64,000 nt of DNA from Puniceicoccaceae bacterium Marseille-Q1082. GTDB lineage: Bacteria; Verrucomicrobiota; Verrucomicrobiia; Opitutales; Intestinicryptomonadaceae. The position numbers were made by a program, and so were the translations under genes. Shown one piece after another: positions 1 to 64,000 of this stretch (position 1 is its first letter; every line of letters begins with the position of its first letter). The DNA lies in NCBI GenBank assembly GCA_904424815.1, contig CAJGBI010000001.1, positions 1,631,671 to 1,695,670 of the forward strand. The letters are read 5' to 3'. The notes under the pieces were generated by a model. The model was not told the DNA's origin and searched no databases. It was given only the letters and a program-made list of their open reading frames with translations.

Positions 1-1029
1 GTTTTTTGCGGGGTCGAAGGAATGGAGGTGGCCGCTTAGAATCGCCGCGGCGCCGGACTCGTTTATGAGGGGCATGAAAAGTTTTCTGAAATGCATGGAG
101 CCGTGCCACTCGCCCCACGACGGCGGGACGTGGACGACTATAATCTTCACGGGCGAATTTTTAAAATCGTCGGAGCGGATAAGGTTTTTGAACCATTCCG
201 CCTGCTCCGCGCGGTATGCGTCGAAGTCGGACATTCCGTAATACTCGATGTCGCCGTCGGGCTTGTCCTCACCCGCGTCGAGAAACGCGAACGCGGCGGG
301 CCCCCATTTGAACGAGTAATAAGGCTTGCCCGTCGGGGTCGGGAAATACTTCAGAAATTCCTCGGAGAACTCCCCGCGAGCCTCGTGGTTGCCGCGCGCA
401 AAAAACACCGGCATTTCGCCTTTGGTATGCTTTACGACCTCGTTCATGAAGCCGCTGAAAATCTGCCGCTCGGAGTCCATGCGGCTGAGCATGTCGCCGT
501 TTAGCACGAGAAATTCCGCGCCTTTCGGGGCGCGCGCAAGCAGGGAAGCAAGCCGCGCGGAATCCGCGTGGATGTCGTTTACGACTATGAATTTTACGGC
601 GCCGCCGCCCTTCGGTGCGGGCCTTAGCAGAAAGGGGTCGCGCCTGTATACGTCACTGCCCGCGTACGCGCCGTAATCAACGCGCTCGCCGCTGCGCGAG
701 GCCACTTCGGCAGACACGACCCTGTACCTCGTCGGCTCCGAAATATTTTTGAGGCTCACGCGGTGGACGGTTCCGACGAGTTTCTTTCCCATCGGGGCGT
801 TGAAAAATTTGGGGCGCGCCTGCGCGTAAAAATGCGTCCCGTCGTCGGGCGCGGTCTCAACCCAGGAAACCGCGGGCCGGTTGGTCGTCCAGACGATTTC
901 GGCCCTTCCCCCGTCGAAAGTATGCACGTACGGCCCTCCGGTTATCGCGAATTTTTCGCCTTTTGCCGCCGAAAAGGCGCACCCCGCCGCAAAAAGCGCG
1001 GCGGCAACCCCCAATATTCTACGCTTCAT
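1..1029 (-). CDS. Secreted calcineurin-like metallophosphoesterase (3' part outside window)
   Basis: Translating the minus strand from the ATG at 1029 gives an open frame that runs off position 1. It begins with a signal peptide ending in AAGCAFSA, either a lipobox-like cysteine or a type I site. A fibronectin/purple-acid-phosphatase-like N-terminal region follows (WTTNRPAVSWVET). A binuclear metallophosphoesterase domain then shows NDIH (about residue 150), NGDM, GNHE (about 212) and GHLHSF (about 330), the usual metal ligands. The expected role is hydrolysis of phosphoesters in the periplasm or at the cell surface; the substrate is not predictable. Its start lies about 100 bases downstream of the PEP-CTERM gene at 1129-2193 on the same strand, so co-transcription is possible. 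Only the C-terminal end is missing. Confidence 0.8.
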   Translation of the reverse strand, partial: MKRRILGVAAALFAAGCAFSAAKGEKFAITGGPYVHTFDGGRAEIVWTTNRPAVSWVETAPDDGTHFYAQARPKFFNAPMGKKLVGTVHRVSLKNISEPTRYRVVSAEVASRSGERVDYGAYAGSDVYRRDPFLLRPAPKGGGAVKFIVVNDIHADSARLASLLARAPKGAEFLVLNGDMLSRMDSERQIFSGFMNEVVKHTKGEMPVFFARGNHEARGEFSEEFLKYFPTPTGKPYYSFKWGPAAFAFLDAGEDKPDGDIEYYGMSDFDAYRAEQAEWFKNLIRSDDFKNSPVKIIVVHVPPSWGEWHGSMHFRKLFMPLINESGAAAILSGHLHSFDPAKN

Positions 1030-1128
1030 ACGGATACCATAGCTCCGAACGCATCTGGCGCAAGAAAAAAGATTCAGCGGTTGCGCGCCGAGCCTTTTTT
1101 GAAAGAACCGCCCCCTTTTTTTAAAAGG

Positions 1129-2193
1129 TCATTTGCGGCGGCGGGAAAAAGAGAGAATAAGCGCCAAAGCCGCGGATAGGATTGCCGCCGTAGCCGGTTC
1201 GGGAACCACCGCAAGCTGCAAAAGGGTTCCGTCGGAGCTTATGGAGAGGTCGAATTTTTCGGGGTCGAGGCCGATTATGCCGAAATCCATCGAAAGGTCG
1301 TCCGAAGACCCGTTGAGGGAAAATCCGCCGTCCGCGCTTATGAGGTCGTAGACGCCCTCGGAGAGGTTAAAGTCGGTGAAGTCAAAGTTTATCATGCCGC
1401 CCTGCGTAGAACAGATGCCCGTGGCGGTAATCAGCGCGGAACCGCCGGCAATTTCCGCCACGCGGAAATTCAGGAGCCCTTTAACGGTTATATTTTTCTC
1501 CGAAGTTCCGGTATTTGCCTCGATTTTCTTGACATACGAGTTTAAAACGGCTCCTCCCGAAACGATTATATCGGAAGTTTTCATGAGATCGAGCGCGCCG
1601 GTTTCGAACGTTCCGAAATTTGCCGTGCCGCCGACAATCGTCACAGGATTGTCCGCGTTGAATGTAAAAGTTTTCTGCGCTGCGTCCGCAGCGCGCACGA
1701 CGCTCACGCTCGAATCGGCGTTTTCGAGGCAGACTTTAAAGGCGGCCGTATAATAGGTGACGCCGGAATCGGCCGAATCTTTCGAGCCGAGCGAAATTGT
1801 CAGATTCCTGCCCCCGCCGAAAGAAAAAACCGTCTGCATCCGCTGCCCCGAATACCACCCGCCCATGTCCTTGTTGTTCGTGGACGGCAATGAGATTTCA
1901 AGCGGCGACATTCCGTTTTCCGCGCCGGAATATTCGCCTATGCCCATCCACGGATATGTATAGTCGAATCCGGGCAATTCGGTAGCCTGCGCAAAGGCGC
2001 TGTCGGAGTAAAAAGCGGTGTGTCCGTCGTGCGAATAGCCGCTTATGTTTATCATATTTGTCGGGTATTTGTAATAATTGCTATAATCCAAAAAGCCGAG
2101 CTCGGAATCGCCGACATATATCCATTGGGCGGTTGCGAGAGAAGCGGTCGCCATGAATGCGGCGAACGGGAGAATGAACTTTTTCATTTTCAT
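1129..2193 (-). CDS. PEP-CTERM sorting-domain surface protein
   Basis: I place the start at MKMKKFILPF (2193 or 2187) because a clean signal peptide ending ATASLATAQ follows; an upstream in-frame ATG at 2229 would add 12 unhelpful residues. The body (about 300 residues) is Gly/Ser/Asp-rich beta-type sequence of unknown function with no catalytic motif I recognise. The C-terminus is a textbook PEP-CTERM tail: VVPEP, a hydrophobic helix (ATAAILSAALALILSF) and SRRRK. In this family the tail directs export followed by exosortase processing at the cell envelope. No clear Shine-Dalgarno is present. The next gene on the strand is the phosphoesterase at 1029. Confidence 0.8.
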   Translation of the reverse strand: MKMKKFILPFAAFMATASLATAQWIYVGDSELGFLDYSNYYKYPTNMINISGYSHDGHTAFYSDSAFAQATELPGFDYTYPWMGIGEYSGAENGMSPLEISLPSTNNKDMGGWYSGQRMQTVFSFGGGRNLTISLGSKDSADSGVTYYTAAFKVCLENADSSVSVVRAADAAQKTFTFNADNPVTIVGGTANFGTFETGALDLMKTSDIIVSGGAVLNSYVKKIEANTGTSEKNITVKGLLNFRVAEIAGGSALITATGICSTQGGMINFDFTDFNLSEGVYDLISADGGFSLNGSSDDLSMDFGIIGLDPEKFDLSISSDGTLLQLAVVPEPATAAILSAALALILSFSRRRK

Positions 2194-2608
2194 AGACAAA
2201 ACGGATTTAATTTTTGTCGTTTTACACAATTAATGATTTTCTGTCAATAAACTATTTGTATGTAATATCCGCTTTAATTGTCCGCCATCCGCCCCGCCGC
2301 TTTCACTTTCGCCGCGCTTCCGCGCTCAGCCGAAATGAATCGAGAACATGGGCAAATGCGCGTTTATTTGAAAAACCGAAGATTGCGGAAAACATGCAAT
2401 AATTTCCATAAAACACAATAAAAATAGAAGCCGCCCGCGCCGCAATCTTCCGCAAAGCTCGCGCATAACTCACTGTCGCACAAAAAACTTGAATCTTCAA
2501 ATCCCCCGAGACGGGCGCCAATCTCCGAACCGCGCCATTGCCCCCCAGACACAGGAAATCTGTAAATCCAAACCCTCCTACCCCGCGCAACGTTAAAGCC
2601 TAATATGC
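2194..2608. other. Intergenic region between two PEP-CTERM genes
   Basis: About 400 bases without a supportable gene. Short open frames on both strands are low-complexity shadows without start signals. The stretch next to 2200-2270 is AT-rich and probably holds the promoter for the downstream minus-strand PEP-CTERM gene. I see no RNA gene. Confidence 0.5.
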
Positions 2609-2647
2609 AAAAAACGCTTCGAGAGAAAATCCCTCCGAAGCGTTTTT
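2609..2647 (-). terminator. Intrinsic terminator after the PEP-CTERM gene at 2715
   Basis: Inverted repeat AAAACGCTTCG (2611-2621) / CGAAGCGTTTT (2636-2646) with a T-run on either strand. It lies about 70 bases beyond the stop of the minus-strand gene at 2715-3707. Confidence 0.75.
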
Positions 2648-2714
2648 GATAAAATCCGCGCTCCTATTTTACATTGTACCTATACGCGAATTTCCTGCGC
2701 GCGCTGATGCGCGG

Positions 2715-3707
2715 CTATTTTCTGCGCCTTACAGCAATAAAGAGCGCAAGCATACCCAATGCCGCCGCATACGCCGCCGGCTCCGGAACCGTAAATATCA
2801 GGCTGCCGGACTCTCCCATTCCGCCAGTGAGCGAAAATTCGCCCCCGATCTCGTTGCCGTTCTCGTCGTAGGCGGTAAAGACTTCGTTGGGGTCGAAATC
2901 GTTGGAAAGGTAGTCGAATTCCACCACGACTATCTCGTGCGCCGCCAGGTCTGCCGCAGTGAAAATTATATCTGCCGAAACGGCGCCGACAGTGAAATCT
3001 CCGGCCGTTATTTTCCCGCCGAACGCGAGCGCTCCGGCGTCGATCACAAATTCCCCGACCTTTTGCGCGGACGTGAATTTGAGCAGCGCGTTGTCGCCCG
3101 CAAGCGACACTTTGTCTATCGCAAGCTCCGAATTAAATTCGAGATTTCCGGAGCGCACCTCAACGGTAAAGCTCTCTATGTCGGTTTCGGAAGTAGAATC
3201 TCCGAAGAAAGTCTTTGCCGACTGGAGGTTTACGGTCTGCTTTACGCTCCTGTTTCCGCTGTCCATAACGAACGCCACGGACGCGGTTGAGCCTATGGAG
3301 TTTTGATAGACTTCCCTCTGCCATTGCTCGGAGGAATCGGGCGAATAGTCCTCCGTGCTCGAGCGCGTAAACGCGCCCGTCCAGACTCCGCCCTGAAAAA
3401 CCCCTTCGGAGTTGGAGACAAAGTTAATATCGACTGTCGTGGAAAGCCATTTTGTGGCGCTGAAAACTCCCCTGCCCGAGAGCCCGCCGATATTTCCGAC
3501 CACATGCGGGTTGAATTTGGAGTAGCCGGTTCCGCTCGGCCAAAGGTCGCCGCCGCTGGCTTCACTCAGGGTAAAGCGTATGAAACCGCTGTCTCCCGAA
3601 TGGTTGAATTGCATTTGCCCCCCGACGTTAAAATAATAGTCGCCCACCGACGACGACGCGCCGGTATCCATGTTGTAGTCGCTATGGCACTGCATGACAA
3701 CATTCAT
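2715..3707 (-). CDS. PEP-CTERM protein lacking a signal peptide (N-terminally truncated)
   Basis: The 330-residue protein ends in a typical sorting tail: VPEP, hydrophobic AAYAAALGMLALFIA, then VRRRK. The middle is beta-rich and Asp/Ser/Gly-rich, like other PEP-CTERM proteins here. It starts abruptly inside what looks like a folded domain (MNVVMQCHSDYNMDTG). The frame stays open upstream to a TAA at about 3780 (residues ...GGNLVFNSSNY...), but there is no ATG, GTG or TTG in that stretch and no hydrophobic leader. Without a signal peptide the sorting tail should have no route to the envelope. I infer a 5' deletion or a degenerate gene, although a promoter-like sequence sits just upstream (3797-3823). 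Confidence 0.65.
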   Translation of the reverse strand: MNVVMQCHSDYNMDTGASSSVGDYYFNVGGQMQFNHSGDSGFIRFTLSEASGGDLWPSGTGYSKFNPHVVGNIGGLSGRGVFSATKWLSTTVDINFVSNSEGVFQGGVWTGAFTRSSTEDYSPDSSEQWQREVYQNSIGSTASVAFVMDSGNRSVKQTVNLQSAKTFFGDSTSETDIESFTVEVRSGNLEFNSELAIDKVSLAGDNALLKFTSAQKVGEFVIDAGALAFGGKITAGDFTVGAVSADIIFTAADLAAHEIVVVEFDYLSNDFDPNEVFTAYDENGNEIGGEFSLTGGMGESGSLIFTVPEPAAYAAALGMLALFIAVRRRK

Positions 3708-3796
3708 GTAATTTGAGGAATTGAAAACGAGGTTCCCGCCGATTGGCGAAATTCGATTTTGCGCAATACCCTCTTTAATTTAAACGACCGTTTTTT

Positions 3797-3823
3797 ATTA
3801 TAACGGTGATAGCGACTTGTCAA
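3797..3823 (-). promoter_or_regulatory. Sigma-70-like promoter facing the truncated PEP-CTERM gene
   Basis: On the minus strand TTGACA (3823-3818) is followed after 15 bases by TATAAT (3802-3797). Both hexamers are perfect but the spacing is short. It points at the frame that begins near 3779. Confidence 0.45.
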
Positions 3824-3883
3824 TATGAAATTATAACATATTATCGGCTATTCCGAAAAGCCGAACCGCTTGAAACCCCCCGT

Positions 3884-5011
3884 TTATTCCGGAGAGGAAG
3901 CCCTTTCCCCGCCGCCGAGAAAGCGCGACCACAACGCCGCCATGAACGCCGTCAGGGGAATTGCAAGTATCATTCCCAAAATGCCGTCGAGCGCAATGCC
4001 CCAGAAGAACACCGAAAATATGATGACGGTGGGGTGCAGGCCCGTCTTGCCGCCCATAATTTTAGGCGTGAGAAAATAGCCTTCGAGCATCTGCACCGCA
4101 ACGAACACGCACAGCGCGAGCGCCGCCGTCAGCAGCCCGCCGCCCGGCTGGAAAAACGCCGTCGGCAGGATTGTCCCGAGCCCCACTATCGTTCCGAAAT
4201 ACGGGATTATGTTCAGCATTCCCGCCGCAAATCCGAGCAGGAAGCCGAATTTCACCCCGACGAACGTCAGGCCGAGGCCTATGAGAATGCCCATGATAAA
4301 GGCTATCGTCATCTGCCCCCTGAAAAACGCCGACATTATAGACGCGAACCTGCGGGCGAAAAACATAGCGTCCTCCTTCATCTTCGGGCCCATAAAGCCT
4401 ATGTTGTTCTCCAAAAAAGCGAAGAAGTCGAACCGCGAGGTCAGCATGTAGTAAAGATAAATGGGCGCAACAGCAAACGCCGCGGCGAACGACGCGAACG
4501 CCACCACCCCGCCCGTCGCGCTCGCGGCGGTCTTGAAGAAATTGCCCACGTATCCGAGCGCGACCGAAACCGAAAGGTTTTTCAAAGCCCCTTCCTTTAA
4601 CGTCGCGGACTTTTCGGCGATTATATCTTTCAGCTGCGGGAAATGCTCGGAAAGCCACGCGGATACGCGCGCCACAAAGTCCGGAAGAGAGGCGCAAAGC
4701 GCGTAGATTTCCGACACGAGCGCCGGCAGGACGGCGACGAGGCAGCCCGCTGCTGCGAGCGCGAGGACGGCGAGCATAATCCAGCACGCGGCGGTTCTGC
4801 CGACTTTCAGCCTCACCGCCATGAAATCCACCGCAGGCTTCAAGATGAAAGACAGTATCACCGCGAGCGCCAGGGGCCAGACGACCGCCCCGAACTTGTC
4901 GAGGAACGCCCCCGCTATTTTGAGCGCCGCGATCGCGAATCCGCCTATGGCGCAAACCGACACGCATAGAACCGCCGCGCCCGCCACTTTTTGCTGGAAA
5001 CCGTTTAACAT
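3884..5011 (-). CDS. AI-2E family transporter (UPF0118 / PerM-like permease)
   Basis: Polytopic membrane protein of about 375 residues with the AI-2E layout: two N-terminal helices, a long soluble region with an amphipathic segment (about residues 110-170), then several helices including conserved-looking GILIGLGLTFVGVKFGFLLGFAAGMLNIIPYFGTIVG and a C-terminal pair. Family members include the AI-2 exporter TqsA and sodium/proton or unknown transporters, so the substrate is open. I prefer the ATG at 5011 (MLNGFQQK) over the ATG at 5116, because the longer version would overlap the uvrA coding start on the other strand. The gene is divergent from uvrA with only about 32 bases between starts. Confidence 0.8.
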   Translation of the reverse strand: MLNGFQQKVAGAAVLCVSVCAIGGFAIAALKIAGAFLDKFGAVVWPLALAVILSFILKPAVDFMAVRLKVGRTAACWIMLAVLALAAAGCLVAVLPALVSEIYALCASLPDFVARVSAWLSEHFPQLKDIIAEKSATLKEGALKNLSVSVALGYVGNFFKTAASATGGVVAFASFAAAFAVAPIYLYYMLTSRFDFFAFLENNIGFMGPKMKEDAMFFARRFASIMSAFFRGQMTIAFIMGILIGLGLTFVGVKFGFLLGFAAGMLNIIPYFGTIVGLGTILPTAFFQPGGGLLTAALALCVFVAVQMLEGYFLTPKIMGGKTGLHPTVIIFSVFFWGIALDGILGMILAIPLTAFMAALWSRFLGGGERASSPE

Positions 5012-5043
5012 TTGAAAAATATATAACGCCCAAAAAAGCGACA

Positions 5044-7983
5044 ATGCAAACAAATTCATCAGCCTCCGGCTCCGGCGCGGCGCGGAAGAGGACGGCTTCA
5101 AAGAAGCGCGCGGCAAAGCCCGCGGACGCGGGATTCATAGAGGTAAGGGGAGCCTGCGAGCACAACCTCAAAAACGTGGACGTGGACATTCCGCGCGGGA
5201 AGCTCGTGGCGTTCACGGGGCGCAGCGGCTCGGGCAAGACGACGCTGGCTTTCGACACCATTTACGCCGAGGGATACCGCAAGTATATGGAGAGCCTTTC
5301 CGCCGACGCTCGGCGCGCCCTCAGCCAGATCGACAGGCCGGCGGTGGGCTCCATATCGGGGCTCTCGCCGGTGATAGCCATAGAGCAGATGAAGTCGCTC
5401 GGCTCCAACCCGCGTAGCACGCTCGCGACCCTCACGGAAATAGCCGACTACTCCCGCCTGGTTTGGAGCGTGGCGGGAGAGCAGCGGTGCCCGCGCGACG
5501 GCGGCAGGATATCGCGCCGCAGCCTTGACGAATGCGTCGACGCCGTCCTCGCCCTGCCGCCCGACGCGCGCGCTTACGTCCTCGCCCCGCGGATTTCGGG
5601 CAAACCCTCCGCGCTGAAAGAGGAGCTTAAATCCCTGCGCCAGCAGGCGTGGCAGCGCGCAAGGGTCGCGGGGGAAATTCTCGAACTCGACGACCCCGCC
5701 GCCGAAAAGCGGATTTTCTCGTCCCTGCCGGCGTCAAAAACCCATTCCCTCGAGCTCGTGGTGGACAGATTCACATCGGCGTCGGCCTCGCGCGACAGGG
5801 TGGCGGACTCGCTGGAACTGGCGTTCAGGGAGGGCGCCGACTCGGCGACGGTGCTTTACTCGTCGCAGTCGCAGACCGCGGGCGAATGGAAACCGCTGCG
5901 GCTGAGCTGCGCGCTCGCCTGCGAAATTTGCGGCGAAACTTTCAAAGACCTCACGGTGCGCAGTTTTTCCTTCAACCACCCCGACGGCGCGTGCCGCCAT
6001 TGCGGGGGAATCGGGAGGGTGATGCGCGCCTCCGCCGAGCTCGCCGTTCCGGACGACTCCAAGAGCGTGCGCGCGGGCGCCGTCAAGGCGTGGAGATACG
6101 GGGCAAAAAGCATGATAATAAAGCGCAAGTCCATACTCCGCCAGCTCTCCGAACAGATCCCCTTCGACATAAGCGCCCCGTGGCGCGACCTCCCCAAAAA
6201 AGTCCGCGACACAATCCTGTTCGGCGACCCGTCGCACACGTTCATGCTGAGGCTGCGGCGCGGGAACTCGCGCCCCGAGCCGGTCGCGTTCGGAGGGGTG
6301 CTCGCGGACGTGGACAGAATCTGCAAGACAACCCCGAGCGACGCCCTGCGCGCGCGCCTGAGCGTATTCCAAACCTCCGCCCCCTGCCCCGAATGCGGCG
6401 GGGCGCGGCTCTCCGAGAGGTCGAGGAACGTGTTCGTCGGCGGGGTTTCGTACGACAGGTTTTTTGCGATGAGCGTCGACGAGGCGCGCGCTTTCGTCGG
6501 CGGGCTGCTCAAAGACCCCGTGTACGCGGCGGTCTCGGAGGCTCTCGAGGGATTGTCGGCGCGCCTGGAATTTCTCGACAGGGTCGGGCTCTCGTACCTC
6601 ACGCTCGACCGCGAGGCCTCCACCCTATCGGGCGGCGAGGCCCAGCGCGCGCGGCTCGCCACGCAGCTCGGGATGAACCTCACGGGCGTCACCTATGTGC
6701 TCGACGAGCCCACGATAGGGCTGCACCCCGCCGACGACGACATGCTCATCGGCGCCCTGCGCAGCCTGCGCGACGGCGGCAACACCGTGCTGCTCGTAGA
6801 GCACGACGAGGCCGCCCTCAAAGCCGCCGACTGGATAGTGGAGCTCGGGCCCGAGGCCGGCGAAAACGGCGGCAGGCTGGTTTTCAACGGCACGGCGGAA
6901 GAGTGCGCCAAATCCCAAACATCGCGCACGGGCATGTACCTATCGGGCCGCGCGAAAGTCGGGAGGCCGTCGCCGAGGCTCTCCCCCGACGGGCGGTGGC
7001 TGGAAGTCAAAAAGGCGCGCGAAAACAACCTCAAAAGCGTGGACGCCAAATTTCCCGTGGGGCTGTTCACGGTGGTCTGCGGCGTGTCGGGCTCGGGCAA
7101 GAGCACGCTCGTGAACGACATACTCGCCAAGGCCGCAGCCTTTAAACTCAACGGCGCCAAGGAGGTCTGCGGCGCGCACGGCGGAATATCGGGGCTCGAA
7201 AACTTCACTACATGCGTGAGGGTCGACCAGTCGCCGATCGGCAAGAGCCCGCGCTCAAACCCCGCGACCTACACAAAGCTCTTCGACCTCCTGCGGGAGT
7301 TGTATTCCCAGTGCCCCGCTGCGAAAGTGCGCGGCTACGGCCCGGGAAGGTTCAGCTTCAACCTGAAAGGCGGCAGGTGCGAAAACTGCTGCGGCGACGG
7401 CTCGATACGGCTGGACATGCAGTTCTTGGGCGACGTGTACGTCGCCTGCCCGAGCTGCGGCGGAAAGCGGTACAACCGCGAGACGCTCGAGGTGCGCTAC
7501 AAGGGGCTGAACATCGCGGACGCCCTGAACCTCACCGTCGAGGAGGCGGCGGAGGTCTTTTCCGCCCACCCGCGCATAATGGCAAAGCTCGACACCCTGC
7601 GCGACGTGGGGCTCGGCTACATCAGGCTCGGGCAGGCGGCGAACACGCTTTCGGGCGGCGAGGCCCAGCGCATAAAGCTCTCGCTCGAACTCTCGCGGCG
7701 CACGCGCGGGCACGCGCTCTACATTCTCGACGAGCCCACGACCGGCCTGCACTGGGACGACGTCGACAGGCTCGTCAAGCTGCTCTTTGGATTGAGAGAC
7801 GCCGGAAACACGGTAGTAGTCATAGAGCACCACCCGGACTTCGTGCGGCTCGCCGACTGGCTCGTGGAGCTCGGCCCCGAGGGCGGCGAAGGAGGAGGCA
7901 GGATAATTTTCGAGGGGACGCCGGACGATCTCGCAAAGGCGGATACGCCAACCGCTAAATTCTCCCTGAACAACCGCCGATAA
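5044..7983 (+). CDS. uvrA: Excinuclease ABC subunit A (UvrA family)
   Basis: A 979-residue UvrA protein, the DNA-damage sensor ATPase of nucleotide excision repair that loads UvrB. A basic, low-complexity N-terminal extension of about 30 residues precedes the first ABC module: Walker A GRSGSGKT (59-66), an insert of about 180 residues long enough to include the UvrB-binding domain, zinc finger 1 (CEIC...CRHC, about 293-322) and signature LSGGEAQR (about 529). The second module has Walker A GVSGSGKST (about 681), zinc finger 2 (CENC...CPSC, about 779-807) and LSGGEAQR (about 870). Some positions differ from the most common UvrA1 sequences (LSADARRALSQ, TEIADYSRL), so a UvrA paralogue is possible. 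uvrC lies 40 kb away; uvrB is not in the window. Confidence 0.88.
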   Translation: MQTNSSASGSGAARKRTASKKRAAKPADAGFIEVRGACEHNLKNVDVDIPRGKLVAFTGRSGSGKTTLAFDTIYAEGYRKYMESLSADARRALSQIDRPAVGSISGLSPVIAIEQMKSLGSNPRSTLATLTEIADYSRLVWSVAGEQRCPRDGGRISRRSLDECVDAVLALPPDARAYVLAPRISGKPSALKEELKSLRQQAWQRARVAGEILELDDPAAEKRIFSSLPASKTHSLELVVDRFTSASASRDRVADSLELAFREGADSATVLYSSQSQTAGEWKPLRLSCALACEICGETFKDLTVRSFSFNHPDGACRHCGGIGRVMRASAELAVPDDSKSVRAGAVKAWRYGAKSMIIKRKSILRQLSEQIPFDISAPWRDLPKKVRDTILFGDPSHTFMLRLRRGNSRPEPVAFGGVLADVDRICKTTPSDALRARLSVFQTSAPCPECGGARLSERSRNVFVGGVSYDRFFAMSVDEARAFVGGLLKDPVYAAVSEALEGLSARLEFLDRVGLSYLTLDREASTLSGGEAQRARLATQLGMNLTGVTYVLDEPTIGLHPADDDMLIGALRSLRDGGNTVLLVEHDEAALKAADWIVELGPEAGENGGRLVFNGTAEECAKSQTSRTGMYLSGRAKVGRPSPRLSPDGRWLEVKKARENNLKSVDAKFPVGLFTVVCGVSGSGKSTLVNDILAKAAAFKLNGAKEVCGAHGGISGLENFTTCVRVDQSPIGKSPRSNPATYTKLFDLLRELYSQCPAAKVRGYGPGRFSFNLKGGRCENCCGDGSIRLDMQFLGDVYVACPSCGGKRYNRETLEVRYKGLNIADALNLTVEEAAEVFSAHPRIMAKLDTLRDVGLGYIRLGQAANTLSGGEAQRIKLSLELSRRTRGHALYILDEPTTGLHWDDVDRLVKLLFGLRDAGNTVVVIEHHPDFVRLADWLVELGPEGGEGGGRIIFEGTPDDLAKADTPTAKFSLNNRR

Positions 7984-8058
7984 ATATTGTCAAACAGGCG
8001 CGGGCGCGCCGCGGGAAAAAACCGCGCGCCGCGCCGCGGAACCAATAAAAAAGGATTT

Positions 8059-8973
8059 ATGAACCTGGTCGAATCCGACATCGACACAAAACGGTTGAGA
8101 GACATAAAACTCGCGGACAAGCCGAAAATCGACTTTCTGCTTTCGCTCGCCCCGAACCCCGGGTGCGAAAACTGCTTCGCAAACCTCTTCATGTGGGGAG
8201 AAGTCTACGGGCTGGAAATTTTGGAAATCGGGGAGCGGCGCGCCGTCGTCTACAACGGCCGCGACAAATACCTGTACTTCCCGCTGGGCGGCCTGCCGCA
8301 GCCGGCGGAGCTCGCGGAAATATGCGCCGCATTCGCGCGGGCGGGGCTCGTCGCGCCGCGCTCGCGGATCTACAACGTCCCGCCCGACTACCCGCAAATC
8401 TTCCCCTCCGCCCGCGAGCTCTTCGACTTCGACGAAAATCCCGACGAGGCCGACTACCTCTACAACGTCGAAAGGCAGATCGCCCTCTCTGGCCCGAAGC
8501 TGCGCAAAAAGCGCAACCACATAAAGCACTTTCTCTCCCAAAACCCGCAGATGCGCGTGGAGCCGCTCTGCGAGGGAAATTTCGCGCGGGCAATGCGCTT
8601 CATGGACGCCGAGGACGAAAAGAAATGCCTGTTCGCCGAGGAGGTCGCCATCGGCAGCGCGTTCGCAAATTTCCGCGGGCTCGGGCTGTACGGCTGCGTG
8701 CTGTACTCCGCTCCGGACAAAATAGCCGCCGCCGCGGTGATGGGGGAAATTTCCGGGGGCGCGCACTCGGTGCACTTCGAGAAATCCGACAAGCTGTCGG
8801 ACGGCGCGAGCCAGATGATAGTCAGGTGCGAGGCCGAGGCGATACGCGGACGCGGCGGCAAATTCATGAACCGCGAGCAGGATCTCGGCGACCCGAACCT
8901 GCGCCGCGCAAAGGAATCGCTCGACCCCGACATTATGTACCGCAGGCTCGGGGCGAGGCCAAAAAACGCCTGA
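8059..8973 (+). CDS. DUF2156 / phosphatidylglycerol lysyltransferase C-terminal-like acyltransferase
   Basis: I start at the ATG at 8059 because AAGGA sits just ahead of it; an upstream TTG at 7987 would add a low-complexity Arg-rich stretch. The protein (304 residues) resembles the double-GNAT LPG_synthase_C/DUF2156 family: CFANLFMWGE near residue 35, the central YPQIFPSARELFDFDENPDEADYLY and LSGPKLRKKRNHIKHF (typical 'KLHKKRNHINKF' motif), and a C-terminal acceptor half with GGKFMNREQDLGDPNLRRAKESLDP. Family members transfer aminoacyl or acyl groups; many are uncharacterised. No membrane segments are present. It lies between uvrA and a GNAT gene 4 bases downstream, so probably one operon. 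Confidence 0.7.
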   Translation: MNLVESDIDTKRLRDIKLADKPKIDFLLSLAPNPGCENCFANLFMWGEVYGLEILEIGERRAVVYNGRDKYLYFPLGGLPQPAELAEICAAFARAGLVAPRSRIYNVPPDYPQIFPSARELFDFDENPDEADYLYNVERQIALSGPKLRKKRNHIKHFLSQNPQMRVEPLCEGNFARAMRFMDAEDEKKCLFAEEVAIGSAFANFRGLGLYGCVLYSAPDKIAAAAVMGEISGGAHSVHFEKSDKLSDGASQMIVRCEAEAIRGRGGKFMNREQDLGDPNLRRAKESLDPDIMYRRLGARPKNA

Positions 8974-8977
8974 TGCC

Positions 8978-9385
8978 ATGATAAGGATTTCGCAGATTCC
9001 CGCCGGCGCCGCAAAAACCTGCGCCCCGCAAGTCCAAAGGCTCTACGAGCTCGCGGGCTGGTCGGAGCCGGGCGCCGGCGCCGAAAGCGTCGAGAGGGCC
9101 CTTAAAAATTCCCATTGCGCGTTCGGCGCATTCGACGGGCGCAAAATGGTGGGATTTTTCCGCGCGCTCTCCGACGGGGTGTCCGACGCCTACCTGCTCG
9201 ACCTCTTCGTGGATCCCGAATACCGCGGCAGGGGAATCGCGAGCGAGCTCGCCGCGCGGATAGTCGCCAAGCTGAAATCGGACGGCATAGAGTGGATAAC
9301 CGCCATATCCACTCCCGAGGCGAAAAACATGTATTTGCGAATCGGAAAGCGAATGAGGTCCCACACGCCGATAAGGTTTTTATAG
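8978..9385 (+). CDS. GNAT-family N-acetyltransferase
   Basis: A 135-residue single-domain GNAT protein. The acetyl-CoA-binding motif A is clear: LDLFVDPEYRGRGIASELAARIV, with the R/Q-x-x-G-x-G/A core RGRGIA. It ends with the common beta-strand region AKNMYLRIGKRMR. The substrate cannot be read from sequence. It begins 4 bases after the stop of the DUF2156-like gene, suggesting translational coupling. Confidence 0.8.
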   Translation: MIRISQIPAGAAKTCAPQVQRLYELAGWSEPGAGAESVERALKNSHCAFGAFDGRKMVGFFRALSDGVSDAYLLDLFVDPEYRGRGIASELAARIVAKLKSDGIEWITAISTPEAKNMYLRIGKRMRSHTPIRFL

Positions 9386-9569
9386 CGCATAGGCGGCGCA
9401 AAAGGCGGGAAACCTTGCGCGTTTTTGTCCGGAGCGCGAGCAAACCGCGCAAACCGGCGCGGGAAACAACGCCGATGCGCTTTCCGCCGCGCGGAATTTA
9501 TCCTGCGGCGCGCGCCGTTTCAAGGCGTTTTCACCGTTCCGTTCCGCGGCGGTGCGGCCAAAAACTTAT

Positions 9570-9597
9570 TTGACAAATTAGCCCGCGCTAATTTGAT
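9570..9597 (+). promoter_or_regulatory. Promoter with embedded palindromic operator (DtxR/IdeR-type) before the iron regulator
   Basis: TTGACA (9570-9575) is followed after 16 bases by TTTGAT (9592-9597). A perfect 8-bp inverted repeat with a 4-base centre, AAATTAGC-ccgc-GCTAATTT, occupies 9575-9594, exactly between the promoter elements. This is where a repressor of the DtxR family would block RNA polymerase. The downstream gene at 9616 encodes such a regulator, so autoregulation by metal is the simplest reading. Confidence 0.7.
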
Positions 9598-9615
9598 TTG
9601 GAACGCTTTATTCTT

Positions 9616-10287
9616 ATGCCCGAAAACCCGCCAAAACTCTCCGAAAACCTCGAGGACTACCTCGAGACCATATCTTCGCTGTCGGCGGACACGGGCGCGG
9701 CGCGCCCCTCGGACATAGCCGCGGCGATGAACGTCAAGAGGCCGTCGGTCACCGCCGCACTGAACTCGCTGCGCGAAAAGGGGCTTGTGGAGTACGAAAA
9801 ATACCGCCCCGTGACCCTCACGCAGGACGGTGAGGCGGTCGCAAAAAACGTTAGGCGCAAGCACGAGCTTTTGAGCGACTTCTTCACGAACGTGCTGGGC
9901 GTGAACGCGAGCGAGGCCGACCTCGCCGCCTGCCGCATGGAGCACGCCCTCGAAGACTCCATAATGAAGAAGCTCGTGAAATTTTTGAAGGGCCGCGGGG
10001 CTGGAATGTGCTCCGGCTGCCCCAACCGCTCGCCGGGCTGCGAGTCGTCGTGCCCGCACGCGGTGGCGCTCAGCGACCTCTCGAAGGGCGAGAGGGCCGT
10101 TGTGCTCTCCATCGACAGGAAGCTCGGCAACCTCGGCACTTACGCGGGGATGGGGCTCGCGATAGGCTCGACGGTCTCGGTGCTGCGCGTGGCTCCCCTC
10201 GGGGATCCCGTGATAATCAGCGTGCACGGCTCGGAGATTTCCATGAGAAAATCGCAGCTCAAAAACATCATGGTAAAGCGCATTTGA
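9616..10287 (+). CDS. DtxR-family iron-dependent regulator with four-cysteine insert and C-terminal FeoA domain
   Basis: Start chosen at ATG 9616 (MPENPPKL); the TTG at 9598 lies in the promoter. Residues 1-75 form the winged helix-turn-helix (NLEDYLETISSL, DIAAAMNVKRPSVTAALNSLREKGLVEY). The dimerisation/metal region carries AACRMEHALED, with Cys106, Glu109 and His110 in the primary metal site; Cys here favours the iron-type DtxR over manganese-type MntR. Residues 132-146 hold C-x2-C-x6-C-x3-C, absent from classical DtxR. Residues about 157-223 are an SH3-like FeoA domain (LGNLGTYAGMGLAIGSTVSVL). It lies 36 bases upstream of feoB, so it probably both regulates and supplies a FeoA function for ferrous iron uptake. 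Confidence 0.85.
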   Translation: MPENPPKLSENLEDYLETISSLSADTGAARPSDIAAAMNVKRPSVTAALNSLREKGLVEYEKYRPVTLTQDGEAVAKNVRRKHELLSDFFTNVLGVNASEADLAACRMEHALEDSIMKKLVKFLKGRGAGMCSGCPNRSPGCESSCPHAVALSDLSKGERAVVLSIDRKLGNLGTYAGMGLAIGSTVSVLRVAPLGDPVIISVHGSEISMRKSQLKNIMVKRI

Positions 10288-10305
10288 ATTTTTTTTGCGA
10301 ACCGA

Positions 10306-10321
10306 GTTAGAGAAAGCTAAC
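10306..10321 (+). promoter_or_regulatory. Second operator-like site immediately before feoB
   Basis: GTTAG-agaaag-CTAAC reproduces the half-sites and spacing of the upstream operator: TTAG-N6-CTAA in both. It ends two bases before the feoB ATG, so bound protein could act on transcription into feoB or overlap its ribosome site. Confidence 0.45.
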
Positions 10322-10323
10322 AG

Positions 10324-12465
10324 ATGAGAGACGGACATTTCAGGATTTTGCTCGCGGGCAACCCCAATTCGGGAAAGACGACCATATTCAACGAGCTTTC
10401 CGGCATGAGGGCAAAAGTCGGCAACTACGCGGGGGTGACGGTGGAGCGCAAAACCGGCGGCTTCTCCGCCGGCGGGTGCGAAATCGAGGTCGAAGACCTC
10501 CCGGGAGTATACACCCTCTCCGCCTCGTCCGCGGAGGAAAAAATCGCCGCCGACGCCATATCCGCAGGCGACTTCGACCTGATAGTGAATGTGGTGGACT
10601 CCTCGAATTTCGAGAGAAACCTGTTCCTTACGATGCAGCTTGCGGAAATGAAAATGCCGATGATAGTCGCCCTCAACATGAGCGACGAGCTCGAAAAGGA
10701 GGGGAAATTCGTGGACGCCCCCGCCCTCTCCGCCGCGCTCGGGGTTCCCGTAATCAAGACGACGGGCTTCGACAAACGCTCGATAGCCGAGCTCAAAAAT
10801 TTCATCGCCAAAAACGCGCGCGCCTGCACGCTCGCGCACTTTCCGTGGAAGTCGGCGGGCGACAACATTCTGACGCGGAAAATCGCGGAAATTTCTCGCG
10901 TGCTCTCCGACGCGCTTCCCCCGCCGTTCAAGTCGTACTCCGACTGGATGGCTGTAAGGTTCCTCGAAAAGGACCCGTCCGTCACGGCCTCCGTGCGCGA
11001 GAGGGCCCCGCACATATACGAGGCCGCAAGGGAGCGCGCAGCCGCGCTTGAGGCGCAGACCGACGAAACTTCCGAATCGCTCGTAGCCGCCGCCAGATAC
11101 AGGATTATCGACAGCATCTGCATGCCGTGCCTCAAAACGCGCGCCCACGCGCGCACGAATTTCACCAAAATGCTCGACGCGGTGTTCCTTAACAGGTTCG
11201 TTGGGATACCGATTTTCTTCGCGCTGATGTACGGGGTGTTCGAATTCGTGTTCGCGCTCGGCGAGCCGCTGATGGGGCTATTGGAGTCGCTTTTCGCGTA
11301 CGCCGCGGACTCCATTTCGGCGTCGTGGCCCGAAGGCTCCTTCCCGCTCGCGAAAAAGCTGCTCGTGGAGGGCGTAATAGGCGGCGTAGGCGGGGTGTTC
11401 GTGTTTCTGCCGAACGTGGCGCTGCTGTTTCTGGCGCTCTCGATTCTCGAGGACAGCGGGTATATGGCGCGCGCGGCATTCCTCTGCGACAGGGCGATGC
11501 GCCGCTTCGGGCTGAGCGGCTCGAGCGTGATTCCGATGCTGCTGGGCTTCGGGTGCTCGGTGCCGGCGATAATGGCGACGCGCTCGCTGAAATCGCGCTT
11601 CGAGAGAATCGCCACCATAATGGTGATTCCGCTTTTCAGCTGCGGGGCGAGGTTCCCCGTGTACATGCTCCTGATCCCCGCGTTCTTCGCGCAAAAATAC
11701 TGCGGGCCGGTTATGTTCGCAATCTACATAATAGGGATAGCCGCCGCCATGCTGCTTGCAAAAGCGCTGCGGGAAACCGTCGTAAAGGGCGAAGACTCGT
11801 CGTTTCTCATAGAGCTTCCGCCGTACAGGCTGCCGCGCGCCAAGACGGTCTCTCTCGAAGTCTGGGGCAGGACGTCCGGCTTTATAAAGAAGGCGGGAAC
11901 CGTGATTCTGGCGATGTCGATAATACTCTGGCTGCTGTCCACCTTCCCGGAAAAGGAAAGCTTCTCGCGCGACTACGCCGCAGAAATCGCGAAAGTCGAG
12001 TCAAACCCCGAGCTCGGCGCGGGCGCCAAAGCGGAAAAAGTTTCGGAACTCGAAAACGCGAAGCTTTCCGAGGCGTTCGACCACACCGCCATGGGCAGGA
12101 TCGGCAGCGCGCTCGAGCCGGTTTTCAGGCCGCTCGGGTACGACAATAAGATAGTCAGCGCCCTGCTCGGATCCCTCGCGGCGAAGGAGGTTTTCATATC
12201 GCAGCTCGGCATAATCTACGGTTCGGGGTCGGGCACGAGCGGCTCCGACACGACCCTGCGCGAGAAAATCGCCGCTGACTACGACACCGCGCAGGGGATA
12301 AGCATTTTGATATTCATACTGCTCACGGCGCCGTGTGTAGCGACAATCGCCACGACCTACACGGAGACGAAGTCGCTTAAAGTCGCGTGCGCGCAATTTT
12401 TCGGGCTCGCGCTCATAGCCTACTGCGCGGCGTTTGTATTTTACCGCATCGCGCTGCTCGCCTGA
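10324..12465 (+). CDS. feoB: Ferrous iron transport protein B
   Basis: A 713-residue FeoB, the inner-membrane GTPase permease for Fe(II). The G domain shows G1 GNPNSGKTT (11-19), G3 DLPGVYTL (about 59-66) and G4 NMSD (about 119). A helical spacer follows, then the transmembrane part with both Cys-containing gate motifs: LLGFGCSVPAIMATR and FSCGARFPVYMLL. Eight or more hydrophobic helices run to the C-terminus. No FeoC is visible; the FeoA module is fused to the regulator upstream. The gene should form an operon with that regulator and be repressed when iron is plentiful. Confidence 0.95.
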   Translation: MRDGHFRILLAGNPNSGKTTIFNELSGMRAKVGNYAGVTVERKTGGFSAGGCEIEVEDLPGVYTLSASSAEEKIAADAISAGDFDLIVNVVDSSNFERNLFLTMQLAEMKMPMIVALNMSDELEKEGKFVDAPALSAALGVPVIKTTGFDKRSIAELKNFIAKNARACTLAHFPWKSAGDNILTRKIAEISRVLSDALPPPFKSYSDWMAVRFLEKDPSVTASVRERAPHIYEAARERAAALEAQTDETSESLVAAARYRIIDSICMPCLKTRAHARTNFTKMLDAVFLNRFVGIPIFFALMYGVFEFVFALGEPLMGLLESLFAYAADSISASWPEGSFPLAKKLLVEGVIGGVGGVFVFLPNVALLFLALSILEDSGYMARAAFLCDRAMRRFGLSGSSVIPMLLGFGCSVPAIMATRSLKSRFERIATIMVIPLFSCGARFPVYMLLIPAFFAQKYCGPVMFAIYIIGIAAAMLLAKALRETVVKGEDSSFLIELPPYRLPRAKTVSLEVWGRTSGFIKKAGTVILAMSIILWLLSTFPEKESFSRDYAAEIAKVESNPELGAGAKAEKVSELENAKLSEAFDHTAMGRIGSALEPVFRPLGYDNKIVSALLGSLAAKEVFISQLGIIYGSGSGTSGSDTTLREKIAADYDTAQGISILIFILLTAPCVATIATTYTETKSLKVACAQFFGLALIAYCAAFVFYRIALLA

Positions 12466-12702
12466 TTTGCCGCCAGGGGCCGCTTTCGCGCCAGCTTCAC
12501 TCCCGCCGGAGCCGCCGCAGACCTTCTCGGGAGCTAAATGGCGCCTGCAAATTTTCGACATTGCAACCGGCAAGACAGCCGATCCCCGCGCCACTTCCGC
12601 CGAATCCGTCCGCCGCAGGGCGGGCGGATATTTTTGCGCCCCAAAACCGCAAGGATCGCAAGTGCAAAATATAATTGAGTGTTTTATATAACAAAAAAAC
12701 TA

Positions 12703-12732
12703 TTGACTTTGTTATACCTCAAACGTTATACT
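12703..12732 (+). promoter_or_regulatory. Promoter of the PEP-CTERM gene at 12740
   Basis: TTGACT (12703-12708), an 18-base spacer and TATACT (12727-12732). Transcription would begin at about 12738-12740, on top of the ATG at 12740, and no ribosome-binding site is present, so the message may be leaderless. Confidence 0.55.
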
Positions 12733-12739
12733 GAATTAC

Positions 12740-14365
12740 ATGAATACCTCTTCTATACCCTTAATATCCCTCGCGCTTTCGGCAATGGCAGCCTCCCTCG
12801 CGGGAGCCGCCGACAACACATATTACATATGGGCCGGAGCCACCAAAGCAAACGAAGAAGTCGATCTTCTCAAGTCCGCGAATTGGAGCACATCCGACAC
12901 CGGATACGTCGCGCCCGCAGAAGGTACGGAGATGAACTCCCCGCAGGCGAACTGGGTTTTCGACTACGGCGCATACCTGCCGATATCCGGAAGGACGGAC
13001 AACATATTTCACAGAATAAAAGCGCCCGTCCTGGACATAGCCTCCATCTCCATAATAAACCACGACGCCACGGATACGGGCTACTGGGCGAGCGACGGCT
13101 TTCATGAAACGGGCGCGTCCAGCGGCATCAAATTTGTGGCGGGGACAAGCAATTCATCTTGGAATATAGGGACTTTCACTTATACCGGCGCGACCGGCTC
13201 ATACGACAGGGGCGTAATTCTGGGCGCGGGACAAGTGACTTCGTTTCAGCCCGACATCACAATCGGAACGATGAACATCGGACAGGGCGAAAATACCACG
13301 ACGTTAAGAATAGGAGACTACGCGTGCGGCGTCGCCTACGCGACGCTGGAAGACGGCGATATAAAAGTCGGCGACCCCGTTGACATAGCCGACACTACCG
13401 GCGCAAAGTCGCTCACAGTCACGGGCGACATCAACATGCACGGCAACGTCCTGTTCAACACGAACGTCTGGAACGAGGACGCATTGGCGTCGCATTCCGA
13501 ATATTCGCCGGACATACTCGTCCAAGGCGTCGTCAGAATGACGCAGAGCGACGGCGGAAAAACTCCGACCTGGAACGTGCTTCACAGAACCAACCTCATC
13601 TCATGGAAAAACTCCAAGCCCTCCGTTCCGGCGATAAACACTTTTATAAAAATCGGCGGGCTCGACGGCAGCGGCACGATATCCAACGACTCCAAGACCG
13701 TGGATCCATGCACGGTAAAAATCATATTCACGAACAAGACCGACTGCGATTTCACCGGCGTATTCACGGAAAACCGCTCCGATACGATAAAAACCGTCAT
13801 GAGCGTGAAGATGGCGGGCGAAAACGGAAAGAGGCAAATAATCCGCGCGGATTCCGCCTTCACCGGCACCGTCGAAGTCGAGAGCGGCACCCTCATAATG
13901 CACAGCACGGCGGCCCTCGGAAAGCTCACCATGACGGGCGGCGGATTCGGAGGCATAGACGGCGGCGTGAAAGTCTCCGAAGCCGAATGGCTCGGCGGAG
14001 ACATAGTTTTCCACAACGCGGAAGCGTTTATGGGCGGCTCTCCCGACAAAATAACGGTTGACGGGACGTTCGCCAAAACCGGCGAAGGCAAAATCGGAGT
14101 GGATTTTTCGGGGCTCGACGCCTCGATATTCTTGGAGGACGGAAACCTCGTATTCGACCTGATAACGGCAAACGCACTCAAAGGCTTTTCCGCCGACGCC
14201 AACGACGACTTCGCCGCAAAAAATCTGCTGGGCGCGGTTGCCGACTTCGCGTGGGCCGGCAAAACGCTCACCGTGTCCTTCTCGCAAGTTCCGGAACCCG
14301 CCGCCGTCGCCGCTATATTCGGCGCGCTCGCACTCGGGCTTGCCGCATGGCGCAGGAGAAAATAA
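12740..14365 (+). CDS. PEP-CTERM protein with autotransporter-type beta repeat
   Basis: A 541-residue protein with signal peptide MNTSSIPLISLALSAMAASLAGA and a C-terminal sorting tail (VPEPAAVAAIFGALALGLA, AWRRRK). The long middle is beta-helical in character; GTVEVESGTLIMHSTAALG at about residues 375-393 matches the 'passenger-associated transport repeat' pattern of autotransporter-like proteins. No enzymatic motif seen. It is likely a surface or extracellular-matrix protein anchored through an exosortase system that is not in this window. It has its own promoter and a terminator at 14388. Confidence 0.8.
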   Translation: MNTSSIPLISLALSAMAASLAGAADNTYYIWAGATKANEEVDLLKSANWSTSDTGYVAPAEGTEMNSPQANWVFDYGAYLPISGRTDNIFHRIKAPVLDIASISIINHDATDTGYWASDGFHETGASSGIKFVAGTSNSSWNIGTFTYTGATGSYDRGVILGAGQVTSFQPDITIGTMNIGQGENTTTLRIGDYACGVAYATLEDGDIKVGDPVDIADTTGAKSLTVTGDINMHGNVLFNTNVWNEDALASHSEYSPDILVQGVVRMTQSDGGKTPTWNVLHRTNLISWKNSKPSVPAINTFIKIGGLDGSGTISNDSKTVDPCTVKIIFTNKTDCDFTGVFTENRSDTIKTVMSVKMAGENGKRQIIRADSAFTGTVEVESGTLIMHSTAALGKLTMTGGGFGGIDGGVKVSEAEWLGGDIVFHNAEAFMGGSPDKITVDGTFAKTGEGKIGVDFSGLDASIFLEDGNLVFDLITANALKGFSADANDDFAAKNLLGAVADFAWAGKTLTVSFSQVPEPAAVAAIFGALALGLAAWRRRK

Positions 14366-14387
14366 CCGGAAAAATTCATCTTCTAAG

Positions 14388-14411
14388 GGGCTCCCAAAGA
14401 GCCCTTTTTTT
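14388..14411 (+). terminator. Intrinsic terminator
   Basis: GGGCTC (14388-14393), loop ccaaa, GAGCCC (14399-14404) and a run of T residues. It lies 23 bases after the PEP-CTERM stop. Confidence 0.85.
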
Positions 14412-14483
14412 AATTTTTTTGCGGAGCGCGGGTACGGAATCGGCTGCGTTTGATATAAAAAACTCCAATTCGGATACAAAAGA

Positions 14484-14512
14484 TTGACAGATTTTTCCGG
14501 CCCATTTTTATA
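14484..14512 (+). promoter_or_regulatory. Promoter for the RidA-like gene
   Basis: TTGACA (14484-14489), 17-base spacer, TTTATA (14507-14512; TATATA two bases later is an alternative). The gene starts at 14590 after an untranslated leader of about 70 bases with GGAGG-like sequence (14573-14578). Confidence 0.5.
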
Positions 14513-14589
14513 TAAACAAACAGCGCGCGGCGCGCGCTAGAAACGCCGCAATCCGCGCCTTTACCGCAAACGGGAGGAAAGAAAAAACC

Positions 14590-15657
14590 ATGAGGGAAAT
14601 ACTGCTCGGCGCCGGCATCGCCGAACTCCACATGCCGATAGTTTTCGGATCTCGCGAAAGCGCAGAAACGCAATTCGCGCGCGCCGCAAAAACGCTCGAA
14701 GAACTCGGGGCGCAAGCCGTGTGCGCGGAAATTTTCGGCCCCGCGTGGGCCGGAGAGGCTGCAAAACCGCTGTTTTCCGGAATCCCCGTTAACCACATTC
14801 TCCCCCTCGACGAATCCGCAACCCCGACGCTCGCGGGCGCGCATATAACCGCACTGCGCGGGGCGCGCGCGGAATTCTGCGACTGCGGGGGCTTCACAGC
14901 CGCCGTGTACGAAGCCGGAGGGGTCCGCTATTTCAGGGCGTTTGGCATAACCCCCGGGAGCGCCGAAGGCGACGGATACGCCGAAACGATCGGCAACCTC
15001 TCTGCGATGAAATCAGCCCTCGAAAAGTGCGGGTACAAATTCACCGACATAGCGCGCACGTGGTTCTACAATTTCAGGCTGCTCGACTGGTACGCCGACT
15101 TCAACCGCGCGCGGACGGAATTCTTCCGAAATGAAAAAATATTCGACTCCCTGCTGCCCGCAAGCACCGGAATCGGCGCGCCCAACCCCGCGGGGGCGAA
15201 AATCGAAAGCGGCATATTCGCGCTCAAAAGCTCCGGAAAAAGCGGTGGGAAGTGGGACGCGAGGGAAGTGGAATCTCCCCTGCAATGCGGCGCGCCGCGC
15301 TACGGAAGCTCGTTTTCGAGGGCGGTGGAAATAGATACGGAATTTTCGAGGCGCGTGATAATTTCCGGCACGGCGAGCATAGAGCCCGGAGGGGCGACCG
15401 CCCGCGCGGGCGACATAGGCGGGCAGGTGGAGCTCACAATGCGCGTCATCGGGGAAATCCTGAAATCGCGCGGAATGGGCTTTTCAGACACTGTGCGGGC
15501 GATTGTCTACTGCCAGAGGCCCGAATTCTACGAAGAGTTCAAGAAATGGCGCGCCCAATCCGGCGCGGAAATTCCGCACTGCCCCTCTTTCAGCACCGTC
15601 TGCCGAAGCGACCTTCTCTTTGAAGTGGAGCTCGACGCCGCCCAGAACGCCCGCTGA
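14590..15657 (+). CDS. Tandem RidA/YjgF-superfamily protein
   Basis: A 355-residue protein. The C-terminal half carries the RidA-like fold cues ISGTASIEPGG...GDIGGQVELTMRVIGEIL and TVRAIVYCQ. The central segment TWFYNFRLLDWYADFNRARTEFF...LPASTGIGAPNPAG resembles the two-domain Rid-like proteins related to chorismatases, where an N-terminal Rid-like lobe is fused to a second one. Candidates are an enamine/imine deaminase-like or chorismate-processing enzyme; the sequence does not decide. A good Shine-Dalgarno (GGGAGGAAAG, 14571-14580) supports the start. It ends 94 bases before the phage-like cassette. Confidence 0.65.
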   Translation: MREILLGAGIAELHMPIVFGSRESAETQFARAAKTLEELGAQAVCAEIFGPAWAGEAAKPLFSGIPVNHILPLDESATPTLAGAHITALRGARAEFCDCGGFTAAVYEAGGVRYFRAFGITPGSAEGDGYAETIGNLSAMKSALEKCGYKFTDIARTWFYNFRLLDWYADFNRARTEFFRNEKIFDSLLPASTGIGAPNPAGAKIESGIFALKSSGKSGGKWDAREVESPLQCGAPRYGSSFSRAVEIDTEFSRRVIISGTASIEPGGATARAGDIGGQVELTMRVIGEILKSRGMGFSDTVRAIVYCQRPEFYEEFKKWRAQSGAEIPHCPSFSTVCRSDLLFEVELDAAQNAR

Positions 15658-15740
15658 GCCGCCCCTCAAAAGTTTCCAAAACTCTTCCCCAATCAAAGCG
15701 TGCCAAAGTAAATTTGCGCGCCGGCGCGTTATGGGATATA

Positions 15741-15760
15741 CGTAGCCCACCATGGCTACG
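15741..15760 (+). promoter_or_regulatory. Hairpin overlapping the start codon of the tail-fibre-like gene
   Basis: CGTAGCC (15741-15747) and GGCTACG (15754-15760) flank a 6-base loop, and the ATG at 15752 lies in the loop and first stem base. Folding would hide the start codon and any ribosome site. Confidence 0.4.
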
Positions 15761-17593
15761 TCACCTACCATAACCAACAGAATACTGATCCGCGCCGACG
15801 CGCTTAATTCGGACTCCCCCAAAAACGCCCTGACATCGCGGGAGATTTCCGTAAAGCAGCGCGACGACGTGGATTTCGCAATCGCCCTGTCAAACGCGGG
15901 GCAGAAAATTCCGGCGTCAGAAATAGCGCGGATATGCGTCGAGATTTTCGACATCGGCGCGAGAAACTCCCCCGCCCCGCGCGCGGTAAAGCTGCTGTTT
16001 TCTAAGAGCTCCGAAGACATATCGGACATCTCGGAAAGCTGCGACTGCAACGCCACAATTCCGCTGGCGGCGGAAGAAAACGCCTTTGAGGCGGGCCCAA
16101 AATGGATGCGCGTGTGCGCGTTCTCGCCCGAGGGAAGGAGGACGACCTTCGCCCAGGGCTGGATATCTTCGGAGGAGTCCTTCGGCGACGCCCCCGCCAT
16201 AGGGGAGGAAATCCCGCAGTCGTTTTTGAAAACCGAGGACGCCAAGGGCCTCTTCCTGCAAAAGCAAAACGACCTGTCCGACCTAATAGACAAGAAATCC
16301 GCGCGCGAAAACCTCGGGACGCTATCCGAAAGCGAAATCGCCTCGGCGATAGGCTCCGCATGCGCTTTGAAAGCCGACGCATCGCACTCGCATTCTGAAT
16401 ACCTCGAAAAGACCGAGGCGGCAACGCTCTACGCGCCTGCGGAGGCGACCGAAGGCGAAATTGAAAATCTCGCTGCGGAACTGTCGAGCCTGCGGCTGGG
16501 CGGGGCGCGCGCGGGGCGCCTGCACTTCGACGGAGGTAAGCTGAGCGCGGCAAACTGGACGTCGGTCGTCATTCCGCTGCCGTTTTCGCTCGCGATCGAA
16601 TACGAGGTCGAAAGCTGGGACGGAATAAGCTACGAATACGACAACGAATTTTCATTTTTCAACTGCACGAACGCCGACTGGAACGTTTCGGGATACCCGA
16701 TATACGGATTCAGGCTAACCAAAAATGGGGAATCGACCTTGGGATTCACGCTCGGCGGATGCGGCGGCGAGGGAATGGGAGCGTCGAGGGGATGGAGCGG
16801 AAACATAACGCTGCCGACGGGCAGGCACACTCTCGCAGTCGCCGTTCCCGCTCCGGACGCGAGCGGCAACAGCCCTGCGTCCATACCGATATACATAGAC
16901 GGCGAAAACGCGGGCAGCCTCTTCGCGACGGTCGGCAAGCACAATGCGTCGGTTTCATTCCAAAAGCCGCTTGTGATAAACGAGCGCGGAGTGTATGCCG
17001 GCGGCGCAACCTTCAACGAATTTGAAATCGCGCTTTCGAGAATCTCGATTTTCAACTTCGACATCTCCGCGGAATCCGCGCCGTACACCGTCGCCGACTA
17101 CGCGGGCGGCAAACCCATTCCGCCAAAGCTCCTGGATCCGTCAGCCCAAAAGCGCGCCGTGCTCGCGCTCGAAGACTCGCTCAACGGCGCGCAGGTCCGC
17201 GACAAATCCGGAGGCGCAAACCACGCCGCCGCGATAGGGGATGTTGCCGCCGACTTCCGCGCAAATCCCGCTACATGCAGCTTCCGCATAGGCTGGACTT
17301 CCGGGCAGTCCAACGGCGTCTATTGCGGAGGGTCGGACTCCGCGCAGGTTCTGCCGGCAAACTCGCTATGCAAAATACTCGCCAAATCCGACGCGCAAAT
17401 CCCGAGCCTGAAAGTCGGCAGCGCGTCTTCGGCGGCGCAGTTTTCGGAAAGCTTTTCGGTATCACAGACCGGATGGTCGGAGCTCGACATAACGACCGGA
17501 AACTCCGCCTCCGCGCTTTTTATAACACCCTCCGCGGCAGTCGCGGCGGGCGCAAACCTAAACGTAATTCTCGAAATAAGGAGCATAAACTGA
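15752..17593 (+). CDS. Phage tail-fibre-like protein with LamG-type C-terminal region
   Basis: A 613-residue protein without signal peptide or membrane segment. Residues about 168-205 (LQKQNDLSDLIDKKSARENLGTLSESEIASAIGS) match the collar/shaft repeat style of phage tail fibres ('NLSDLxxxxAARxNLGL'). The N-terminal part (ILIRADALN...) would be the virion- or baseplate-attaching side. The C-terminal half has a concanavalin/LamG-like section (HTLAVAVP..., IYIDGENAGSLFAT) suited to glycan binding. It is followed at 1-2 bases by a small gene and a holin-like gene, the usual late-phage order. No capsid, terminase or integrase genes are nearby, so it is an isolated cassette. Confidence 0.6.
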   Translation: MATSPTITNRILIRADALNSDSPKNALTSREISVKQRDDVDFAIALSNAGQKIPASEIARICVEIFDIGARNSPAPRAVKLLFSKSSEDISDISESCDCNATIPLAAEENAFEAGPKWMRVCAFSPEGRRTTFAQGWISSEESFGDAPAIGEEIPQSFLKTEDAKGLFLQKQNDLSDLIDKKSARENLGTLSESEIASAIGSACALKADASHSHSEYLEKTEAATLYAPAEATEGEIENLAAELSSLRLGGARAGRLHFDGGKLSAANWTSVVIPLPFSLAIEYEVESWDGISYEYDNEFSFFNCTNADWNVSGYPIYGFRLTKNGESTLGFTLGGCGGEGMGASRGWSGNITLPTGRHTLAVAVPAPDASGNSPASIPIYIDGENAGSLFATVGKHNASVSFQKPLVINERGVYAGGATFNEFEIALSRISIFNFDISAESAPYTVADYAGGKPIPPKLLDPSAQKRAVLALEDSLNGAQVRDKSGGANHAAAIGDVAADFRANPATCSFRIGWTSGQSNGVYCGGSDSAQVLPANSLCKILAKSDAQIPSLKVGSASSAAQFSESFSVSQTGWSELDITTGNSASALFITPSAAVAAGANLNVILEIRSIN

Positions 17594-17594
17594 C

Positions 17595-17822
17595 ATGTCC
17601 AACGCAGAAACCCAAACGCCGATAGAGGCGGACATCACAAACGGCCAGAAAATGCGCGTTTCAAACGTGCGCATCAATGGCGACATAATAGGAGCCGACG
17701 GGAAAACCGCAACGGTGGGCGCGGGGCTTGAACTCGGCGCGGAAGAGCTGGCCTCGCTCGGAAGCGCGGCGGTTCAGGCGCTCGCCGACGCATGGGCCGG
17801 CGTGAGGGAGGGGGAAGAATAA
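17595..17822 (+). CDS. Small protein of the phage-like cassette
   Basis: 75 residues, no transmembrane helix and no known domain. It has an acidic, Ala/Gly-rich sequence (ITNGQKMRVSNVRINGDIIGADGKTATVGAGLELG). It starts one base after the tail-fibre stop and its TAA overlaps the ATG of the next gene (TAATG), so it is translated as part of the cassette. The function is unknown; such small proteins between fibre and holin genes are common in phages. Confidence 0.6.
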   Translation: MSNAETQTPIEADITNGQKMRVSNVRINGDIIGADGKTATVGAGLELGAEELASLGSAAVQALADAWAGVREGEE

Positions 17823-18265
17823 TGGAGGGAATGGAAATTCTCGGCGCCACCGGCGCGGGGGCGGCAGTCGGGGGCGCGCTCACGTGGATTTCGTCAATGC
17901 GCAAAGAGTCCCACGAGAGACAGATGGCGATTATAGACAAAATGCGCGAAACCGCCAAAGACGCCGACGAGAGCGCCGACAAAGCCGCCGCGCGCGACCG
18001 GTCGCAGGTCGGCCAGCGCGTGAGGCAGCTCATAATAATGGCGCTTATTTTCAGCTTCGTCGTGGCGCCGTTCATATTCGCGTGGACGTCGATTCCCGTG
18101 GCGGTTGAACGCACGGAAAGCTGCGGCGGATTCCTCTGGGGACTCGTTCCCGAATACACGCGGCAGGCGATCGAATACGCGAGGGGCTTCTACATCCCGT
18201 CCGAATTCAAAGTCGCGTTCATGTCGATAGTCGGATTCTACTTCGGCAGGAGCGCGGCAAGGTAA
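17822..18265 (+). CDS. Holin-like membrane protein
   Basis: 147 residues. An N-terminal hydrophobic/glycine-rich segment (ILGATGAGAAVGGALTWISSM), a charged helical region (KESHERQMAIIDKMRETAKDADESADKAAARDRSQ), then a strong transmembrane helix (LIIMALIFSFVVAPFIFAW) and a weaker C-terminal hydrophobic segment (FKVAFMSIVGFYFG). Size, topology and position after a tail-fibre gene suggest a phage holin or holin-like protein. There is no endolysin next to it. ATG 17822 is chosen because of the TAATG overlap. Confidence 0.5.
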   Translation: MEGMEILGATGAGAAVGGALTWISSMRKESHERQMAIIDKMRETAKDADESADKAAARDRSQVGQRVRQLIIMALIFSFVVAPFIFAWTSIPVAVERTESCGGFLWGLVPEYTRQAIEYARGFYIPSEFKVAFMSIVGFYFGRSAAR

Positions 18266-18272
18266 ATACAAA

Positions 18273-18310
18273 AAAGCGCGCGCCGGAAGGGAAAACTTCC
18301 GGAGCGCTTT
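18273..18310. terminator. Bidirectional terminator between the phage-like cassette and rhaB
   Basis: AAGCGC and CCGGAAG on the left pair with CTTCCGG and GCGCTT on the right around a ggaaaa loop, with A/T runs on both sides. It serves the convergent genes ending at 18265 and 18316. Confidence 0.8.
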
Positions 18311-18315
18311 CCCGT

Positions 18316-19740
18316 CTACGCGCGGGAGGCGGAAGGCTCGAATATCTCCGGACGGCAGCTTGCCAGCACCACCTCCCTGCCCTCGCGCGCCGACGATATG
18401 TCGCCCGAGGCCTTCATCTGCATTATCGCGTTGCCGAACGCCGTCGACTCCGTAGGGCCCGCGGAAATTTCGCAGCCCGTGGCGTCGGCGGCGAACTGGT
18501 TGAGCATCGCGTCCTTCGACCCACCGCCCATTATGCAGATCCTGCCGAAATCCAGTCCGGAAATTTTCCTCATTCCGCCGAACACGCCGGCGTATTTCGC
18601 GGCGATGCTCTCCTGGATCGCGCGGAACATCTCCCCGCGCGTGCGCGGAACCGCTATCGAGCGCTCGCGGCAGTGGGAAATTATCGCGGAGGGCATGTCG
18701 TCGGGCATGGAAAATTCGGGGGAATCCACGTCGAAGACGGTGCGCCCGGGCTCGGCGAGGGCCGCCTCGCGCTCGAGCTCCCGAAAGTCAGCGTCGCATC
18801 CGGCGCGCTTCCACGACTCCCTGCACTTCTGCACGAGCCACATTCCGGTTATGTTTTTGAGAAACCTCACCGTATTTTCCGCGCCGATTTCGTTTGTGAA
18901 ATTTTCCGAAAGCGATTCGGCATTGGCTATTGGGGAGTCGAGCTCGAGGCCCGCCAGCGACCATGTGCCGCTGTTAACATACGCGGGGTTGCGCTCAACC
19001 GACGGGGTGGCGACGACGGCGGAAGCGGTGTCGTGGGTGGCGACGCACGCCACTTTTATGTCGCCAAATTCCGCGCGCAGATCGGGGCGCAGTAGCCCGA
19101 GGCATGTTCCGCACTCGGCGAACCCGCTCTTGAAGAGGCGTTCGGGCGCGCCGATTTTTTCGAGTATGCCCCAATCCCAATCGCGCTTAAAGGGATTGTA
19201 GCACTGCGTCGTGGAGGCGTTGGTGCGCTCGTTGGCCTTTACCCCGCAAAGCATGAACGCTATGAGGTCCGGCATCATCAAAAAAGTCTCCGCCCGCTCG
19301 AAAACGCCCGCGCGCGCGTCGGCGGCGAGCTGGAATATCGTGTTGAAAAACATGAACTGTATTCCGGTGCGGGCGTATATTTCACCCCTGGGAATTTTGG
19401 CGAACACCACCTCTTCCATTCCCTCCGTCCGCGAATCGCGGTAGATATAGGGCATTGAAACGAGCCTGTCGGAAGCGTCGAGAAGCCCGTAGTCGACGCC
19501 CCATGTGTCGATACCGAGAGAGACTATAGAATTTCCGTACTTTGCCTTTGCCGCGCGCAGGCCGCCCAATATCGAGGAAAATATTGCGTCCACGTCCCAA
19601 TGGAAAGAGCCGCCGATTTTCACCGGCCGGCTCTCCCAGCGCGAAACTTCTTCGAGTGAAAGTTTTTTGCCGTCGAAAGCGGCGGCAATCACGCGCCCGC
19701 TTCCGGCGCCGAGATCTATTGCGAGATATGTTTTGCCCAT
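18316..19740 (-). CDS. rhaB: Rhamnulokinase
   Basis: A 474-residue FGGY-family sugar kinase that phosphorylates L-rhamnulose in rhamnose breakdown. RhaB hallmarks: YLAIDLGAGSGRVI at the N-terminus, ESRPVKIGGSFHWDVDAIF, GIDTWGVDYGLLD, YIYRDSRT, TGIQFMFFNTIFQL, TNASTTQCYNPF, ATHDTASAVVATP, NSGTWSLAG, and IMGGGSKDAMLNQFAADATG near the C-terminus. Start at MGKTYLAI. No rhaA, rhaD or transporter is adjacent, so the pathway must be completed elsewhere. The downstream end faces the phage-like cassette across a shared terminator. Confidence 0.93.
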   Translation of the reverse strand: MGKTYLAIDLGAGSGRVIAAAFDGKKLSLEEVSRWESRPVKIGGSFHWDVDAIFSSILGGLRAAKAKYGNSIVSLGIDTWGVDYGLLDASDRLVSMPYIYRDSRTEGMEEVVFAKIPRGEIYARTGIQFMFFNTIFQLAADARAGVFERAETFLMMPDLIAFMLCGVKANERTNASTTQCYNPFKRDWDWGILEKIGAPERLFKSGFAECGTCLGLLRPDLRAEFGDIKVACVATHDTASAVVATPSVERNPAYVNSGTWSLAGLELDSPIANAESLSENFTNEIGAENTVRFLKNITGMWLVQKCRESWKRAGCDADFRELEREAALAEPGRTVFDVDSPEFSMPDDMPSAIISHCRERSIAVPRTRGEMFRAIQESIAAKYAGVFGGMRKISGLDFGRICIMGGGSKDAMLNQFAADATGCEISAGPTESTAFGNAIMQMKASGDISSAREGREVVLASCRPEIFEPSASRA

Positions 19741-19922
19741 TTTTTTGACTCAGAGCAGATATTGTTTTTGTTGGCGATTATCGCGTTTATTTTGAAATAT
19801 GTCAATAGGCAATGCCAACGCCCAACTTCCAAAAAAATGGGAAAACGCCGATAAAACGTCTTGACATGCGGGGCGGCGAAAGTAAATTTACGCGAATACA
19901 AATTGGGAAATCCAAGGGAACT

Positions 19923-19995
19923 GGGGGCATAGCTCAGTGGATAGAGCAGCGGTTTTCTAAACCGTTGGTCGAGGGTTCGAGTCCCCCTGCCCCTG
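19923..19995 (+). tRNA. tRNA-Arg (anticodon TCT)
   Basis: Cloverleaf: acceptor GGGGGCA/TGCCCCT (one G-U), D arm GCTC-AGTGGATA-GAGC, anticodon arm GCGGT-TTTCTAA-ACCGT with anticodon TCT, T arm GAGGG-TTCGAGT-CCCCC (one A-C mismatch). No encoded CCA. It reads AGA codons. Confidence 0.9.
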
Positions 19996-20008
19996 GCCTT
20001 TCCGAATC

Positions 20009-20081
20009 GGGGCCGTAGCTCAGTTGGAAGAGCGCTAGAATCGCACTCTAGAGGTCGTGAGTTCGAACCTCATCGGCTCCA
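20009..20081 (+). tRNA. tRNA-Ala (anticodon CGC)
   Basis: Acceptor GGGGCCG/CGGCTCC, D arm GCTC...GAGC, anticodon arm CTAGA-ATCGCAC-TCTAG with anticodon CGC, T arm with TTCGAAC. CCA is not encoded. It lies 13 bases after tRNA-Arg. Its T-arm and acceptor 3' half recur at 21506 and 21710 downstream. Confidence 0.9.
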
Positions 20082-20097
20082 CATTTCAGAAAAAAAC

Positions 20098-20171
20098 GGG
20101 TCAATACCAAAGGTTGTGGAATAGGTTGATTTTTGGGTCAACACCAAAGGTTGTGGAATAGGTTGATTTTT
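20098..20171. repeat. Two tandem copies of the IS left end
   Basis: A 37-base unit starting GGGTCAA(T/C)ACCAAAGG (20098-20134) is repeated at 20135-20171 with one difference. Each copy holds the terminal inverted-repeat core GGTTGTGGAATAGG. Confidence 0.75.
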
Positions 20172-20183
20172 TAGATTTGCCTT

Positions 20184-21410
20184 TCATAGATTCACCCCGC
20201 ATTCCACGAGGACTCTCAGTCTGTAATTTTCAAAGTTTCTGTATCCATAGGCTCTGCGTTGTATCAACTTCATCTTGCGGTGGAAGCCTTCCGTTATTCC
20301 GTTATTTTTTGTAAATCTCCACATTCTTATTATCGGCGCAAACCATTCGCTTATCGTTTCCGCAAGCTTCCCAAACTCTGTCGGCGCTTCGTATTTCATT
20401 ATCTTCATCATTTCCTTTAACTTTCTTATGTTATCCCTGCATTGCTTTGCCGTCTGACTCTTTTTATTCAATAGTCCGCATAATCGCTCCTTAAATTCGT
20501 ACGCAAGCTCTATTGCCGGATTTCCCCTAAAAAAGCTTTTAAGCCGCTCCATCTCTTGCGCTTTTAGCCTCTCTCTCCTTTTCCGCAATGGATAAGTAAG
20601 CGATCTCTTCCACTTCACTTCTTCCTGCGCACTCTTGCAAAATTCCATAAAGTGATAAAGCACTAATCGTATCACATGAAACCTATCCGCTACTATCTTC
20701 GCCCTCGGAAAACATCTCCTTACGATACTTCGATATCCGCTCGATAAATCCATGCACACTACCTTCACATTTTCCCTGCCTTTGTACGACATTAGCGCGC
20801 CTGCTATATCGATATGTCTCTTCCCTTTAATAACATCGTATACCCTGTGGTGCGATAAGTCGGCTATCGTAGTCGCAAACTTGTAACCCTTGTGGATTGT
20901 GTGCTCGTCTATTCCTATAATTTCAGGACAAGGATAGTTGATTTGCTCTTTGAGCTTTTGCTCGTACCTACTGTGGATTGCCCGCTCAACCGTGCTTGCA
21001 GATATGCGGTAAATCCGAGCAATAGCCTTATTGCAAACGTTCCGAGCGTATTCACTTACGAGCCTGTTTTTGAACCTCTCCGAGTGACGAGCGTAAGGCC
21101 TTACTCCCTCAAGCCTTTCGCGAAAGACCCTTCCGCAATCGAGACACTTGTAACGCTTGCATTTTACATTGAGATGATAAATAGCTCCGTTTTCAGAGAC
21201 GTGCTTAATATAACGCCGGTAGGAATCGTAATGAATCAAACGATGCGACCCGCATAAGCAGTCGGGTATACCCGACTGCTTATGCTCAACTTCCGCAAGC
21301 GAAAAGTCTTGACCAACTCTTACTGTCCTGAGTATCTTGTAACCCTTGATTAACACATTGGGCATTGTAGAACATTTTTTATTCTCTTTGCCCTCTTTTT
21401 TTTCCACCAT
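20184..21410 (-). CDS. ISL3-family transposase
   Basis: About 408 residues. The N-terminal zinc-binding region CLCG...CKRYKCLDCG and a helix-turn-helix segment (ARNVCNKAIARIYRISASTVERAIHSRY) precede a DDE-type core: GIDEHTIHKGYKFATTIADL, VCMDLSSGYRSIVRRCFPRAKIVADRFHV, and the C-terminal NNGITEGFHRKMKLIQRRAYGYRNFENYRLR. All are typical of ISL3. The frame stays open upstream through the repeats to 21797, but that part is translated repeat and not protein. The ATG at 21410 lies inside the right inverted repeat; the ATG at 21365 (MPNVLIKG) is the alternative. The core shows no frameshift and appears intact. Confidence 0.85.
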   Translation of the reverse strand: MVEKKEGKENKKCSTMPNVLIKGYKILRTVRVGQDFSLAEVEHKQSGIPDCLCGSHRLIHYDSYRRYIKHVSENGAIYHLNVKCKRYKCLDCGRVFRERLEGVRPYARHSERFKNRLVSEYARNVCNKAIARIYRISASTVERAIHSRYEQKLKEQINYPCPEIIGIDEHTIHKGYKFATTIADLSHHRVYDVIKGKRHIDIAGALMSYKGRENVKVVCMDLSSGYRSIVRRCFPRAKIVADRFHVIRLVLYHFMEFCKSAQEEVKWKRSLTYPLRKRRERLKAQEMERLKSFFRGNPAIELAYEFKERLCGLLNKKSQTAKQCRDNIRKLKEMMKIMKYEAPTEFGKLAETISEWFAPIIRMWRFTKNNGITEGFHRKMKLIQRRAYGYRNFENYRLRVLVECGVNL

Positions 21411-21540
21411 TCCACAATCTTTGACGTAGAGCGAGCTTTTGCGAAGCAAAAGACCCCGAGCGCAGCGAGCGGGTGAGACGAGCACTTCTGTGCGAGCGAA
21501 TTCAATTCGAACCTCATCGGCTCCGCATTTCAGAAAAAAA

Positions 21541-21568
21541 AACGCAATCCGCAGGGTTGCGTTTTTTT
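21541..21568 (+). terminator. Terminator in repeat copy 1
   Basis: AACGCAA (21541-21547) and TTGCGTT (21557-21563) with a T-run. It was probably the original terminator type of the tRNA operon. Confidence 0.7.
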
Positions 21569-21741
21569 TGCATATTCCGATGGGGTTCGAACGAACGAAG
21601 TGAACACAAAAGTCCACATCGTGGAACTTTTGGGGGAAGCTTTTGCGAAGCAAAAGACCCCGAGCGCAGCGAGCGGGTGAGACGAGCACTTCTGTGCGAG
21701 CGAATTCAATTCGAACCTCATCGGCTCCACATTTCAGAAAA

Positions 21742-21771
21742 AACGCAATCCGCAGGGTTGCGTTTTTTTTT
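21742..21771 (+). terminator. Terminator in repeat copy 2
   Basis: AACGCAA (21742-21748) and TTGCGTT (21758-21764) followed by at least eight T residues; same hairpin as in copy 1. Confidence 0.75.
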
Positions 21772-21931
21772 GCATATTCCGATGGGCGGCAACGCAAAGA
21801 TCGGGCGAAAAAACCAGCTCGGGATTGCCGCAGCCGCCGCTAAAACAAAAACGCCTCAAAGCAAATCTTCTTCAAAACCCACCATAGCGCGGGAGAAAAT
21901 TTTCTTCCGCCGCGCCGGCGGAACGGGGCGG

Positions 21932-23095
21932 TTAGTTTCGGCTGCGGCGCGCGGAAATGCAGAGCGCGAGCGCGCCGAGAAGCGCGGCCGCCGCCGCGGG
22001 TTCCGGAACGCCGACGAGAATCCCGACGCCTGAATCCGAGATTTGCAGATCCCATGCGCCGCCGAAAATGCTGCCGTCGCTGTTCAATAGCGAAACGTCG
22101 TCCCTCGATAGTTCGCCCGCCACAATTCCCGCGCCTCCCGTAGCCTCTATTAGCGAAAGAAATATTTCCGAAGATCCCTCGAAATCCTCGGCCAAGTACA
22201 CTTTTAGCTTGGCGCCGCCGATATCGAACGAGACGTTTTCGCCGGAAACGCGCACGAGCGCGTTGTCGGAAGACGAATGTTTGCCGACGAACGAAAGCTC
22301 CGCCCCTCCGGAAACGCTTCCGGAGGCCGTCATATTCACCGCCGACGATGCGGACGTGCGTATTATGAGGGAATTGGACGAACCGCTCAGGCTTATGGCG
22401 CCGCCGTACACGCTGCCGTCGGCAAGTATCGTATTGGAAGTCACCGACGCGTTCCACGACGCTCCGGTGGATCCCCTGAAATCGGCGCCGCTCAAATCGG
22501 AGGCGTCGAATATTGCGCTCGTCAAATTTGCGTTGCGGAAATCCGCGTTTTTCACGGACGAAGTCGACAGGTTTGCGCGCGTCATATCCTGTCCGGAAAA
22601 ATTCCATCCGCCCATGTCGTTAAATTCCAAGTTCACATATTGGAGATTCCCGCTTTTGTACGAGGCCGTAGAATAGAGCTGCTCCGCAGTAAACCCGAAC
22701 TGGACGGTATTGGTAAACGAGGCGTCGTATATCGTGGCGCCCGAAAAGTCCACGCCGGCAAGGTGCGCCGAAATGAAGTATGCCCCGTTCAGATTTGACG
22801 ATGAAAAATTCGATCCCGTAAGGTCGCTGTAGCTGAATAGAGAATCCTTCAAATTAGAACCTTTGAAGTTCGAACCCGAAAAATTGCGCACGGTCCTCGA
22901 CGAAGAGAAAGTCGTTCCGACCGCCGTCACGCCGGAAAAGTCGGAATTGGAAAAGCTCTCGGCGTCGTATTCCGAATCCGTGAAATTAAGCCCGCTTATC
23001 GTCTGCCCGTGGTAGTCCACCGACGCGCGCGCGCTCGCCGCCGCAATTGCGAAAGCCGCGGTTGATATAAAAACACTCGATAATCCAATTTTCAT
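21932..23095 (-). CDS. Pentapeptide-repeat PEP-CTERM protein
   Basis: A 387-residue exported protein with a signal peptide ending ASARAS. Residues about 30-215 contain pentapeptide-type repeats A(D/N)LSG-like: NFSGSNFKGSNLKDSLFSYSDLTGSNFSSSNLNGAYF, ANLSTSSVKNADFRNANLTSAIFDASDLSGADFRGS. These fold as a right-handed quadrilateral beta-helix. Beta-rich sequence follows, and the tail is VPEPAAAAALLGALALCISA-RRSRN. A structural or binding role at the cell surface is likely; no catalytic residues seen. It starts 36 bases downstream of the end of a possible small membrane-protein gene on the same strand. Confidence 0.82.
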   Translation of the reverse strand: MKIGLSSVFISTAAFAIAAASARASVDYHGQTISGLNFTDSEYDAESFSNSDFSGVTAVGTTFSSSRTVRNFSGSNFKGSNLKDSLFSYSDLTGSNFSSSNLNGAYFISAHLAGVDFSGATIYDASFTNTVQFGFTAEQLYSTASYKSGNLQYVNLEFNDMGGWNFSGQDMTRANLSTSSVKNADFRNANLTSAIFDASDLSGADFRGSTGASWNASVTSNTILADGSVYGGAISLSGSSNSLIIRTSASSAVNMTASGSVSGGAELSFVGKHSSSDNALVRVSGENVSFDIGGAKLKVYLAEDFEGSSEIFLSLIEATGGAGIVAGELSRDDVSLLNSDGSIFGGAWDLQISDSGVGILVGVPEPAAAAALLGALALCISARRSRN

Positions 23096-23131
23096 AAAAC
23101 TGCCTTTTTTTTAATTCGACAAGATTTTCGC

Positions 23132-23449
23132 CTATCGGTTCTGAGGATTTTCCATTTTCATAGCGTTTTGCATGGCGCCTATAAACGCGGATCCGGCTAT
23201 TGCCGCGGACAGGGCTGCCATCGCTATTTCCACATGGCTTAGTCCGAAAATCCTGCCGGAAGAAAAGCCGCCGCCGATATTTTCAAAGCCCCCGGAGTTG
23301 AACGACCGCTCTAAAAAATATATAAAAGTCGCAAAAAAACAGACGATGGGCGGGAAGGCCGCGCGCGCCGCGGCGCCCTCTCCCTTTGCGCCCCCGAAAA
23401 CCTCTCCGGTGAGCCTGAGCGGAGACAAATACCGTACCGGCTTGAACAC
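23132..23449 (-). CDS. Possible small membrane protein (uncertain)
   Basis: An open frame of 105 residues from GTG 23449 with two or three hydrophobic segments (FPPIVCFFATFIYFLE, IAMAALSAAIAGSAFIGAM) and a charged C-terminus. The frame is open further upstream with another hydrophobic run (AVIFPHIFIVF) but no ATG, so the real start is unclear. No recognised domain. It lies just upstream of the pentapeptide-repeat gene. It may be a real small protein or a chance frame in GC-rich DNA. Confidence 0.33.
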   Translation of the reverse strand: MFKPVRYLSPLRLTGEVFGGAKGEGAAARAAFPPIVCFFATFIYFLERSFNSGGFENIGGGFSSGRIFGLSHVEIAMAALSAAIAGSAFIGAMQNAMKMENPQNR

Positions 23450-23959
23450 GATGAAAATGTGCGGGAAAATTACGGCGCGCGATGTTTCCGAAAGCGCGCA
23501 GCCGAGCCTCGCCCTCCAAGCTGGCGCGCCGGGGCGCGCGGCAGGTATTCGGCAAAAAATATGGCGGGCGCGGCGGGTTCCTCAAAGGTCGGTTCAGTCC
23601 GCAAAATCCGGATATTTTTCAAGGCGCCGCAGGCGATCCCGCGGGCGGAAAGCCCCACCGGAAAGCTCTGCCGGGCGCGAAAGCCGCGGCGCGTTCCCCA
23701 TCTTTCCCGAAGCGGGAAAACTGCGCCCAAAGCCCGCAAAAATCCGACGGACAAATTTCAAAAACCCCGCAAATAGAAGGCCGGTAGCGTACCCCACGCT
23801 ACCGGCCAGTTTATTTTCTACTTTATTTATTTACCCCATCTCCCGTAGGAGAAATTGATTTTATTGTGCCATTACTTTGACTAATTTTTCTTGAACGTCA
23901 AGAATTTTTTTAAAAAAAATTACTTTTTTTCGTGGCAAAAAATCCGCATGGGGAACGCG
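23450..23959. other. Intergenic region with two hairpins
   Basis: No supportable gene. A perfect 12-bp stem GGCCGGTAGCGT / ACGCTACCGGCC lies at 23778-23806. A second hairpin TTCTTGA-acg-TCAAGAA followed by a T-run lies at 23888-23910 in plus orientation. Both probably act in termination for the flanking minus-strand genes or are repeats. The 23830-23950 stretch is markedly AT-rich. Confidence 0.5.
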
Positions 23960-24787
23960 TCAGTTATTTTTGAGGAATTCCACGTCTTTTTTGACGTTCA
24001 AAAGCGGATCAGACGCCGAGCCGTCCTCTATAATAAAGTACCCGTCGTATCCCTGCCTGTCGAGCTCCGCGAGCATCTCTTTCAGCGGCAGAACGCCCTC
24101 GCCGTACGCCACAGTCGGGCTGTCCAATTTGCCGAATTCCTTTAAATCCTTGAAGTGGATTTCAACAAGCTTGTCCTCCACGTCTTTGAACCCCTGCACA
24201 TTGTCTATGCCCGAGCATCCCCACGCGCCGTTGTCGGCGCAGACGCCCACGTTTTTCGCATCCTTGATGAGCTCCATCACGACTTTCGGATTGTAATAGT
24301 CGTTGCCGCTGCCCTTTTGGTGGCAGTGGATCACCATCCTGATTCCGTATTCGCCGCATATTTTGTCCCATAGAGGAAGCAGGCTCTTGGGAGATTCCGT
24401 CGCGATTGCGGGGATAGAAAATTCCCTCGCAAATTCGCATATAGCGCGTATGCCCTTTTCGTCGTTCGCGCCCACCACGCCGTAGCCTATGATCTTAAAG
24501 CCGTTGGAGGACATGAGCCCCTTCACGTACGCCTTTTGCTCGGGCGTCATCCAATGGCCGAACGCGGCGTCCTTGCCGAACTTGCCGCCGAGCTTCTGCC
24601 CCGGGTAGCATTGCAGAGCGCGCACGGGCGTCTGTTTGAGCATATTCACCGTGTCGGTGAGCGTGTGGTTGTGGAAAGTCCAAGTCTGGACGGCCACTTT
24701 TCTGGGAGCTTTCCGCTCCGAATTGGAACCCGCGCAGCCGCAAACGACGGCGGAAAGCGCGGCCAGTAATACCATAAACCTTTTCAT
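23960..24787 (-). CDS. Lipoprotein xylose-isomerase-like TIM-barrel protein
   Basis: Start at ATG 24787 (MKRFMVLLAALSAVVCGCAGS), which gives a lipoprotein signal with the lipid-accepting cysteine in CGCAGS. The rest (about 255 residues) is an AP_endonuclease_2 / sugar-phosphate isomerase-epimerase fold: VAVQTWTFHNHTLTD, IIGYGVV, IAICEF-like helices, MVIHCHQKG, NVGVCADNGAWGCSGID, VEIHFKDLKEFG, GEGVLPLKEMLAELDRQGYDGYFIIEDG. The acidic and histidine residues typical of the metal site (H in IHCHQ, D in CADNG, H in IHFKD, E near the end) are present. Substrate unknown; location in the periplasm or outer membrane suggests processing of a sugar derivative. It is paralogous to the gene at 24969. Confidence 0.78.
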   Translation of the reverse strand: MKRFMVLLAALSAVVCGCAGSNSERKAPRKVAVQTWTFHNHTLTDTVNMLKQTPVRALQCYPGQKLGGKFGKDAAFGHWMTPEQKAYVKGLMSSNGFKIIGYGVVGANDEKGIRAICEFAREFSIPAIATESPKSLLPLWDKICGEYGIRMVIHCHQKGSGNDYYNPKVVMELIKDAKNVGVCADNGAWGCSGIDNVQGFKDVEDKLVEIHFKDLKEFGKLDSPTVAYGEGVLPLKEMLAELDRQGYDGYFIIEDGSASDPLLNVKKDVEFLKNN

Positions 24788-24910
24788 GCCGCAAAAGGTA
24801 GAATCCGGCCCGAAAGCGTTCAAGCAATTTGATTTCCAAAATCGCGCGAAAACCATTTTAATGCAAAAATTTTCGCGCCGAATCAAAACCGCCGTACCGC
24901 AAATGCAAAA

Positions 24911-24934
24911 AATCCCCGCTTAGCGGCGGGGATT
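24911..24934 (-). terminator. Intrinsic terminator after the second isomerase-like gene
   Basis: AATCCCCGC (24911-24919) and GCGGGGATT (24926-24934). Read on the minus strand the stem is followed by TTTTTTGC. Confidence 0.85.
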
Positions 24935-24968
24935 CGGAAGCAAAGAGACGGCGGCTTGCGGCGCCCAA

Positions 24969-25814
24969 TCAGTGCGTTTTAAGATACTCCGCGCACTTGA
25001 CCACCTCCGGCAGGTTTTTGCCGTAATTGGCCTCGTGCTCTATGAGGAAATATCCGTCAAACCCCTGCCTGTCGAGCTCTGCGAGCAGCCCCTTCATGTC
25101 GAGCTCGCCCGTGCCGAACACTACCGGCTGGTTCTTTATGTTGCCGAATTCCTTTTGGTCTTTGAAGTGCACTATCGCGATTTTCCCTTCGAGAATTTTG
25201 TATCCCTCTACACCGTCTATGCCGGAGCGCGACCAGTGCCCGTTGTCGGGGCAGGCGTAAATGTTTTTGTACTTTTTTACGAGGTCGCGCACGACTTTCG
25301 GGTCGTAGTAGTTGTTGGCCTTGTTGTCGGAGGCGTGGTTGTGCAGCGCCATTTTGACGCCGTACTTTTCGCAGCATTTCTCCCACTCGTCGAGCATATT
25401 GGCGGGGGCTTCGGTGAGAATGATCGGAACGCCTATATCCTTCGCAAACCTGCACGCCTTGGAAATGTCCGACTTCTTCGACGTATAGTACACCCCGAAG
25501 CTGACCGGAACGCAGCCGTTGTCGGCGAGAATTTTTTTGAGGTAGTCGCGCTCCTGCCTGTTCATCTCAGGGCCGATGCGCTTGACGTTCGGATATTTCT
25601 TGCTGAGCGCCTGGCCCGCCGTAAGGCCTACGCCCTTTATCCCCGCGTTTTTGAGCAGCGGGAGGGACTCTTCCAGGGTCATTTTGTGGAAAGTGTACAT
25701 TTGAACCCCGACCTTGCGCGGCTTGGAGGGCCCGGCGAAAGCGGAATCCGGATAATGCGCGCAGCAGCAGAACGCCGCGGCGCAAACTGAAATCATGCGC
25801 AAAAACTTTTTCAT
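24969..25814 (-). CDS. Exported xylose-isomerase-like TIM-barrel protein (paralogue)
   Basis: 281 residues with a Cys-rich signal sequence (ISVCAAAFCCCAHYPDSAFAG), either lipoprotein or type I. The domain matches the neighbour at 23960: VGVQMYTFHKMTLEESLPLLKNAG, VSFGVYYT, MALHNHASDNKANNYYDPKVV, YACPDNGHWSRSGIDGVEGYKILEGKIAIVHFKDQKEFG, and GELDMKGLLAELDRQGFDGYFLIEHE. The two genes are separated by a terminator and so are probably transcribed separately. Family members isomerise or epimerise sugars or act on inositol- and keto-sugar intermediates; the exact reaction is unknown. Confidence 0.78.
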   Translation of the reverse strand: MKKFLRMISVCAAAFCCCAHYPDSAFAGPSKPRKVGVQMYTFHKMTLEESLPLLKNAGIKGVGLTAGQALSKKYPNVKRIGPEMNRQERDYLKKILADNGCVPVSFGVYYTSKKSDISKACRFAKDIGVPIILTEAPANMLDEWEKCCEKYGVKMALHNHASDNKANNYYDPKVVRDLVKKYKNIYACPDNGHWSRSGIDGVEGYKILEGKIAIVHFKDQKEFGNIKNQPVVFGTGELDMKGLLAELDRQGFDGYFLIEHEANYGKNLPEVVKCAEYLKTH

Positions 25815-26312
25815 AATACTGTGTCCAATTAAAAGGCGGGCGGTTCGCCCGCAATACTCAAACGTTTGAGCCTTCGCCGGAATTTGGCAAGCAAAAATTT
25901 CCTATGCGTGCGCGGTAAGATATAGAAAACGCATCGGGAATTACGCCCTCCCCCGCCGCATTCCAAACGGAAATTTCGCGGCGCGCGCCAAGCGCGGGCG
26001 CAAAAAAACAATTATGACCGCGGCGGCGCGACCGCGAAAATCCGGCGCGCAATTGCAAAGGATATTTCGGATTCTCCGCAAAAAAATACAGCGCCCTTTT
26101 GAAGCAGGCGTAAGGCGGATTTGCCTCGAAACGCTCCCGCTTCGGCTCTTAGCGCCGAGCGACGGGAATTTTTCATGCGCGCGCATTTGGATTTTCATCA
26201 GCGCGTTATACGGGCGCATTTTTGAGCAACTGCTCATTTTTTTTCAAAACCGGCCATTTTTTGGTTGACCCGCCCGATTTGTTTGAAAAACATTAGGAAA
26301 ATATTTTTTGTT
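25815..26312. other. Intergenic region upstream of squalene-hopene cyclase
   Basis: About 500 bases between divergent genes. No convincing open frame with start signals and no RNA gene. AT-rich stretches at 26210-26312 probably hold the cyclase promoter; TTAGGAAA (26293-26300) may serve as its ribosome site. Confidence 0.5.
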
Positions 26313-28355
26313 ATGCCAAAGGAAAAAACAGAAACGCAGACGATTTTTGAAACCGCGAAGGGCTCCATGCGCGGCGCCATAAAAAAGGCGATTGACTGGC
26401 TCAAAGTCCGCCAGGCCCCCGACGGCATGTGGAACGCCCCGCTCGAAACAAACTGCTGCATGGAGGCGCAGTGGATTTTGGCAATGCATTTCATAGATTT
26501 CGACGACCCCAAAAAGCCCAAGGTATTGCAGTACATTCTCGACAGGCAGCGCGAAGACGGCGCGTGGGACGTTTATTACGGCTCTGAGCACGGAGATATA
26601 AACACCACTCTCGAATGCTACTTCGCGCTGCGCATCAGCGGGTTTGACCCCGACGACGCGGTGCTCGCCAAGGCGCGCAAATGGCTAATCGAAAATAAAT
26701 GGACTGAGCGCATCCGCGTGTTCACAAAATATTGGCTCGCGCTCTTCGGCCAGTGGCCGTGGGCGCACACTCCGGTGCTCCCTCCGGAAATAGTATTTCT
26801 GCCGAGCTGGTGCCCGTTCAACATATACGACTTCGCGGCGTGGGCGCGCTCTACGATGATGCCAATTGCGATTCTCACGGCGCGCAGGCCCGTCAAGGAG
26901 CTGCCGGAGGAATTGCAGCTTGACGAGCTCTTCCCCGAAGGGCGCGACAAGGTTGACTACCGCCTGCCCCGCAAAAATGAAAATTTCCTGAGCTGGGAAA
27001 ACTTCTTCATGAAGCTCGACCACGCCCTGCACGCCTACAACCGCTCTCCCGTAAAGCCGTTCAGGGAAAGCGCGATAAAGCTCGTGCTCCAATGGCTGCT
27101 CGAGCACCAGGACGAAGACGGCGCGTGGGGCGGAATCCAGCCGCCGTGGATTTACGCGATTCTCGTGATGCACATAGAGGGGTTCGCAAAAGACCAGGTG
27201 AACATGTCGCGCGCGATAGACGCCTTCAACCTGCACTGGCAGGTTCCGCGCGGCGAAGGCATAATGCTCCAAGCAAGCGAAAGCCCCGTGTGGGACACCT
27301 TTTTGACGATGATCGCGCTTATGGACGCGGGCGAAACGCCCGGGACGAGCCCCGAGCTCGTCAAGGCGCTCGACTATGTCCTCGCCAAGGAAAACCACCA
27401 CTACGGCGACTGGTCGGTGAAAGTCGGCAAGCACATAGAGCCGAGCGGATGGGCGTTCCAGCGCGCCAACAACTATTATCCGGACATCGACGACGCGGCT
27501 ATCGCCATTTGCGCGCTCAAGCGCATCCAGAGGCTGCTGCCGCGCGAAAGCCTCCGGAGCCGCAGAATCGACGCGGCTGTGCGCAGGGCGGTAAACTGGA
27601 TTTTGGAAATGCAGAGCTCCAACGGCGGCTGGGCGGCTTTCGACAAGGACAACAACCGCGAGCTCGTGACGAAAATCCCGTTCTGCGACTTCGGCGAAGT
27701 CCTCGACCCGCCGAGCTCGGACGTTACCGCCCACGTCATAGAGGCGCTCGCGATGTGCGGATTTTCGCGCAACCACCCCGCGATCGCCAAGGCGGTGAAA
27801 TTCATATACGACGAGCAGGAGGACGACGGAAGCTGGTTCGGCAGGTGGGGCGTCAACTACGTCTACGGATGCGGCGCGGTGATACCGGCGCTCGTGGCGG
27901 TGGGCGACACAAAGGAAACGCCGCGCATAAGAAAGGCTCTCGACTGGCTCGCCTCAAAGCAGAATCCCGACGGCGGCTGGGGAGAGACGATAGCCTCTTA
28001 CATGGAGCCCAAATACGCCGGAACCGGCATTCCCTCCACGGCTTCCCAAACGGCGTGGGCGCTCGGCGCGTACCTTGCGGTGGGCGACAAGAACTACGAC
28101 AAAATAATCAGGAAGGCGTGCGAATTTCTCGTTTCCTCGCAGAAGGAGGACGGCACGTGGGACGAGCCCTACTACACCGGAACGGGCTTCCCCGGGTACG
28201 GGCTCGGGGCGAAAATCGACCTGCGCAACGGCGCGCCGCTCCCGCAGGGCAAGGAGCTCGCGCGCGGCTTCATGCTGAACTACAACTGGTACAGGCACTA
28301 CTTCCCGCTTACCTCCCTCGGCAGGGCGGAAAAATACTTTGAAAACCAAAAGTAA
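26313..28355 (+). CDS. shc: Squalene-hopene cyclase
   Basis: 680 residues of the prokaryotic triterpene cyclase family, converting squalene to hopene at the inner membrane for hopanoid synthesis. The protonating motif is DIDD (residues 391-394) within NNYYPDIDDAAIAICAL, corresponding to the DxDD of known cyclases. Several QW repeats are visible (QREDGAWDVYYG, QDEDGAWGGIQP, QSSNGGWAAFD, QEDDGSWFGRWGVNYVYG, QNPDGGWGET, QKEDGTWDEPYYTGTGFPG). The C-terminal LNYNWYRHYFPLTSLGR is typical. I use ATG 26313 (MPKEKTET); the earlier TTG at 26265 is unlikely. A terminator follows at 28363. No other hopanoid genes are nearby. Confidence 0.95.
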   Translation: MPKEKTETQTIFETAKGSMRGAIKKAIDWLKVRQAPDGMWNAPLETNCCMEAQWILAMHFIDFDDPKKPKVLQYILDRQREDGAWDVYYGSEHGDINTTLECYFALRISGFDPDDAVLAKARKWLIENKWTERIRVFTKYWLALFGQWPWAHTPVLPPEIVFLPSWCPFNIYDFAAWARSTMMPIAILTARRPVKELPEELQLDELFPEGRDKVDYRLPRKNENFLSWENFFMKLDHALHAYNRSPVKPFRESAIKLVLQWLLEHQDEDGAWGGIQPPWIYAILVMHIEGFAKDQVNMSRAIDAFNLHWQVPRGEGIMLQASESPVWDTFLTMIALMDAGETPGTSPELVKALDYVLAKENHHYGDWSVKVGKHIEPSGWAFQRANNYYPDIDDAAIAICALKRIQRLLPRESLRSRRIDAAVRRAVNWILEMQSSNGGWAAFDKDNNRELVTKIPFCDFGEVLDPPSSDVTAHVIEALAMCGFSRNHPAIAKAVKFIYDEQEDDGSWFGRWGVNYVYGCGAVIPALVAVGDTKETPRIRKALDWLASKQNPDGGWGETIASYMEPKYAGTGIPSTASQTAWALGAYLAVGDKNYDKIIRKACEFLVSSQKEDGTWDEPYYTGTGFPGYGLGAKIDLRNGAPLPQGKELARGFMLNYNWYRHYFPLTSLGRAEKYFENQK

Positions 28356-28362
28356 AACAGAC

Positions 28363-28390
28363 AAGGCCGCCGAGCGCGGCCTTTATTTTT
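28363..28390 (+). terminator. Intrinsic terminator after squalene-hopene cyclase
   Basis: AAGGCCGC (28363-28370) and GCGGCCTT (28376-28383), loop cgagc, followed by TATTTTT. Confidence 0.85.
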
Positions 28391-28402
28391 AAAAGGACGG
28401 AT

Positions 28403-28792
28403 ATGAAATTTTCCATATATTTGGCTGCGGCCTCCATTGCGCTATGCGGCTGTGCGGGAAGCGACGGCACAAGAGAAGCCGCTTTTGCCTCCGGAGAGCC
28501 GTGGGCGGAAATCGAATGCCGTGCCTCCGAAACTTTTATCGCAATCCTTCCCTCAAATCCTGCAACCGGATACGGATGGACGGCGCTTTGCCCCGACGAA
28601 GTAAAACTTCTTGGCAAAAAATACCTCCCCGACGGCGGCGGGGAAAAATTGTGCGGCGCCGGAGGCTCGGAACGCTTTGAATTCGCCGCCCTCTCAAAAG
28701 GCGACTGCGAAATAAAATTTGAATACCTTCGCCCCTGGGAAAAGAACGCCTCGCCAGCCGATACAAAAATCCTAAAAGTAAAAATCAATTAG
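28403..28792 (+). CDS. Chagasin-family (I42) cysteine-protease inhibitor lipoprotein
   Basis: A 129-residue lipoprotein (MKFSIYLAAASIALCGCAGS). The three inhibitor loops of the chagasin/ICP family are visible: NPATGYGW (consensus NPTTGY-W), the GxGG-type loop GAGGSERFEF, and the RPW motif in YLRPWEKN. ICPs fold as an Ig-like beta-barrel and block papain-family proteases. Here the protein would sit in the periplasm or on the outer membrane and could guard against host, predator or self-made cysteine proteases. AAAAGGACGGAT gives a good ribosome site. Confidence 0.85.
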   Translation: MKFSIYLAAASIALCGCAGSDGTREAAFASGEPWAEIECRASETFIAILPSNPATGYGWTALCPDEVKLLGKKYLPDGGGEKLCGAGGSERFEFAALSKGDCEIKFEYLRPWEKNASPADTKILKVKIN

Positions 28793-29203
28793 AAGGCGCG
28801 CGCAAAGCCGCCATTCGAAGAGCGCGCCGGTTATGGGAAGGAAGCGGAAGCGCCGTTTGGGGCTTGCGCGCCGCGCCCGTTCCGATTTGCCTGCAATACC
28901 GTTTCCGCAGGCAAAACAGCCAATTCCATACGCCCCGCCAGTCGGTTTGGATTGCGCCATGGCCGGAATGCAAAAATCCGCACAGGGGAAGTTTTGCGGA
29001 GACAAACTGCGGCGGGCGCGCAAGAACGGCGATATCGCCATTGGGCAAAAAACTCCCCGAGAGCGGCGGCAAAAAAAATGCGTCAATGCCGCCGAAATGC
29101 GAGTTGCCGACTTTACCGCTCCGGCGGGTTCAAACTTCGCCTGCCGCCGGAAACGCGACGATGCACGGGACAGTCAGGCGGCTTATTTGGACATCAAAAG
29201 CAG
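28793..29203. other. Intergenic region, no gene seen
   Basis: About 410 bases between convergent genes. Overlapping open frames on the plus strand are Arg/Lys-rich artefacts without start signals. I see no conserved RNA or repeat. Confidence 0.5.
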
Positions 29204-29779
29204 TCACGCGCGCTTGGCAAAAGTGTCCACCCGCGCGGGGGGAATATTCAACGCCACGAAAGAGACGCCCAAGTGCGCCATTTTTTTGAAGCCGAGCGAT
29301 TCCGGAGAGCGCGCGAGGTTGTAGGTGAACTGTATGAACCTCGCGCCCGCGGGAAGGACGGATTCCGAGGCGTCCAAAATTGCGGCGACAAGCGGCTTTG
29401 GAAGGCTGACCAGCGGGAGGCACGAGACTATCGCGCGAACCCTCCCGAAATTTTCCTCTCCGAGGATTTTCCCGATATTTTCCGCGCTGTCGTTGGCGAC
29501 TATGGCGTCGGGAAAGCGGCCGGTTAGTATTTTGGCGAGCGACGGCTCGAACTCAACGCAATAAAGCTTCGCCCCGCGCGCTGCGGCGAGCGGATAGAGC
29601 TCGGAAGTCACGGCTCCCGTACCCGCGCCGAGCTCCGCGATTATGTCGCCCTCTTTGAGGTCGCCGACAGCCTCCGCCATTCTGCGCGCGAGGAACCGCG
29701 AGCTCGGGCAAACCGCGCCTATCCGCATGGGGTGCGCGGCGTATTTGCCCAAAAATTTCAGCGCGTGGGGAATGTTCAT
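29204..29779 (-). CDS. Class I SAM-dependent methyltransferase (PmtA/RsmA-like)
   Basis: 191 residues. The SAM-binding motif I is ELGAGTGAVTSEL (about residues 49-61), acidic end of strand 2 is CVEFEP, and NDSAEN follows. The arrangement of MRIGAVCPSSRFLARRMAE ahead of motif I and FIQFTYNLARSP at the end resembles the phospholipid N-methyltransferase / ribosomal-RNA-dimethylase-like family often annotated as PmtA-type. The substrate is therefore probably a lipid head group, but this is inference. Its start codon is one base from the kdsD stop, so it belongs to the kdsB-kdsD operon. Confidence 0.7.
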   Translation of the reverse strand: MNIPHALKFLGKYAAHPMRIGAVCPSSRFLARRMAEAVGDLKEGDIIAELGAGTGAVTSELYPLAAARGAKLYCVEFEPSLAKILTGRFPDAIVANDSAENIGKILGEENFGRVRAIVSCLPLVSLPKPLVAAILDASESVLPAGARFIQFTYNLARSPESLGFKKMAHLGVSFVALNIPPARVDTFAKRA

Positions 29780-29780
29780 A

Positions 29781-30752
29781 TCACTGGGCCTGGTAGATGT
29801 CGTGCAGCCTTACGAGGCCGCGGAAAATTCCGTCCGCCGAGACGACCGGCAGCACCGAAAGCTTTGACTTGCGCGCCTCCATCAGCTTTACAGCCTGCCC
29901 GAGCGACGCGTCTTCGGAGGCGCACACGGGGGATTTCGTCATGATGTCCGCGCACTTCATGGAATCCAAATCGAAAGTCTTTTGGAGCATTCTGCGCACG
30001 TCGCCGTCGGTGACGAGCCCCGCGAGCCTTCCGTCGGGCGAGACCGCGCACGCGGCGCCGAGGGGCTTGCGGGTCATTTCTATTACGACTTTGCGGACGC
30101 TGTCGCCCTCCGAGACCGTAGCGCAATCCTGCGCCGGCGTCATTACGTCGGAGACGTCCAAAAGCAGGTTGCGCCCTAGCTGGCCCGCGGGATGGAACTT
30201 GGCAAAGTCCTCCCTGGAAAACTTGCGCGCCTTCATGAGCGCGCAGGCGAGCGCGTCGCCGATTGCCATGGCGAGCGTCGTGGAGTTCGTCGGGACTATT
30301 CCGAGCGGGTCGGCCTCGCCGTGCGAGGATGCGTCCAAAACGATGTCGCTCGAACGCCCCATGGGAGAGTCCGTATTGCCTATTAGCGCGATGATTGTGG
30401 ATTTGAATTTTTTGAGAATCGGAATCAGCCTGACGCACTCGACGGTCGCGCCGCTGTTGGAAATCAGAATCGTGGGATCCCCGGGCTCGTATACGCCGAG
30501 GTCGCCGTGCACGGCGTCGCAGGCGTGGAGGAACACTGCCGGGGTTCCGGTGCTCGATAGCGTCGCCGCTATTTTCTGGGCGACGAGCCCCGATTTGCCC
30601 ACGCCGCAGACGAGCAGCTTGCCCTTGTGCGACAGAATTTCGCCCACGGCGCGCGCGAAATTTGCGTCGAGCCTGCCGACCGCGGCAAGTATTGAATTTG
30701 CCTCGCATTTGAGGACTTCGCGCGCGGCGGAAATGAGGTCGGAGTCGTTCAT
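29781..30752 (-). CDS. kdsD: D-arabinose 5-phosphate isomerase
   Basis: 323 residues: a SIS domain (about 30-170; CGVGKSGLVAQKIAATLSSTGTPAVFLHACDAVHGDLG, ILISNSGATVECVRLIP) followed by two CBS domains (about 205-320). It interconverts ribulose 5-phosphate and arabinose 5-phosphate, the first step of Kdo synthesis for lipopolysaccharide. It overlaps the kdsB stop by four bases (ATGA), so the two are translationally coupled. Confidence 0.93.
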   Translation of the reverse strand: MNDSDLISAAREVLKCEANSILAAVGRLDANFARAVGEILSHKGKLLVCGVGKSGLVAQKIAATLSSTGTPAVFLHACDAVHGDLGVYEPGDPTILISNSGATVECVRLIPILKKFKSTIIALIGNTDSPMGRSSDIVLDASSHGEADPLGIVPTNSTTLAMAIGDALACALMKARKFSREDFAKFHPAGQLGRNLLLDVSDVMTPAQDCATVSEGDSVRKVVIEMTRKPLGAACAVSPDGRLAGLVTDGDVRRMLQKTFDLDSMKCADIMTKSPVCASEDASLGQAVKLMEARKSKLSVLPVVSADGIFRGLVRLHDIYQAQ

Positions 30753-31813
30753 GAGTTCAGCCCCTTCAAAAATTCCTCGGCAGCCTCGAGATCCGCGGGG
30801 GTGTCTATGCCCACGGAGCGGTACTGCGTCTCAACGATGTCAAACTTCCAGCCCGCCGCAACAAACCTGAGCTGCTCGAGCATCTCGCACTCCTCGAGCT
30901 TTGAGGGCGGAAGGGCGGCGTAGCGCGCAAGCGACTTTTCCGAATACCCGTAGATTCCGATGTGCCGCCAATAGTCGCATTTGGAAATCCACTTTGAAAG
31001 ATCGCCCTCCCCCCTGTTGTACGGCAGCGGGGAACGGCTGAAATAAATCGCCCTTCCGTCGCCGCCGCGCAGCACTTTTACGACATTGGGATTGGCGAGC
31101 TCCGCCGCGTCCGAAATTTTCGAAGCCGCCGTCACCAAATCCGCCCCGTCGCTCTCGTGCGCCTCTATTATTGAGTCTATGAGCCCGGGCGAAATGAAAG
31201 GTTCGTCGCCCTGCACGTTGACGACAAAATCGGCGTCGATTTTCGCGAACGCCTCGATTATGCGCTCCGTGCCCGAGCGGCACTTTTCGGAAGTCATTAT
31301 CGCGGGCGCCCCGATTTTGTCGGCAAACTCCAGAATCTCTATGCTGTCGGTGAGAATCGCGACCTTCTCTGCGCGCGAGCTCTTTTTGCAATTCTCGTAG
31401 ACGCGCTCCAAAACCGCCTTGCCGCCGAGAAGCGCGAGCGGCTTGCCCGGAAAGCGCGTGGAGCCCATGCGCGCCGGAATCGCGACCGCCGCCCCCAACA
31501 GCATCGCCCCCTGAATCGGGGCGGACTGGCTCTTTTTCACGTCCTCCCAAAACCTGCGGGCGTCCTCCATCTCGTCGTCCGGTTCGGCAATGTAGTTTTT
31601 ATAGACAGCAAAGCACGCAAGCGCCACGCAGAAAAGCCCCACCGATCTGTAAAAGATTTTGTAGGCGGAAAGCGACATTCCCATGCCCTTGAATTTGGAG
31701 GACGAATACTTGTCGGCGTATGTCTCGGAAGAGCGCAAAAGGAAAATCGCGGCCACAAAGAGCGGCAGGACGACGTACGCGACTTCCAGTATCGTGTATA
31801 AAACGTTCAGCAT
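30749..31813 (-). CDS. kdsB: CMP-Kdo synthetase with N-terminal membrane domain
   Basis: 354 residues, about 100 longer than usual. Residues from about 107 form the KdsB cytidylyltransferase that activates Kdo with CTP: VAIPARMGSTRFPGKPLALLGGKAVLERVY, SEKCRSGTERIIEAF, VVNVQGDEPFISP, YFSRSPLPYNR, RHIGIYGYSEKSL, and GIDTPADLEAAEEFL. The first 105 residues are extra, with two hydrophobic helices (about 5-27 and 56-73). An internal ATG at 31504 (residue 104), preceded by AGGGGGCG, could start a normal soluble KdsB, so the long product and a short one may both be made. kdsD follows with a four-base overlap. Confidence 0.88.
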   Translation of the reverse strand: MLNVLYTILEVAYVVLPLFVAAIFLLRSSETYADKYSSSKFKGMGMSLSAYKIFYRSVGLFCVALACFAVYKNYIAEPDDEMEDARRFWEDVKKSQSAPIQGAMLLGAAVAIPARMGSTRFPGKPLALLGGKAVLERVYENCKKSSRAEKVAILTDSIEILEFADKIGAPAIMTSEKCRSGTERIIEAFAKIDADFVVNVQGDEPFISPGLIDSIIEAHESDGADLVTAASKISDAAELANPNVVKVLRGGDGRAIYFSRSPLPYNRGEGDLSKWISKCDYWRHIGIYGYSEKSLARYAALPPSKLEECEMLEQLRFVAAGWKFDIVETQYRSVGIDTPADLEAAEEFLKGLNS

Positions 31814-31970
31814 GGCGGTTTATGTCGGTTCCGTTCTGGATAAAAGCAAAACAAATTTTTAAAATTCAAACGCCTCACCCGCGCGCCGTCAAATATTTTT
31901 AAGCCCGCGAAAACCCCGCATGCAAAGCGCGGATTCTCGCGCGAAAAGGCGCGCGCGGCGGAATCGGGAA

Positions 31971-33095
31971 TCAGCGCGCGGATTCAGCGACGGCGCCGGC
32001 AATGCGCTCGAGCTGCCCCTTCTCGAGCTCCGGATAGATCGGAAGGGCTATCGTGTGCTTTGCGGCGTATTCGCTGTTCGGGAAATCCCCCTCCGCGTAT
32101 CCGAGCGGCTTGAAGCACTCCTGAATGTGCAGCGGCAGCGGATAGTAGATTTCGCAGCCGATTTCCATATCGCGCAAATGCGCCAAAACTTCGTCGCGGT
32201 TGCCGACGGAAATCACGTACTGGTTGTAAATCGAGCGGTTGCGGGGGTCTATGCGCGGCGTCCTGACCTGCGGGCAGCCGGCGAACGCGGAGTCGTAGAA
32301 CGCGGCGTTGGCGCGGCGCATTTCCCCCCACGCGTCGAGGTGCGGAAGCTTGGCGAGCAAACCCGCAGCCTGGATTGCGTCGAGCCTGAAATTTCCGCCC
32401 ACGCGCCTGTGGTAGTACTTCGGCTCCATTCCGTGGTTGCGGAGCTCGCGGACGCTTTTTGCCAAACTTTCGTCGTTGGTCAGAACCATTCCGCCGTCGC
32501 CGAGCCCGCCGAGATTCTTGGACGGGAAGAAACTCAGGCACGCGCAATCGCCGAAGTTGCCGACCTTCACGCCGTCGCGCGAGGCGCCTATCGCCTGCGC
32601 GCCGTCCTCTATAACGGCTATCGAGCGGGCGGAGGCGATTTCGCGGATTCTCTCCATCTCGGCGCACTGGCCGTAGAGGTGGACGGGGATTATCGCGCGG
32701 GTGCGGGGGGTTATTTTTGAAAGTACGGAATCGGGGTCGATATTGTAGGTGTCGGGATTGATGTCGGCGAATACGGGGCGCGCGCCCGCGCGCCATACGG
32801 AGCCGGCCGTCGCAAAAAACGTGTATGCCGGAACGATTACCTCGTCTGCCGGGCCCTCGTCGAGAGGCGAACGGCATATCCCCAGCGCCATGAGCGAGAC
32901 AAGCAGCGCGTCAGTGCCGCTCGACACCCCCACCGCGCACCTCACGCCAGAGTATCCGGCGACCGCCTCTTCAAAGTCCGCCACATACTTTCCGCCGATA
33001 AAGAGCTGGCTTTCGAGCACGTCGCGAATCGACTTTTCGGTTTCGGCGCGCACGAGCGCGTATTGTTTTTTGAGGTCTAAGAGGGGAATTTTCAT
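31971..33095 (-). CDS. DegT/DnrJ/EryC1/StrS-family aminotransferase
   Basis: 374 residues from MKIPLLDLKKQY (the upstream ATG at 33134 adds a poor leader). A PLP-dependent sugar aminotransferase: SSGTDAL (58-64), VIVPAYTFFATAGSV, IPVHLYGQCAEM, VIEDGAQAIG (161-170; the Asp contacts the PLP nitrogen), and SFFPSKNLGGLGDGG with Lys193 as the PLP-binding residue. It should transfer an amino group to a nucleotide-linked keto sugar for surface polysaccharide synthesis. It stands alone on the minus strand, about 160 bases before the kdsB operon, compatible with an envelope-glycan cluster. Confidence 0.88.
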   Translation of the reverse strand: MKIPLLDLKKQYALVRAETEKSIRDVLESQLFIGGKYVADFEEAVAGYSGVRCAVGVSSGTDALLVSLMALGICRSPLDEGPADEVIVPAYTFFATAGSVWRAGARPVFADINPDTYNIDPDSVLSKITPRTRAIIPVHLYGQCAEMERIREIASARSIAVIEDGAQAIGASRDGVKVGNFGDCACLSFFPSKNLGGLGDGGMVLTNDESLAKSVRELRNHGMEPKYYHRRVGGNFRLDAIQAAGLLAKLPHLDAWGEMRRANAAFYDSAFAGCPQVRTPRIDPRNRSIYNQYVISVGNRDEVLAHLRDMEIGCEIYYPLPLHIQECFKPLGYAEGDFPNSEYAAKHTIALPIYPELEKGQLERIAGAVAESAR

Positions 33096-33263
33096 AAGTC
33101 CGGAATTTAAAATATACAATGCGGGAAATGGCAACCCATTATTTGAGGGTAAAATCTCGCGCTCCCAATGAAAAAAACCTTGATAAAAAAATTTTTAAGC
33201 CAAAAATAAAAACAGTTAGCAGTTTGCGCATGCGCGATTAAACATTTTATAAATCAAAAAATT

Positions 33264-33689
33264 ATGGCAAAGACAAACGCAAAAAAACCGGCCCCGAAGA
33301 AAGCTCCGGCGGCCAAATCCGCAAAGCCGGCGGCCAAAAAGGCGCCTCCGAAAGCCGCCCCTAAAAAAGCTCCGGCAAAACCCGCCGCAAAAAAAGCGGC
33401 CGCAAAAGCTCCGGCAAAAAAGGCCGCCCCCGCGAAAAAAGCGTGCGCGTGCGCCAAGGGCGACCCGAAGAAAAAGTGCGGATGCGCCGACGGAAACTGC
33501 TTTGAAAACTTAATCGCGGAAATCTTCGGCAAGCTCGCCGACGACGCCAACGTCGAAAACCTCCTCAAAGATTTCTTCTATACGGAACTGCTGAACAAGG
33601 GCCTCGACGAAGCCGCCGCCTCCGACATGGCAAACCGCGTGGAAATAGAAATCAAGGCGTTTGAGGCCAATATCGAAATAGCGGAATAG
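33264..33689 (+). CDS. Histone-H1-like Lys/Ala/Pro-rich protein with cysteine cluster and acidic helical tail
   Basis: 141 residues. Residues 1-60 are KKAPA/PAAKK-type repeats like the tails of histone H1 or bacterial HC1-type proteins. Residues 61-79 contain five cysteines (61, 63, 72, 74, 79) in CACAKG...KCGCADGNC. Residues 80-141 are acidic and predicted helical (ENLIAEIFGKLADDANVENLLKDFFYTELL...). I recognise the basic tail style but not the whole architecture. DNA compaction, metal binding and protein interaction are all possible. It is monocistronic, with a terminator at 33734. Confidence 0.75.
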   Translation: MAKTNAKKPAPKKAPAAKSAKPAAKKAPPKAAPKKAPAKPAAKKAAAKAPAKKAAPAKKACACAKGDPKKKCGCADGNCFENLIAEIFGKLADDANVENLLKDFFYTELLNKGLDEAAASDMANRVEIEIKAFEANIEIAE

Positions 33690-33733
33690 CCCACAGGGGG
33701 GACTGCTTTCCGCAGCTTCCCGCAAAAATTAAG

Positions 33734-33790
33734 AAAACGCGCTCTCCTCTTAACTCGGCAAAAAACCGATGAACAGGGGGCGCGTTTTTT
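33734..33790 (+). terminator. Terminator after the histone-like gene
   Basis: AAAACGCGC (33734-33742) and GCGCGTTTT (33780-33788) with a long loop of about 37 bases and a T-run. The loop is longer than usual, so termination strength is uncertain. Confidence 0.5.
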
Positions 33791-34365
33791 GCGGGCGCCC
33801 AACGCGCTTTTTAACGCGCGGGCAAAGCGCAATCCGCCGGAATGCGGCGGATTTTTTGAATCCGCACGGCTGAAATTTCCGCCGCCAAAGCGCGGAGACT
33901 CCTGAAAATCAATTCCGGCAAATCCATCATATAATACGCTCCCCGCCGAGCGGCAGTTCGATTGCCCCGCCCGATAGCCGCAGGGAAATCCGGTTGTCCA
34001 GACGGTCAAAACGGCCTCCGATCTTTTAAAGCGCAAAAACTTTCCCGCCCTCCAAATATCTAAAACCGGCCACACGGCAATTTCAATATAGGCGCAATAT
34101 ACGCCATAGTATGAACAAAGACATTCCCATAAAATAGAATGCGTGGCGCAACCGCCATTAAAGCGGCAAGAACTTTACAACTATTGCTACGCAATGCGCT
34201 AATCCCCCCTGCAATTGCAACAGAAAAATGAATTTCCAACAAGGGATTCGGGCAACACGCTCAGGTGCGGGATACGCCTTCATTAAAGGGGCAAATCCCT
34301 TACGGAGATTGCTTCGCAATTCGCCTATCCCCATGATTCCGGATTCATTCTGAAAACCGCGTCCC
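33791..34365. repeat. Gene-free region with two diverged copies of a 52-bp repeat
   Basis: No gene. At 34156-34207 and 34281-34332 lie related units starting CATTAAAG(C/G)GGCAA and ending CTAATCCCC or CTATCCCC, each containing a small hairpin (ATTGC-ttc-GCAAT type). A third copy is at 58387-58439. The remainder shows nothing recognisable. Confidence 0.6.
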
Positions 34366-35182
34366 GATTTGGCGCAATGACTTTGGAGATAAAAACGGGG
34401 CGCAAGCGAAACAAAGGGTCGAAGCGTATTGAACATACGCGAAACTCAACAGTTATCCGTCACCCACAAAAAAAACGAACCTCCCATGAGAGGTTCGTTA
34501 ATACTTTCGGAGTTCGTTCTGAAAACCAAGGGTTCCAGATTTGGCGCAATGATTTTGGAGCTAAAAACGGGGCGCAAGCGAAACAAAGGGTCGAAGCGTA
34601 TTGAACATACGCGAAACTCAACTGTCATCCGTCACCCACAAAAAAACGAACCTCCCATGAGAGGTTCGTCAGCACTTTCGGAGTTCATTCCGAAAACCAA
34701 AGGTTCCCGATTTGGCGCAATGATTTTGGAGCTAAAAACGGGGCGCAAGCGAAACAAAGGGTCGAAGCGTATTGAACATACGCGAGAGTCGCCGTCATCC
34801 GTCACCCACAAAAAAACGAACCTCCCATGAGAGGTTCGTTAACACTTCCGGAGTTCGTTCTCCCAAACCTAAGCTTCCCCGATTTGGCGCAATGATTTTG
34901 GAGCTAAAAACGGGGCGCAAGCGAAACAAAGGGTCGAAACGTATTGAACATACGCGAGAGTCGCCGTCATCCGTCACCCACAAAAAAACGAACCTCCCAT
35001 GAGAGGTTCGTCAGCACTTTCGGAGTTCATTCCGAAAACCAAGGGTTCCAGATTTGGCGCAATGATTTTGGAGCTAAAAACGGGGCGCAAGCGAAACGGC
35101 GGGTTGAAGCGTATTAAACATACGCGAAAGTCGCCGTTATCGCGCAGCAACTCGTTTTTAGCCCAAAAGCATTCGCCAAATC
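34366..35182. repeat. Tandem array of ~171-bp repeats (five units)
   Basis: Units start with GATTTGGCGCAATGA at 34366, 34538, 34709, 34881 and 35051, spaced 172, 171, 172 and 170 bases. Each unit holds GGAG(A/C)TAAAAACGGGGCGC, a hairpin GCGTAT-tgaac-ATACGC, and between units a palindrome ACGAACCTC-ccatga-GAGGTTCGT. Copies differ by a few substitutions. A partial copy with the same palindrome lies at 58455-58523. Open frames across the array are artefacts of the repeat. Confidence 0.9.
35051..35182. mobile_element. MITE-like inverted-repeat element (132 bp)
   Basis: Left end GATTTGGCGCAATGATTTTGG (35051-35071) and right end CCAAAAGCATTCGCCAAATC (35163-35182) are near-perfect inverted repeats; pairing extends through GCTAAAAACG / CGTTTTTAGC. 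A second element of 131 bases with the same ends is at 58524-58654. The last two bases supply part of the TGA stop of the discoidin-like gene (35181-35183). There is no coding capacity, so mobility would depend on an enzyme in trans. Confidence 0.65.
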
Positions 35183-35816
35183 AGCGGCCGTAGACTTCCA
35201 CTTCGATATAGTGGTTCATGTCGTTCGTAGTATTCCCGTTCGAGAATAGGCGGATATAGCGCGCCTTGACGGGGGGATTTACGACGACGAGCTTGCCGAT
35301 ATTGGTTTCGATGTAGGCCTTGTCCTTGCCGGCGCCCTTTTTGGCGGAATTGTCGTGGTCGTTGTTATAGATGGTGGTGACGCCTTTGAGGAATTCGGGG
35401 TCGTCGGAGATTTGGATTACGACGTCCTTGTAGGCGCGCTCCTGGCTATGGTAGTGCCACATGGCGACCGCGAAAATCTCGGTCTGCTTTTCGAGGTCAA
35501 TCTGAACCCATTGGAGGCCGTTCATGAGCTCTACATAGCAGCCTTCGGCGGCTTCCTTGTCGCCGTCGGTTATGAGCTCGAGTTCTCCGATGAGCGGGAA
35601 GTCGTCGGAGCTGGTGACCTTTTTGCCCTTGGCGACATTCTTTACGTCTTCGGGAACGTCGGGTTCGGGATTGGGAGTCTTGGGCTCGAGGTTGGGGAGC
35701 TTGACCGGAACGGGGGTTCCGGTGAGCTGTGCCCTAGGGACTACGAGTTTAAGCGGTTTTGCGCTGAGTGCAAAGGCGAAAGCCAATGCGGAAACGGCGA
35801 TGAGAATTTTTTTCAT
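35181..35816 (-). CDS. Secreted discoidin (F5/8 type C)-like protein
   Basis: 211 residues from ATG 35816 (MKKILIAVSALAFAFALSAK, a clear signal peptide); the longer frame upstream is inside the next gene. A Pro-rich linker (PNLEPKTPNPEPDVPEDV) precedes a galactose-binding-like beta-sandwich: NVAKGKKVTSSDD, LITDGDKEAAEGCYVELMNGLQWVQIDLEKQTEIFAVAMWHYHS, VVIQISDDPEF, and KARYIRLFSNGNTTNDMNHYIEVEVYG. Such domains bind sugars or accompany glycan-active enzymes. It is the last gene of the operon starting at 39152. Its TGA overlaps the end of the MITE-like element. Confidence 0.78.
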   Translation of the reverse strand: MKKILIAVSALAFAFALSAKPLKLVVPRAQLTGTPVPVKLPNLEPKTPNPEPDVPEDVKNVAKGKKVTSSDDFPLIGELELITDGDKEAAEGCYVELMNGLQWVQIDLEKQTEIFAVAMWHYHSQERAYKDVVIQISDDPEFLKGVTTIYNNDHDNSAKKGAGKDKAYIETNIGKLVVVNPPVKARYIRLFSNGNTTNDMNHYIEVEVYGR

Positions 35817-35848
35817 TTTCGATTGGTATTGGTTAAGGGTTAAAAAAA

Positions 35849-37288
35849 TCAGCTCTCGACGACAAAGTCGGACTCGCTGAATTCGAGGGGGCCTTCCTTG
35901 ATGGCGTCGCGCGCTTTGAATACGGCGGCTTCCGCGGCGTAGGCGTGTTCGGCGTCGCAATTGAGCTTGGCCTTGCCCATGACCGCATTGAAGAAGTTTT
36001 CGATATGGTACATGTGGATTGGCTTTTTAGCGACGTCGGGTTCGTAGCCGGCTATTTTTTCAGGGAAAGAGTAGCCGACGAGCGCCTTGCTCTCGCGGGC
36101 GTCCGCCACGGCGGTGGACGCGGCTGCCGCGTCTCCGGAGCCTATGACGCCCTGCTTCACGAGGTCGTCCCAATCCGGAGCGTTGTTTTCGCGGAAGAGC
36201 TTGGTGAGGGCGGGATTTTCCGACATTTTCAGGGTGCCCTGGTCGCCCATGAAAGATTCGAAATAGCCGCCGCCGGAGGAAGTCGTCGTCAGAACCTGAT
36301 AGAATGCCTGCGCCTTCTTGCCCTGGAAGGTTTTGTCGAACTCAAAAATGCACATTACGTTGTCGTCCCAGTCGTGCGCGGGCGAGCCGTCGGGCTTTTT
36401 ATAATAGTCGCGGTTGCCGGAGGCCATCACGCGCGTGGGATGCGAGCCGAGCATCCAGCCGAATATGTCGATCTGGTGGGCGCCCAAGTCGGATATGGCG
36501 CCTCCGCCGAGCCCCTTGTGCCAACGCCAGTTTCTGAACTGGTTCATATCCTTATAGCCGTACTCCTTGAGCTTTTCCACCGGGATTTCGGCCTTGGCGG
36601 GCCAAGTGAGATCCTGGGAAACGGCTCTGTTCCACTGCCCATTGCAGGCCATTATGTTGCCGCAGATGTTGTGCTTGCGCAGCAGGACGTCGCGGGCGTA
36701 GATGTAGCGGGGGTTGGAAGTCCTCTGGTGGCCGATTTGGAGAAGCTTTCCGCTCTTGCGGGCGGCTTTCACCATGCTCCTGGCGCCTTCGAGAGTGTCG
36801 GACATCATCTTTTCGCAATAGACGTTGACGCCGGCGTTGAGGAAGTCGACAGTCATGGGCGCGTGCCAGAAGTCGGGAGTTGCGATGACGACGGCATCGA
36901 GCTCCTTGGCGTGGTTTTTGATGAGATCCTTGTAGTTTTCACCCTTGACTTCGCCTATTCTGCCTTTCTTGACGAGGGGCGCATAGGGGTCTTTCCCGCC
37001 GAGGTTTATGGTGTACCTGGCGGGTTTCTGTTTGAGCTGCCTCATTATGGTGGCCGCGGCGTAGTTGCACCTGGGCTGCCAGATGTCGCAAATTGCGACA
37101 AAGTTGATGTAGGGCAGCTTGAGAAGGCTGTTCATGAGGACTTCGCCTTCCGCCCCGTATCCTACGACGGCGACGTTCACCTTGTCGCCGCCCTTGCGCT
37201 GGGCGGAAAGCATGCCCGGGGAGAGCACGAGCCCGCCGGCGGCGGTTCCCGCCAATTTGAGGAAATCTCTGCGGTTGAAATTATTCAT
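35849..37288 (-). CDS. Tat-exported Gfo/Idh/MocA-family oxidoreductase
   Basis: 479 residues. The N-terminus is a twin-arginine signal (FNRRDFLKLAGTAAGGLVLS). The Rossmann domain begins VNVAVVGYGAEGEVLMNSLLK and has ICDIWQPR and VVIATPDFWHAPMTVDFLNAGVNVYCEKMM (the EK motif of the family). The C-terminal domain has WRWHKGLGGGAISDLGAHQIDIFGWMLG. It would oxidise or reduce a sugar or inositol derivative with NAD(P) in the periplasm, with the cofactor carried through Tat. Operon: TIM-barrel isomerase, DoxX-like, this gene, discoidin-like. Confidence 0.9.
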   Translation of the reverse strand: MNNFNRRDFLKLAGTAAGGLVLSPGMLSAQRKGGDKVNVAVVGYGAEGEVLMNSLLKLPYINFVAICDIWQPRCNYAAATIMRQLKQKPARYTINLGGKDPYAPLVKKGRIGEVKGENYKDLIKNHAKELDAVVIATPDFWHAPMTVDFLNAGVNVYCEKMMSDTLEGARSMVKAARKSGKLLQIGHQRTSNPRYIYARDVLLRKHNICGNIMACNGQWNRAVSQDLTWPAKAEIPVEKLKEYGYKDMNQFRNWRWHKGLGGGAISDLGAHQIDIFGWMLGSHPTRVMASGNRDYYKKPDGSPAHDWDDNVMCIFEFDKTFQGKKAQAFYQVLTTTSSGGGYFESFMGDQGTLKMSENPALTKLFRENNAPDWDDLVKQGVIGSGDAAAASTAVADARESKALVGYSFPEKIAGYEPDVAKKPIHMYHIENFFNAVMGKAKLNCDAEHAYAAEAAVFKARDAIKEGPLEFSESDFVVES

Positions 37289-37323
37289 AATTTTATATCG
37301 TATTTATTGTAAAAAGTTAAGAA

Positions 37324-37941
37324 CTACTCTTTGTCACAGCACTTGCAAAATCCGAACTTTTTGCAGGGCAGAAGCTCGAACTTGTTGTAGTCCGCAAGGA
37401 ACAGGGCGGCGACGATTAGGATCATATGCACGCCGAGATACGCTATGCCCGCGGCGGCGCTCGGACCCATGTTAGGCTCGAGGATTATGAAGCCCCACGT
37501 CAGGGAGATGTACAGCAGCCCCATCAGGAAGAGGGAAACGCGCGTGCATATCCCGAGCAAAACCGTGAGCCCGAGAGCGATGAGCGCGTATCCGAGAACC
37601 GCCGCATACGGGCCTACCATAAACGAGGGCATGAGGGGGCTAGCGCTAAACGTTTCGATGGTCATCGGGCCCTTTTCTGGCAGGCCGTGGTAGGTGGATA
37701 TGCTGATGACGTCTATCGTTCCGCTGATTTTTTCGGGAATGTCGGTGACGAGTTCGGCGGCTTCGCTGCGCGACAATCCGTCCGCCATGGCCTCCTTTAT
37801 CTTAGCCTCGTATTCGGGGTTGGGAATTTCCCCGTTTACCTTGCCGATAAATTTAGTCAGCCCCGTGCCGATTGCCCTTGCCGCAAGCCAAAAGCGGAGC
37901 AGCCAAAAGGCCATTGTATAAGTGATATTTGAGAATTTCAT
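37324..37941 (-). CDS. DoxX-like integral membrane protein
   Basis: 205 residues with about four hydrophobic helices (MAFWLLRFWLAARAIGTGLTKF; FMVGPYAAVLGYALIALGLTVLLGIC; LFLMGLLYISLTWGFII; AAGIAYLGVHMILIVAALFLAD) and a periplasmic-type loop. It ends in a cysteine-rich tail CKKFGFCKCCDKE. DoxX-family proteins are often associated with electron transfer, matching the oxidoreductase encoded 35 bases downstream. The Cys tail could bind metal or form disulfides. Confidence 0.65.
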   Translation of the reverse strand: MKFSNITYTMAFWLLRFWLAARAIGTGLTKFIGKVNGEIPNPEYEAKIKEAMADGLSRSEAAELVTDIPEKISGTIDVISISTYHGLPEKGPMTIETFSASPLMPSFMVGPYAAVLGYALIALGLTVLLGICTRVSLFLMGLLYISLTWGFIILEPNMGPSAAAGIAYLGVHMILIVAALFLADYNKFELLPCKKFGFCKCCDKE

Positions 37942-38111
37942 TATATTTATTTTCTATTTTAGATTGGAAAAGGAATAAGCCCTTTCGAAAAAACCTATAC
38001 CCCGCGCGCGCATTTTGTAAAGAAAAAACACAATACGCGGAGCGCAAAAAATCGGCAAACGAAAGGCTGCGGAAAGCCGACGCGGCCTCCCGCAGCCGAG
38101 GGGCCGAAAGA

Positions 38112-39152
38112 CTACTGGTTAGAGGTGTCGAAAGCGGAGTCGAACGCGATTTCCGAGCGGGGGAAATCGAAGGAGCGCACGCGGGCGGCGGACTCCGTCG
38201 CGCCGTGGATCCTGTCCATGCGCCCGTCCTCCCACTCGACCGAGAGCGGGCCGTTGTAGCCTATGTCGTTGAGGGCGACGATTATCTCCTCAAAATTGAT
38301 GTCGCCGTGGCCGATGGAGCGGAAGTCCCAGTACCTGCGGGGGTCGCAGAACTCCGTGTGCCCGCCGAATACGCCGGCTTCGCCATTGCCGTGCCCCCAC
38401 CAGACGTCCTTCATGTGGGCGTGGAAAATCCTGTCGGAGAACTTGCGGATAAATTTGACGTAGTCCACGCCCTGATAGCCGAAGTGCGAGGGGTCGTAAT
38501 TGAAACCGAAGCGCTTGTGGCAATTCACGGCTTTGAGCGCCCTTTCGGCGGAGGCGATGTCGAAGGCGATTTCCGTCGGATGGACTTCGAGCGCAAAGTT
38601 TACGCCCTGCGCGTCGAAAGCGTCGAGAATGGGCGTCCAGCGCTTTGCGAAATCGGCGTATCCGGCCTCTATCATCTCCTTGGACGCCGGCGGGAAAGAG
38701 TAGAGATACTGCCAGATGGAAGAGCCCGTAAAGCCCGTGACCGTCGGGGCGATGGGGGAGGCCGCGAGGGAATCGGGGCGCATTTCCATGAAAGTTTTGC
38801 ACACTGAGGCGGTTTTTACCATCTCTTCCGCCGCGCGCCGGCGCACGCCCTCGGGGTCGCCGTCGCCCCAGATATAGTCCTGCATCATAGCCCTGTGGCG
38901 CGAATCGATGTTGTCGCACACGCACTGGCCGACGAGGTGGTTGGAGAGCGCAAAGCAGTTGAGCCCGTTGGAGGCGAGAATGTCCCAGCGGCTTTTGAGG
39001 TAGTCCTTGTCTCCGGCCTTCGTCATGTCGAAATGGTTTGCCGTAAGCGCGATTTCAAGGCCCTCGTAGCCCATTTTTTTCGCGAGGGGCGCGAGGTCTT
39101 CGAGTTTCATGTCGGCCCATTGGCCGGTAAACAGAGTCAGAGGTCTTGCCAT
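38112..39152 (-). CDS. Sugar phosphate isomerase/epimerase (xylose-isomerase-like TIM barrel)
   Basis: 346 residues, cytoplasmic (no signal). Family features: [61 protein letters not shown] (Glu ligand), [36 protein letters not shown] (Asp and His ligands), and [26 protein letters not shown] (Glu ligand). These metal ligands define the AP_endonuclease_2 superfamily. AAAGGAAAT just ahead of the ATG is a good ribosome site. It is the first gene of the operon, which continues with the DoxX-like, Gfo/Idh and discoidin-like genes and probably converts an oxidised sugar. Confidence 0.88.
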
Positions 39153-39395
39153 AGTAGATTTCCTTTGTTTGTTACAATGCGTTAGTGGAAATAAAATAAT
39201 ACCCGCTCCGCCCGCTCTTCAAGCATTTTTCTGCGGGCGCAAATTTTTTTGCCCCGCGCGCGCCGCGCACGCTCTAATATATATGCGATTGCGACGCTAT
39301 TTTGCGCGGCGGGCGCAAAAGTTTAATTTTCTTGATTTTTTTCGGAAGCCTGCGCAAAATTGGCGCAAATTTTTTATAAACCCCGACAGCCCAAT

Positions 39396-39728
39396 ATGGA
39401 AATCACAGAAGAAAAAAGCAACGACGTGTCGATTATAGCCCTCAACGGGAGGCTCAACGTTACGACAACCGCCGACCTCGAAAAAGCCTTCAACAAGCTC
39501 TTTGACGAAAACTGCACAAAGATCCTCGTGGACTGCCGCGACCTCGAATACATCAGCAGCGCGGGGTTGCGCGTGCTGCTCGCCGCCGCCAAACAGTTCA
39601 AAAAGATCTCCGGCGAAATCGCCCTCTCGGGGCTCAGCCAAAACGTCAAGCAGGTGTTCGAGATCTCCGGATTCACCACGATATTCCCGATCTACACCAC
39701 CCGCGACGAAGCCATAAAAAGCTTCTGA
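39396..39728 (+). CDS. STAS-domain anti-sigma-factor antagonist
   Basis: 110 residues from MEITEEK (ATG 39396). A single STAS domain like SpoIIAA/RsbV: VSIIALNGRLNVTTTADLEKAF, ILVDCRDLEYISSAGLRVLLAAAKQFK, with the phospho-acceptor serine in ISSAGL. Such proteins are switched by phosphorylation and release a sigma factor from its anti-sigma kinase. Neither a kinase, phosphatase nor sigma factor is adjacent, so the partner is elsewhere. Confidence 0.9.
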   Translation: MEITEEKSNDVSIIALNGRLNVTTTADLEKAFNKLFDENCTKILVDCRDLEYISSAGLRVLLAAAKQFKKISGEIALSGLSQNVKQVFEISGFTTIFPIYTTRDEAIKSF

Positions 39729-39765
39729 GGGATCCGGCGACCGGCGCGGACACTCCCGCCGCAAT

Positions 39766-39794
39766 TCCGCCCGCATTTTTGGGCGGATTTTTTT
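39766..39794 (+). terminator. Intrinsic terminator after the STAS gene
   Basis: TCCGCCC (39766-39772) and GGGCGGA (39781-39787) followed by seven T residues. Confidence 0.85.
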
Positions 39795-40188
39795 GCGCCC
39801 GAATTTCCGCGGAACAAACGCGCGCTTTGCGGCGCCGAAAAATGGCGCGAAAAAAAACGCGGTCGCATTCGCGCGTATCATTAACCGCGAGCTTCATAAA
39901 GAAAAACTCATAGCGCCCTGCGACTCGTGCGCCTCCGCATTCGCGGCGCAAACCGATTGAGCGGGCGCCGCCCTGCCCTGCGGGAACCTCTGCCCCGCCG
40001 CGCCGCCGCGCATATCGAGAGCGCAAATTCAAGCCCCGAATGCTCGGCGGGCGCAAGATTTTTCTTCGACTGCCGCGCGGTTCTGGCCGGCAACACCTAA
40101 GGCGGCGCCGGAAAGGGCGCGAACTACACCGGGGAATGATATTCGCCCTCGGCATCGGCGGCCGGCTGATCGCGCCGTTTCGGGCGCG
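39795..40188. other. Intergenic region, no gene seen
   Basis: About 390 bases between convergent genes. Open frames on both strands are Arg-rich and without start signals. No repeat or RNA recognised. Confidence 0.5.
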
Positions 40189-40908
40189 CTACCTGCCCGC
40201 CGCGGAAAACTCTATTGTTACGACGCACTTGACGTCCTTTTCAAAGCTTGAAGTGTCGTACATTCCCCAGTCGCTCGTATCGTTGGACAGCGGGCGCGTA
40301 ATCTGGAATATCCCCTGCGACGCCGACACGACGGGCCCGAGCTTGGAGCCGCTGCCGCTCACGAGCTTTTCCGCCCTTTCGCGCGCGTTTTGGGCGGCGG
40401 CCTCGAGCAGCCGCATTTTGAGCGATTCCAATCCGGTATAATAATACCGCGCCTCCCCGGGGAAAATCGGGACGCCGCTTTTGAGGAGCTCGGAACACGC
40501 GGCTTCAACATTGACGATTTCTTCGCGCGAGTTTGCGGAGACGGAAATCGAAAGCGCCGCCGCATACGCTTCCACTACATTTGTAGTTGCCCCCTTTTCG
40601 ACCTTGTAGACGGGGCTTGCGGATACGGCGGAAAATTCCGCGCGCCGGACGGAACGCTTTTCAAACTCCGCCTTCGCGAGCGCCGCGAATTTCTCCGCTT
40701 CCGCCGCCGCCGCGCGCAGGGACGGGGCGCGCACGTAAATCTTGGCGCCCCATTCGGCGGCGTCGCTTTGGACGCGCTCTACGGCGGTTCCCTTGACTTT
40801 TATCCCCCCTGCGTTGCGGAACACAACCGACGGGTTGACGAGTATCGCGGCGCACGCAACAAGCGCGCACGCCAGAATTGCCGAGCAAAATATAACGGTT
40901 TTTTTCAT
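40189..40908 (-). CDS. SIMPL (DUF541) domain exported protein
   Basis: 239 residues from ATG 40908 (MKKTVIFCSAILACALVACAAILV, signal anchor or signal peptide). SIMPL-type features: VFRNAGGIKVKGTAVERVQSDAAEWGAKIYVRA, YKVEKGATTNVVEAYAAALSISVSA, and YYYTGLESLKMRLLEAAAQNARERAEKLVSGSGSKLGPVVSASQGIFQIT. These are conserved blocks of the periplasmic DUF541 family related to BP26/OMP28; biological role poorly defined. It is divergent from the cobalamin-riboswitch operon. Confidence 0.8.
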   Translation of the reverse strand: MKKTVIFCSAILACALVACAAILVNPSVVFRNAGGIKVKGTAVERVQSDAAEWGAKIYVRAPSLRAAAAEAEKFAALAKAEFEKRSVRRAEFSAVSASPVYKVEKGATTNVVEAYAAALSISVSANSREEIVNVEAACSELLKSGVPIFPGEARYYYTGLESLKMRLLEAAAQNARERAEKLVSGSGSKLGPVVSASQGIFQITRPLSNDTSDWGMYDTSSFEKDVKCVVTIEFSAAGR

Positions 40909-41136
40909 TGCAAAAGCTTTGAGAAAAAACGGGGCCGCCGCGTTCAAATTCGACGGCGAAAATCGAAAAATATTTTGGGCGCGGAGAATTTCCCGCAAAC
41001 CTTCCGCAAAAAATAATCCCAAAAAAACGTTTGACATTTCCGCACGGCGTCAATTTTCATTGCGGGCAGTTCATTTTCATGCGGATTTTTTTTTAATCCG
41101 ACAGCCGGCAATGAAGCAAGCCGGCGGCGACATTTT

Positions 41137-41295
41137 CAGGCAAACGGAAGTCCGTGAGAATCGGACGCGGTCGCGCCTCTGTAATCGTCCTCAAAATCCG
41201 GGCACAAAGCCACTGCGCAAAGCGCGGGAAGGCGCACGGAAGGCGGGCGGGAATTTTCCTCCCCCCGCCGGGACGCAAGCCAGAAGACGTGCCTG
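41137..41295 (+). promoter_or_regulatory. Cobalamin (adenosylcobalamin-type) riboswitch
   Basis: The closing stem P1 is CAGGCA (41137-41142) / TGCCTG (41290-41295). Between them lie conserved blocks in order: GGAAGTCCGTGAGAATCGGA, GCGGTCGCGCCTCTGTAATCG, GCCACTG (41209-41215), GGGAAGG (41226-41232) and the B12-box-like AAGCCAGAAGACGTGCCTG. This order and spacing match the Cbl riboswitch consensus. About 170 bases of leader separate it from the ATG at 41464, including a stem GCCTCCC/GGGAGGC near the ribosome site. It should shut off the operon when B12 is plentiful. Confidence 0.9.
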
Positions 41296-41463
41296 GAAAT
41301 TTCCCTTTGATTCCCGCGCAAGGAAGACAGAGGGCTTGGTTGCGATTCGGCACGGCGCCCGTTTTTCCGTCAAATCCCGCGCGCCATGCGCCTTTTTTCG
41401 CCCGCAAGCCTCCCCCGTTTTCCGGAGAGGGAGGCAAAATTCCAAAACGAAAAAAGGCAAACT

Positions 41464-42462
41464 ATGAAATTGAAAAAAATATCGGCGCTGGGCGCGGGCC
41501 TGGCAATGGCGGCGGCGGCAAACGCGGCCGCAATATCGTTTGACGACGTTCCGATCCGCGGAAACTGGGAATTCTCATACACGGACTACTCCGTCTACGG
41601 AGGCGAAGACGTATACGAATGGTCGCCGTCGCCCTCCGGTTCGGTGGAGTCGTGGCAGGCCATGCCGGCAAATGTCGGCAGGTTTGAGTGGAATTCTGCG
41701 GTGGACGGCATTTCGGGCGGATTGCAGTTCAAGACTACCTCATACAATTACGAATATTACAACGGCGGCGGATTTCTGCTCTCAAATTCCTCCGACACAT
41801 CAAACATATCGTATTCAAACGACCTCTGCTCCGTCACCGGAACCGGCGCGGGGGGCTCGCAACAATACGCGGTATTTTACGGCAACGTCTCCGATTCAAA
41901 CGGGGTTGCGAGCAAAACCGCGTACAAGGGGACCGAATATTTTTCTACGGTGCCCGAAACCTACCAGCTGGTTTTTGACGACATCGTTTCGGTGAGCTCG
42001 GTAGACATAGCCAACACGCTCGTCGGCGCAAAAATACTCGGCAATCCCGACAGTTCGATGAATATGGGCTACACCGAAAGCGAAGGCGGGCTCATCGTAT
42101 ACGACAGCGTTTACAACACCGACGACGCGTTTTTCGCCGTCCTAATCCGCGGGATATACGCGGACGGAACTCTGACTGAAACCGACGAGGCGGTATGCTA
42201 TGTGCTCGCCTCCCACGGATTCCTCAGCGAAGAATGGAACACTGTCGACCTGTCCTCGCTTTCCGCCGACGGGCTGATAGGGCTGGACTTCCAAATCCTC
42301 TCGTCCTTCGGCAACGCATGGGGCATGACGTCTCCCGCGTATTTCGCGCTCGACAACATCGTATACGGAGCGGTTCCGGAACCCGCAGCCGTCTCCGCAT
42401 TATTCGGAATGCTCGCGCTCTCAACGGCGCTGCGCAACAGAAAGATTTCTTCACGCAAATAA
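41464..42462 (+). CDS. DUF4465-like PEP-CTERM protein, putative cobamide-capture surface protein
   Basis: 332 residues: signal peptide (KKISALGAGLAMAAAANAAA), a beta-sandwich region, and tail VPEPAAVSALFGMLALSTAL-RNRKISSRK. The body shows the DUF4465 pattern: opening ISFDDVPIRGNWEFSYTDYSVY, NDLCSVTGTGAGGSQQYAVFYG, VSSVDIANTLVGAKIL, AVLIRGIYADGTLTETDEAVCYVLAS, and WNTVDLSSLSADGLIGLDFQILSSFGNAWGMTSPAYFALDNIVYG. As I recall, related surface lipoproteins (BtuH type) of Bacteroidetes bind B12. Here the lipid anchor is replaced by a PEP-CTERM tail. It is the first gene after the cobalamin riboswitch, upstream of btuB. Confidence 0.78.
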   Translation: MKLKKISALGAGLAMAAAANAAAISFDDVPIRGNWEFSYTDYSVYGGEDVYEWSPSPSGSVESWQAMPANVGRFEWNSAVDGISGGLQFKTTSYNYEYYNGGGFLLSNSSDTSNISYSNDLCSVTGTGAGGSQQYAVFYGNVSDSNGVASKTAYKGTEYFSTVPETYQLVFDDIVSVSSVDIANTLVGAKILGNPDSSMNMGYTESEGGLIVYDSVYNTDDAFFAVLIRGIYADGTLTETDEAVCYVLASHGFLSEEWNTVDLSSLSADGLIGLDFQILSSFGNAWGMTSPAYFALDNIVYGAVPEPAAVSALFGMLALSTALRNRKISSRK

Positions 42463-42469
42463 CCAACGG

Positions 42470-42515
42470 CGCGGGGCGCGCGGCTTTTCGTTTTTCGCGC
42501 GCGCCCCGCGTTTTT
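42470..42515 (+). terminator. Strong hairpin with T-run between the DUF4465-like gene and btuB
   Basis: CGCGGGGCGCGCG (42470-42482) and CGCGCGCCCCGCG (42498-42510), then TTTTT. A perfect 13-bp stem eight bases after the stop. It should reduce transcription into btuB, giving more of the first protein. Confidence 0.7.
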
Positions 42516-42523
42516 CATTTTGC

Positions 42524-42560
42524 GGCAACGCGCTCCCGCCGCCGGCGGGAGCGCGTTGCC
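42524..42560 (+). promoter_or_regulatory. 17-bp perfect hairpin immediately upstream of btuB
   Basis: GGCAACGCGCTCCCGCC (42524-42540) pairs perfectly with 42544-42560 around a 3-base loop. There is no T-run. It ends 16 bases before the GTG start of btuB, so it may protect the downstream transcript or affect translation. Confidence 0.6.
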
Positions 42561-42576
42561 CCACGGAAGCCCAAAA

Positions 42577-44601
42577 GTGAACTTCAGAATTTTAAATGCA
42601 ATCATGATCGCGCTTCCCGCAGTTGCGGCGTCCGCGGAAAATCCGGACGGAGGCGAAAAGCGCGGCGAACGCGCGCCGGAGCTCGCGCCCGTGGAGGCGA
42701 CGGCGTACAGGTTCGCCTCCGCCGCGCTCGACCAGCCCGTAAACTCGACCGTAATAGGCTCGGACGAAATAGAAAAGAGCGGCGCGTCCACCGTTCCCGA
42801 GATGCTGCAGCGCACCGGCAGCGTGCGCTTTATGAGCTATACCGGCGACTCTTCGAACGGCAATATCGCCATGCGCGGATTCGGGGAAAATTCCCAGCTG
42901 AGGGTTCTCGTCCTCGTAGACGGGCAGCGGTACAACCGCGCGGACATGTCGGAGACAAACTGGCTGCAAATCCCCCTTTCAAACGTCGAGAGCATAGAGG
43001 TGCTCAGGGGCGCCCAAAGCGCGATGTACGGCAACAACGCGGTCGCGGGGGTCGTAAAAATCTCGACAAAAAAGGACGCCGAAGAAAACGCGATAGAGCT
43101 GAACGGCATGATGGGCTCGTACGGGCTGTATTCGGCGGACGCGTCGTTTCGCGGGTCCGCCGGCGGATTCGGATACGGAATCGACGCCAACAGGTACAAC
43201 AACGACGGGTACCGCGAAAATTCGAGGGCTTGGGCCGACACGGTAAACGCCTCCGCAAGCTGCAAAATATCCGATTCCGCGAAAATCGAGCTGGCCGGAA
43301 ACTTTTCGCTGGCGGAAACCGAATACGCCACGGGCACGGACTGGAACGGCTTCCAGAACAACCCCCGCGACGCCGACTTGCGGATGCTCTACAAATACAA
43401 GGGAGGGGTCTATTCGGCAACGCTCAAAAACGAGTCCGCCCTCGGGCGCGGAGAAATACAGTTCGGCGCGAATTTCAGAAACAGAATAGTCGAGGAAAGC
43501 AACGCACTCGCCCCGTCGCAAAACCGCAACGACCAGCTCACTTTCACGCTGTCGCCCAGATGCGAAATAGACAGGTTCGAAGACTGGACGCTTTACGCGG
43601 GCGCCGACGCGGACTTCACCTCCATTGACTTCGACTCTTACAGATTCTTCGCCAGCGGCGCGCAAAATCCCGACAGGGCGAAAGTCGAACGCGGAAACAT
43701 GGGCGGATACGCGGGCGCGGAATACAGGGCGGCGGACAATCTGATATTCTCCGCTTCCGCGCGCGCGGAGGGCTCCTACACGAGCGCCGACAGCAGGAGG
43801 TTCATATACATGGGCAACCGTCCCCCGAGGCCGGACCCCCAAAACACCTATGACAAAAGCCAGTGGCAGGGGGGATTCGCAGGGTCGTTCGGGGCCACAT
43901 ACAAGCTCGACGGCGAAAATTCCGTGTACGCGCGCTTCGACCAGATATACAGGTACCCCTCCACCGACGAAATCGCCTTTTACCAGGGGTACTACCAGGC
44001 CTCGGCGTTTCCATTCAACAAAGACTTGAAGCCGGAAACCGGACAAAACTACGAGATTGGATACACGCGCATCTCCGGCGGATGGCGCGTAAACCTGAGC
44101 TTCTACGCAACGTATCTGGACAACGAAATAATGTACGACTACGCCAGCGGGCTCAACGAAAACTTTTCGTCCACGCTCAGGCTCGGCGCGGATTTTTCCG
44201 TCAGGTACGACTCCGAATACTTCGGCGTTTTCGCGGGCGCGGGAGCCGTTGACGCGCGCTTCGCAAGCGGAAGGCACGGCGGAAACAAAATTCCGCTCGT
44301 GCCGCCGTTTTCCGGAACGGCGGGGATAACGCTCAAACCCGTGGAAGGTTTGGAGCTTACCGCGCGCGGCAACTGGTCTATGCCGCAGACAATGGGCAAC
44401 GATTTCGCAAACTCCATGCGCCGCATACCCGGGTTCGCCACGTTCGACCTGCTCGCGAGCTACCGCATATGCAAATACGCCGCCGTATTCGGCGCAATAG
44501 AAAACGTCTTTAACGAAAACTACGCCGTGTTCGCGTACAACGGCTCATACTATCCGTGCGCGGGCAGGGTGTTCAAAATGGGAATATCGCTGAAATATTA
44601 G
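42577..44601 (+). CDS. btuB: BtuB-type TonB-dependent outer-membrane receptor (cobalamin)
   Basis: 674 residues. I choose GTG 42577 since it gives a signal peptide (NFRILNAIMIALPAVAASA) and follows GGAAG; the longer frame covers the hairpin. TonB-box-like ELAPVEATAYRF is followed by the plug: STVIGSDEIEKSGASTVPEMLQRTGSV, GNIAMRGFGENSQLRVLVLVDGQRYNRADMSE, and VESIEVLRGAQSAMYGNNAVAGVVKISTKK. The rest alternates as a 22-stranded beta-barrel, and the last strand ends FKMGISLKY with a terminal aromatic. Its place under a cobalamin riboswitch, between two exported PEP-CTERM proteins, supports a B12/cobamide substrate. TonB, ExbBD and BtuFCD are not in the window. Confidence 0.88.
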   Translation: MNFRILNAIMIALPAVAASAENPDGGEKRGERAPELAPVEATAYRFASAALDQPVNSTVIGSDEIEKSGASTVPEMLQRTGSVRFMSYTGDSSNGNIAMRGFGENSQLRVLVLVDGQRYNRADMSETNWLQIPLSNVESIEVLRGAQSAMYGNNAVAGVVKISTKKDAEENAIELNGMMGSYGLYSADASFRGSAGGFGYGIDANRYNNDGYRENSRAWADTVNASASCKISDSAKIELAGNFSLAETEYATGTDWNGFQNNPRDADLRMLYKYKGGVYSATLKNESALGRGEIQFGANFRNRIVEESNALAPSQNRNDQLTFTLSPRCEIDRFEDWTLYAGADADFTSIDFDSYRFFASGAQNPDRAKVERGNMGGYAGAEYRAADNLIFSASARAEGSYTSADSRRFIYMGNRPPRPDPQNTYDKSQWQGGFAGSFGATYKLDGENSVYARFDQIYRYPSTDEIAFYQGYYQASAFPFNKDLKPETGQNYEIGYTRISGGWRVNLSFYATYLDNEIMYDYASGLNENFSSTLRLGADFSVRYDSEYFGVFAGAGAVDARFASGRHGGNKIPLVPPFSGTAGITLKPVEGLELTARGNWSMPQTMGNDFANSMRRIPGFATFDLLASYRICKYAAVFGAIENVFNENYAVFAYNGSYYPCAGRVFKMGISLKY

Positions 44602-44603
44602 AC

Positions 44604-45986
44604 ATGAAAGCAAAACTGACTTCCATAACGGCGGCAATCGCCGCGCTGTCGGCATACGCCGGCGAATACTACATACCCCAAAACGGGGAGAGCTACACCG
44701 TGGACGAGTACGGGATACTGTACTGCGGGCAGGCGGGAGTCGACCCCTCGAAAACCTCGGAGGTGTATTACAGAAACTCCGCCATAAAAGGCTGGGCGAC
44801 GGGATACGAAAACGTGTCGTACGGCTCCAATGTAATAGACAGGTGGCGGACGCCCGAAAAGGCCCTCGGCTCCGCCGGACTCGCCGACTACGGCGACACC
44901 GACCCTTCGTCCCCGAATTACGACCCTGACGCCTCGTCGGTCTACCATGTCGTATCCCTCGGCGACGGAGGCTCCATAACGCTAACTTTCGGCGGGCCGA
45001 TCGCCGACGGGGAAGGCCTCGATTTCGCCGTATTTGAAAACGCCGTAAACGCCGGCTTCCTGGAGCTCGCGTACGTATCCGTATCGACCGACGGCGTGAA
45101 TTTCATAACCTTTCCGAACTTCTATGTCGGCGCGAATCCGATAGGCCCGTACACGAACGACAACTATCCGGAATACATATACAACCTCGGCTCGAAATAC
45201 ATGTGCAACTGGGGCCACGGCTACGACCTCGGCGAGCTGCAATACGCCTACGACTACGCCGTCGCCCACTACGACGCCGCGTCGGACTCCACAACCGGAA
45301 ACAGCGCGTTTTCGCTCGAATACACGAAGCACATAATAGAAATGTTCTCGCTCGTCGATCTCGGCGACATAAATTACGTGCGCATAGACGACATCACCGG
45401 CGACGGATCTTGCGTCGACAGCGCGGGCAACCCAATCTACGACCCCTACCCTTCGAGCGAGAGCGGGGGATTCGACCTCAACGCGGTAGGCGTAATAAAT
45501 TACGCTCCGGCGGTTCCCGAGCCCGAAACGTTTGCGGCGGCCCTCGGGCTGTTTGCGGCGGCGGCCGCCGCGGGAAAGAGGCGCAAATGGCGGAAAAGAA
45601 AAAAAGGCTGCGAGATTTCGCAGCCTTTTTTTGCCCATGAAATCCGGAAACTCCCTATCGCCCCCTGCGGTCGAAACCCATTAATCCGAAAATGCCCCTC
45701 AACTTGGAGAGCTTGGGCGCGGAGAAATCCGTCCCCCGACACCCTGCATTGGGAATGCGAAAGCGTAAAAAACGAATCCGGGCATCGCGTCCGGATTTCC
45801 GCGCGATTGGAAAAGAATCGCCCAATAAAATCTCCGCGCAAGCTTTATCCGCCAAAACAGCGAAGTATTTTCGCCTCCGAAAAAAAATCCGCGTCTTGGT
45901 TCCGTCGCCTTAGCGCGCAAAAAACAAAAAGCAGAGCGTTTTTTTGTGGACGCGCGCTTCACGCGCGTTTGAAATGGGCCGAGTGA
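44604..45986 (+). CDS. PEP-CTERM surface protein of the cobalamin operon, with a read-through C-terminus
   Basis: Starts 2 bases after btuB. Signal peptide KAKLTSITAAIAALSAYAG; body contains HVVSLGDGGSITLTFGGPIADGEGLDFAVFENAVN, LELAYVSVSTDGVNFITFPNFY and INYVRIDDITGDG. This pattern resembles the 'cell surface protein' family I associate with Bacteroidetes B12 loci. The sorting tail VPEPETFAAALGLFAAAAAAGKRRKWRKRKK ends at about 45605, where a stop is expected. No stop occurs in this frame until 45984, and a strong terminator lies at 45601-45632. The natural product is therefore probably about 334 residues, encoded by a message without a stop codon unless there is a sequence error. Confidence 0.7.
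   Translation: MKAKLTSITAAIAALSAYAGEYYIPQNGESYTVDEYGILYCGQAGVDPSKTSEVYYRNSAIKGWATGYENVSYGSNVIDRWRTPEKALGSAGLADYGDTDPSSPNYDPDASSVYHVVSLGDGGSITLTFGGPIADGEGLDFAVFENAVNAGFLELAYVSVSTDGVNFITFPNFYVGANPIGPYTNDNYPEYIYNLGSKYMCNWGHGYDLGELQYAYDYAVAHYDAASDSTTGNSAFSLEYTKHIIEMFSLVDLGDINYVRIDDITGDGSCVDSAGNPIYDPYPSSESGGFDLNAVGVINYAPAVPEPETFAAALGLFAAAAAAGKRRKWRKRKKGCEISQPFFAHEIRKLPIAPCGRNPLIRKCPSTWRAWARRNPSPDTLHWECESVKNESGHRVRISARLEKNRPIKSPRKLYPPKQRSIFASEKKSASWFRRLSAQKTKSRAFFCGRALHARLKWAE
45601..45632 (+). terminator. Intrinsic terminator of the cobalamin operon
   Basis: AAAAAGGCTGCG (45601-45612) and CGCAGCCTTTTT (45619-45630), loop agattt, seven T residues. It lies inside the open frame of the preceding gene. 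Confidence 0.88.
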
Positions 45987-47047
45987 AATTCGACCCGCAA
46001 AAAATCCACCCCCTGCCGAATTTCGCGCTCTCGGCGCGGGATTTCACGCCCTCCCCGCGCCCCCCGCGCAAAGATTGGGAATTTTTCGCGTCGGGGCGGG
46101 AGGCGTTTTTCAGGATATTCGCGCGCATGAAAAAATCGGGCTTTGCGGGGAGGATTTTCCTGCCGCGCTACTTTTGCCCGGAAGCGGCGCGGGCGGCAGG
46201 CGAAATTTGCGAAACGGAATTTTTTGAAGACCTGCCGTCGGAAAAGTCGCCGCGCTTTGAAACCCTGCGCGCCCGCGCGGGGGACGCGGTAATGGCGGTA
46301 AACTTTTTCGGCCTGCGCGACATGGGGATATGGAGCGGATGGAAACTCCGCAACCCCGGGGCGATACTCGTCCAAAACTCCTCCCACGCGCCGTTTTCGC
46401 CGCGCGCGCAGGGGGCCGACTTCGCGTTCGGGTCGCTGCGCAAATGGCTGCCGCTGCCGGACGGAGGATTCGCCGAGGCGGAAAACCCGTCCGAAATTTT
46501 CGCGCGCCCCGCGTCCTCAATGCCAGACTTTTCCGCGGATTTCCTCGCGGCCTCCGCCGCGCGGTCGCGCGGGAGCGGGTGGGAGGAATTTGCTGAAAAG
46601 CTCTTCTACGCGGCGGAAGCGAAAATTTCCGCGCGCAAAAAGCCCGGCAGAATGGGCGCGTACTCTTTCGAAACCCTCGCGCGCCTCGACATCGAAAAGC
46701 TCGCCCAAAGGAGGTTCGCCGCCATAAGGGCGTTTTCAGACGCCGCGCGCGGCAACGGATTTTTCGAAGAGCTCACTTTTGCGGGCGGACGCGCGCCCGA
46801 CATTTTCTCCGCCTGCTGCCCCGTCCTGAAATTCCGGAATCCCCGCGTCCGCGACGCCGTATACGCAAAACTCCGCGAAAAAAAGATGTTCGCGCCCATA
46901 TACTGGGGAGGGTTCGGAGAGGCGGGCAGCCCCGCGGCGCGCGCAGAGTCCGCGACGCTCATGTGCGTCCCGCCGCACTTTGCGGATTCCGAAAGCGAGG
47001 CGGAAGGGTTTTGCGAATTTATCCTCGGCCTGTGCGCCGGCGCATGA
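45974..47047 (+). CDS. DegT-like PLP-fold protein with altered cofactor-site residues
   Basis: 357 residues from ATG 45974. An aspartate-aminotransferase-fold protein of the DegT-like group: FFASGREAFFRIF at the N-terminus, GFAGRIFLPRYFCPEA, AVMAVNFFGLRD, ILVQNSSHAPFS, and FAFGSLRKWLPLPDGGFAE with Lys157 as the expected PLP lysine. In relatives the segment before H is V(I)EDATHS; here it is VQNSSHA, so the acidic residue that normally contacts the PLP nitrogen is Asn. It may be a weak or non-aminating member. It lies downstream of the cobalamin operon terminator and overlaps the 3' end of the opposite gluQ-like gene by 29 bases. Confidence 0.65.
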   Translation: MGRVKFDPQKIHPLPNFALSARDFTPSPRPPRKDWEFFASGREAFFRIFARMKKSGFAGRIFLPRYFCPEAARAAGEICETEFFEDLPSEKSPRFETLRARAGDAVMAVNFFGLRDMGIWSGWKLRNPGAILVQNSSHAPFSPRAQGADFAFGSLRKWLPLPDGGFAEAENPSEIFARPASSMPDFSADFLAASAARSRGSGWEEFAEKLFYAAEAKISARKKPGRMGAYSFETLARLDIEKLAQRRFAAIRAFSDAARGNGFFEELTFAGGRAPDIFSACCPVLKFRNPRVRDAVYAKLREKKMFAPIYWGGFGEAGSPAARAESATLMCVPPHFADSESEAEGFCEFILGLCAGA

Positions 47048-47861
47048 GCCACTTCGACCCGCCTCCCTTGCGCATGGAGGTCTTTGAAAGTTTTTTTCCG
47101 TCGTCGCCGAGCAGGAGGGGGCAATGGCGGAATTTCGGAATTTCGAGCCCGAGCGCGCGCCAAACCAGAATCTGGCGCGCCGTCGAAAGCAGCAGATCCT
47201 CGCCGCGCACGATTTCCGTTATCCGCATTTGCGCGTCGTCTACCGCCGAGGCGAGCTCGTAGGACGGGGCGCCGCACTTGCGCCAGACGAGAAAATCCCC
47301 GAAATCCTCCCCGCATACGAACGACATTTCCCCCGCGAGCGAGTCGCTGAAGCGCACGCTTTCCCCGTCGGGAACCCGAAACCGCCAGTTTGCGCGCGCG
47401 AAGTCTCCGGAAAATTCAAAGCGCGCTCCGGCGGGCGGGCGGAGCTCGGGCGGGAAAACCGGCTCGGCGTCGCAAAAGCCGAACCCGCGCGCGCGGCCGC
47501 GGGCGAGCTTTTTTATTTCGCCCCTCGAATGGGGCGACGGATAGGCGAATCCGCGCGCGGCGAGCTCCCTCATGGCGGCCTCGTAGGAGGGAATTCTCTC
47601 GCTCTGCCTGTACGGGCCGAACGCCCCGCCGACGTCGGGCCCCTCGTCCCAAAATATGCCCGCGCCCTTCATGTCGGCGACGGCGGCGTCCTCGTACTCT
47701 TTCGAGCACCGCTCAAAGTCGATGTCGTCTATGCGCAGGACCACCTTCCCGCCGGCTTCGCGCGCCCTCGCGCACGCCGCCAGAAAAGTCCGCGCGTGGC
47801 CGACGTGCAGCAGCCCCGAGACCGTCGGCGCGATGCGCGTCCTGTACCCGCCCTCACCCAT
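47019..47861 (-). CDS. gluQ: Glutamyl-Q tRNA(Asp) synthetase-like protein
   Basis: 280 residues from ATG 47861 (MGEGGYRTRIAPTVSGLLHVGHART). Class I synthetase catalytic core with HVGH (HIGH) and KKLSKT (KMSKS) signatures, plus VVLRIDDID and PYRQSERIPSYEAAMREL. It lacks the anticodon-binding domain, as in GluQ-RS (YadB), which attaches glutamate to queuosine in tRNA-Asp. The zinc-binding CxC region typical of GluQ-RS is replaced by YPSPHSRGEI, so no zinc is expected. Its first 8 bases overlap the uvrC end and its last 29 bases overlap the convergent PLP gene. Confidence 0.82.
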   Translation of the reverse strand: MGEGGYRTRIAPTVSGLLHVGHARTFLAACARAREAGGKVVLRIDDIDFERCSKEYEDAAVADMKGAGIFWDEGPDVGGAFGPYRQSERIPSYEAAMRELAARGFAYPSPHSRGEIKKLARGRARGFGFCDAEPVFPPELRPPAGARFEFSGDFARANWRFRVPDGESVRFSDSLAGEMSFVCGEDFGDFLVWRKCGAPSYELASAVDDAQMRITEIVRGEDLLLSTARQILVWRALGLEIPKFRHCPLLLGDDGKKLSKTSMRKGGGSKWLMRRRTGRG

Positions 47862-49350
47862 CGCCGCGGAGCGGAAAGTTGGCGTCGAGAAATTCGCGCA
47901 GGGCGGCGGCGGTCTCAAACCCTATGCCGTCCACCTCCCTGAGCTGCGCGGCGGTCGCAGCCTTGACTTTGGCTATCGAGCCGAAGTGTTCGAGCAGCGC
48001 CTTCTTGCGCTTTTCGCCGAGCCCCGGGAAGTCGTCGAGTATGCTCTCGCGGATTTTGCGGCTGCGCAGGGACTCGCTGAAAGCGTTCGCGAACCTGTGA
48101 GCCTCGTCGCGCACGCGCTGCAAAAGCCTTAGCCCCTCGTGCCGGCGCGGCAGGAGCTTTTCCTCGAAGCTGTCGGTGACTATCGTCTCCTCGCGCTTGG
48201 CGAGCCCCACGATTTTCGGCGGCTTTATGTTTAGCTCGTCAAAGGCCTTCATCGCGGCGAACACCTGCCCCTTGCCGCCGTCTATCAAAACGAGGTCCGG
48301 CAGCGGAACGCCCTCCCTGTGCAGCCGCCCGTACCGCCTGCCGACGGCCTCCCGCATGGCGCGGAAGTCGTCGTTGCCGACAAACGACTTTATCTTGAAC
48401 CTCCTGTACTTTTGCTTGGCGGGCTCCCCGAACTCGAACCTCACCATCGACGCCACGCAAAAACTGCCGGATATGTGGGATATGTCGAAGCATTCTATCG
48501 ACTGCGGGTCCTTCGGCATTCCGAGCGCCTTGCGCAGCGAATCCATAGCCGCTATTGCGACCGGCGCGGAAGAGGCGGATATGTCGGCCTCCACGCCAGC
48601 GCGGGCGTTCGCGACCCGCGTCTCCTCTATCGCCGCAATCAGGTCGCGCCACTTTGCGGCGCGCTCGAAATCGAGCGCGTCGGAGGCCTCGCGCATTTTT
48701 ATCTGCGCCTCGTCCACCGCGCCCGCGTCGCGCCCGCGCAGGTATTCGAGCGCCGCCTTCACCCTTTCGGCGTACTCGGCCTCCCCCACTATGTTTTCAA
48801 AGCTCGTTATCTGGCTGCGGGCGTCGTCGTAGAGCATCCACCTGCCGTCGCCGAGCCGCTTCGGATGCGCGTCGGAAAGGAGTATGCCGAACCTCTTTTT
48901 CAGCTCCGAAAGCGCGCTCCTTATCGCGGAGACGCCGAGATACGGGCCGAAGTAGAGCGCGCCGTCGTCCTTTCTGTGGCGCGCGAACGCGAACCTCGGC
49001 AGCGGCGCGAACGTCTCGACGCGCAGAAGGAGAAAGTTTTTGTTGTCCTTTTCGAGCGTGTTGTAGCGGGGCTTCCAGCGCTTGATGAGCTTGCTCTCGA
49101 GAATCACCGCCTCGGCGTCGCCGCGCGTGTTGAAGAACTCGAAATCGGCGATGCAGTCCACGAGCGAGGCTATCTTGGGGCTCGCCGCGCGCGCCTTGTA
49201 AGAGTTCATGAAATACTGCCCCACCCTGCGCCTGAGGTTGACGGCCTTCCCGATGTATATGACGTTGCCGAGGGCGTCCTTCATGACGTACACGCCGCTC
49301 GTCTTGGGCAGCCTGCGGACTTTTTCCTTTAACGACGGAATGTTCTGCAT
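47854..49350 (-). CDS. uvrC: Excinuclease ABC subunit C
   Basis: 498 residues, shorter than the 610 of E. coli. GIY-YIG nuclease domain SGVYVMKDALGNVIYIGKAVNLRRRVGQYF, HKLR-type KRWKPRYN, UVR motif (DEAQIKMREASDALDFERAAKWRDLI), the RNase H-like endonuclease domain IECFDISHISGSFCVASMVRFEFGEP and PDLVLIDGGKGQ, and the C-terminal helix-hairpin-helix (DDFPGLGEKRKKALLEHFG; DGIGFETAAAL). It makes both incisions in nucleotide excision repair. It lies between mutS and the gluQ-like gene on the same strand, a repair-rich operon. Confidence 0.95.
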   Translation of the reverse strand: MQNIPSLKEKVRRLPKTSGVYVMKDALGNVIYIGKAVNLRRRVGQYFMNSYKARAASPKIASLVDCIADFEFFNTRGDAEAVILESKLIKRWKPRYNTLEKDNKNFLLLRVETFAPLPRFAFARHRKDDGALYFGPYLGVSAIRSALSELKKRFGILLSDAHPKRLGDGRWMLYDDARSQITSFENIVGEAEYAERVKAALEYLRGRDAGAVDEAQIKMREASDALDFERAAKWRDLIAAIEETRVANARAGVEADISASSAPVAIAAMDSLRKALGMPKDPQSIECFDISHISGSFCVASMVRFEFGEPAKQKYRRFKIKSFVGNDDFRAMREAVGRRYGRLHREGVPLPDLVLIDGGKGQVFAAMKAFDELNIKPPKIVGLAKREETIVTDSFEEKLLPRRHEGLRLLQRVRDEAHRFANAFSESLRSRKIRESILDDFPGLGEKRKKALLEHFGSIAKVKAATAAQLREVDGIGFETAAALREFLDANFPLRGDG

Positions 49351-49369
49351 GGCGCTTTTGCGGAAAAGT

Positions 49370-51958
49370 TCAGAACAGCGAAAGCTGCGCGAAATTGCTC
49401 TCCCCCGAGCCTCCCCGCTTCCGCCCCGCCGCGGCCGCCTTCGGCTTGGGCGACTCGCCGAGATTGCCGAGCATATCCTCGCCCTCGGACTCGAGCTCCG
49501 CCAAAATGACCTTCGCGCGGTCGATTACCTTCTTCGGCAGCCCCGCAAGCCGCGCGACCTGTATGCCGTACGACCTGTCAGCAGCCCCCTTTTCTATTGT
49601 GCGGGTGAAGATTATTTCGTCGTTCCACTCCCTGACGCTCACGCGCAGGTTGACGAGCCTCGGCAGGGTCTGCTCGAGCTTCGTGATTTCGTGGTAGTGG
49701 GTGGCGAACAGCGTGCGCGGCCCGCGCTCGCCCTCGCCGTGTATGAACTCTGCGACGGCCCACGCGATGCTCAGCCCGTCGTAGGTGCTCGTCCCGCGCC
49801 CGATTTCGTCGAGGATTATCAGCGACCTGTCGGTCGAGTTGTTCAAAATGTTTGCGGTCTCGTTCATCTCGACCATGAAAGTCGAGTTGCCGCGCGCGAG
49901 CTCGTCGCTGGCGCCGACCCTGCTGAAAATCCTGTCGACCAGCCCTATCCTGCACTCGCGCGCCGGCACGAAAGAGCCCGTCTGCGCCATCAGCGCGATG
50001 AGGGCTATCTGGCGTATGTAGGTGGATTTCCCCGCCATGTTGGGGCCCGTAATGAGCGCGATCTGCTCTCCCGAAGACGAAAGATGCGCGTCGTTTGGGA
50101 CGAAAGACTCCGTCCGCGCCAACCCTATCCTGTCGCGGCGCAGCATCTGCTCTACGACGGGGTGGCGGCCCTCCGAAATTTCGATGGCGTCGGAGTCGTC
50201 CACAACGGGGCGGCAATAGTCCCACTCGCGCGCGATTTCCGCCCAGCCCCTGAAAACGTCGAGGCGCGCCAAAATGTCCGCCGCCGCCGCAAGGGCGGGC
50301 GCGAAGGAAAGCGCGCGCGCCACTATCCGTGAAAAGAGCTCCTGCTCCCGAGCGAGCGCGTACTCCTGCGAGTGGAGGATTTCGCGCTCCCTTTCGCGCA
50401 ATTCCTGCGTAGTGAACCTGTCGCAGTTCACCATGGTCTGGCGGCGTATGTATTCGGGCGGGACGCTGCCGAGGTTAGCCTTGGTCACCTCTATGAAATA
50501 CCCGAACGCCCCGTTGTACTTTATGCGAAGGTTGCGTATGCCCGTGCGTTTCTGCTCCGCCTGCTCGAGCTCCGCGAGCCACGCCATGTTGTCGCGCGAA
50601 AGCGACCTTAGCCTGTCGAGCTCGGCGTCAAAGCCCCCGCGTATGACGCCTCCGTCCTGGACTTTGGCGGGCATGTCGTCGGCGAGCGCCGAGGCGAGAA
50701 AAGTTTCGAGCTCCGAAAAATCGGGCAGCGATTCGGCGATTTCCGCGCACCTGCCGCCGCCCGCTTCAAGCAGCGCCGCGCGGATGGCGGGAATCTGGCG
50801 CACGGTCTCGAGAATGGCGCGGAGCTCGCGCGGGTTGCGGATCCGGTTTTGCAGCCTGCCGAGTATGCGCGGAATGTCCCTTATCCGCGAGAGCGAATCG
50901 GCGAGGCGGCCGGCCTCCTCGGGGGAGGAATAGAGCTCCCACACGGCGTCCTGCCGCGCCCTTATCTCGTCCAAATCGAGGGTCGGGGAGGCGAGAAACG
51001 TCTCGAGCAGGCGGGCGCCCGCGGCGGTCTTGGTCCTGTCCATTACCGATATGAGGCTGCCCTCCCGCGAGTGGGAAGTGGAGCGGAATATCTCGAGGTT
51101 GCGCTGCGTCGCGGGATCCACGAGCACGCACTTTTTGCCGGAAAACCTGCGCAGCGCGCGCAAGTTGCCCGGGCGGGCGCGCAGGTTTTCAGTCACGTAG
51201 AAGACTATCGCGCCCGCGGGCCCCGCCAGCCGCGAGCCGCGCTCTATGCCGAAACCGTCGAGGCTCGCCACCGACAACGCGTCCTGAACCTGCGCCGCGC
51301 CCCACCCGGGCTCGAAGCGGAAGTCGTGCAGAAGGGTGACCGTGCGCGTGTCGAGCACGCTCCTGAAAATCGCGTGCCACGGCGCGAGCTCCGGATCCGC
51401 CACCCATTCGCGCGAGGCGTCCTCGGGCAGCAAAACCTCCTTGGCGTCGAACGCCGAAAGCACCGGCAGGAAATCCTGGGGGGTGTCGAACTCCGCGCAA
51501 TAGAATTCGCCGGCGCTCATCTCCATCCATGCGGCGTACAGCCTGCGGGAACGGTCTATGTCGACTGCGAAAATATAGTTACCGCTGCGGCTGTCGAGCT
51601 GGGCGTCCTCCATCACCGTCCCGGGCGTGATTATCCGCGTGACCGACCTTTTTACGAGCTTTCCCGAAACGGGGGGCTCGTTCTGGTCGCAAATTGCAAC
51701 CTTTTTGTTGCACGCCAAAATCTTCGGGAGATACTGGTCTATCACGTGGTACGGTATGCCCGCCATTGGGTAGTTCTGCCGCTTGGTGAGCGTAATCCCG
51801 AGCAGGCGCGAGCCCTCTACGGCGTCGTCGTAAAACATTTCGTAAAAATCCCCGAGCCTGAAAAGCAAGAGGGTGTCTTTCGGCAGCGAATTTTTCATGC
51901 TCCAATACTGCTCGAGCATGGGCGTGGTCTTTTCAGATTTTTTTTCCGATTTCGCCAT
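49370..51958 (-). CDS. mutS: DNA mismatch repair protein MutS
   Basis: 862 residues. N-terminal mismatch-binding domain TPMLEQYWSMKNSLPKDTLLLFRLGDFYEMFYDDA with the Phe-x-Glu motif (FYEMF), connector and core domains, and the ATPase: Walker A ITGPNMAGKSTYIRQ, Walker B LIILDEIGRGTSTYDG, and ATHYHEITKLE. It recognises mismatches with MutL (not in the window). uvrC begins 20 bases downstream. Confidence 0.97.
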   Translation of the reverse strand: MAKSEKKSEKTTPMLEQYWSMKNSLPKDTLLLFRLGDFYEMFYDDAVEGSRLLGITLTKRQNYPMAGIPYHVIDQYLPKILACNKKVAICDQNEPPVSGKLVKRSVTRIITPGTVMEDAQLDSRSGNYIFAVDIDRSRRLYAAWMEMSAGEFYCAEFDTPQDFLPVLSAFDAKEVLLPEDASREWVADPELAPWHAIFRSVLDTRTVTLLHDFRFEPGWGAAQVQDALSVASLDGFGIERGSRLAGPAGAIVFYVTENLRARPGNLRALRRFSGKKCVLVDPATQRNLEIFRSTSHSREGSLISVMDRTKTAAGARLLETFLASPTLDLDEIRARQDAVWELYSSPEEAGRLADSLSRIRDIPRILGRLQNRIRNPRELRAILETVRQIPAIRAALLEAGGGRCAEIAESLPDFSELETFLASALADDMPAKVQDGGVIRGGFDAELDRLRSLSRDNMAWLAELEQAEQKRTGIRNLRIKYNGAFGYFIEVTKANLGSVPPEYIRRQTMVNCDRFTTQELREREREILHSQEYALAREQELFSRIVARALSFAPALAAAADILARLDVFRGWAEIAREWDYCRPVVDDSDAIEISEGRHPVVEQMLRRDRIGLARTESFVPNDAHLSSSGEQIALITGPNMAGKSTYIRQIALIALMAQTGSFVPARECRIGLVDRIFSRVGASDELARGNSTFMVEMNETANILNNSTDRSLIILDEIGRGTSTYDGLSIAWAVAEFIHGEGERGPRTLFATHYHEITKLEQTLPRLVNLRVSVREWNDEIIFTRTIEKGAADRSYGIQVARLAGLPKKVIDRAKVILAELESEGEDMLGNLGESPKPKAAAAGRKRGGSGESNFAQLSLF

Positions 51959-52052
51959 TGAAAATTACATTTCCCGATTTCTTGCCAGTATGCCGATAAG
52001 ATAAAAAAAGAATCGCCAAACATTCAACATTTTAATCTTATTGCCGACAGAT

Positions 52053-52280
52053 ATGCCCATATACGAATACAAATGCCAAAAGTGCTCGGCCGTGTTCGAG
52101 GCGCTTGTGCGCGGCCGCGAAAAGCCCGCCTGCCCCGAGTGCGGCTCGGGGAGGCTGAAAAAACTCGTGTCTTCCTTCGGCGTGGGCCGCGCCGCGAAAA
52201 ATTCCCGCCCGCCGTGCGGAGGGGAGCGGCGAGGGAACTCGTGCTGCGGGGGATGCTCCTGCGGTCACTGCGGCGGATAA
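52053..52280 (+). CDS. FmdB-family zinc-ribbon protein
   Basis: 75 residues from ATG 52053 (MPIYEYKCQKC). The N-terminal 40 residues are the FmdB/regulatory zinc ribbon: CQKC and CPECG four-cysteine site. The C-terminal part is Gly/Cys-rich (CCGGCSCGHCGG), resembling small SSG-type extensions. Function unknown, often near regulators or methylotrophy genes. The next gene follows at 1 base, so it is operon-linked with the lipoprotein. Confidence 0.75.
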   Translation: MPIYEYKCQKCSAVFEALVRGREKPACPECGSGRLKKLVSSFGVGRAAKNSRPPCGGERRGNSCCGGCSCGHCGG

Positions 52281-52281
52281 G

Positions 52282-53220
52282 ATGGCGAATGTCCGGCAGG
52301 CGGCTTTTCGGGCGGCTCTGGCCGCCCTCGCGCTCTCGGGGTGCGCGGGAGGGGATCCTCCCGCCCCTCCGCAGGCGGCAGCGCGCGCCCAAACGGGTGC
52401 GAAAACCTACACGCTCGCGCAAAAAAGGCTTCTGGAAATCGCCGCCGCCCAAAACGGGCTGCTCGACAAAATGAGGCGCGCCGAAAGGCTCTCAACCCTC
52501 TCCGCCTCCGACCTCATATCCGAAAAAAAGCGCGTGGACTCCCTATGGAACGAATACTTCGCGGGAGAGAGCCGCGACGCCGAAAGCTACGCGATATACG
52601 GCAAATATCTGCGCGCTACCTCAAACCCCGCCGCCGCCTACGCCGCTTTTTTAAAGGCGGACTCGCTCGACCCGTCGATGGCGTCCGTCAAGCACCAGCT
52701 CGCGGTGTACGAGGGCGAAAACGGCCAGTTCGCAAAGGCGTACGGGCACTTTTTGGAGGCTCTGGAACTGGAGCCGGACAACGCCGTTTACCTGTCGCAG
52801 ACTGCGAAATTCCTGATGATAGCGCGCGCCGAGCTCGCCGTATCGGAGGGCTTCGACCCCGCTTCGCTCGACGCAAAAATGCTCGGCTGCTACCGAAAGT
52901 GGGCGGACGCCTCCGCGCCGAACTCCCGCGCGAGATGGGAGTGCGCAAAAGCCTTCTACCAAGTGTCGTCTCCGGACTGGGAGGAGGCCCTCGCGCGCTG
53001 GGAGGACATACTTGAAAACGCCACGATAGGGCTCGAGCGGCAGACCGCGCTCGCCAACAAGGCGCGCGTTCTGATAGAGCTGCGCCGCGATGCCGAGGCG
53101 CGCGAAATTCTGGAAAAAGTAGACAACCCGCATCTCGCCGGAGACAGGGAGGCGCTCCTCGGCATCATTGGCGAGGCGCCCACCGCGAAAGGCAAAACAA
53201 CCGAAGGCAAAAGCAAATGA
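52282..53220 (+). CDS. TPR-repeat lipoprotein
   Basis: 312 residues. Lipobox LALSGCAGG near residue 21, then helical repeats of TPR type: SYAIYGKYLRATSNPAAAYAAFLKADSLDPSMASVKHQLAVYEGENGQFAKAYGHFLEALELEPDNAVYLSQTAKFLM and further units to about 285. It is a periplasmic or outer-membrane scaffold protein of unknown partners. Its TGA overlaps the ATG of the site-2 protease (ATGA), so the two are co-translated. Confidence 0.78.
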   Translation: MANVRQAAFRAALAALALSGCAGGDPPAPPQAAARAQTGAKTYTLAQKRLLEIAAAQNGLLDKMRRAERLSTLSASDLISEKKRVDSLWNEYFAGESRDAESYAIYGKYLRATSNPAAAYAAFLKADSLDPSMASVKHQLAVYEGENGQFAKAYGHFLEALELEPDNAVYLSQTAKFLMIARAELAVSEGFDPASLDAKMLGCYRKWADASAPNSRARWECAKAFYQVSSPDWEEALARWEDILENATIGLERQTALANKARVLIELRRDAEAREILEKVDNPHLAGDREALLGIIGEAPTAKGKTTEGKSK

Positions 53221-53888
53221 ATCCGGATCTCTTAACGCAGATTAGGGAGGGCGGCATACTGTACGTCCTGCTTCTGATAGCCGTCACCATGCACGAATTC
53301 GGGCACGCGTTCTTCGCCGACAAGCTCGGAGACCCGCTGCCGAGGCTGCAAGACCGCGTCACCGTAAACCCGCTCGCGCACATGGACGCCATGGGAACCG
53401 TCGTCCTGCCGATAATAACCATAGCCCTTTCCATCGGGACGGGATTCCCCATGGTGTTCGGCTGGGGCAAACCCGTTGAAATCTCCCTCTCAAACCCCAA
53501 GACGCGAAAGCGGGTGGACATAATATCCACGGCGGGCGGGGTATCGATGAACCTCGCTGTCGCCCTCGCCTCGGCGGCGGCGCTTGCCGTATTCTTTGCG
53601 CTCGGCTGGGACGATTTGCGGGAAGTCGCGCTGCAATCCATATATATAAACTGCGTCCTGTTCGTCATCAACATGATCCCCATACCGCCGCTCGACGGAA
53701 GCAGGTTTTTGAAATACGCCGTCGATATGAGCGAGCAAACCTACGCCGCGATTTCGAGATACGGAATACTTATTCTTCTGCTGATCGTAAACATTCCGTT
53801 TACGGCGTCGATATTCATGTTCATAACAAGGGCGATAGCTGCGGTTTTCATATATATCGCCGCCGCCATAGCCCAAATCATAACCTGA
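53217..53888 (+). CDS. Site-2-protease (M50) family intramembrane metalloprotease
   Basis: 223 residues with about five or six membrane helices. Zinc site HEFGH (residues 26-30) inside the first helix and the second motif NMIPIPPLDGSRF (about residues 148-160) with the Asp ligand. No PDZ domain, so it is the compact non-RseP type. It is expected to cut a membrane-bound substrate; none is evident. It overlaps the TPR lipoprotein gene by four bases and is followed at 2 bases by an FmdB-like gene. Confidence 0.85.
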   Translation: MNPDLLTQIREGGILYVLLLIAVTMHEFGHAFFADKLGDPLPRLQDRVTVNPLAHMDAMGTVVLPIITIALSIGTGFPMVFGWGKPVEISLSNPKTRKRVDIISTAGGVSMNLAVALASAAALAVFFALGWDDLREVALQSIYINCVLFVINMIPIPPLDGSRFLKYAVDMSEQTYAAISRYGILILLLIVNIPFTASIFMFITRAIAAVFIYIAAAIAQIIT

Positions 53889-53890
53889 CA

Positions 53891-54154
53891 ATGCCGATTT
53901 ACAAATATATCACTATCGAGCCCGACGGCTCCGAGGGGGACGTGTTCGAAGTCGAACAGCCCGCCGGCTCCGACCCCATAAAAAAACACCCCGAAAACGG
54001 AAAGCCCGTCAAGAGGGTATTCGAGGCTCCGAACATAAATATAGAATACACGCCCGGCAAGGAGAAATCCCTGAGCGACGTGGCGCGCATAAAAAAGGCC
54101 GGCTTTAAGATCCTGCAAAAGGACAAGCTTACGGGCAACTACCACGCGCTGTGA
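53891..54154 (+). CDS. Cysteine-less FmdB-like small protein
   Basis: 87 residues. It matches the FmdB layout (MPIYKYITIEPDG...KPVKRVFEAPNINIEY) but the two cysteine pairs of the zinc ribbon are gone, with charged or polar residues (PIKKHPENGK) in their place. A zinc-independent relative seems likely. It ends the operon that starts at 52053, which also contains the zinc-bearing FmdB protein. Confidence 0.68.
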   Translation: MPIYKYITIEPDGSEGDVFEVEQPAGSDPIKKHPENGKPVKRVFEAPNINIEYTPGKEKSLSDVARIKKAGFKILQKDKLTGNYHAL

Positions 54155-54170
54155 CTTTCGGCCGGGGAAG

Positions 54171-54259
54171 CCCCCCGATTTGCGCCGCGCAATCCAAAAG
54201 CGCGAAAGCGTTTTTAAGAATGCCGCCGGAGAACCCCCCGATTTGCGCCGCGCAATCCG
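54171..54259. repeat. Short direct repeat (two copies, 64 bp apart)
   Basis: CCCCCCGATTTGCGCCGCGC (54171-54190) and the following AATCC recur at 54235-54259, perfect over 25 bases. They lie between convergent genes with no coding frame. Confidence 0.6.
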
Positions 54260-54312
54260 GCACGGAGGCATTCCGCTCCGCCGCGCTACGGCGCGCGCCA
54301 ACGCCGAATGCG

Positions 54313-55347
54313 TCAGCCCGCCCGCGCGCTGCGGCGGCTTTCGATTATCGACGAAACGAGGGAGGCGAGGATAAAGGCCATTCCGATGCTCCCCGTGACG
54401 ATTTCTGGAATTTCAAGGAAAGTCGCAAGCAGCATAATCGACGCGAGCGAGCCTATCGCCCAGTACGCCCCGTGGGTGAGGTATACGAGCTTTTCGAGCG
54501 TCTTCTTTTCCACGAGCATTATCGTGAGCGACCTCACGAAAAACGCGCCCACCGCAAGCCCAATCGTTATCACCACAACGTCCTTCGTCAGCGCGAACGC
54601 CCCCAAAACCCCGTCGAGCGAAAACGAGGCGTCGATAAGCTCCAAATATATGAAAGCCGCCAGCCCCGCGTGTTTCAGGGCAAAGGCGTTCTCCTGCTTG
54701 GCGAGCGACTCGAGCTTTGCGCTCGCCCCGTGGATTGCCAGATGGGTAACCACGCCGATTGCGCCCGCAACTATCGAGACAAAGTGCTGCCCGCCCTCCA
54801 ACATCGGCTGTATCGCGCATAGGGCCGCGAGCGTAAACGCCGTCGGGGCGGCTTTGCTCCTTCCGACTTTAAGCAGGAATTTTTCGAGCGGAGAAAGCCA
54901 ATGCAGGGTCTTTTCGCGGTCGAACATGAACTCGAAAAACAGCATCATCAAAAACGCCCCGCCAAAGGACGATATGCCGACGTGGGACTCGTGCAAAAGC
55001 TTGGCGTAGTCGTCGGGCTTTTCGAGCGTGAGCCGCAGAACCTCCATGCACGATATGTTAGAGAACGCCGCGACGATTACTATCGGGAACACGAACCTCA
55101 TTCCGAAAACCGCTATCGCAATGCCCCACGTCAGGAAGCGCGCCCTCCACTTGCGCGACATCTTTTCGAGCTTCGTGGCGTTGATTACGGCGTTGTCAAA
55201 CGACAGGCTGACTTCGAGCGCGGTGATCACGAGAGCAGTGAACACAAAGCCCCACCCGAGCCCCGCGCCGACGCACTCGCCCCGGTAAAAAGCGAGGCCG
55301 AGCCCCACTATCATTATGCCTATGGACCATTCAAAATATTTGAGCAT
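54313..55347 (-). CDS. DUF475 (YjbE/TerC-like) integral membrane protein
   Basis: 344 residues, eight or more membrane helices. It has the TerC-superfamily pattern: FTALVITALEVSLSFDNAVINATKLEKMSRKWRARFLTWGIAIAVFGMR, GAFLMMLFFEFMFD, and ASFSLDGVLGAFALTKDVVVITIGLAVGAFFVRSLTIMLVEK. DUF475 proteins are linked to metal or tellurite resistance by association; function not established. It lies 50 bases downstream of the EIIA/diadenylate-cyclase gene on the same strand. Confidence 0.85.
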   Translation of the reverse strand: MLKYFEWSIGIMIVGLGLAFYRGECVGAGLGWGFVFTALVITALEVSLSFDNAVINATKLEKMSRKWRARFLTWGIAIAVFGMRFVFPIVIVAAFSNISCMEVLRLTLEKPDDYAKLLHESHVGISSFGGAFLMMLFFEFMFDREKTLHWLSPLEKFLLKVGRSKAAPTAFTLAALCAIQPMLEGGQHFVSIVAGAIGVVTHLAIHGASAKLESLAKQENAFALKHAGLAAFIYLELIDASFSLDGVLGAFALTKDVVVITIGLAVGAFFVRSLTIMLVEKKTLEKLVYLTHGAYWAIGSLASIMLLATFLEIPEIVTGSIGMAFILASLVSSIIESRRSARAG

Positions 55348-55397
55348 AGAAAAACCTTTAAAGTTTGCAAAATTTCGCGTTTAGCCCGCCGCGCCCC

Positions 55398-56774
55398 CTA
55401 CTTGCGCTTTTCGGTAATCGGGAGCATCTGCCCCCGCCTGAAAAGCGTTATCTGCCCCGTGCTCGACGACACCACTATGGATATGCAGTCGGCCATGAGG
55501 GAAATTGAATACGCCGCCGCGTGGCGCGCGCCCAACCCGCCGGGCAGCTGGAGTTTGAAGTCTGGCGTGTGTATCAGCGCCCCAGCCGCCTCGAGCACGC
55601 CGGAGCCGTCAATGACGAACGCCCCGTCGATGAGCGAGTACTCTTTGACGGTCTCGTCCATGAACGGGTTCAGGACATTCCTGTCCTCGGGCTTGTAGCC
55701 GTAAAACGGGTTTAGTATCAGCTGCTTCAAGTGCGGCTTAAGCTCCTCGGAAGAGCCTATCACGAATATGCAGCCGACGGGCTTGCCCTCTCGCCCCTCG
55801 ACGGAGAGCTCGGTGGCGATGTCGAGAACGCGCTCCAAAACCTCCGGCGTCACGCCTTCGGGAAGCATGTTTTTCTGCCCGATGAAAATGTTGGAAAACC
55901 CCTTTTCGATGTCGAGGATTACGATAGTGTCAATCTGGTTGCTCTCCCGCACGCCGCCGAGGCAGCAGATTTTCTCCTTCGCCGTGAACGTCCCGCGCGT
56001 GAGCCCTATCATCACCGCGCTGCGCAGCTGCGAAAACCTCATGTCCGAAAACGACCTCACGCCTATGAACTCCCATTTGGGGGGCAGCGCGACCGGCGGC
56101 TTTTCGCCCACAAGCACCACTTTTGCGTCGCCGAAAGTGGCGGACAGATCGGGCATTTTCAAAAATGAGTCGCCAAACAGGATTATGGCGGAGCATTTGG
56201 CCACTTTGAAAATTTTGAGAGCCGAGCGCATGACGATCTCGTTTATGCGCTCCTCCTTTCTGCGCGGCGCGTACGGCTCCGCAACCCCCTTTGAAACGGA
56301 CTTGCCGGAGCCCCCGTTAAAGGCGCCCATCACGGCTTCGCGGAAAACGGCTATGTCGGGCGAGGACTTTATGCGCCCGCACACGTCGTCAGACGAAAAT
56401 ATTTTGGCGAGATTCGAGAGGACGCTGAGATAATTGTCCACCTTCTCGTCGGAGAGCATCAGAAACAATATGCGCGTCTGGCGGTAGTCCTCGAGACCCT
56501 CGAAGTTTATCCCCGCCTCCGAGCACCTGCCGACGGCGAACACATACTTCTGCTTCAGCCCCACAACGCGCGTGTGCGGCATGCAAATACCGTCGCCGAG
56601 ATACGTGGATATCGACTTTTCGCGCTCTATAAGGTTGGCGAGCACGTCCGCGCGGTCGGCTCCGCCGAGTATGGAATCGGGAATGCAAGCGAGCAACTGC
56701 CCCACAGCCTCGGAGAAATCCGCGGCGGAAACGTCGACTATTCTCGATTTGGTGAGGTATCTCTTGAGATTCAC
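55398..56774 (-). CDS. PTS EIIA-type domain fused to a DisA_N diadenylate-cyclase domain
   Basis: 458 residues in three parts. Residues 1-150: PTS EIIA (Ntr/fructose type) with phosphorylatable His67 in LGDGICMPHTR. About 175-305: segment SALKIFKVAKCSAIILFGDS, resembling the pyruvate-kinase-C-like module attached to some diadenylate cyclases. About 310-450: DAC domain with DGA (383-385; IDGAFVIDGSG) and LGARHAAAYSIS; the canonical RHR is RHA here (Arg417-His418-Ala419). Such enzymes make c-di-AMP from two ATP; the altered motif makes activity uncertain. nuoA lies upstream (1-base gap) and DUF475 downstream. Confidence 0.82.
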   Translation of the reverse strand: MNLKRYLTKSRIVDVSAADFSEAVGQLLACIPDSILGGADRADVLANLIEREKSISTYLGDGICMPHTRVVGLKQKYVFAVGRCSEAGINFEGLEDYRQTRILFLMLSDEKVDNYLSVLSNLAKIFSSDDVCGRIKSSPDIAVFREAVMGAFNGGSGKSVSKGVAEPYAPRRKEERINEIVMRSALKIFKVAKCSAIILFGDSFLKMPDLSATFGDAKVVLVGEKPPVALPPKWEFIGVRSFSDMRFSQLRSAVMIGLTRGTFTAKEKICCLGGVRESNQIDTIVILDIEKGFSNIFIGQKNMLPEGVTPEVLERVLDIATELSVEGREGKPVGCIFVIGSSEELKPHLKQLILNPFYGYKPEDRNVLNPFMDETVKEYSLIDGAFVIDGSGVLEAAGALIHTPDFKLQLPGGLGARHAAAYSISLMADCISIVVSSSTGQITLFRRGQMLPITEKRK

Positions 56775-56775
56775 G

Positions 56776-57162
56776 CTAATTGCTCTTCGGGATATTCCAA
56801 TTTAGGACGTCTTTTTTGACTTCGTAAAGCACCCCTGTTGCAAGGACGGCTATGAAGAAAAGGGACGGCATAAGTATCGGGAAATTGCGCGACACAAAAT
56901 CTCCGTACGCGACGGCGAGGGGAATCAGAAACACAACCTCTATGTCGAATATCACAAAAAGCATCGCGACGACGTAAAACCTCGCGCCAAAACGCGGGTG
57001 CGGGACGCCCTCCGGAACGACGCCGCATTCGTAGGCGGAATTTCCGGGTTTGTTGCGCTTTGCCCTCTGCCCGAAAATGTGGCTTGCCGCCACAATAGCG
57101 GCTCCCATTCCGAGCGCCGTCAAAATCTGCACTAAAACCGGCATGTACGATGACAATTCCAT
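56776..57162 (-). CDS. nuoA: NADH-quinone oxidoreductase subunit A
   Basis: 128 residues with three membrane helices and NuoA hallmarks: SAYECGVVPEG, ARFYVVAMLFVIFDIEVVFLIPLAVAYG. A membrane subunit of respiratory complex I. It is followed one base later by the EIIA/DAC gene and not by nuoB, so it is separated from the rest of complex I, or belongs to a rearranged operon. Confidence 0.92.
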   Translation of the reverse strand: MELSSYMPVLVQILTALGMGAAIVAASHIFGQRAKRNKPGNSAYECGVVPEGVPHPRFGARFYVVAMLFVIFDIEVVFLIPLAVAYGDFVSRNFPILMPSLFFIAVLATGVLYEVKKDVLNWNIPKSN

Positions 57163-57604
57163 GGTTTTGAAAATTTCTCACATTGAACTTTTCAATGCAA
57201 CTTTTTTTTCTCCGTTCTCCGGAAACGCCGCGGCGGGCATTGCCAGCGCAACAAAAATTGCGCGCCCGAAGAAACTGGTATGGTTATTATTATTTTTATC
57301 CGATAAAAAAACGCTTGACTTTGATTTTATGCGCAATTTAAACGTCCGTTTTTTAGTTGCACTTTTATCTGTTTTCCTTTGTTTGTCATATTTTAAATCC
57401 TTTTATATTTGAATTTACTACTCTTGCGCCTCCTCCGCGTGTCCAATTTTCCGCAAAAAAATTGCTCAATTTTTAGGGACGTTTTCTCGGAGCATTAAGA
57501 TGCGCGTCAGCCATAGGCGCCCTGCTCTTCTGCGCCTCATGCGCGGAGCTTTCGCAATTCGACGAACCCGCCCGCGAAAAGGACGCCCTCCGGGTTTGCT
57601 CGCA
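57163..57604. other. Intergenic region upstream of nuoA
   Basis: Contains AT-rich segments (57280-57420) likely to hold the nuoA promoter. In the plus frame ending at the TGA at 57606 a lipoprotein-like run (GALLFCASCAELS) is visible but has no start codon; it may be the remnant of a gene coupled to the one at 57605. Confidence 0.4.
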
Positions 57605-57865
57605 GTGAGCAGGTTTGACGAAGAATTATTCCGTTTAATCGCCGAAGCACAACACAGGGGCGACCCGCTCTCGCGCGAGGATTTCAGGCCTATATTAAAC
57701 GCGGCGGCAATACTGGCAAAAACAAACACTTCGTACGCTTTCATGTCGCCCCTCGGGGCGGGAACACGCTCGGAGCTCGGCGCGCGCATTTTGCCCAACG
57801 GCCATTTCAGGCTGAAACTTACAATCGGGCGCGACTCTTTTGTTATCTCCGGAAAGTGCGACTAA
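57605..57865 (+). CDS. Small hypothetical protein
   Basis: 86 residues from a GTG whose last bases form GTGA with the stop of a start-less lipoprotein-like frame. Sequence SRFDEELFRLIAEAQHRGDPLSREDFRPILNAAAILAKTNTSYAFMSPLGAG... looks protein-like (balanced, helical first half), ending LTIGRDSFVISGKCD. No domain recognised. It could be the C-terminal remnant of a longer gene. Confidence 0.4.
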   Translation: MSRFDEELFRLIAEAQHRGDPLSREDFRPILNAAAILAKTNTSYAFMSPLGAGTRSELGARILPNGHFRLKLTIGRDSFVISGKCD

Positions 57866-57943
57866 TAATTTACGGACAATTTATAACCGAGCGCGGGCGC
57901 TGGAATCTTGGAATGCCAACCTTAGCAATATGGATTTGACGGG

Positions 57944-58249
57944 ATGGAGATTGCCGGCACCCGATTCAGCATCGAGGGCAACTCATCTGAAAAAGCCACG
58001 CTCGCATTCATGTACGACGCCGCCGAATACAAGGAATTCGCGCAGCAGGAAATCAATGTCGGCACCGGATTGGACAGCAGCTCGAGATTAACTTTCCTCT
58101 CCGATTACGAAATAGTCGTAAAGCTCACGGGCGCGGTCGAAGTTGGAGACAATTTCATGCTAATCGACGGCGAAACGGCTGGCGCAATAGCCGTCGCGCT
58201 ATCTTTGGCGGCATTCATCGCCGCAATACTGTCCGCAATGTACTTTTAG
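57944..58249 (+). CDS. Small hypothetical membrane-anchored protein (possible remnant)
   Basis: 101 residues. A beta-type N-terminal part (IAGTRFSIEGNSSEKATLAFMY...INVGTGLDSSSRLTFLSDYEIVVKLTGAVEVGDNFMLID) and a C-terminal hydrophobic helix (GAIAVALSLAAFIAAILSAMYF). It resembles the end of an exported surface protein but has no signal peptide and no VPEP tail. A TAG lies seven codons upstream in frame. A degraded surface-protein gene is likely. Confidence 0.38.
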   Translation: MEIAGTRFSIEGNSSEKATLAFMYDAAEYKEFAQQEINVGTGLDSSSRLTFLSDYEIVVKLTGAVEVGDNFMLIDGETAGAIAVALSLAAFIAAILSAMYF

Positions 58250-58386
58250 CGGCGGGGCCGCCATAAAAGTGCGCAAGAAAACGGATACTCACTTTTGGAC
58301 GGCAGGGCCGCCAGCCATTGAAGGGGGCGGCGGTGCCGCTTCCATAGAAGGGGCTGACGCCCCTTACGGGCGCAAGGTGCGCCAGC

Positions 58387-58439
58387 CATTGAAGGGCTGC
58401 GCCCTTACGAAGATTGGCTTCGCCAATGCTTCTATCCCC
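58387..58439. repeat. Third copy of the 52-bp repeat
   Basis: CATTGAAGGGCTGCGCCCTT at 58387 continues to CTATCCCC (58432-58439); it matches 34156-34207 and 34281-34332 in length and in the ATTG-cttcg-CAAT hairpin. Related fragments surround it at 58310-58380. Confidence 0.6.
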
Positions 58440-58523
58440 TCCACGTTCCCCGCAAAAAAACGAACCTCTCATAAGAGGTTCGCTAATACTTCCGAAGTTC
58501 GTTCCACAAAACCCAGCTTCCCC

Positions 58524-58654
58524 GATTTGGCGCAATGATTTTGGATGAAGAGCGAGTATTCGGGGAAAGCCGCCGGTGGGAGCGTACTTTTAGTACGTGA
58601 CCAGTGGCGGCTTTCCCCGAAACGCAGCTATTCGCCAAAAGCATTCGCCAAATC
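58524..58654. mobile_element. MITE-like inverted-repeat element (131 bp) overlapping the 3' end of hemB
   Basis: Ends GATTTGGCGCAATGATTTTGG (58524-58544) and CCAAAAGCATTCGCCAAATC (58635-58654) are inverted repeats, as in the element at 35051-35182. The interior holds another perfect 16-bp stem, TTCGGGGAAAGCCGCC (58561-58576) with 58607-58622, enclosing CGTACT-ttt-AGTACG. The right end is the coding sequence of the last residues of hemB. Upstream (58455-58523) it carries the GAACCTC/GAGGTTC palindrome of the 34-kb array. Confidence 0.65.
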
Positions 58655-59653
58655 AAGGGCGAAATATGTCAGGATTATATCCGCGCCAGCCCTTTTTATG
58701 GAGAGCACGGACTCTTCGCGAGCGCGGTCGAGGTCTATCCAGCCCTTTTGCGCGGCTGCCTGAATCATGGAGTATTCGCCCGAAACCTGGTAGGCGGCGA
58801 CGGGGAGGTTTGTGCGCGCCTTGATTTTCGCCACGATGTCGAGGTATGAACCAGCGGGCTTCACCATTATCACGTCGGCGCCCTCCTCCTCGTCGAGCGC
58901 GGCTTCGCGCAAGGCCTCGGAGGAGTTGGCGGGGTTGAGCTGGTAGCCCCGCTTGTCCAAATATTTTTTCTTGGCGCCGGCCGCGGATTTGGGGGCGGAG
59001 CCTATGGCGTCGCGGAACGGGCCGTAATAGGCGGAGGCGTATTTTGCGCTGTAAGCCATTATTGCGGTTTCGGAAAAATCGCATTCGTCGAGGGTTGCGC
59101 GGATTGCGCCGATTCTCCCGTCCATCATGTCGGAAGGGGCTACGAAATCGGCGCCCGCCTGCGCCGCGAGCGCGGACATTCCCGCGAGGATTTCGACGGT
59201 TTCATCGTTTAAAATCCACGAGCCGGATGAGTCGAGAATCCCGTCGTGGCCGTGCGACGTGTAGGGGTCGAGGGCGATGTCGGCGACGACGAGCATTTCA
59301 GGAAAGCGCTTTTTGACTGCGGCTATTGCGCGGTTTGCGAGCGACTTGGGATTGACCGCCTCGTCCGCGCGCGGCGACTTGCGCGATGCCTCCACGAGCG
59401 GGAACGGGGCTATCGCCCGCACGCCGCATTTGAGGGACTTTTCGCAGAGTTTCAAAAGGGAGTCCACCGTGTGGCGGAAGACGCCGGGCATCGACGGGAT
59501 TTTAACGGAGCCGCTCTTGCCCTCCATTATAAACACGGGCAGTATCATGTCGGCGGGGGCGAGCCTGTTTTCGGAGCACAGGGAAAGCATTGACGCGCCC
59601 TTGCGAAGCCTTCTGGGGCGCTTGGCCATATCGAGCTTGAATTTTTCTTCCAT
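58628..59653 (-). CDS. hemB: Delta-aminolevulinic acid dehydratase (porphobilinogen synthase)
   Basis: 341 residues from ATG 59653 (MEEKFKLDMAKRPRRLRKG); the ORF upstream to 59710 would overlap cysS. Condenses two aminolevulinate molecules to porphobilinogen for heme, and for the corrin ring. Active-site lysines in IMAYSAKYASAYYGPFRD and VIMVKPAGSYLDIV are present. The metal site DIALDPYTSHGHDG lacks the cysteines of zinc enzymes, so it is the magnesium type. The C-terminus ALDLANAFGE is encoded by the terminal repeat of the MITE-like element. Divergent from cysS with 43 bases between starts. Confidence 0.95.
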   Translation of the reverse strand: MEEKFKLDMAKRPRRLRKGASMLSLCSENRLAPADMILPVFIMEGKSGSVKIPSMPGVFRHTVDSLLKLCEKSLKCGVRAIAPFPLVEASRKSPRADEAVNPKSLANRAIAAVKKRFPEMLVVADIALDPYTSHGHDGILDSSGSWILNDETVEILAGMSALAAQAGADFVAPSDMMDGRIGAIRATLDECDFSETAIMAYSAKYASAYYGPFRDAIGSAPKSAAGAKKKYLDKRGYQLNPANSSEALREAALDEEEGADVIMVKPAGSYLDIVAKIKARTNLPVAAYQVSGEYSMIQAAAQKGWIDLDRAREESVLSIKRAGADIILTYFALDLANAFGE

Positions 59654-59696
59654 TGTGGTTTGATATTGCGCCAGTCGTAAAAAAATCTCAATAAAA

Positions 59697-61112
59697 ATGA
59701 AGCCGAGCATTCACAACACGCTGTCGAGAAGAAAAGAGGAGCTTGCTCCGTCCGGAGAATTTTTCGGAATGTACTGCTGCGGCCCAACCGTATACGGACC
59801 CGCGCACATCGGAAATTTCAGGACATTCCTCGCCCAAGACGTGCTGCGCCGCGTGCTTGAATGTTCCGGAATTAAGGTAAAACACGTCCGAAACATCACC
59901 GACGTGGACGACAAAACGATACGCGAAAGCCGCAAGCTCGGCGTCAGCCTTTCAGAGTTCACGAAGAAGTGGACGGAGAAATTCCATGCCGACTGCGAAA
60001 AGCTCAATATGCTCCCGCCGTCCGTGGAGCCGCGCGCTACGGAGCACATCGCGGAGCAACTGGAAATGGTCTCGAAGCTCGTGGAAAACGGCCACGCCTA
60101 TGCAGCGGGCGACGGAAGCGTGTATTTCAAAATATCCTCCGACCCCGATTACGGCAAGCTATCGGGGCTCGACCGCCGCAGCCTCGCAACCCAGAGCGTG
60201 AACTCCGCGGGGGAGGCGAACCTCGCAGACGAATACGAGAGGGAGAGCGTCTCCGACTTCGCGCTCTGGAAGGGCCGCAAAAGCGAGGACGGCGACAATT
60301 TCTGGAAATCCCCGTGGGGAGAGGGCCGCCCGGGATGGCACATAGAGTGCTCGGCGATGTCCACCAAATATCTGGGCCCCACTTTCGACCTGCACGGCGG
60401 CGGCGTGGACCTGTGTTTTCCGCACCACGAAAACGAAATCGCCCAGAGCGAATGCTCGACGGGCCTCAAACCGTACGTCAAATACTGGTTCCACAGCGCG
60501 CACCTGATGGTCGAGGGGGCGAAGATGTCGAAAAGCCTCGGCAATCTCTATACCCTGGACGACCTCATTTCAAAAGGGTATTCGGCGCAGCAGATACGGT
60601 ACGCGCTGATTGCAGGGCACTACCGCCAGCAGCTCAATTTCACTTTCAAAGGGCTCGACGACGCAAAGAGCGCGCTTTCCAAGCTCTCAAAAGCATTGGC
60701 TTCCGCGCTAGAAAAAGCGGGTATGACCGAAGTCGGCTTCAAAAAACTCATTATGCCCGGGGCAAAACTCGAAGGAACTATTTTCGAAGGCGCGTGGGGC
60801 GCCCTATGCGACGACGTCAACGTTCCGAAAGCGCTCGGCGAAATATTTGCGGCTCTCCCAAAACTCGGGGATTCCGGAGAAAATCTGGCGGCGTTCGGGG
60901 CGATTCTCTACGCGCTGGGATTAGACCCGCTCGCATGCGGCGCGGCGGAAGCGGAAGAGGCTCCGGAGGAAATCGCGGAACTCGCGCGTCAAAGATGGGA
61001 GGCGAAAAAGGCCAAGAATTTTGCGCTCGCCGACGAGCTGCGCGGAAAAATCTCGGCGCTGGGCTGGACGGTGCTCGACGCAAAAGACGGATTTTCCCTC
61101 AAAAAGGCGTGA
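59697..61112 (+). CDS. cysS: Cysteinyl-tRNA synthetase
   Basis: 471 residues. Class I features GPTVYGPAHIGNFRTFLAQD (HIGH), ITDVDDKTI, ECSAMSTKYLGPTFDLHGGGVDLCFPHHENEIAQSE, and KMSKSLGNLYT (KMSKS), with a C-terminal DALR-type helical domain. Zinc ligands: Cys in the N-terminal YCCGPT and the ECSAM Cys, plus PHHENE. Charges tRNA-Cys. A terminator follows at 61163. Confidence 0.96.
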   Translation: MKPSIHNTLSRRKEELAPSGEFFGMYCCGPTVYGPAHIGNFRTFLAQDVLRRVLECSGIKVKHVRNITDVDDKTIRESRKLGVSLSEFTKKWTEKFHADCEKLNMLPPSVEPRATEHIAEQLEMVSKLVENGHAYAAGDGSVYFKISSDPDYGKLSGLDRRSLATQSVNSAGEANLADEYERESVSDFALWKGRKSEDGDNFWKSPWGEGRPGWHIECSAMSTKYLGPTFDLHGGGVDLCFPHHENEIAQSECSTGLKPYVKYWFHSAHLMVEGAKMSKSLGNLYTLDDLISKGYSAQQIRYALIAGHYRQQLNFTFKGLDDAKSALSKLSKALASALEKAGMTEVGFKKLIMPGAKLEGTIFEGAWGALCDDVNVPKALGEIFAALPKLGDSGENLAAFGAILYALGLDPLACGAAEAEEAPEEIAELARQRWEAKKAKNFALADELRGKISALGWTVLDAKDGFSLKKA

Positions 61113-61162
61113 CGCCGGAAAACCGGTTAATCAATCTGCAACATCGACATCCGCAAGGCTTC

Positions 61163-61196
61163 ATCCGATTCGGCACAAGCCGATTCGGATTTTTTA
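61163..61196 (+). terminator. Intrinsic terminator after cysS
   Basis: ATCCGATTCGGC (61163-61174) and GCCGATTCGGAT (61179-61190) pair with one mismatch, followed by TTTTT. Confidence 0.75.
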
Positions 61197-61587
61197 CATA
61201 CGGGGGAAATCCGATACCGGCAGCGCATGCGCCATCTCCCGCAAAAGGCGGCGACGGCGCATATTCGCATTCCGGAAGCAAATAGAAACGCGCCCGCGCG
61301 CTCTAACCGCCTGTCCCAACACAAAAATCCGCCCGCATTCGGCGGGCTTTCCGCCAACGCGCCGAAAGGGAAAAACATCTCAAAATCCGAAGAACTATGG
61401 GGTTCGCCGAAATTTGGCGAACCCCGTCTGTCAGGCAAAATAAAACGAAAAGTTTTTTACGGAAAGCGGCAACCCATAAAAGCGCCGCCCTTTCAAGGGC
61501 GGACAACTCCGCCAAATTCGCCGCGGGCGAAAGAAGCGCATCTTCCCGACATGATGAGGAAAGCGCGCACCCCGCCGCGCCGCCGGA
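61197..61587. other. Intergenic region with hairpins
   Basis: No gene supported. GCCCGC (61331-61336) / GCGGGC (61342-61347) forms a small stem; GGGGTTCGCC (61399-61408) / GGCGAACCCC (61416-61425) is a perfect 10-bp stem. They may act as terminators for the convergent gene ending at 61588. Confidence 0.5.
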
Positions 61588-62994
61588 TTAATCGTACTCC
61601 GTGACGGGCTTCAAGCCCCTCAATACCCGGCTTCTGCCGCCGTTGTTTGAGGAGGTAAACTGCTTTATGACCCTGTTTTCCGCAGGCGTGAGATTTTCAT
61701 TTTTGCCGCGGAAAACTATCATATTGAGCGTCGGGGGCTTCATCTGCTTGTCACGGTAAACCTCCTTAAAGAGCTTGTCATAGTATTTCAGTATACCGGA
61801 TCTGCCGTAAGACTCAAATTTCACTTCCGGAGCCTTGACGCCAATCGACGGCGGCACTTCTTTCGGGCGGACGTAGAATTTGTTGTCGTACATCGCCTTG
61901 TAGACATTGCCGGTATAGAGCGGCTGACCCTTTTTGGCGCGGCGGTCGTTTTCCGCTTTGATCCATTCGCGGGCCTTTTTAATCCCGTCGCGGCGCGCGA
62001 TCATGTCTTCGCGCTCATACTCTATCTGTTTCTGGTCATTCCAGCCCGCCTGCCGGCGCTGGCGCTCGACATTTTCGGAGTACCTCGCCATATCCCTGAT
62101 GTAGCGCTGGGTCTGGGCGTTGTTCCACGGCTTCTTTATGCGTTCGGGGTCTGTCCACGAAGTCGTGAGAATATATATTGTGTCCGCGCCCTGTTCGAGA
62201 GCAGCCTGGTATATGCGGTATATATTGGAGGCGTACTGCGAATAATGGTTTGAATCCGGAGGCTGCGGAAGGAAGGGATATTTGAGTTTATAGTTGTTGC
62301 CGCCGGGGCCGAGGCGGCTGAGGCTGGCGTTGAGCGGCTCGACAAAATCGCATGCCATCCTCTTGTTCGCAGAGGTCGCAGCCACAAGGGACGGCTGGAA
62401 CATGTTTATGGACGTTCCGTATTCGGTGGAATACGCCATAAGGTTGAAGAGCACCGTCGGGGGCAGATTGTTTATGAGCTTTTTGATATCCTCGCGAATG
62501 GCCTTGTAGGTGTCGAGACCGCCGCGCTCGTCGGTCATGAGATACTTGCCCGTGTCGATGCAGATCAAAACCTTTTCCGTCTTGGACTTGATGCCGCCTA
62601 TGTCCACAGTGGTGGTCACGATGTTGAATTTGGAGGTCATGTCGATGTTGGAAATGGCGCTTATGCCGGCGCCCATGGACATCGTAGGCGGCAGGGTGAT
62701 GTTGACCTGCGGAAGGTTGGTGTTCTGGGGATTGGTGATGCTGATGCGCCGCGTGAGCTTCTGGGTCTTCTTCTGCTGCTGCTGGACTCGCACGCGCGTC
62801 TCCTTCCTGGCCTGGTCGACTTTTTCAATGGTGGGAGGGGCGTCAAACTTCTTTTCTTCGGTAATTATGGACTGCGTTACGATCACGCTGCCCATTGTGA
62901 TAAGCAGAACCACCTGTATGATGGCAACGATGATAAATACCTGGTACAGGAGTCCGCGCTTTTCCTTTTTAGGCCTGAAATGATGGAGTTTCAT
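61588..62994 (-). CDS. Single-pass membrane protein with VWA-like region (unknown function)
   Basis: 468 residues. A basic cytoplasmic N-terminus (MKLHHFRPKKEKRG), one transmembrane helix (LLYQVFIIVAIIQVVLLITMGSVIVTQ), a charged coiled-coil-like stretch (VDQARKETRVRVQQQQKKTQKLTRR), then a large periplasmic domain with a von-Willebrand-A-like start (KVLICIDTGKYLMTDERGGLDTYKAIREDIKKLINNLPPTVLFNLMAY; ADTIYILTTSW). The DxSxS metal motif appears degenerate (DTGKY). I think of a TonB/Tol-type accessory protein in Opitutae, but cannot confirm. It is 51 bases downstream of the gene at 63046 on the same strand. Confidence 0.6.
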   Translation of the reverse strand: MKLHHFRPKKEKRGLLYQVFIIVAIIQVVLLITMGSVIVTQSIITEEKKFDAPPTIEKVDQARKETRVRVQQQQKKTQKLTRRISITNPQNTNLPQVNITLPPTMSMGAGISAISNIDMTSKFNIVTTTVDIGGIKSKTEKVLICIDTGKYLMTDERGGLDTYKAIREDIKKLINNLPPTVLFNLMAYSTEYGTSINMFQPSLVAATSANKRMACDFVEPLNASLSRLGPGGNNYKLKYPFLPQPPDSNHYSQYASNIYRIYQAALEQGADTIYILTTSWTDPERIKKPWNNAQTQRYIRDMARYSENVERQRRQAGWNDQKQIEYEREDMIARRDGIKKAREWIKAENDRRAKKGQPLYTGNVYKAMYDNKFYVRPKEVPPSIGVKAPEVKFESYGRSGILKYYDKLFKEVYRDKQMKPPTLNMIVFRGKNENLTPAENRVIKQFTSSNNGGRSRVLRGLKPVTEYD

Positions 62995-63045
62995 AAAGCT
63001 TTGCTGTGTAAAATGTGCGTGGGAATATTCGAATGCGGACGGCTA

Positions 63046-64000
63046 TTATTCGCCGTCCTCTTCCTCGCCGCCGGAGGTTTCGGAATCTTTCTTTTTGATC
63101 ACGACAACCTCCTTTTTGCCGAGAGCCGTAAAGGGATTGTCGGGGTAGAGTGTCTCGAGCTGGGCGAAAATTTCGTTGGATGCGACAAAGTTCTTTATCT
63201 TCTTGTACGCCATTGCGGTTTTATAGAGGAGCTCCGGCATCCACGGGTCGGTCAGCGAGCCGAATACCACGCCTTCTGAATAGAGTTCAAGCGCGCCCTT
63301 GATATCGGGTTTCTTGCCTTTTTCCTTCAACATTCCGTTCACCATTTGCAGGAGGGAGAACTCGGGCACAGATCTGTCCATCTCGATATTCGCGAGAGTG
63401 CCGCGCGCGGAGAGCTCGTTGCCCATGGCCATGTCGCAAAACACCCCCCAAAGCGCCGCCTGGTTTTTGGCGGGATTGTCTTTGAGCGCGGAAAGCTTGG
63501 AATAGAACAGGACGCAGCGCTTGTAGTCGCCGGCACTCCTCATCTGGTCGAGAACTTCCATTATCTGCGACAGCGTCTCGGCAGAGGCGGAATTGAGCCT
63601 GATGCGCTCGACTATCTTCTCGGCCTCGTCGGTTTGGCGCTGGGCCGCCAGCGACCTCGCGATTCCCAAAGCCGCCCCGCGAATGGAGTCGGAAGCGTTC
63701 TGAATCGGCAGAAGTGCCACGTAAGCGGCGGCCTCTTTCAGCCTTCCCGCGTTGGCGAGGGAAGTCAGAAAAAATTCTATCATCGCATTGCCGTCCGGGA
63801 AAACCTCGTCGGACAATACGGCGAGCGGGGCGAGCGGGTATACAACAGGGCGCATATAGTCGACCGCTGCGTCCCAGTCGGACTCATTGGCGGCCTCGCG
63901 CGCGGCGTTGAGCAGCTTATTGTCGGCCTTTACGCGAAACCTGTACGCCTTCGTGTTCTTGGCGACGGAAAGCTCGCCGCCGGTGGCGTCGGAGAACACG
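63046..64000 (-). CDS. TPR/alpha-solenoid protein (start beyond the window)
   Basis: The frame is open to the right edge; the GTG at 63999 is probably not the true start. About 317 residues of helical repeats visible (ALLPIQNASDSIRGAALGIARSLAAQRQTDEAEKIVERIR; LLYKTAMAYKKIKNFVASNEIFAQLETLYPDNPFTALGKKE), i.e. TPR-like. It ends in an acidic tail EEEDGE. Together with the membrane VWA-like protein downstream it suggests an envelope complex. Confidence 0.65.
   Translation of the reverse strand, partial: VFSDATGGELSVAKNTKAYRFRVKADNKLLNAAREAANESDWDAAVDYMRPVVYPLAPLAVLSDEVFPDGNAMIEFFLTSLANAGRLKEAAAYVALLPIQNASDSIRGAALGIARSLAAQRQTDEAEKIVERIRLNSASAETLSQIMEVLDQMRSAGDYKRCVLFYSKLSALKDNPAKNQAALWGVFCDMAMGNELSARGTLANIEMDRSVPEFSLLQMVNGMLKEKGKKPDIKGALELYSEGVVFGSLTDPWMPELLYKTAMAYKKIKNFVASNEIFAQLETLYPDNPFTALGKKEVVVIKKKDSETSGGEEEDGE

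Follow-up and report, generated by a model that had tools for sequence, protein, structure and literature searches.

Capture of vitamin B12 at the bacterial surface has so far been worked out mainly in the lipoproteins of gut Bacteroides. B12 binding is published for BtuH domains, and the DUF4465 proteins of B. thetaiotaomicron are reported as BtuJ, in a family in which 88 of 824 sequences carry IPR013424 and 229 of 824 carry IPR026444 (PMC12751083); IPR013424 is described as PEP-CTERM (PMC4870267). A 2026 study reports B12 binding by six newly purified DUF4465 proteins from across phyla, eight counting BtuJ1 and BtuJ2, together with a structure of D5EK51 of Coraliomargarita solved with B12 bound, and PEP-CTERM goes unmentioned in its main text (PMC13398666). 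Here we analyze a 64-kb window, the whole stretch of DNA examined from Puniceicoccaceae bacterium Marseille-Q1082, in which a cobalamin riboswitch precedes genes for a DUF4465 protein (protein 1), a TonB-dependent receptor and a BtuH-like protein (P3), with PEP-CTERM-type tails on proteins 1 and P3. The role of PEP-CTERM proteins is mostly unknown.

Results

A riboswitch upstream of the operon had been predicted from the sequence, and the covariance model bears this out: a cobalamin aptamer (RF00174) lies at 41121..41310 on the + strand (cmscan 76.5 bits, gathering score 31.5, E 4.4e-17), and the only other Rfam matches at or above gathering score in the window are two tRNAs. Folding of 41370-41470 places a GCCUUUUUUCG/CGAAAAAAGGC stem at 41390..41458 (+; z -2.16, 4 of 200 shuffles as low) whose 3′ arm stops directly upstream of the DUF4465 start codon at 41464, and we regard it as a possible expression platform; folding of the leader piece 41300-41400 was no more stable than that of shuffled sequence. 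Two hairpins separate the DUF4465 and receptor genes. The first, at 42468..42512 (+), is GC-rich, followed by a T run and terminator- or attenuator-like (-33.9 kcal/mol, z -3.7, fold of 42463-42520), and the second, at 42524..42560 (+), has 17 bp and a 3-nt loop and adjoins the receptor start region (-40.8 kcal/mol, z -5.15, fold of 42520-42582). These hairpins at 42468-42560 could let output of the capture protein exceed that of the receptor. A hairpin with a U tract at 45599..45632 (+; -22.2 kcal/mol, z -6.17), inside the open frame of P3, is the likely operon terminator. Generic consensus scans carry little information, since their site counts are near shuffle level (13 terminator-like sites in the window compared to 8.9, s.d. 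3.0, in shuffles, and 1 promoter-like site compared to 2.2).

Protein 1 (41464..42462, +) is a secreted protein of the BtuJ type with a VPEP tail, and its predicted likeness to DUF4465 is clear from the Pfam profile (PF14717; 73.2 bits, cut-off 25, E 4.4e-20). Its HI-loop reads MTSPAYF and keeps the position of the B12-binding tyrosine in the motif as reported (PMC13398666); most of the relatives' DUF4465 loops shown are of the NTP type. The original prediction had equated DUF4465 with BtuH, which is incorrect: DUF4465 proteins are named BtuJ (PMC12751083, PMC13398666), and the BtuH-like partner in this operon is P3. In a phmmer alignment, the solved 9HMU chain of D5EK51 ends in VPE at residue 250 of 250. 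Because of this ending, we infer that the solved protein was probably truncated at a PEP-CTERM motif and that D5EK51 probably once bore such a tail. Protein 1 is a known kind of protein, and a PEP-CTERM tail on DUF4465 has already been counted in print.

P3 (44604..45605, +) consists of a signal peptide, a single ~250-residue domain (residues about 45-297) that is covered by no Pfam family in a Pfam scan, and a VPEP tail. Signal peptide and tail agree with the predicted export of the third gene product, but its predicted end does not hold: no in-frame stop occurs at 45605 and the frame stays open to 45986, across the hairpin at 45599-45632, so terminated transcripts would end without a stop codon. 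The missing stop (45590-45986) is either genuine or due to a nearby sequence error. The expected structural resemblance of a partner to B12-binding surface proteins was found in P3, whose two best fold matches are the BtuH domains 7BIZ (BtuH2) and 8BLW (the H-domain of BtuG1), each structural alignment having 18% identity. Profile comparison also indicates homology, with HMMs of the P3 and BtuH-type sets matching in both directions and an HHalign result of 93.5/95.9% for P3 against 14 cleaned BtuH-type rows, which depends on the cleaning (57.7% with two junk rows retained) and is partly circular, as the structure match is not, because a peptide taken from the segment that P3 resembles served to collect the BtuH-type ORFs. 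These rows derive from 30 loci, 16 with an ORF match, after removal of the junk rows (L245, L257). Strong profile similarity is confined to the N-terminal ~80 columns, and the C-terminal half aligns poorly by sequence. Against the PDB, the P3 sequence alone found nothing; the P3 profile ranked 8BLW first (E 0.006 and 0.036), a result not significant alone. P3 has no Pfam domain and no Cys in its first 40 residues and so lacks both the PKD/Ig-like domains at the N terminus of BtuH2 and its lipoprotein signal; P3 is therefore BtuH-like and not BtuH proper. P3 represents a widespread BtuH-like family that has no name in Pfam; its novelty is larger than originally claimed.

Membership of a B12 locus is no proof of binding, because BtuK2, which is similar to BtuK1, and BtuL are both reported as non-binding (PMC12751083). 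P3 could likewise have a BtuH fold without cobamide binding and, like BtuL, play another role, as a receptor lid, docking partner or factor in vesicle release, while the DUF4465 protein next to it does the binding. We consider this somewhat unlikely, since B12 binding is published for the BtuH domains that form its two best fold matches, and 69/69 P3 rows share an Asn that apparently corresponds to BtuH2 Asn399.

Two other assignments of P3 were rejected. An iterated DUF4465 HMM absorbed P3 as if it were a diverged DUF4465, but the clean domain profiles are unrelated (HHalign 0.3%), and DUF4465 labels placed on P3 proteins by the iterated HMM were discarded. LIC_13355 was dropped as a family name because the similarity is too weak (NF033170; 17.5 bits for the window P3, cut-off 120). 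Weak likeness to the LIC_13355 family lipoprotein recurs at E≤0.01 in 49/69 P3 sequences (best 6.9e-6) and in 16/30 of another P3 set (best 1.9e-8). LIC_13355 is a Leptospira lipoprotein studied for binding host components (PMC11891782), and kinship with BtuH-like domains would suggest another reading of it. Separately, the DUF4465 HMM picks up one of the BtuH-type ORFs from Bacteroidales as well (E≤1e-5), apparently a BtuH-BtuJ fusion.

Of 177 genomes in the window's order, 46 have P3, 38 have DUF4465 and 33 have both. A named-genome search with P3 returned at least 542 relatives, and we analyzed the best 80, which by database label belong to Verrucomicrobiota, Planctomycetota, Proteobacteria, Desulfobacterota, Bacteroidota, Spirochaetes, Myxococcota, Kiritimatiellae and others. 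Same-strand neighbors no more than 3 kb away in these best 80 of at least 542 include DUF4465 in 47 loci (11 fusions counted among them), a TonB receptor in 53, at least one of the two in 69 and both in 31, as judged with a receptor HMM that was seeded from the window's lineage and may miss distant receptors. Neither neighbor was found in 11 of the best 80, two of which (L122, L128) begin at a contig end, and 8/43 P3 copies in the order loci likewise have no DUF4465 or receptor nearby, so P3 is not restricted to B12 loci. Several stand-alone P3 copies (among L042, L045, L047, L050, L053, L054, L055 and the second of L068) are PEP-CTERM-tailed.

Among 49 of the best 80 (of at least 542) loci whose genomes were searched, picked mainly for long upstream sequence, RF00174 occurs somewhere in the genome in 47, and by coordinates it lies on the same strand at most 7 kb upstream of the locus in 45. 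A direct check of nine loci confirmed six of these 45, with the other 39 placed by coordinates alone, and L143 has a related AdoCbl riboswitch, which brings the total to 46/49; direct cmscan found no cobalamin riboswitch at L124 or L131, and a riboswitch first placed at L124 by coordinates was accordingly dropped. In a Bacteroidales-centered search, P3 occurs in 57/198 genomes, and several of 12 loci there have the order DUF4465 or T9SS-tailed protein, P3, receptor, lipoprotein, the terminal lipoprotein being DUF5074 (BtuG-type) in both loci scanned (L222, L226). BtuH matches occur in 27 genomes of that order (labels up to G417), and one genome has both P3 and BtuH, an overlap that assumes all 198 genomes lie among the 295 searched for BtuH, with queries that differ in sensitivity.

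Several single loci deserve mention in their own right. Fusion ORFs of about 1000-2020 residues join one P3 domain to one to three DUF4465 domains (L111, L120, L137, L139, L144, L150, L159), and six of these seven loci are labelled Planctomycetota. In a deltaproteobacterial MAG, a cobalamin riboswitch and then a c-di-GMP-I-GGC riboswitch lie upstream of a DUF4465-P3 pair (L119 6862-7487). A genus mate of the window organism assembled in one contig (G067) has no match for P3, DUF4465, the cobalamin riboswitch or exosortase and offers a natural contrast.

The tails of protein 1 and P3 each comprise VPEP, a hydrophobic stretch and basic residues. The predicted PEP-CTERM identity of both tails is supported by this architecture, by two exosortases in the window genome and by PEP-CTERM-type tails on genus relatives, but not by the Pfam profile, on which they score 12.5 and 14.6 bits (PF07589, cut-off 20.7). 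A PEP-CTERM search of that genome gives 70 matches at E≤10, of which 28 exceed the cut-off; among 14 control genomes, 13 have some match at E≤10 and none over it. The partners that resemble B12 binders, a DUF4465 protein and a protein of BtuH fold, do have a PEP-CTERM-type tail in place of the lipid anchor, as proposed. By approximate regular-expression counts across the order loci plus L191 and the window, a PEP-CTERM pattern ends 23/26 DUF4465 ORFs examined and 17/44 P3 sequences, and among the best 80 of at least 542 named relatives it ends 13/80 P3 proteins, including 8/8 from Betaproteobacteria, and 17/39 separate DUF4465 ORFs. Both partners are tailed in nine of the best 80 loci (by database label, seven Betaproteobacteria, one Verrucomicrobia MAG and one Phycisphaerae MAG). 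On a tree of 121 P3 domains (a quick tree with no bootstrap, three order rows left out as duplicates of named loci), the tail label changes at least 11 times, with five changes forced by well-supported branches, so the tail is modular and recurrent. In two further genera of the window's family, the P3 proteins are long and lack the tail, whereas the DUF4465 proteins retain it. T9SS tails are seen in Bacteroidota loci of the same module, in three scanned cases on a neighboring protein and in two on P3 itself, and this suggests surface display as the conserved feature.

This pattern bears on a second explanation, in which the tails are transient exosortase signals and both proteins are released to trap B12 in free or matrix-bound form. 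BtuJ on vesicles is reported to deliver B12 in B. thetaiotaomicron (PMC12751083), and PEP-CTERM has been described as a sorting signal for export that is frequently linked to exopolysaccharide excretion (PMC4870267). The T9SS tails in Bacteroidota loci of the same module point instead to conserved surface display, and we judge release unlikely.

The window genome also encodes MetH with the B12 activation domain, two tandem FecCD permeases (assigned at family level) and a second, stronger cobalamin riboswitch (101.5 bits) at C2:800285-800483 (L189 4286-4484). Directly 3′ of the latter lie nrdD, the anaerobic, B12-independent ribonucleotide reductase, and a radical-SAM protein that is probably the activase nrdG. 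The gene set fits an organism that would use B12 when available.

The receptor gene (42577..44601, +), with a GTG start at 42577 to which the signal peptide points, encodes plug and TonB barrel domains above cut-off (PF07715, PF00593). The original prediction of a BtuB-type receptor is right as to a TonB receptor, but sequence models do not bear out BtuB in particular: the NCBIfam TonB-B12 equivalog (TIGR01779) scores 111.3 bits against a cut-off of 599.7, siderophore and heme models score higher with all under their cut-offs, and the best PDB matches are the PQQ transporter PqqU/YncD and then E. coli BtuB. The receptor is not diagnosable as BtuB from its sequence, and the name rests on context. 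A scan of the two flanking ORFs, at 40189-40914 (SIMPL) and 45944-47044 (no family), found neither BtuG nor BtuFCD. The PqqU match and the siderophore and heme scores would suit import of another ligand, with B12-dependent synthesis or use, that both secreted proteins bind, but this is highly improbable given that DUF4465 is a tested B12-binding family and that the same gene set lies under cobalamin riboswitches in many lineages.

Discussion

We conclude that the locus is probably a cobamide-acquisition operon composed of a riboswitch, two tailed exported capture proteins and a linked importing receptor. Judging from the behavior of the riboswitch family, scarcity of B12 would permit expression of the operon. 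The exported BtuJ-type protein would then bind cobamides outside the cell, the published function of its family, and P3 may do the same, as its fold, homology and context suggest. The genome's exosortase may process the PEP-CTERM-like tails of both proteins so that these remain on the cell surface or within the extracellular matrix, the role of the lipid anchors in Bacteroides, and the TonB-dependent receptor would import the cobamide. DUF4465, the BtuH-like protein and the receptor would form a conserved cross-phylum module with an exchangeable anchor. A broader model, which we put forward tentatively and hold more doubtful than otherwise, is that BtuJ-type and BtuH-like proteins form a pan-phylum capture pair with swappable display by exosortase tail, T9SS tail, lipid anchor or giant-protein fusion, that in exosortase lineages the pair creates a matrix store of B12 for BtuB-like receptors instead of trapping it at the outer membrane, and that P3 is the general form of which Bacteroides BtuH is a PKD-decorated offshoot.

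According to the original prediction, no described PEP-CTERM cobamide system was known. The published IPR013424 count and the VPE end of the D5EK51 chain make the novelty smaller than that for protein 1. In the open-licence literature we found no paper on PEP-CTERM with BtuB, on exosortase with vitamin B12 and TonB, or on the P3 family or the doubly tailed pair. The new content is the BtuH-like P3 family together with the recurring doubly tailed pair. With P3, BtuH-type domains would reach, by database label, into Proteobacteria, Planctomycetota, Desulfobacterota, Spirochaetes, Myxococcota and Verrucomicrobiota, standing beside DUF4465 and under B12 riboswitches, and PEP-CTERM proteins would gain a concrete, testable function.

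Each part of the operon has a described counterpart. The Bacteroides BtuB1G1 and BtuB2G2 loci group a riboswitch, a TonB receptor and surface B12 binders as here, but they include BtuG, which is absent between the genes of the window operon. BtuJ1 and BtuJ2 of B. thetaiotaomicron (IPR027828) and D5EK51 of Coraliomargarita akajimensis (9FCT, 9I2L, 9HMU) share DUF4465 and the HI-loop tyrosine with protein 1, and BtuJ1 and BtuJ2 also stand in riboswitch-controlled loci with a TonB receptor; they have a lipoprotein anchor, whereas protein 1 has a PEP-CTERM-type tail, as D5EK51 probably had too. BtuH2 (7BIZ) and the BtuG1 H-domain (8BLW) of B. thetaiotaomicron share with P3 the fold, an N-terminal motif and, putatively, the Asn399 position, whereas P3 has no PKD/Ig-like domains and no lipobox and ends instead in a VPEP tail.
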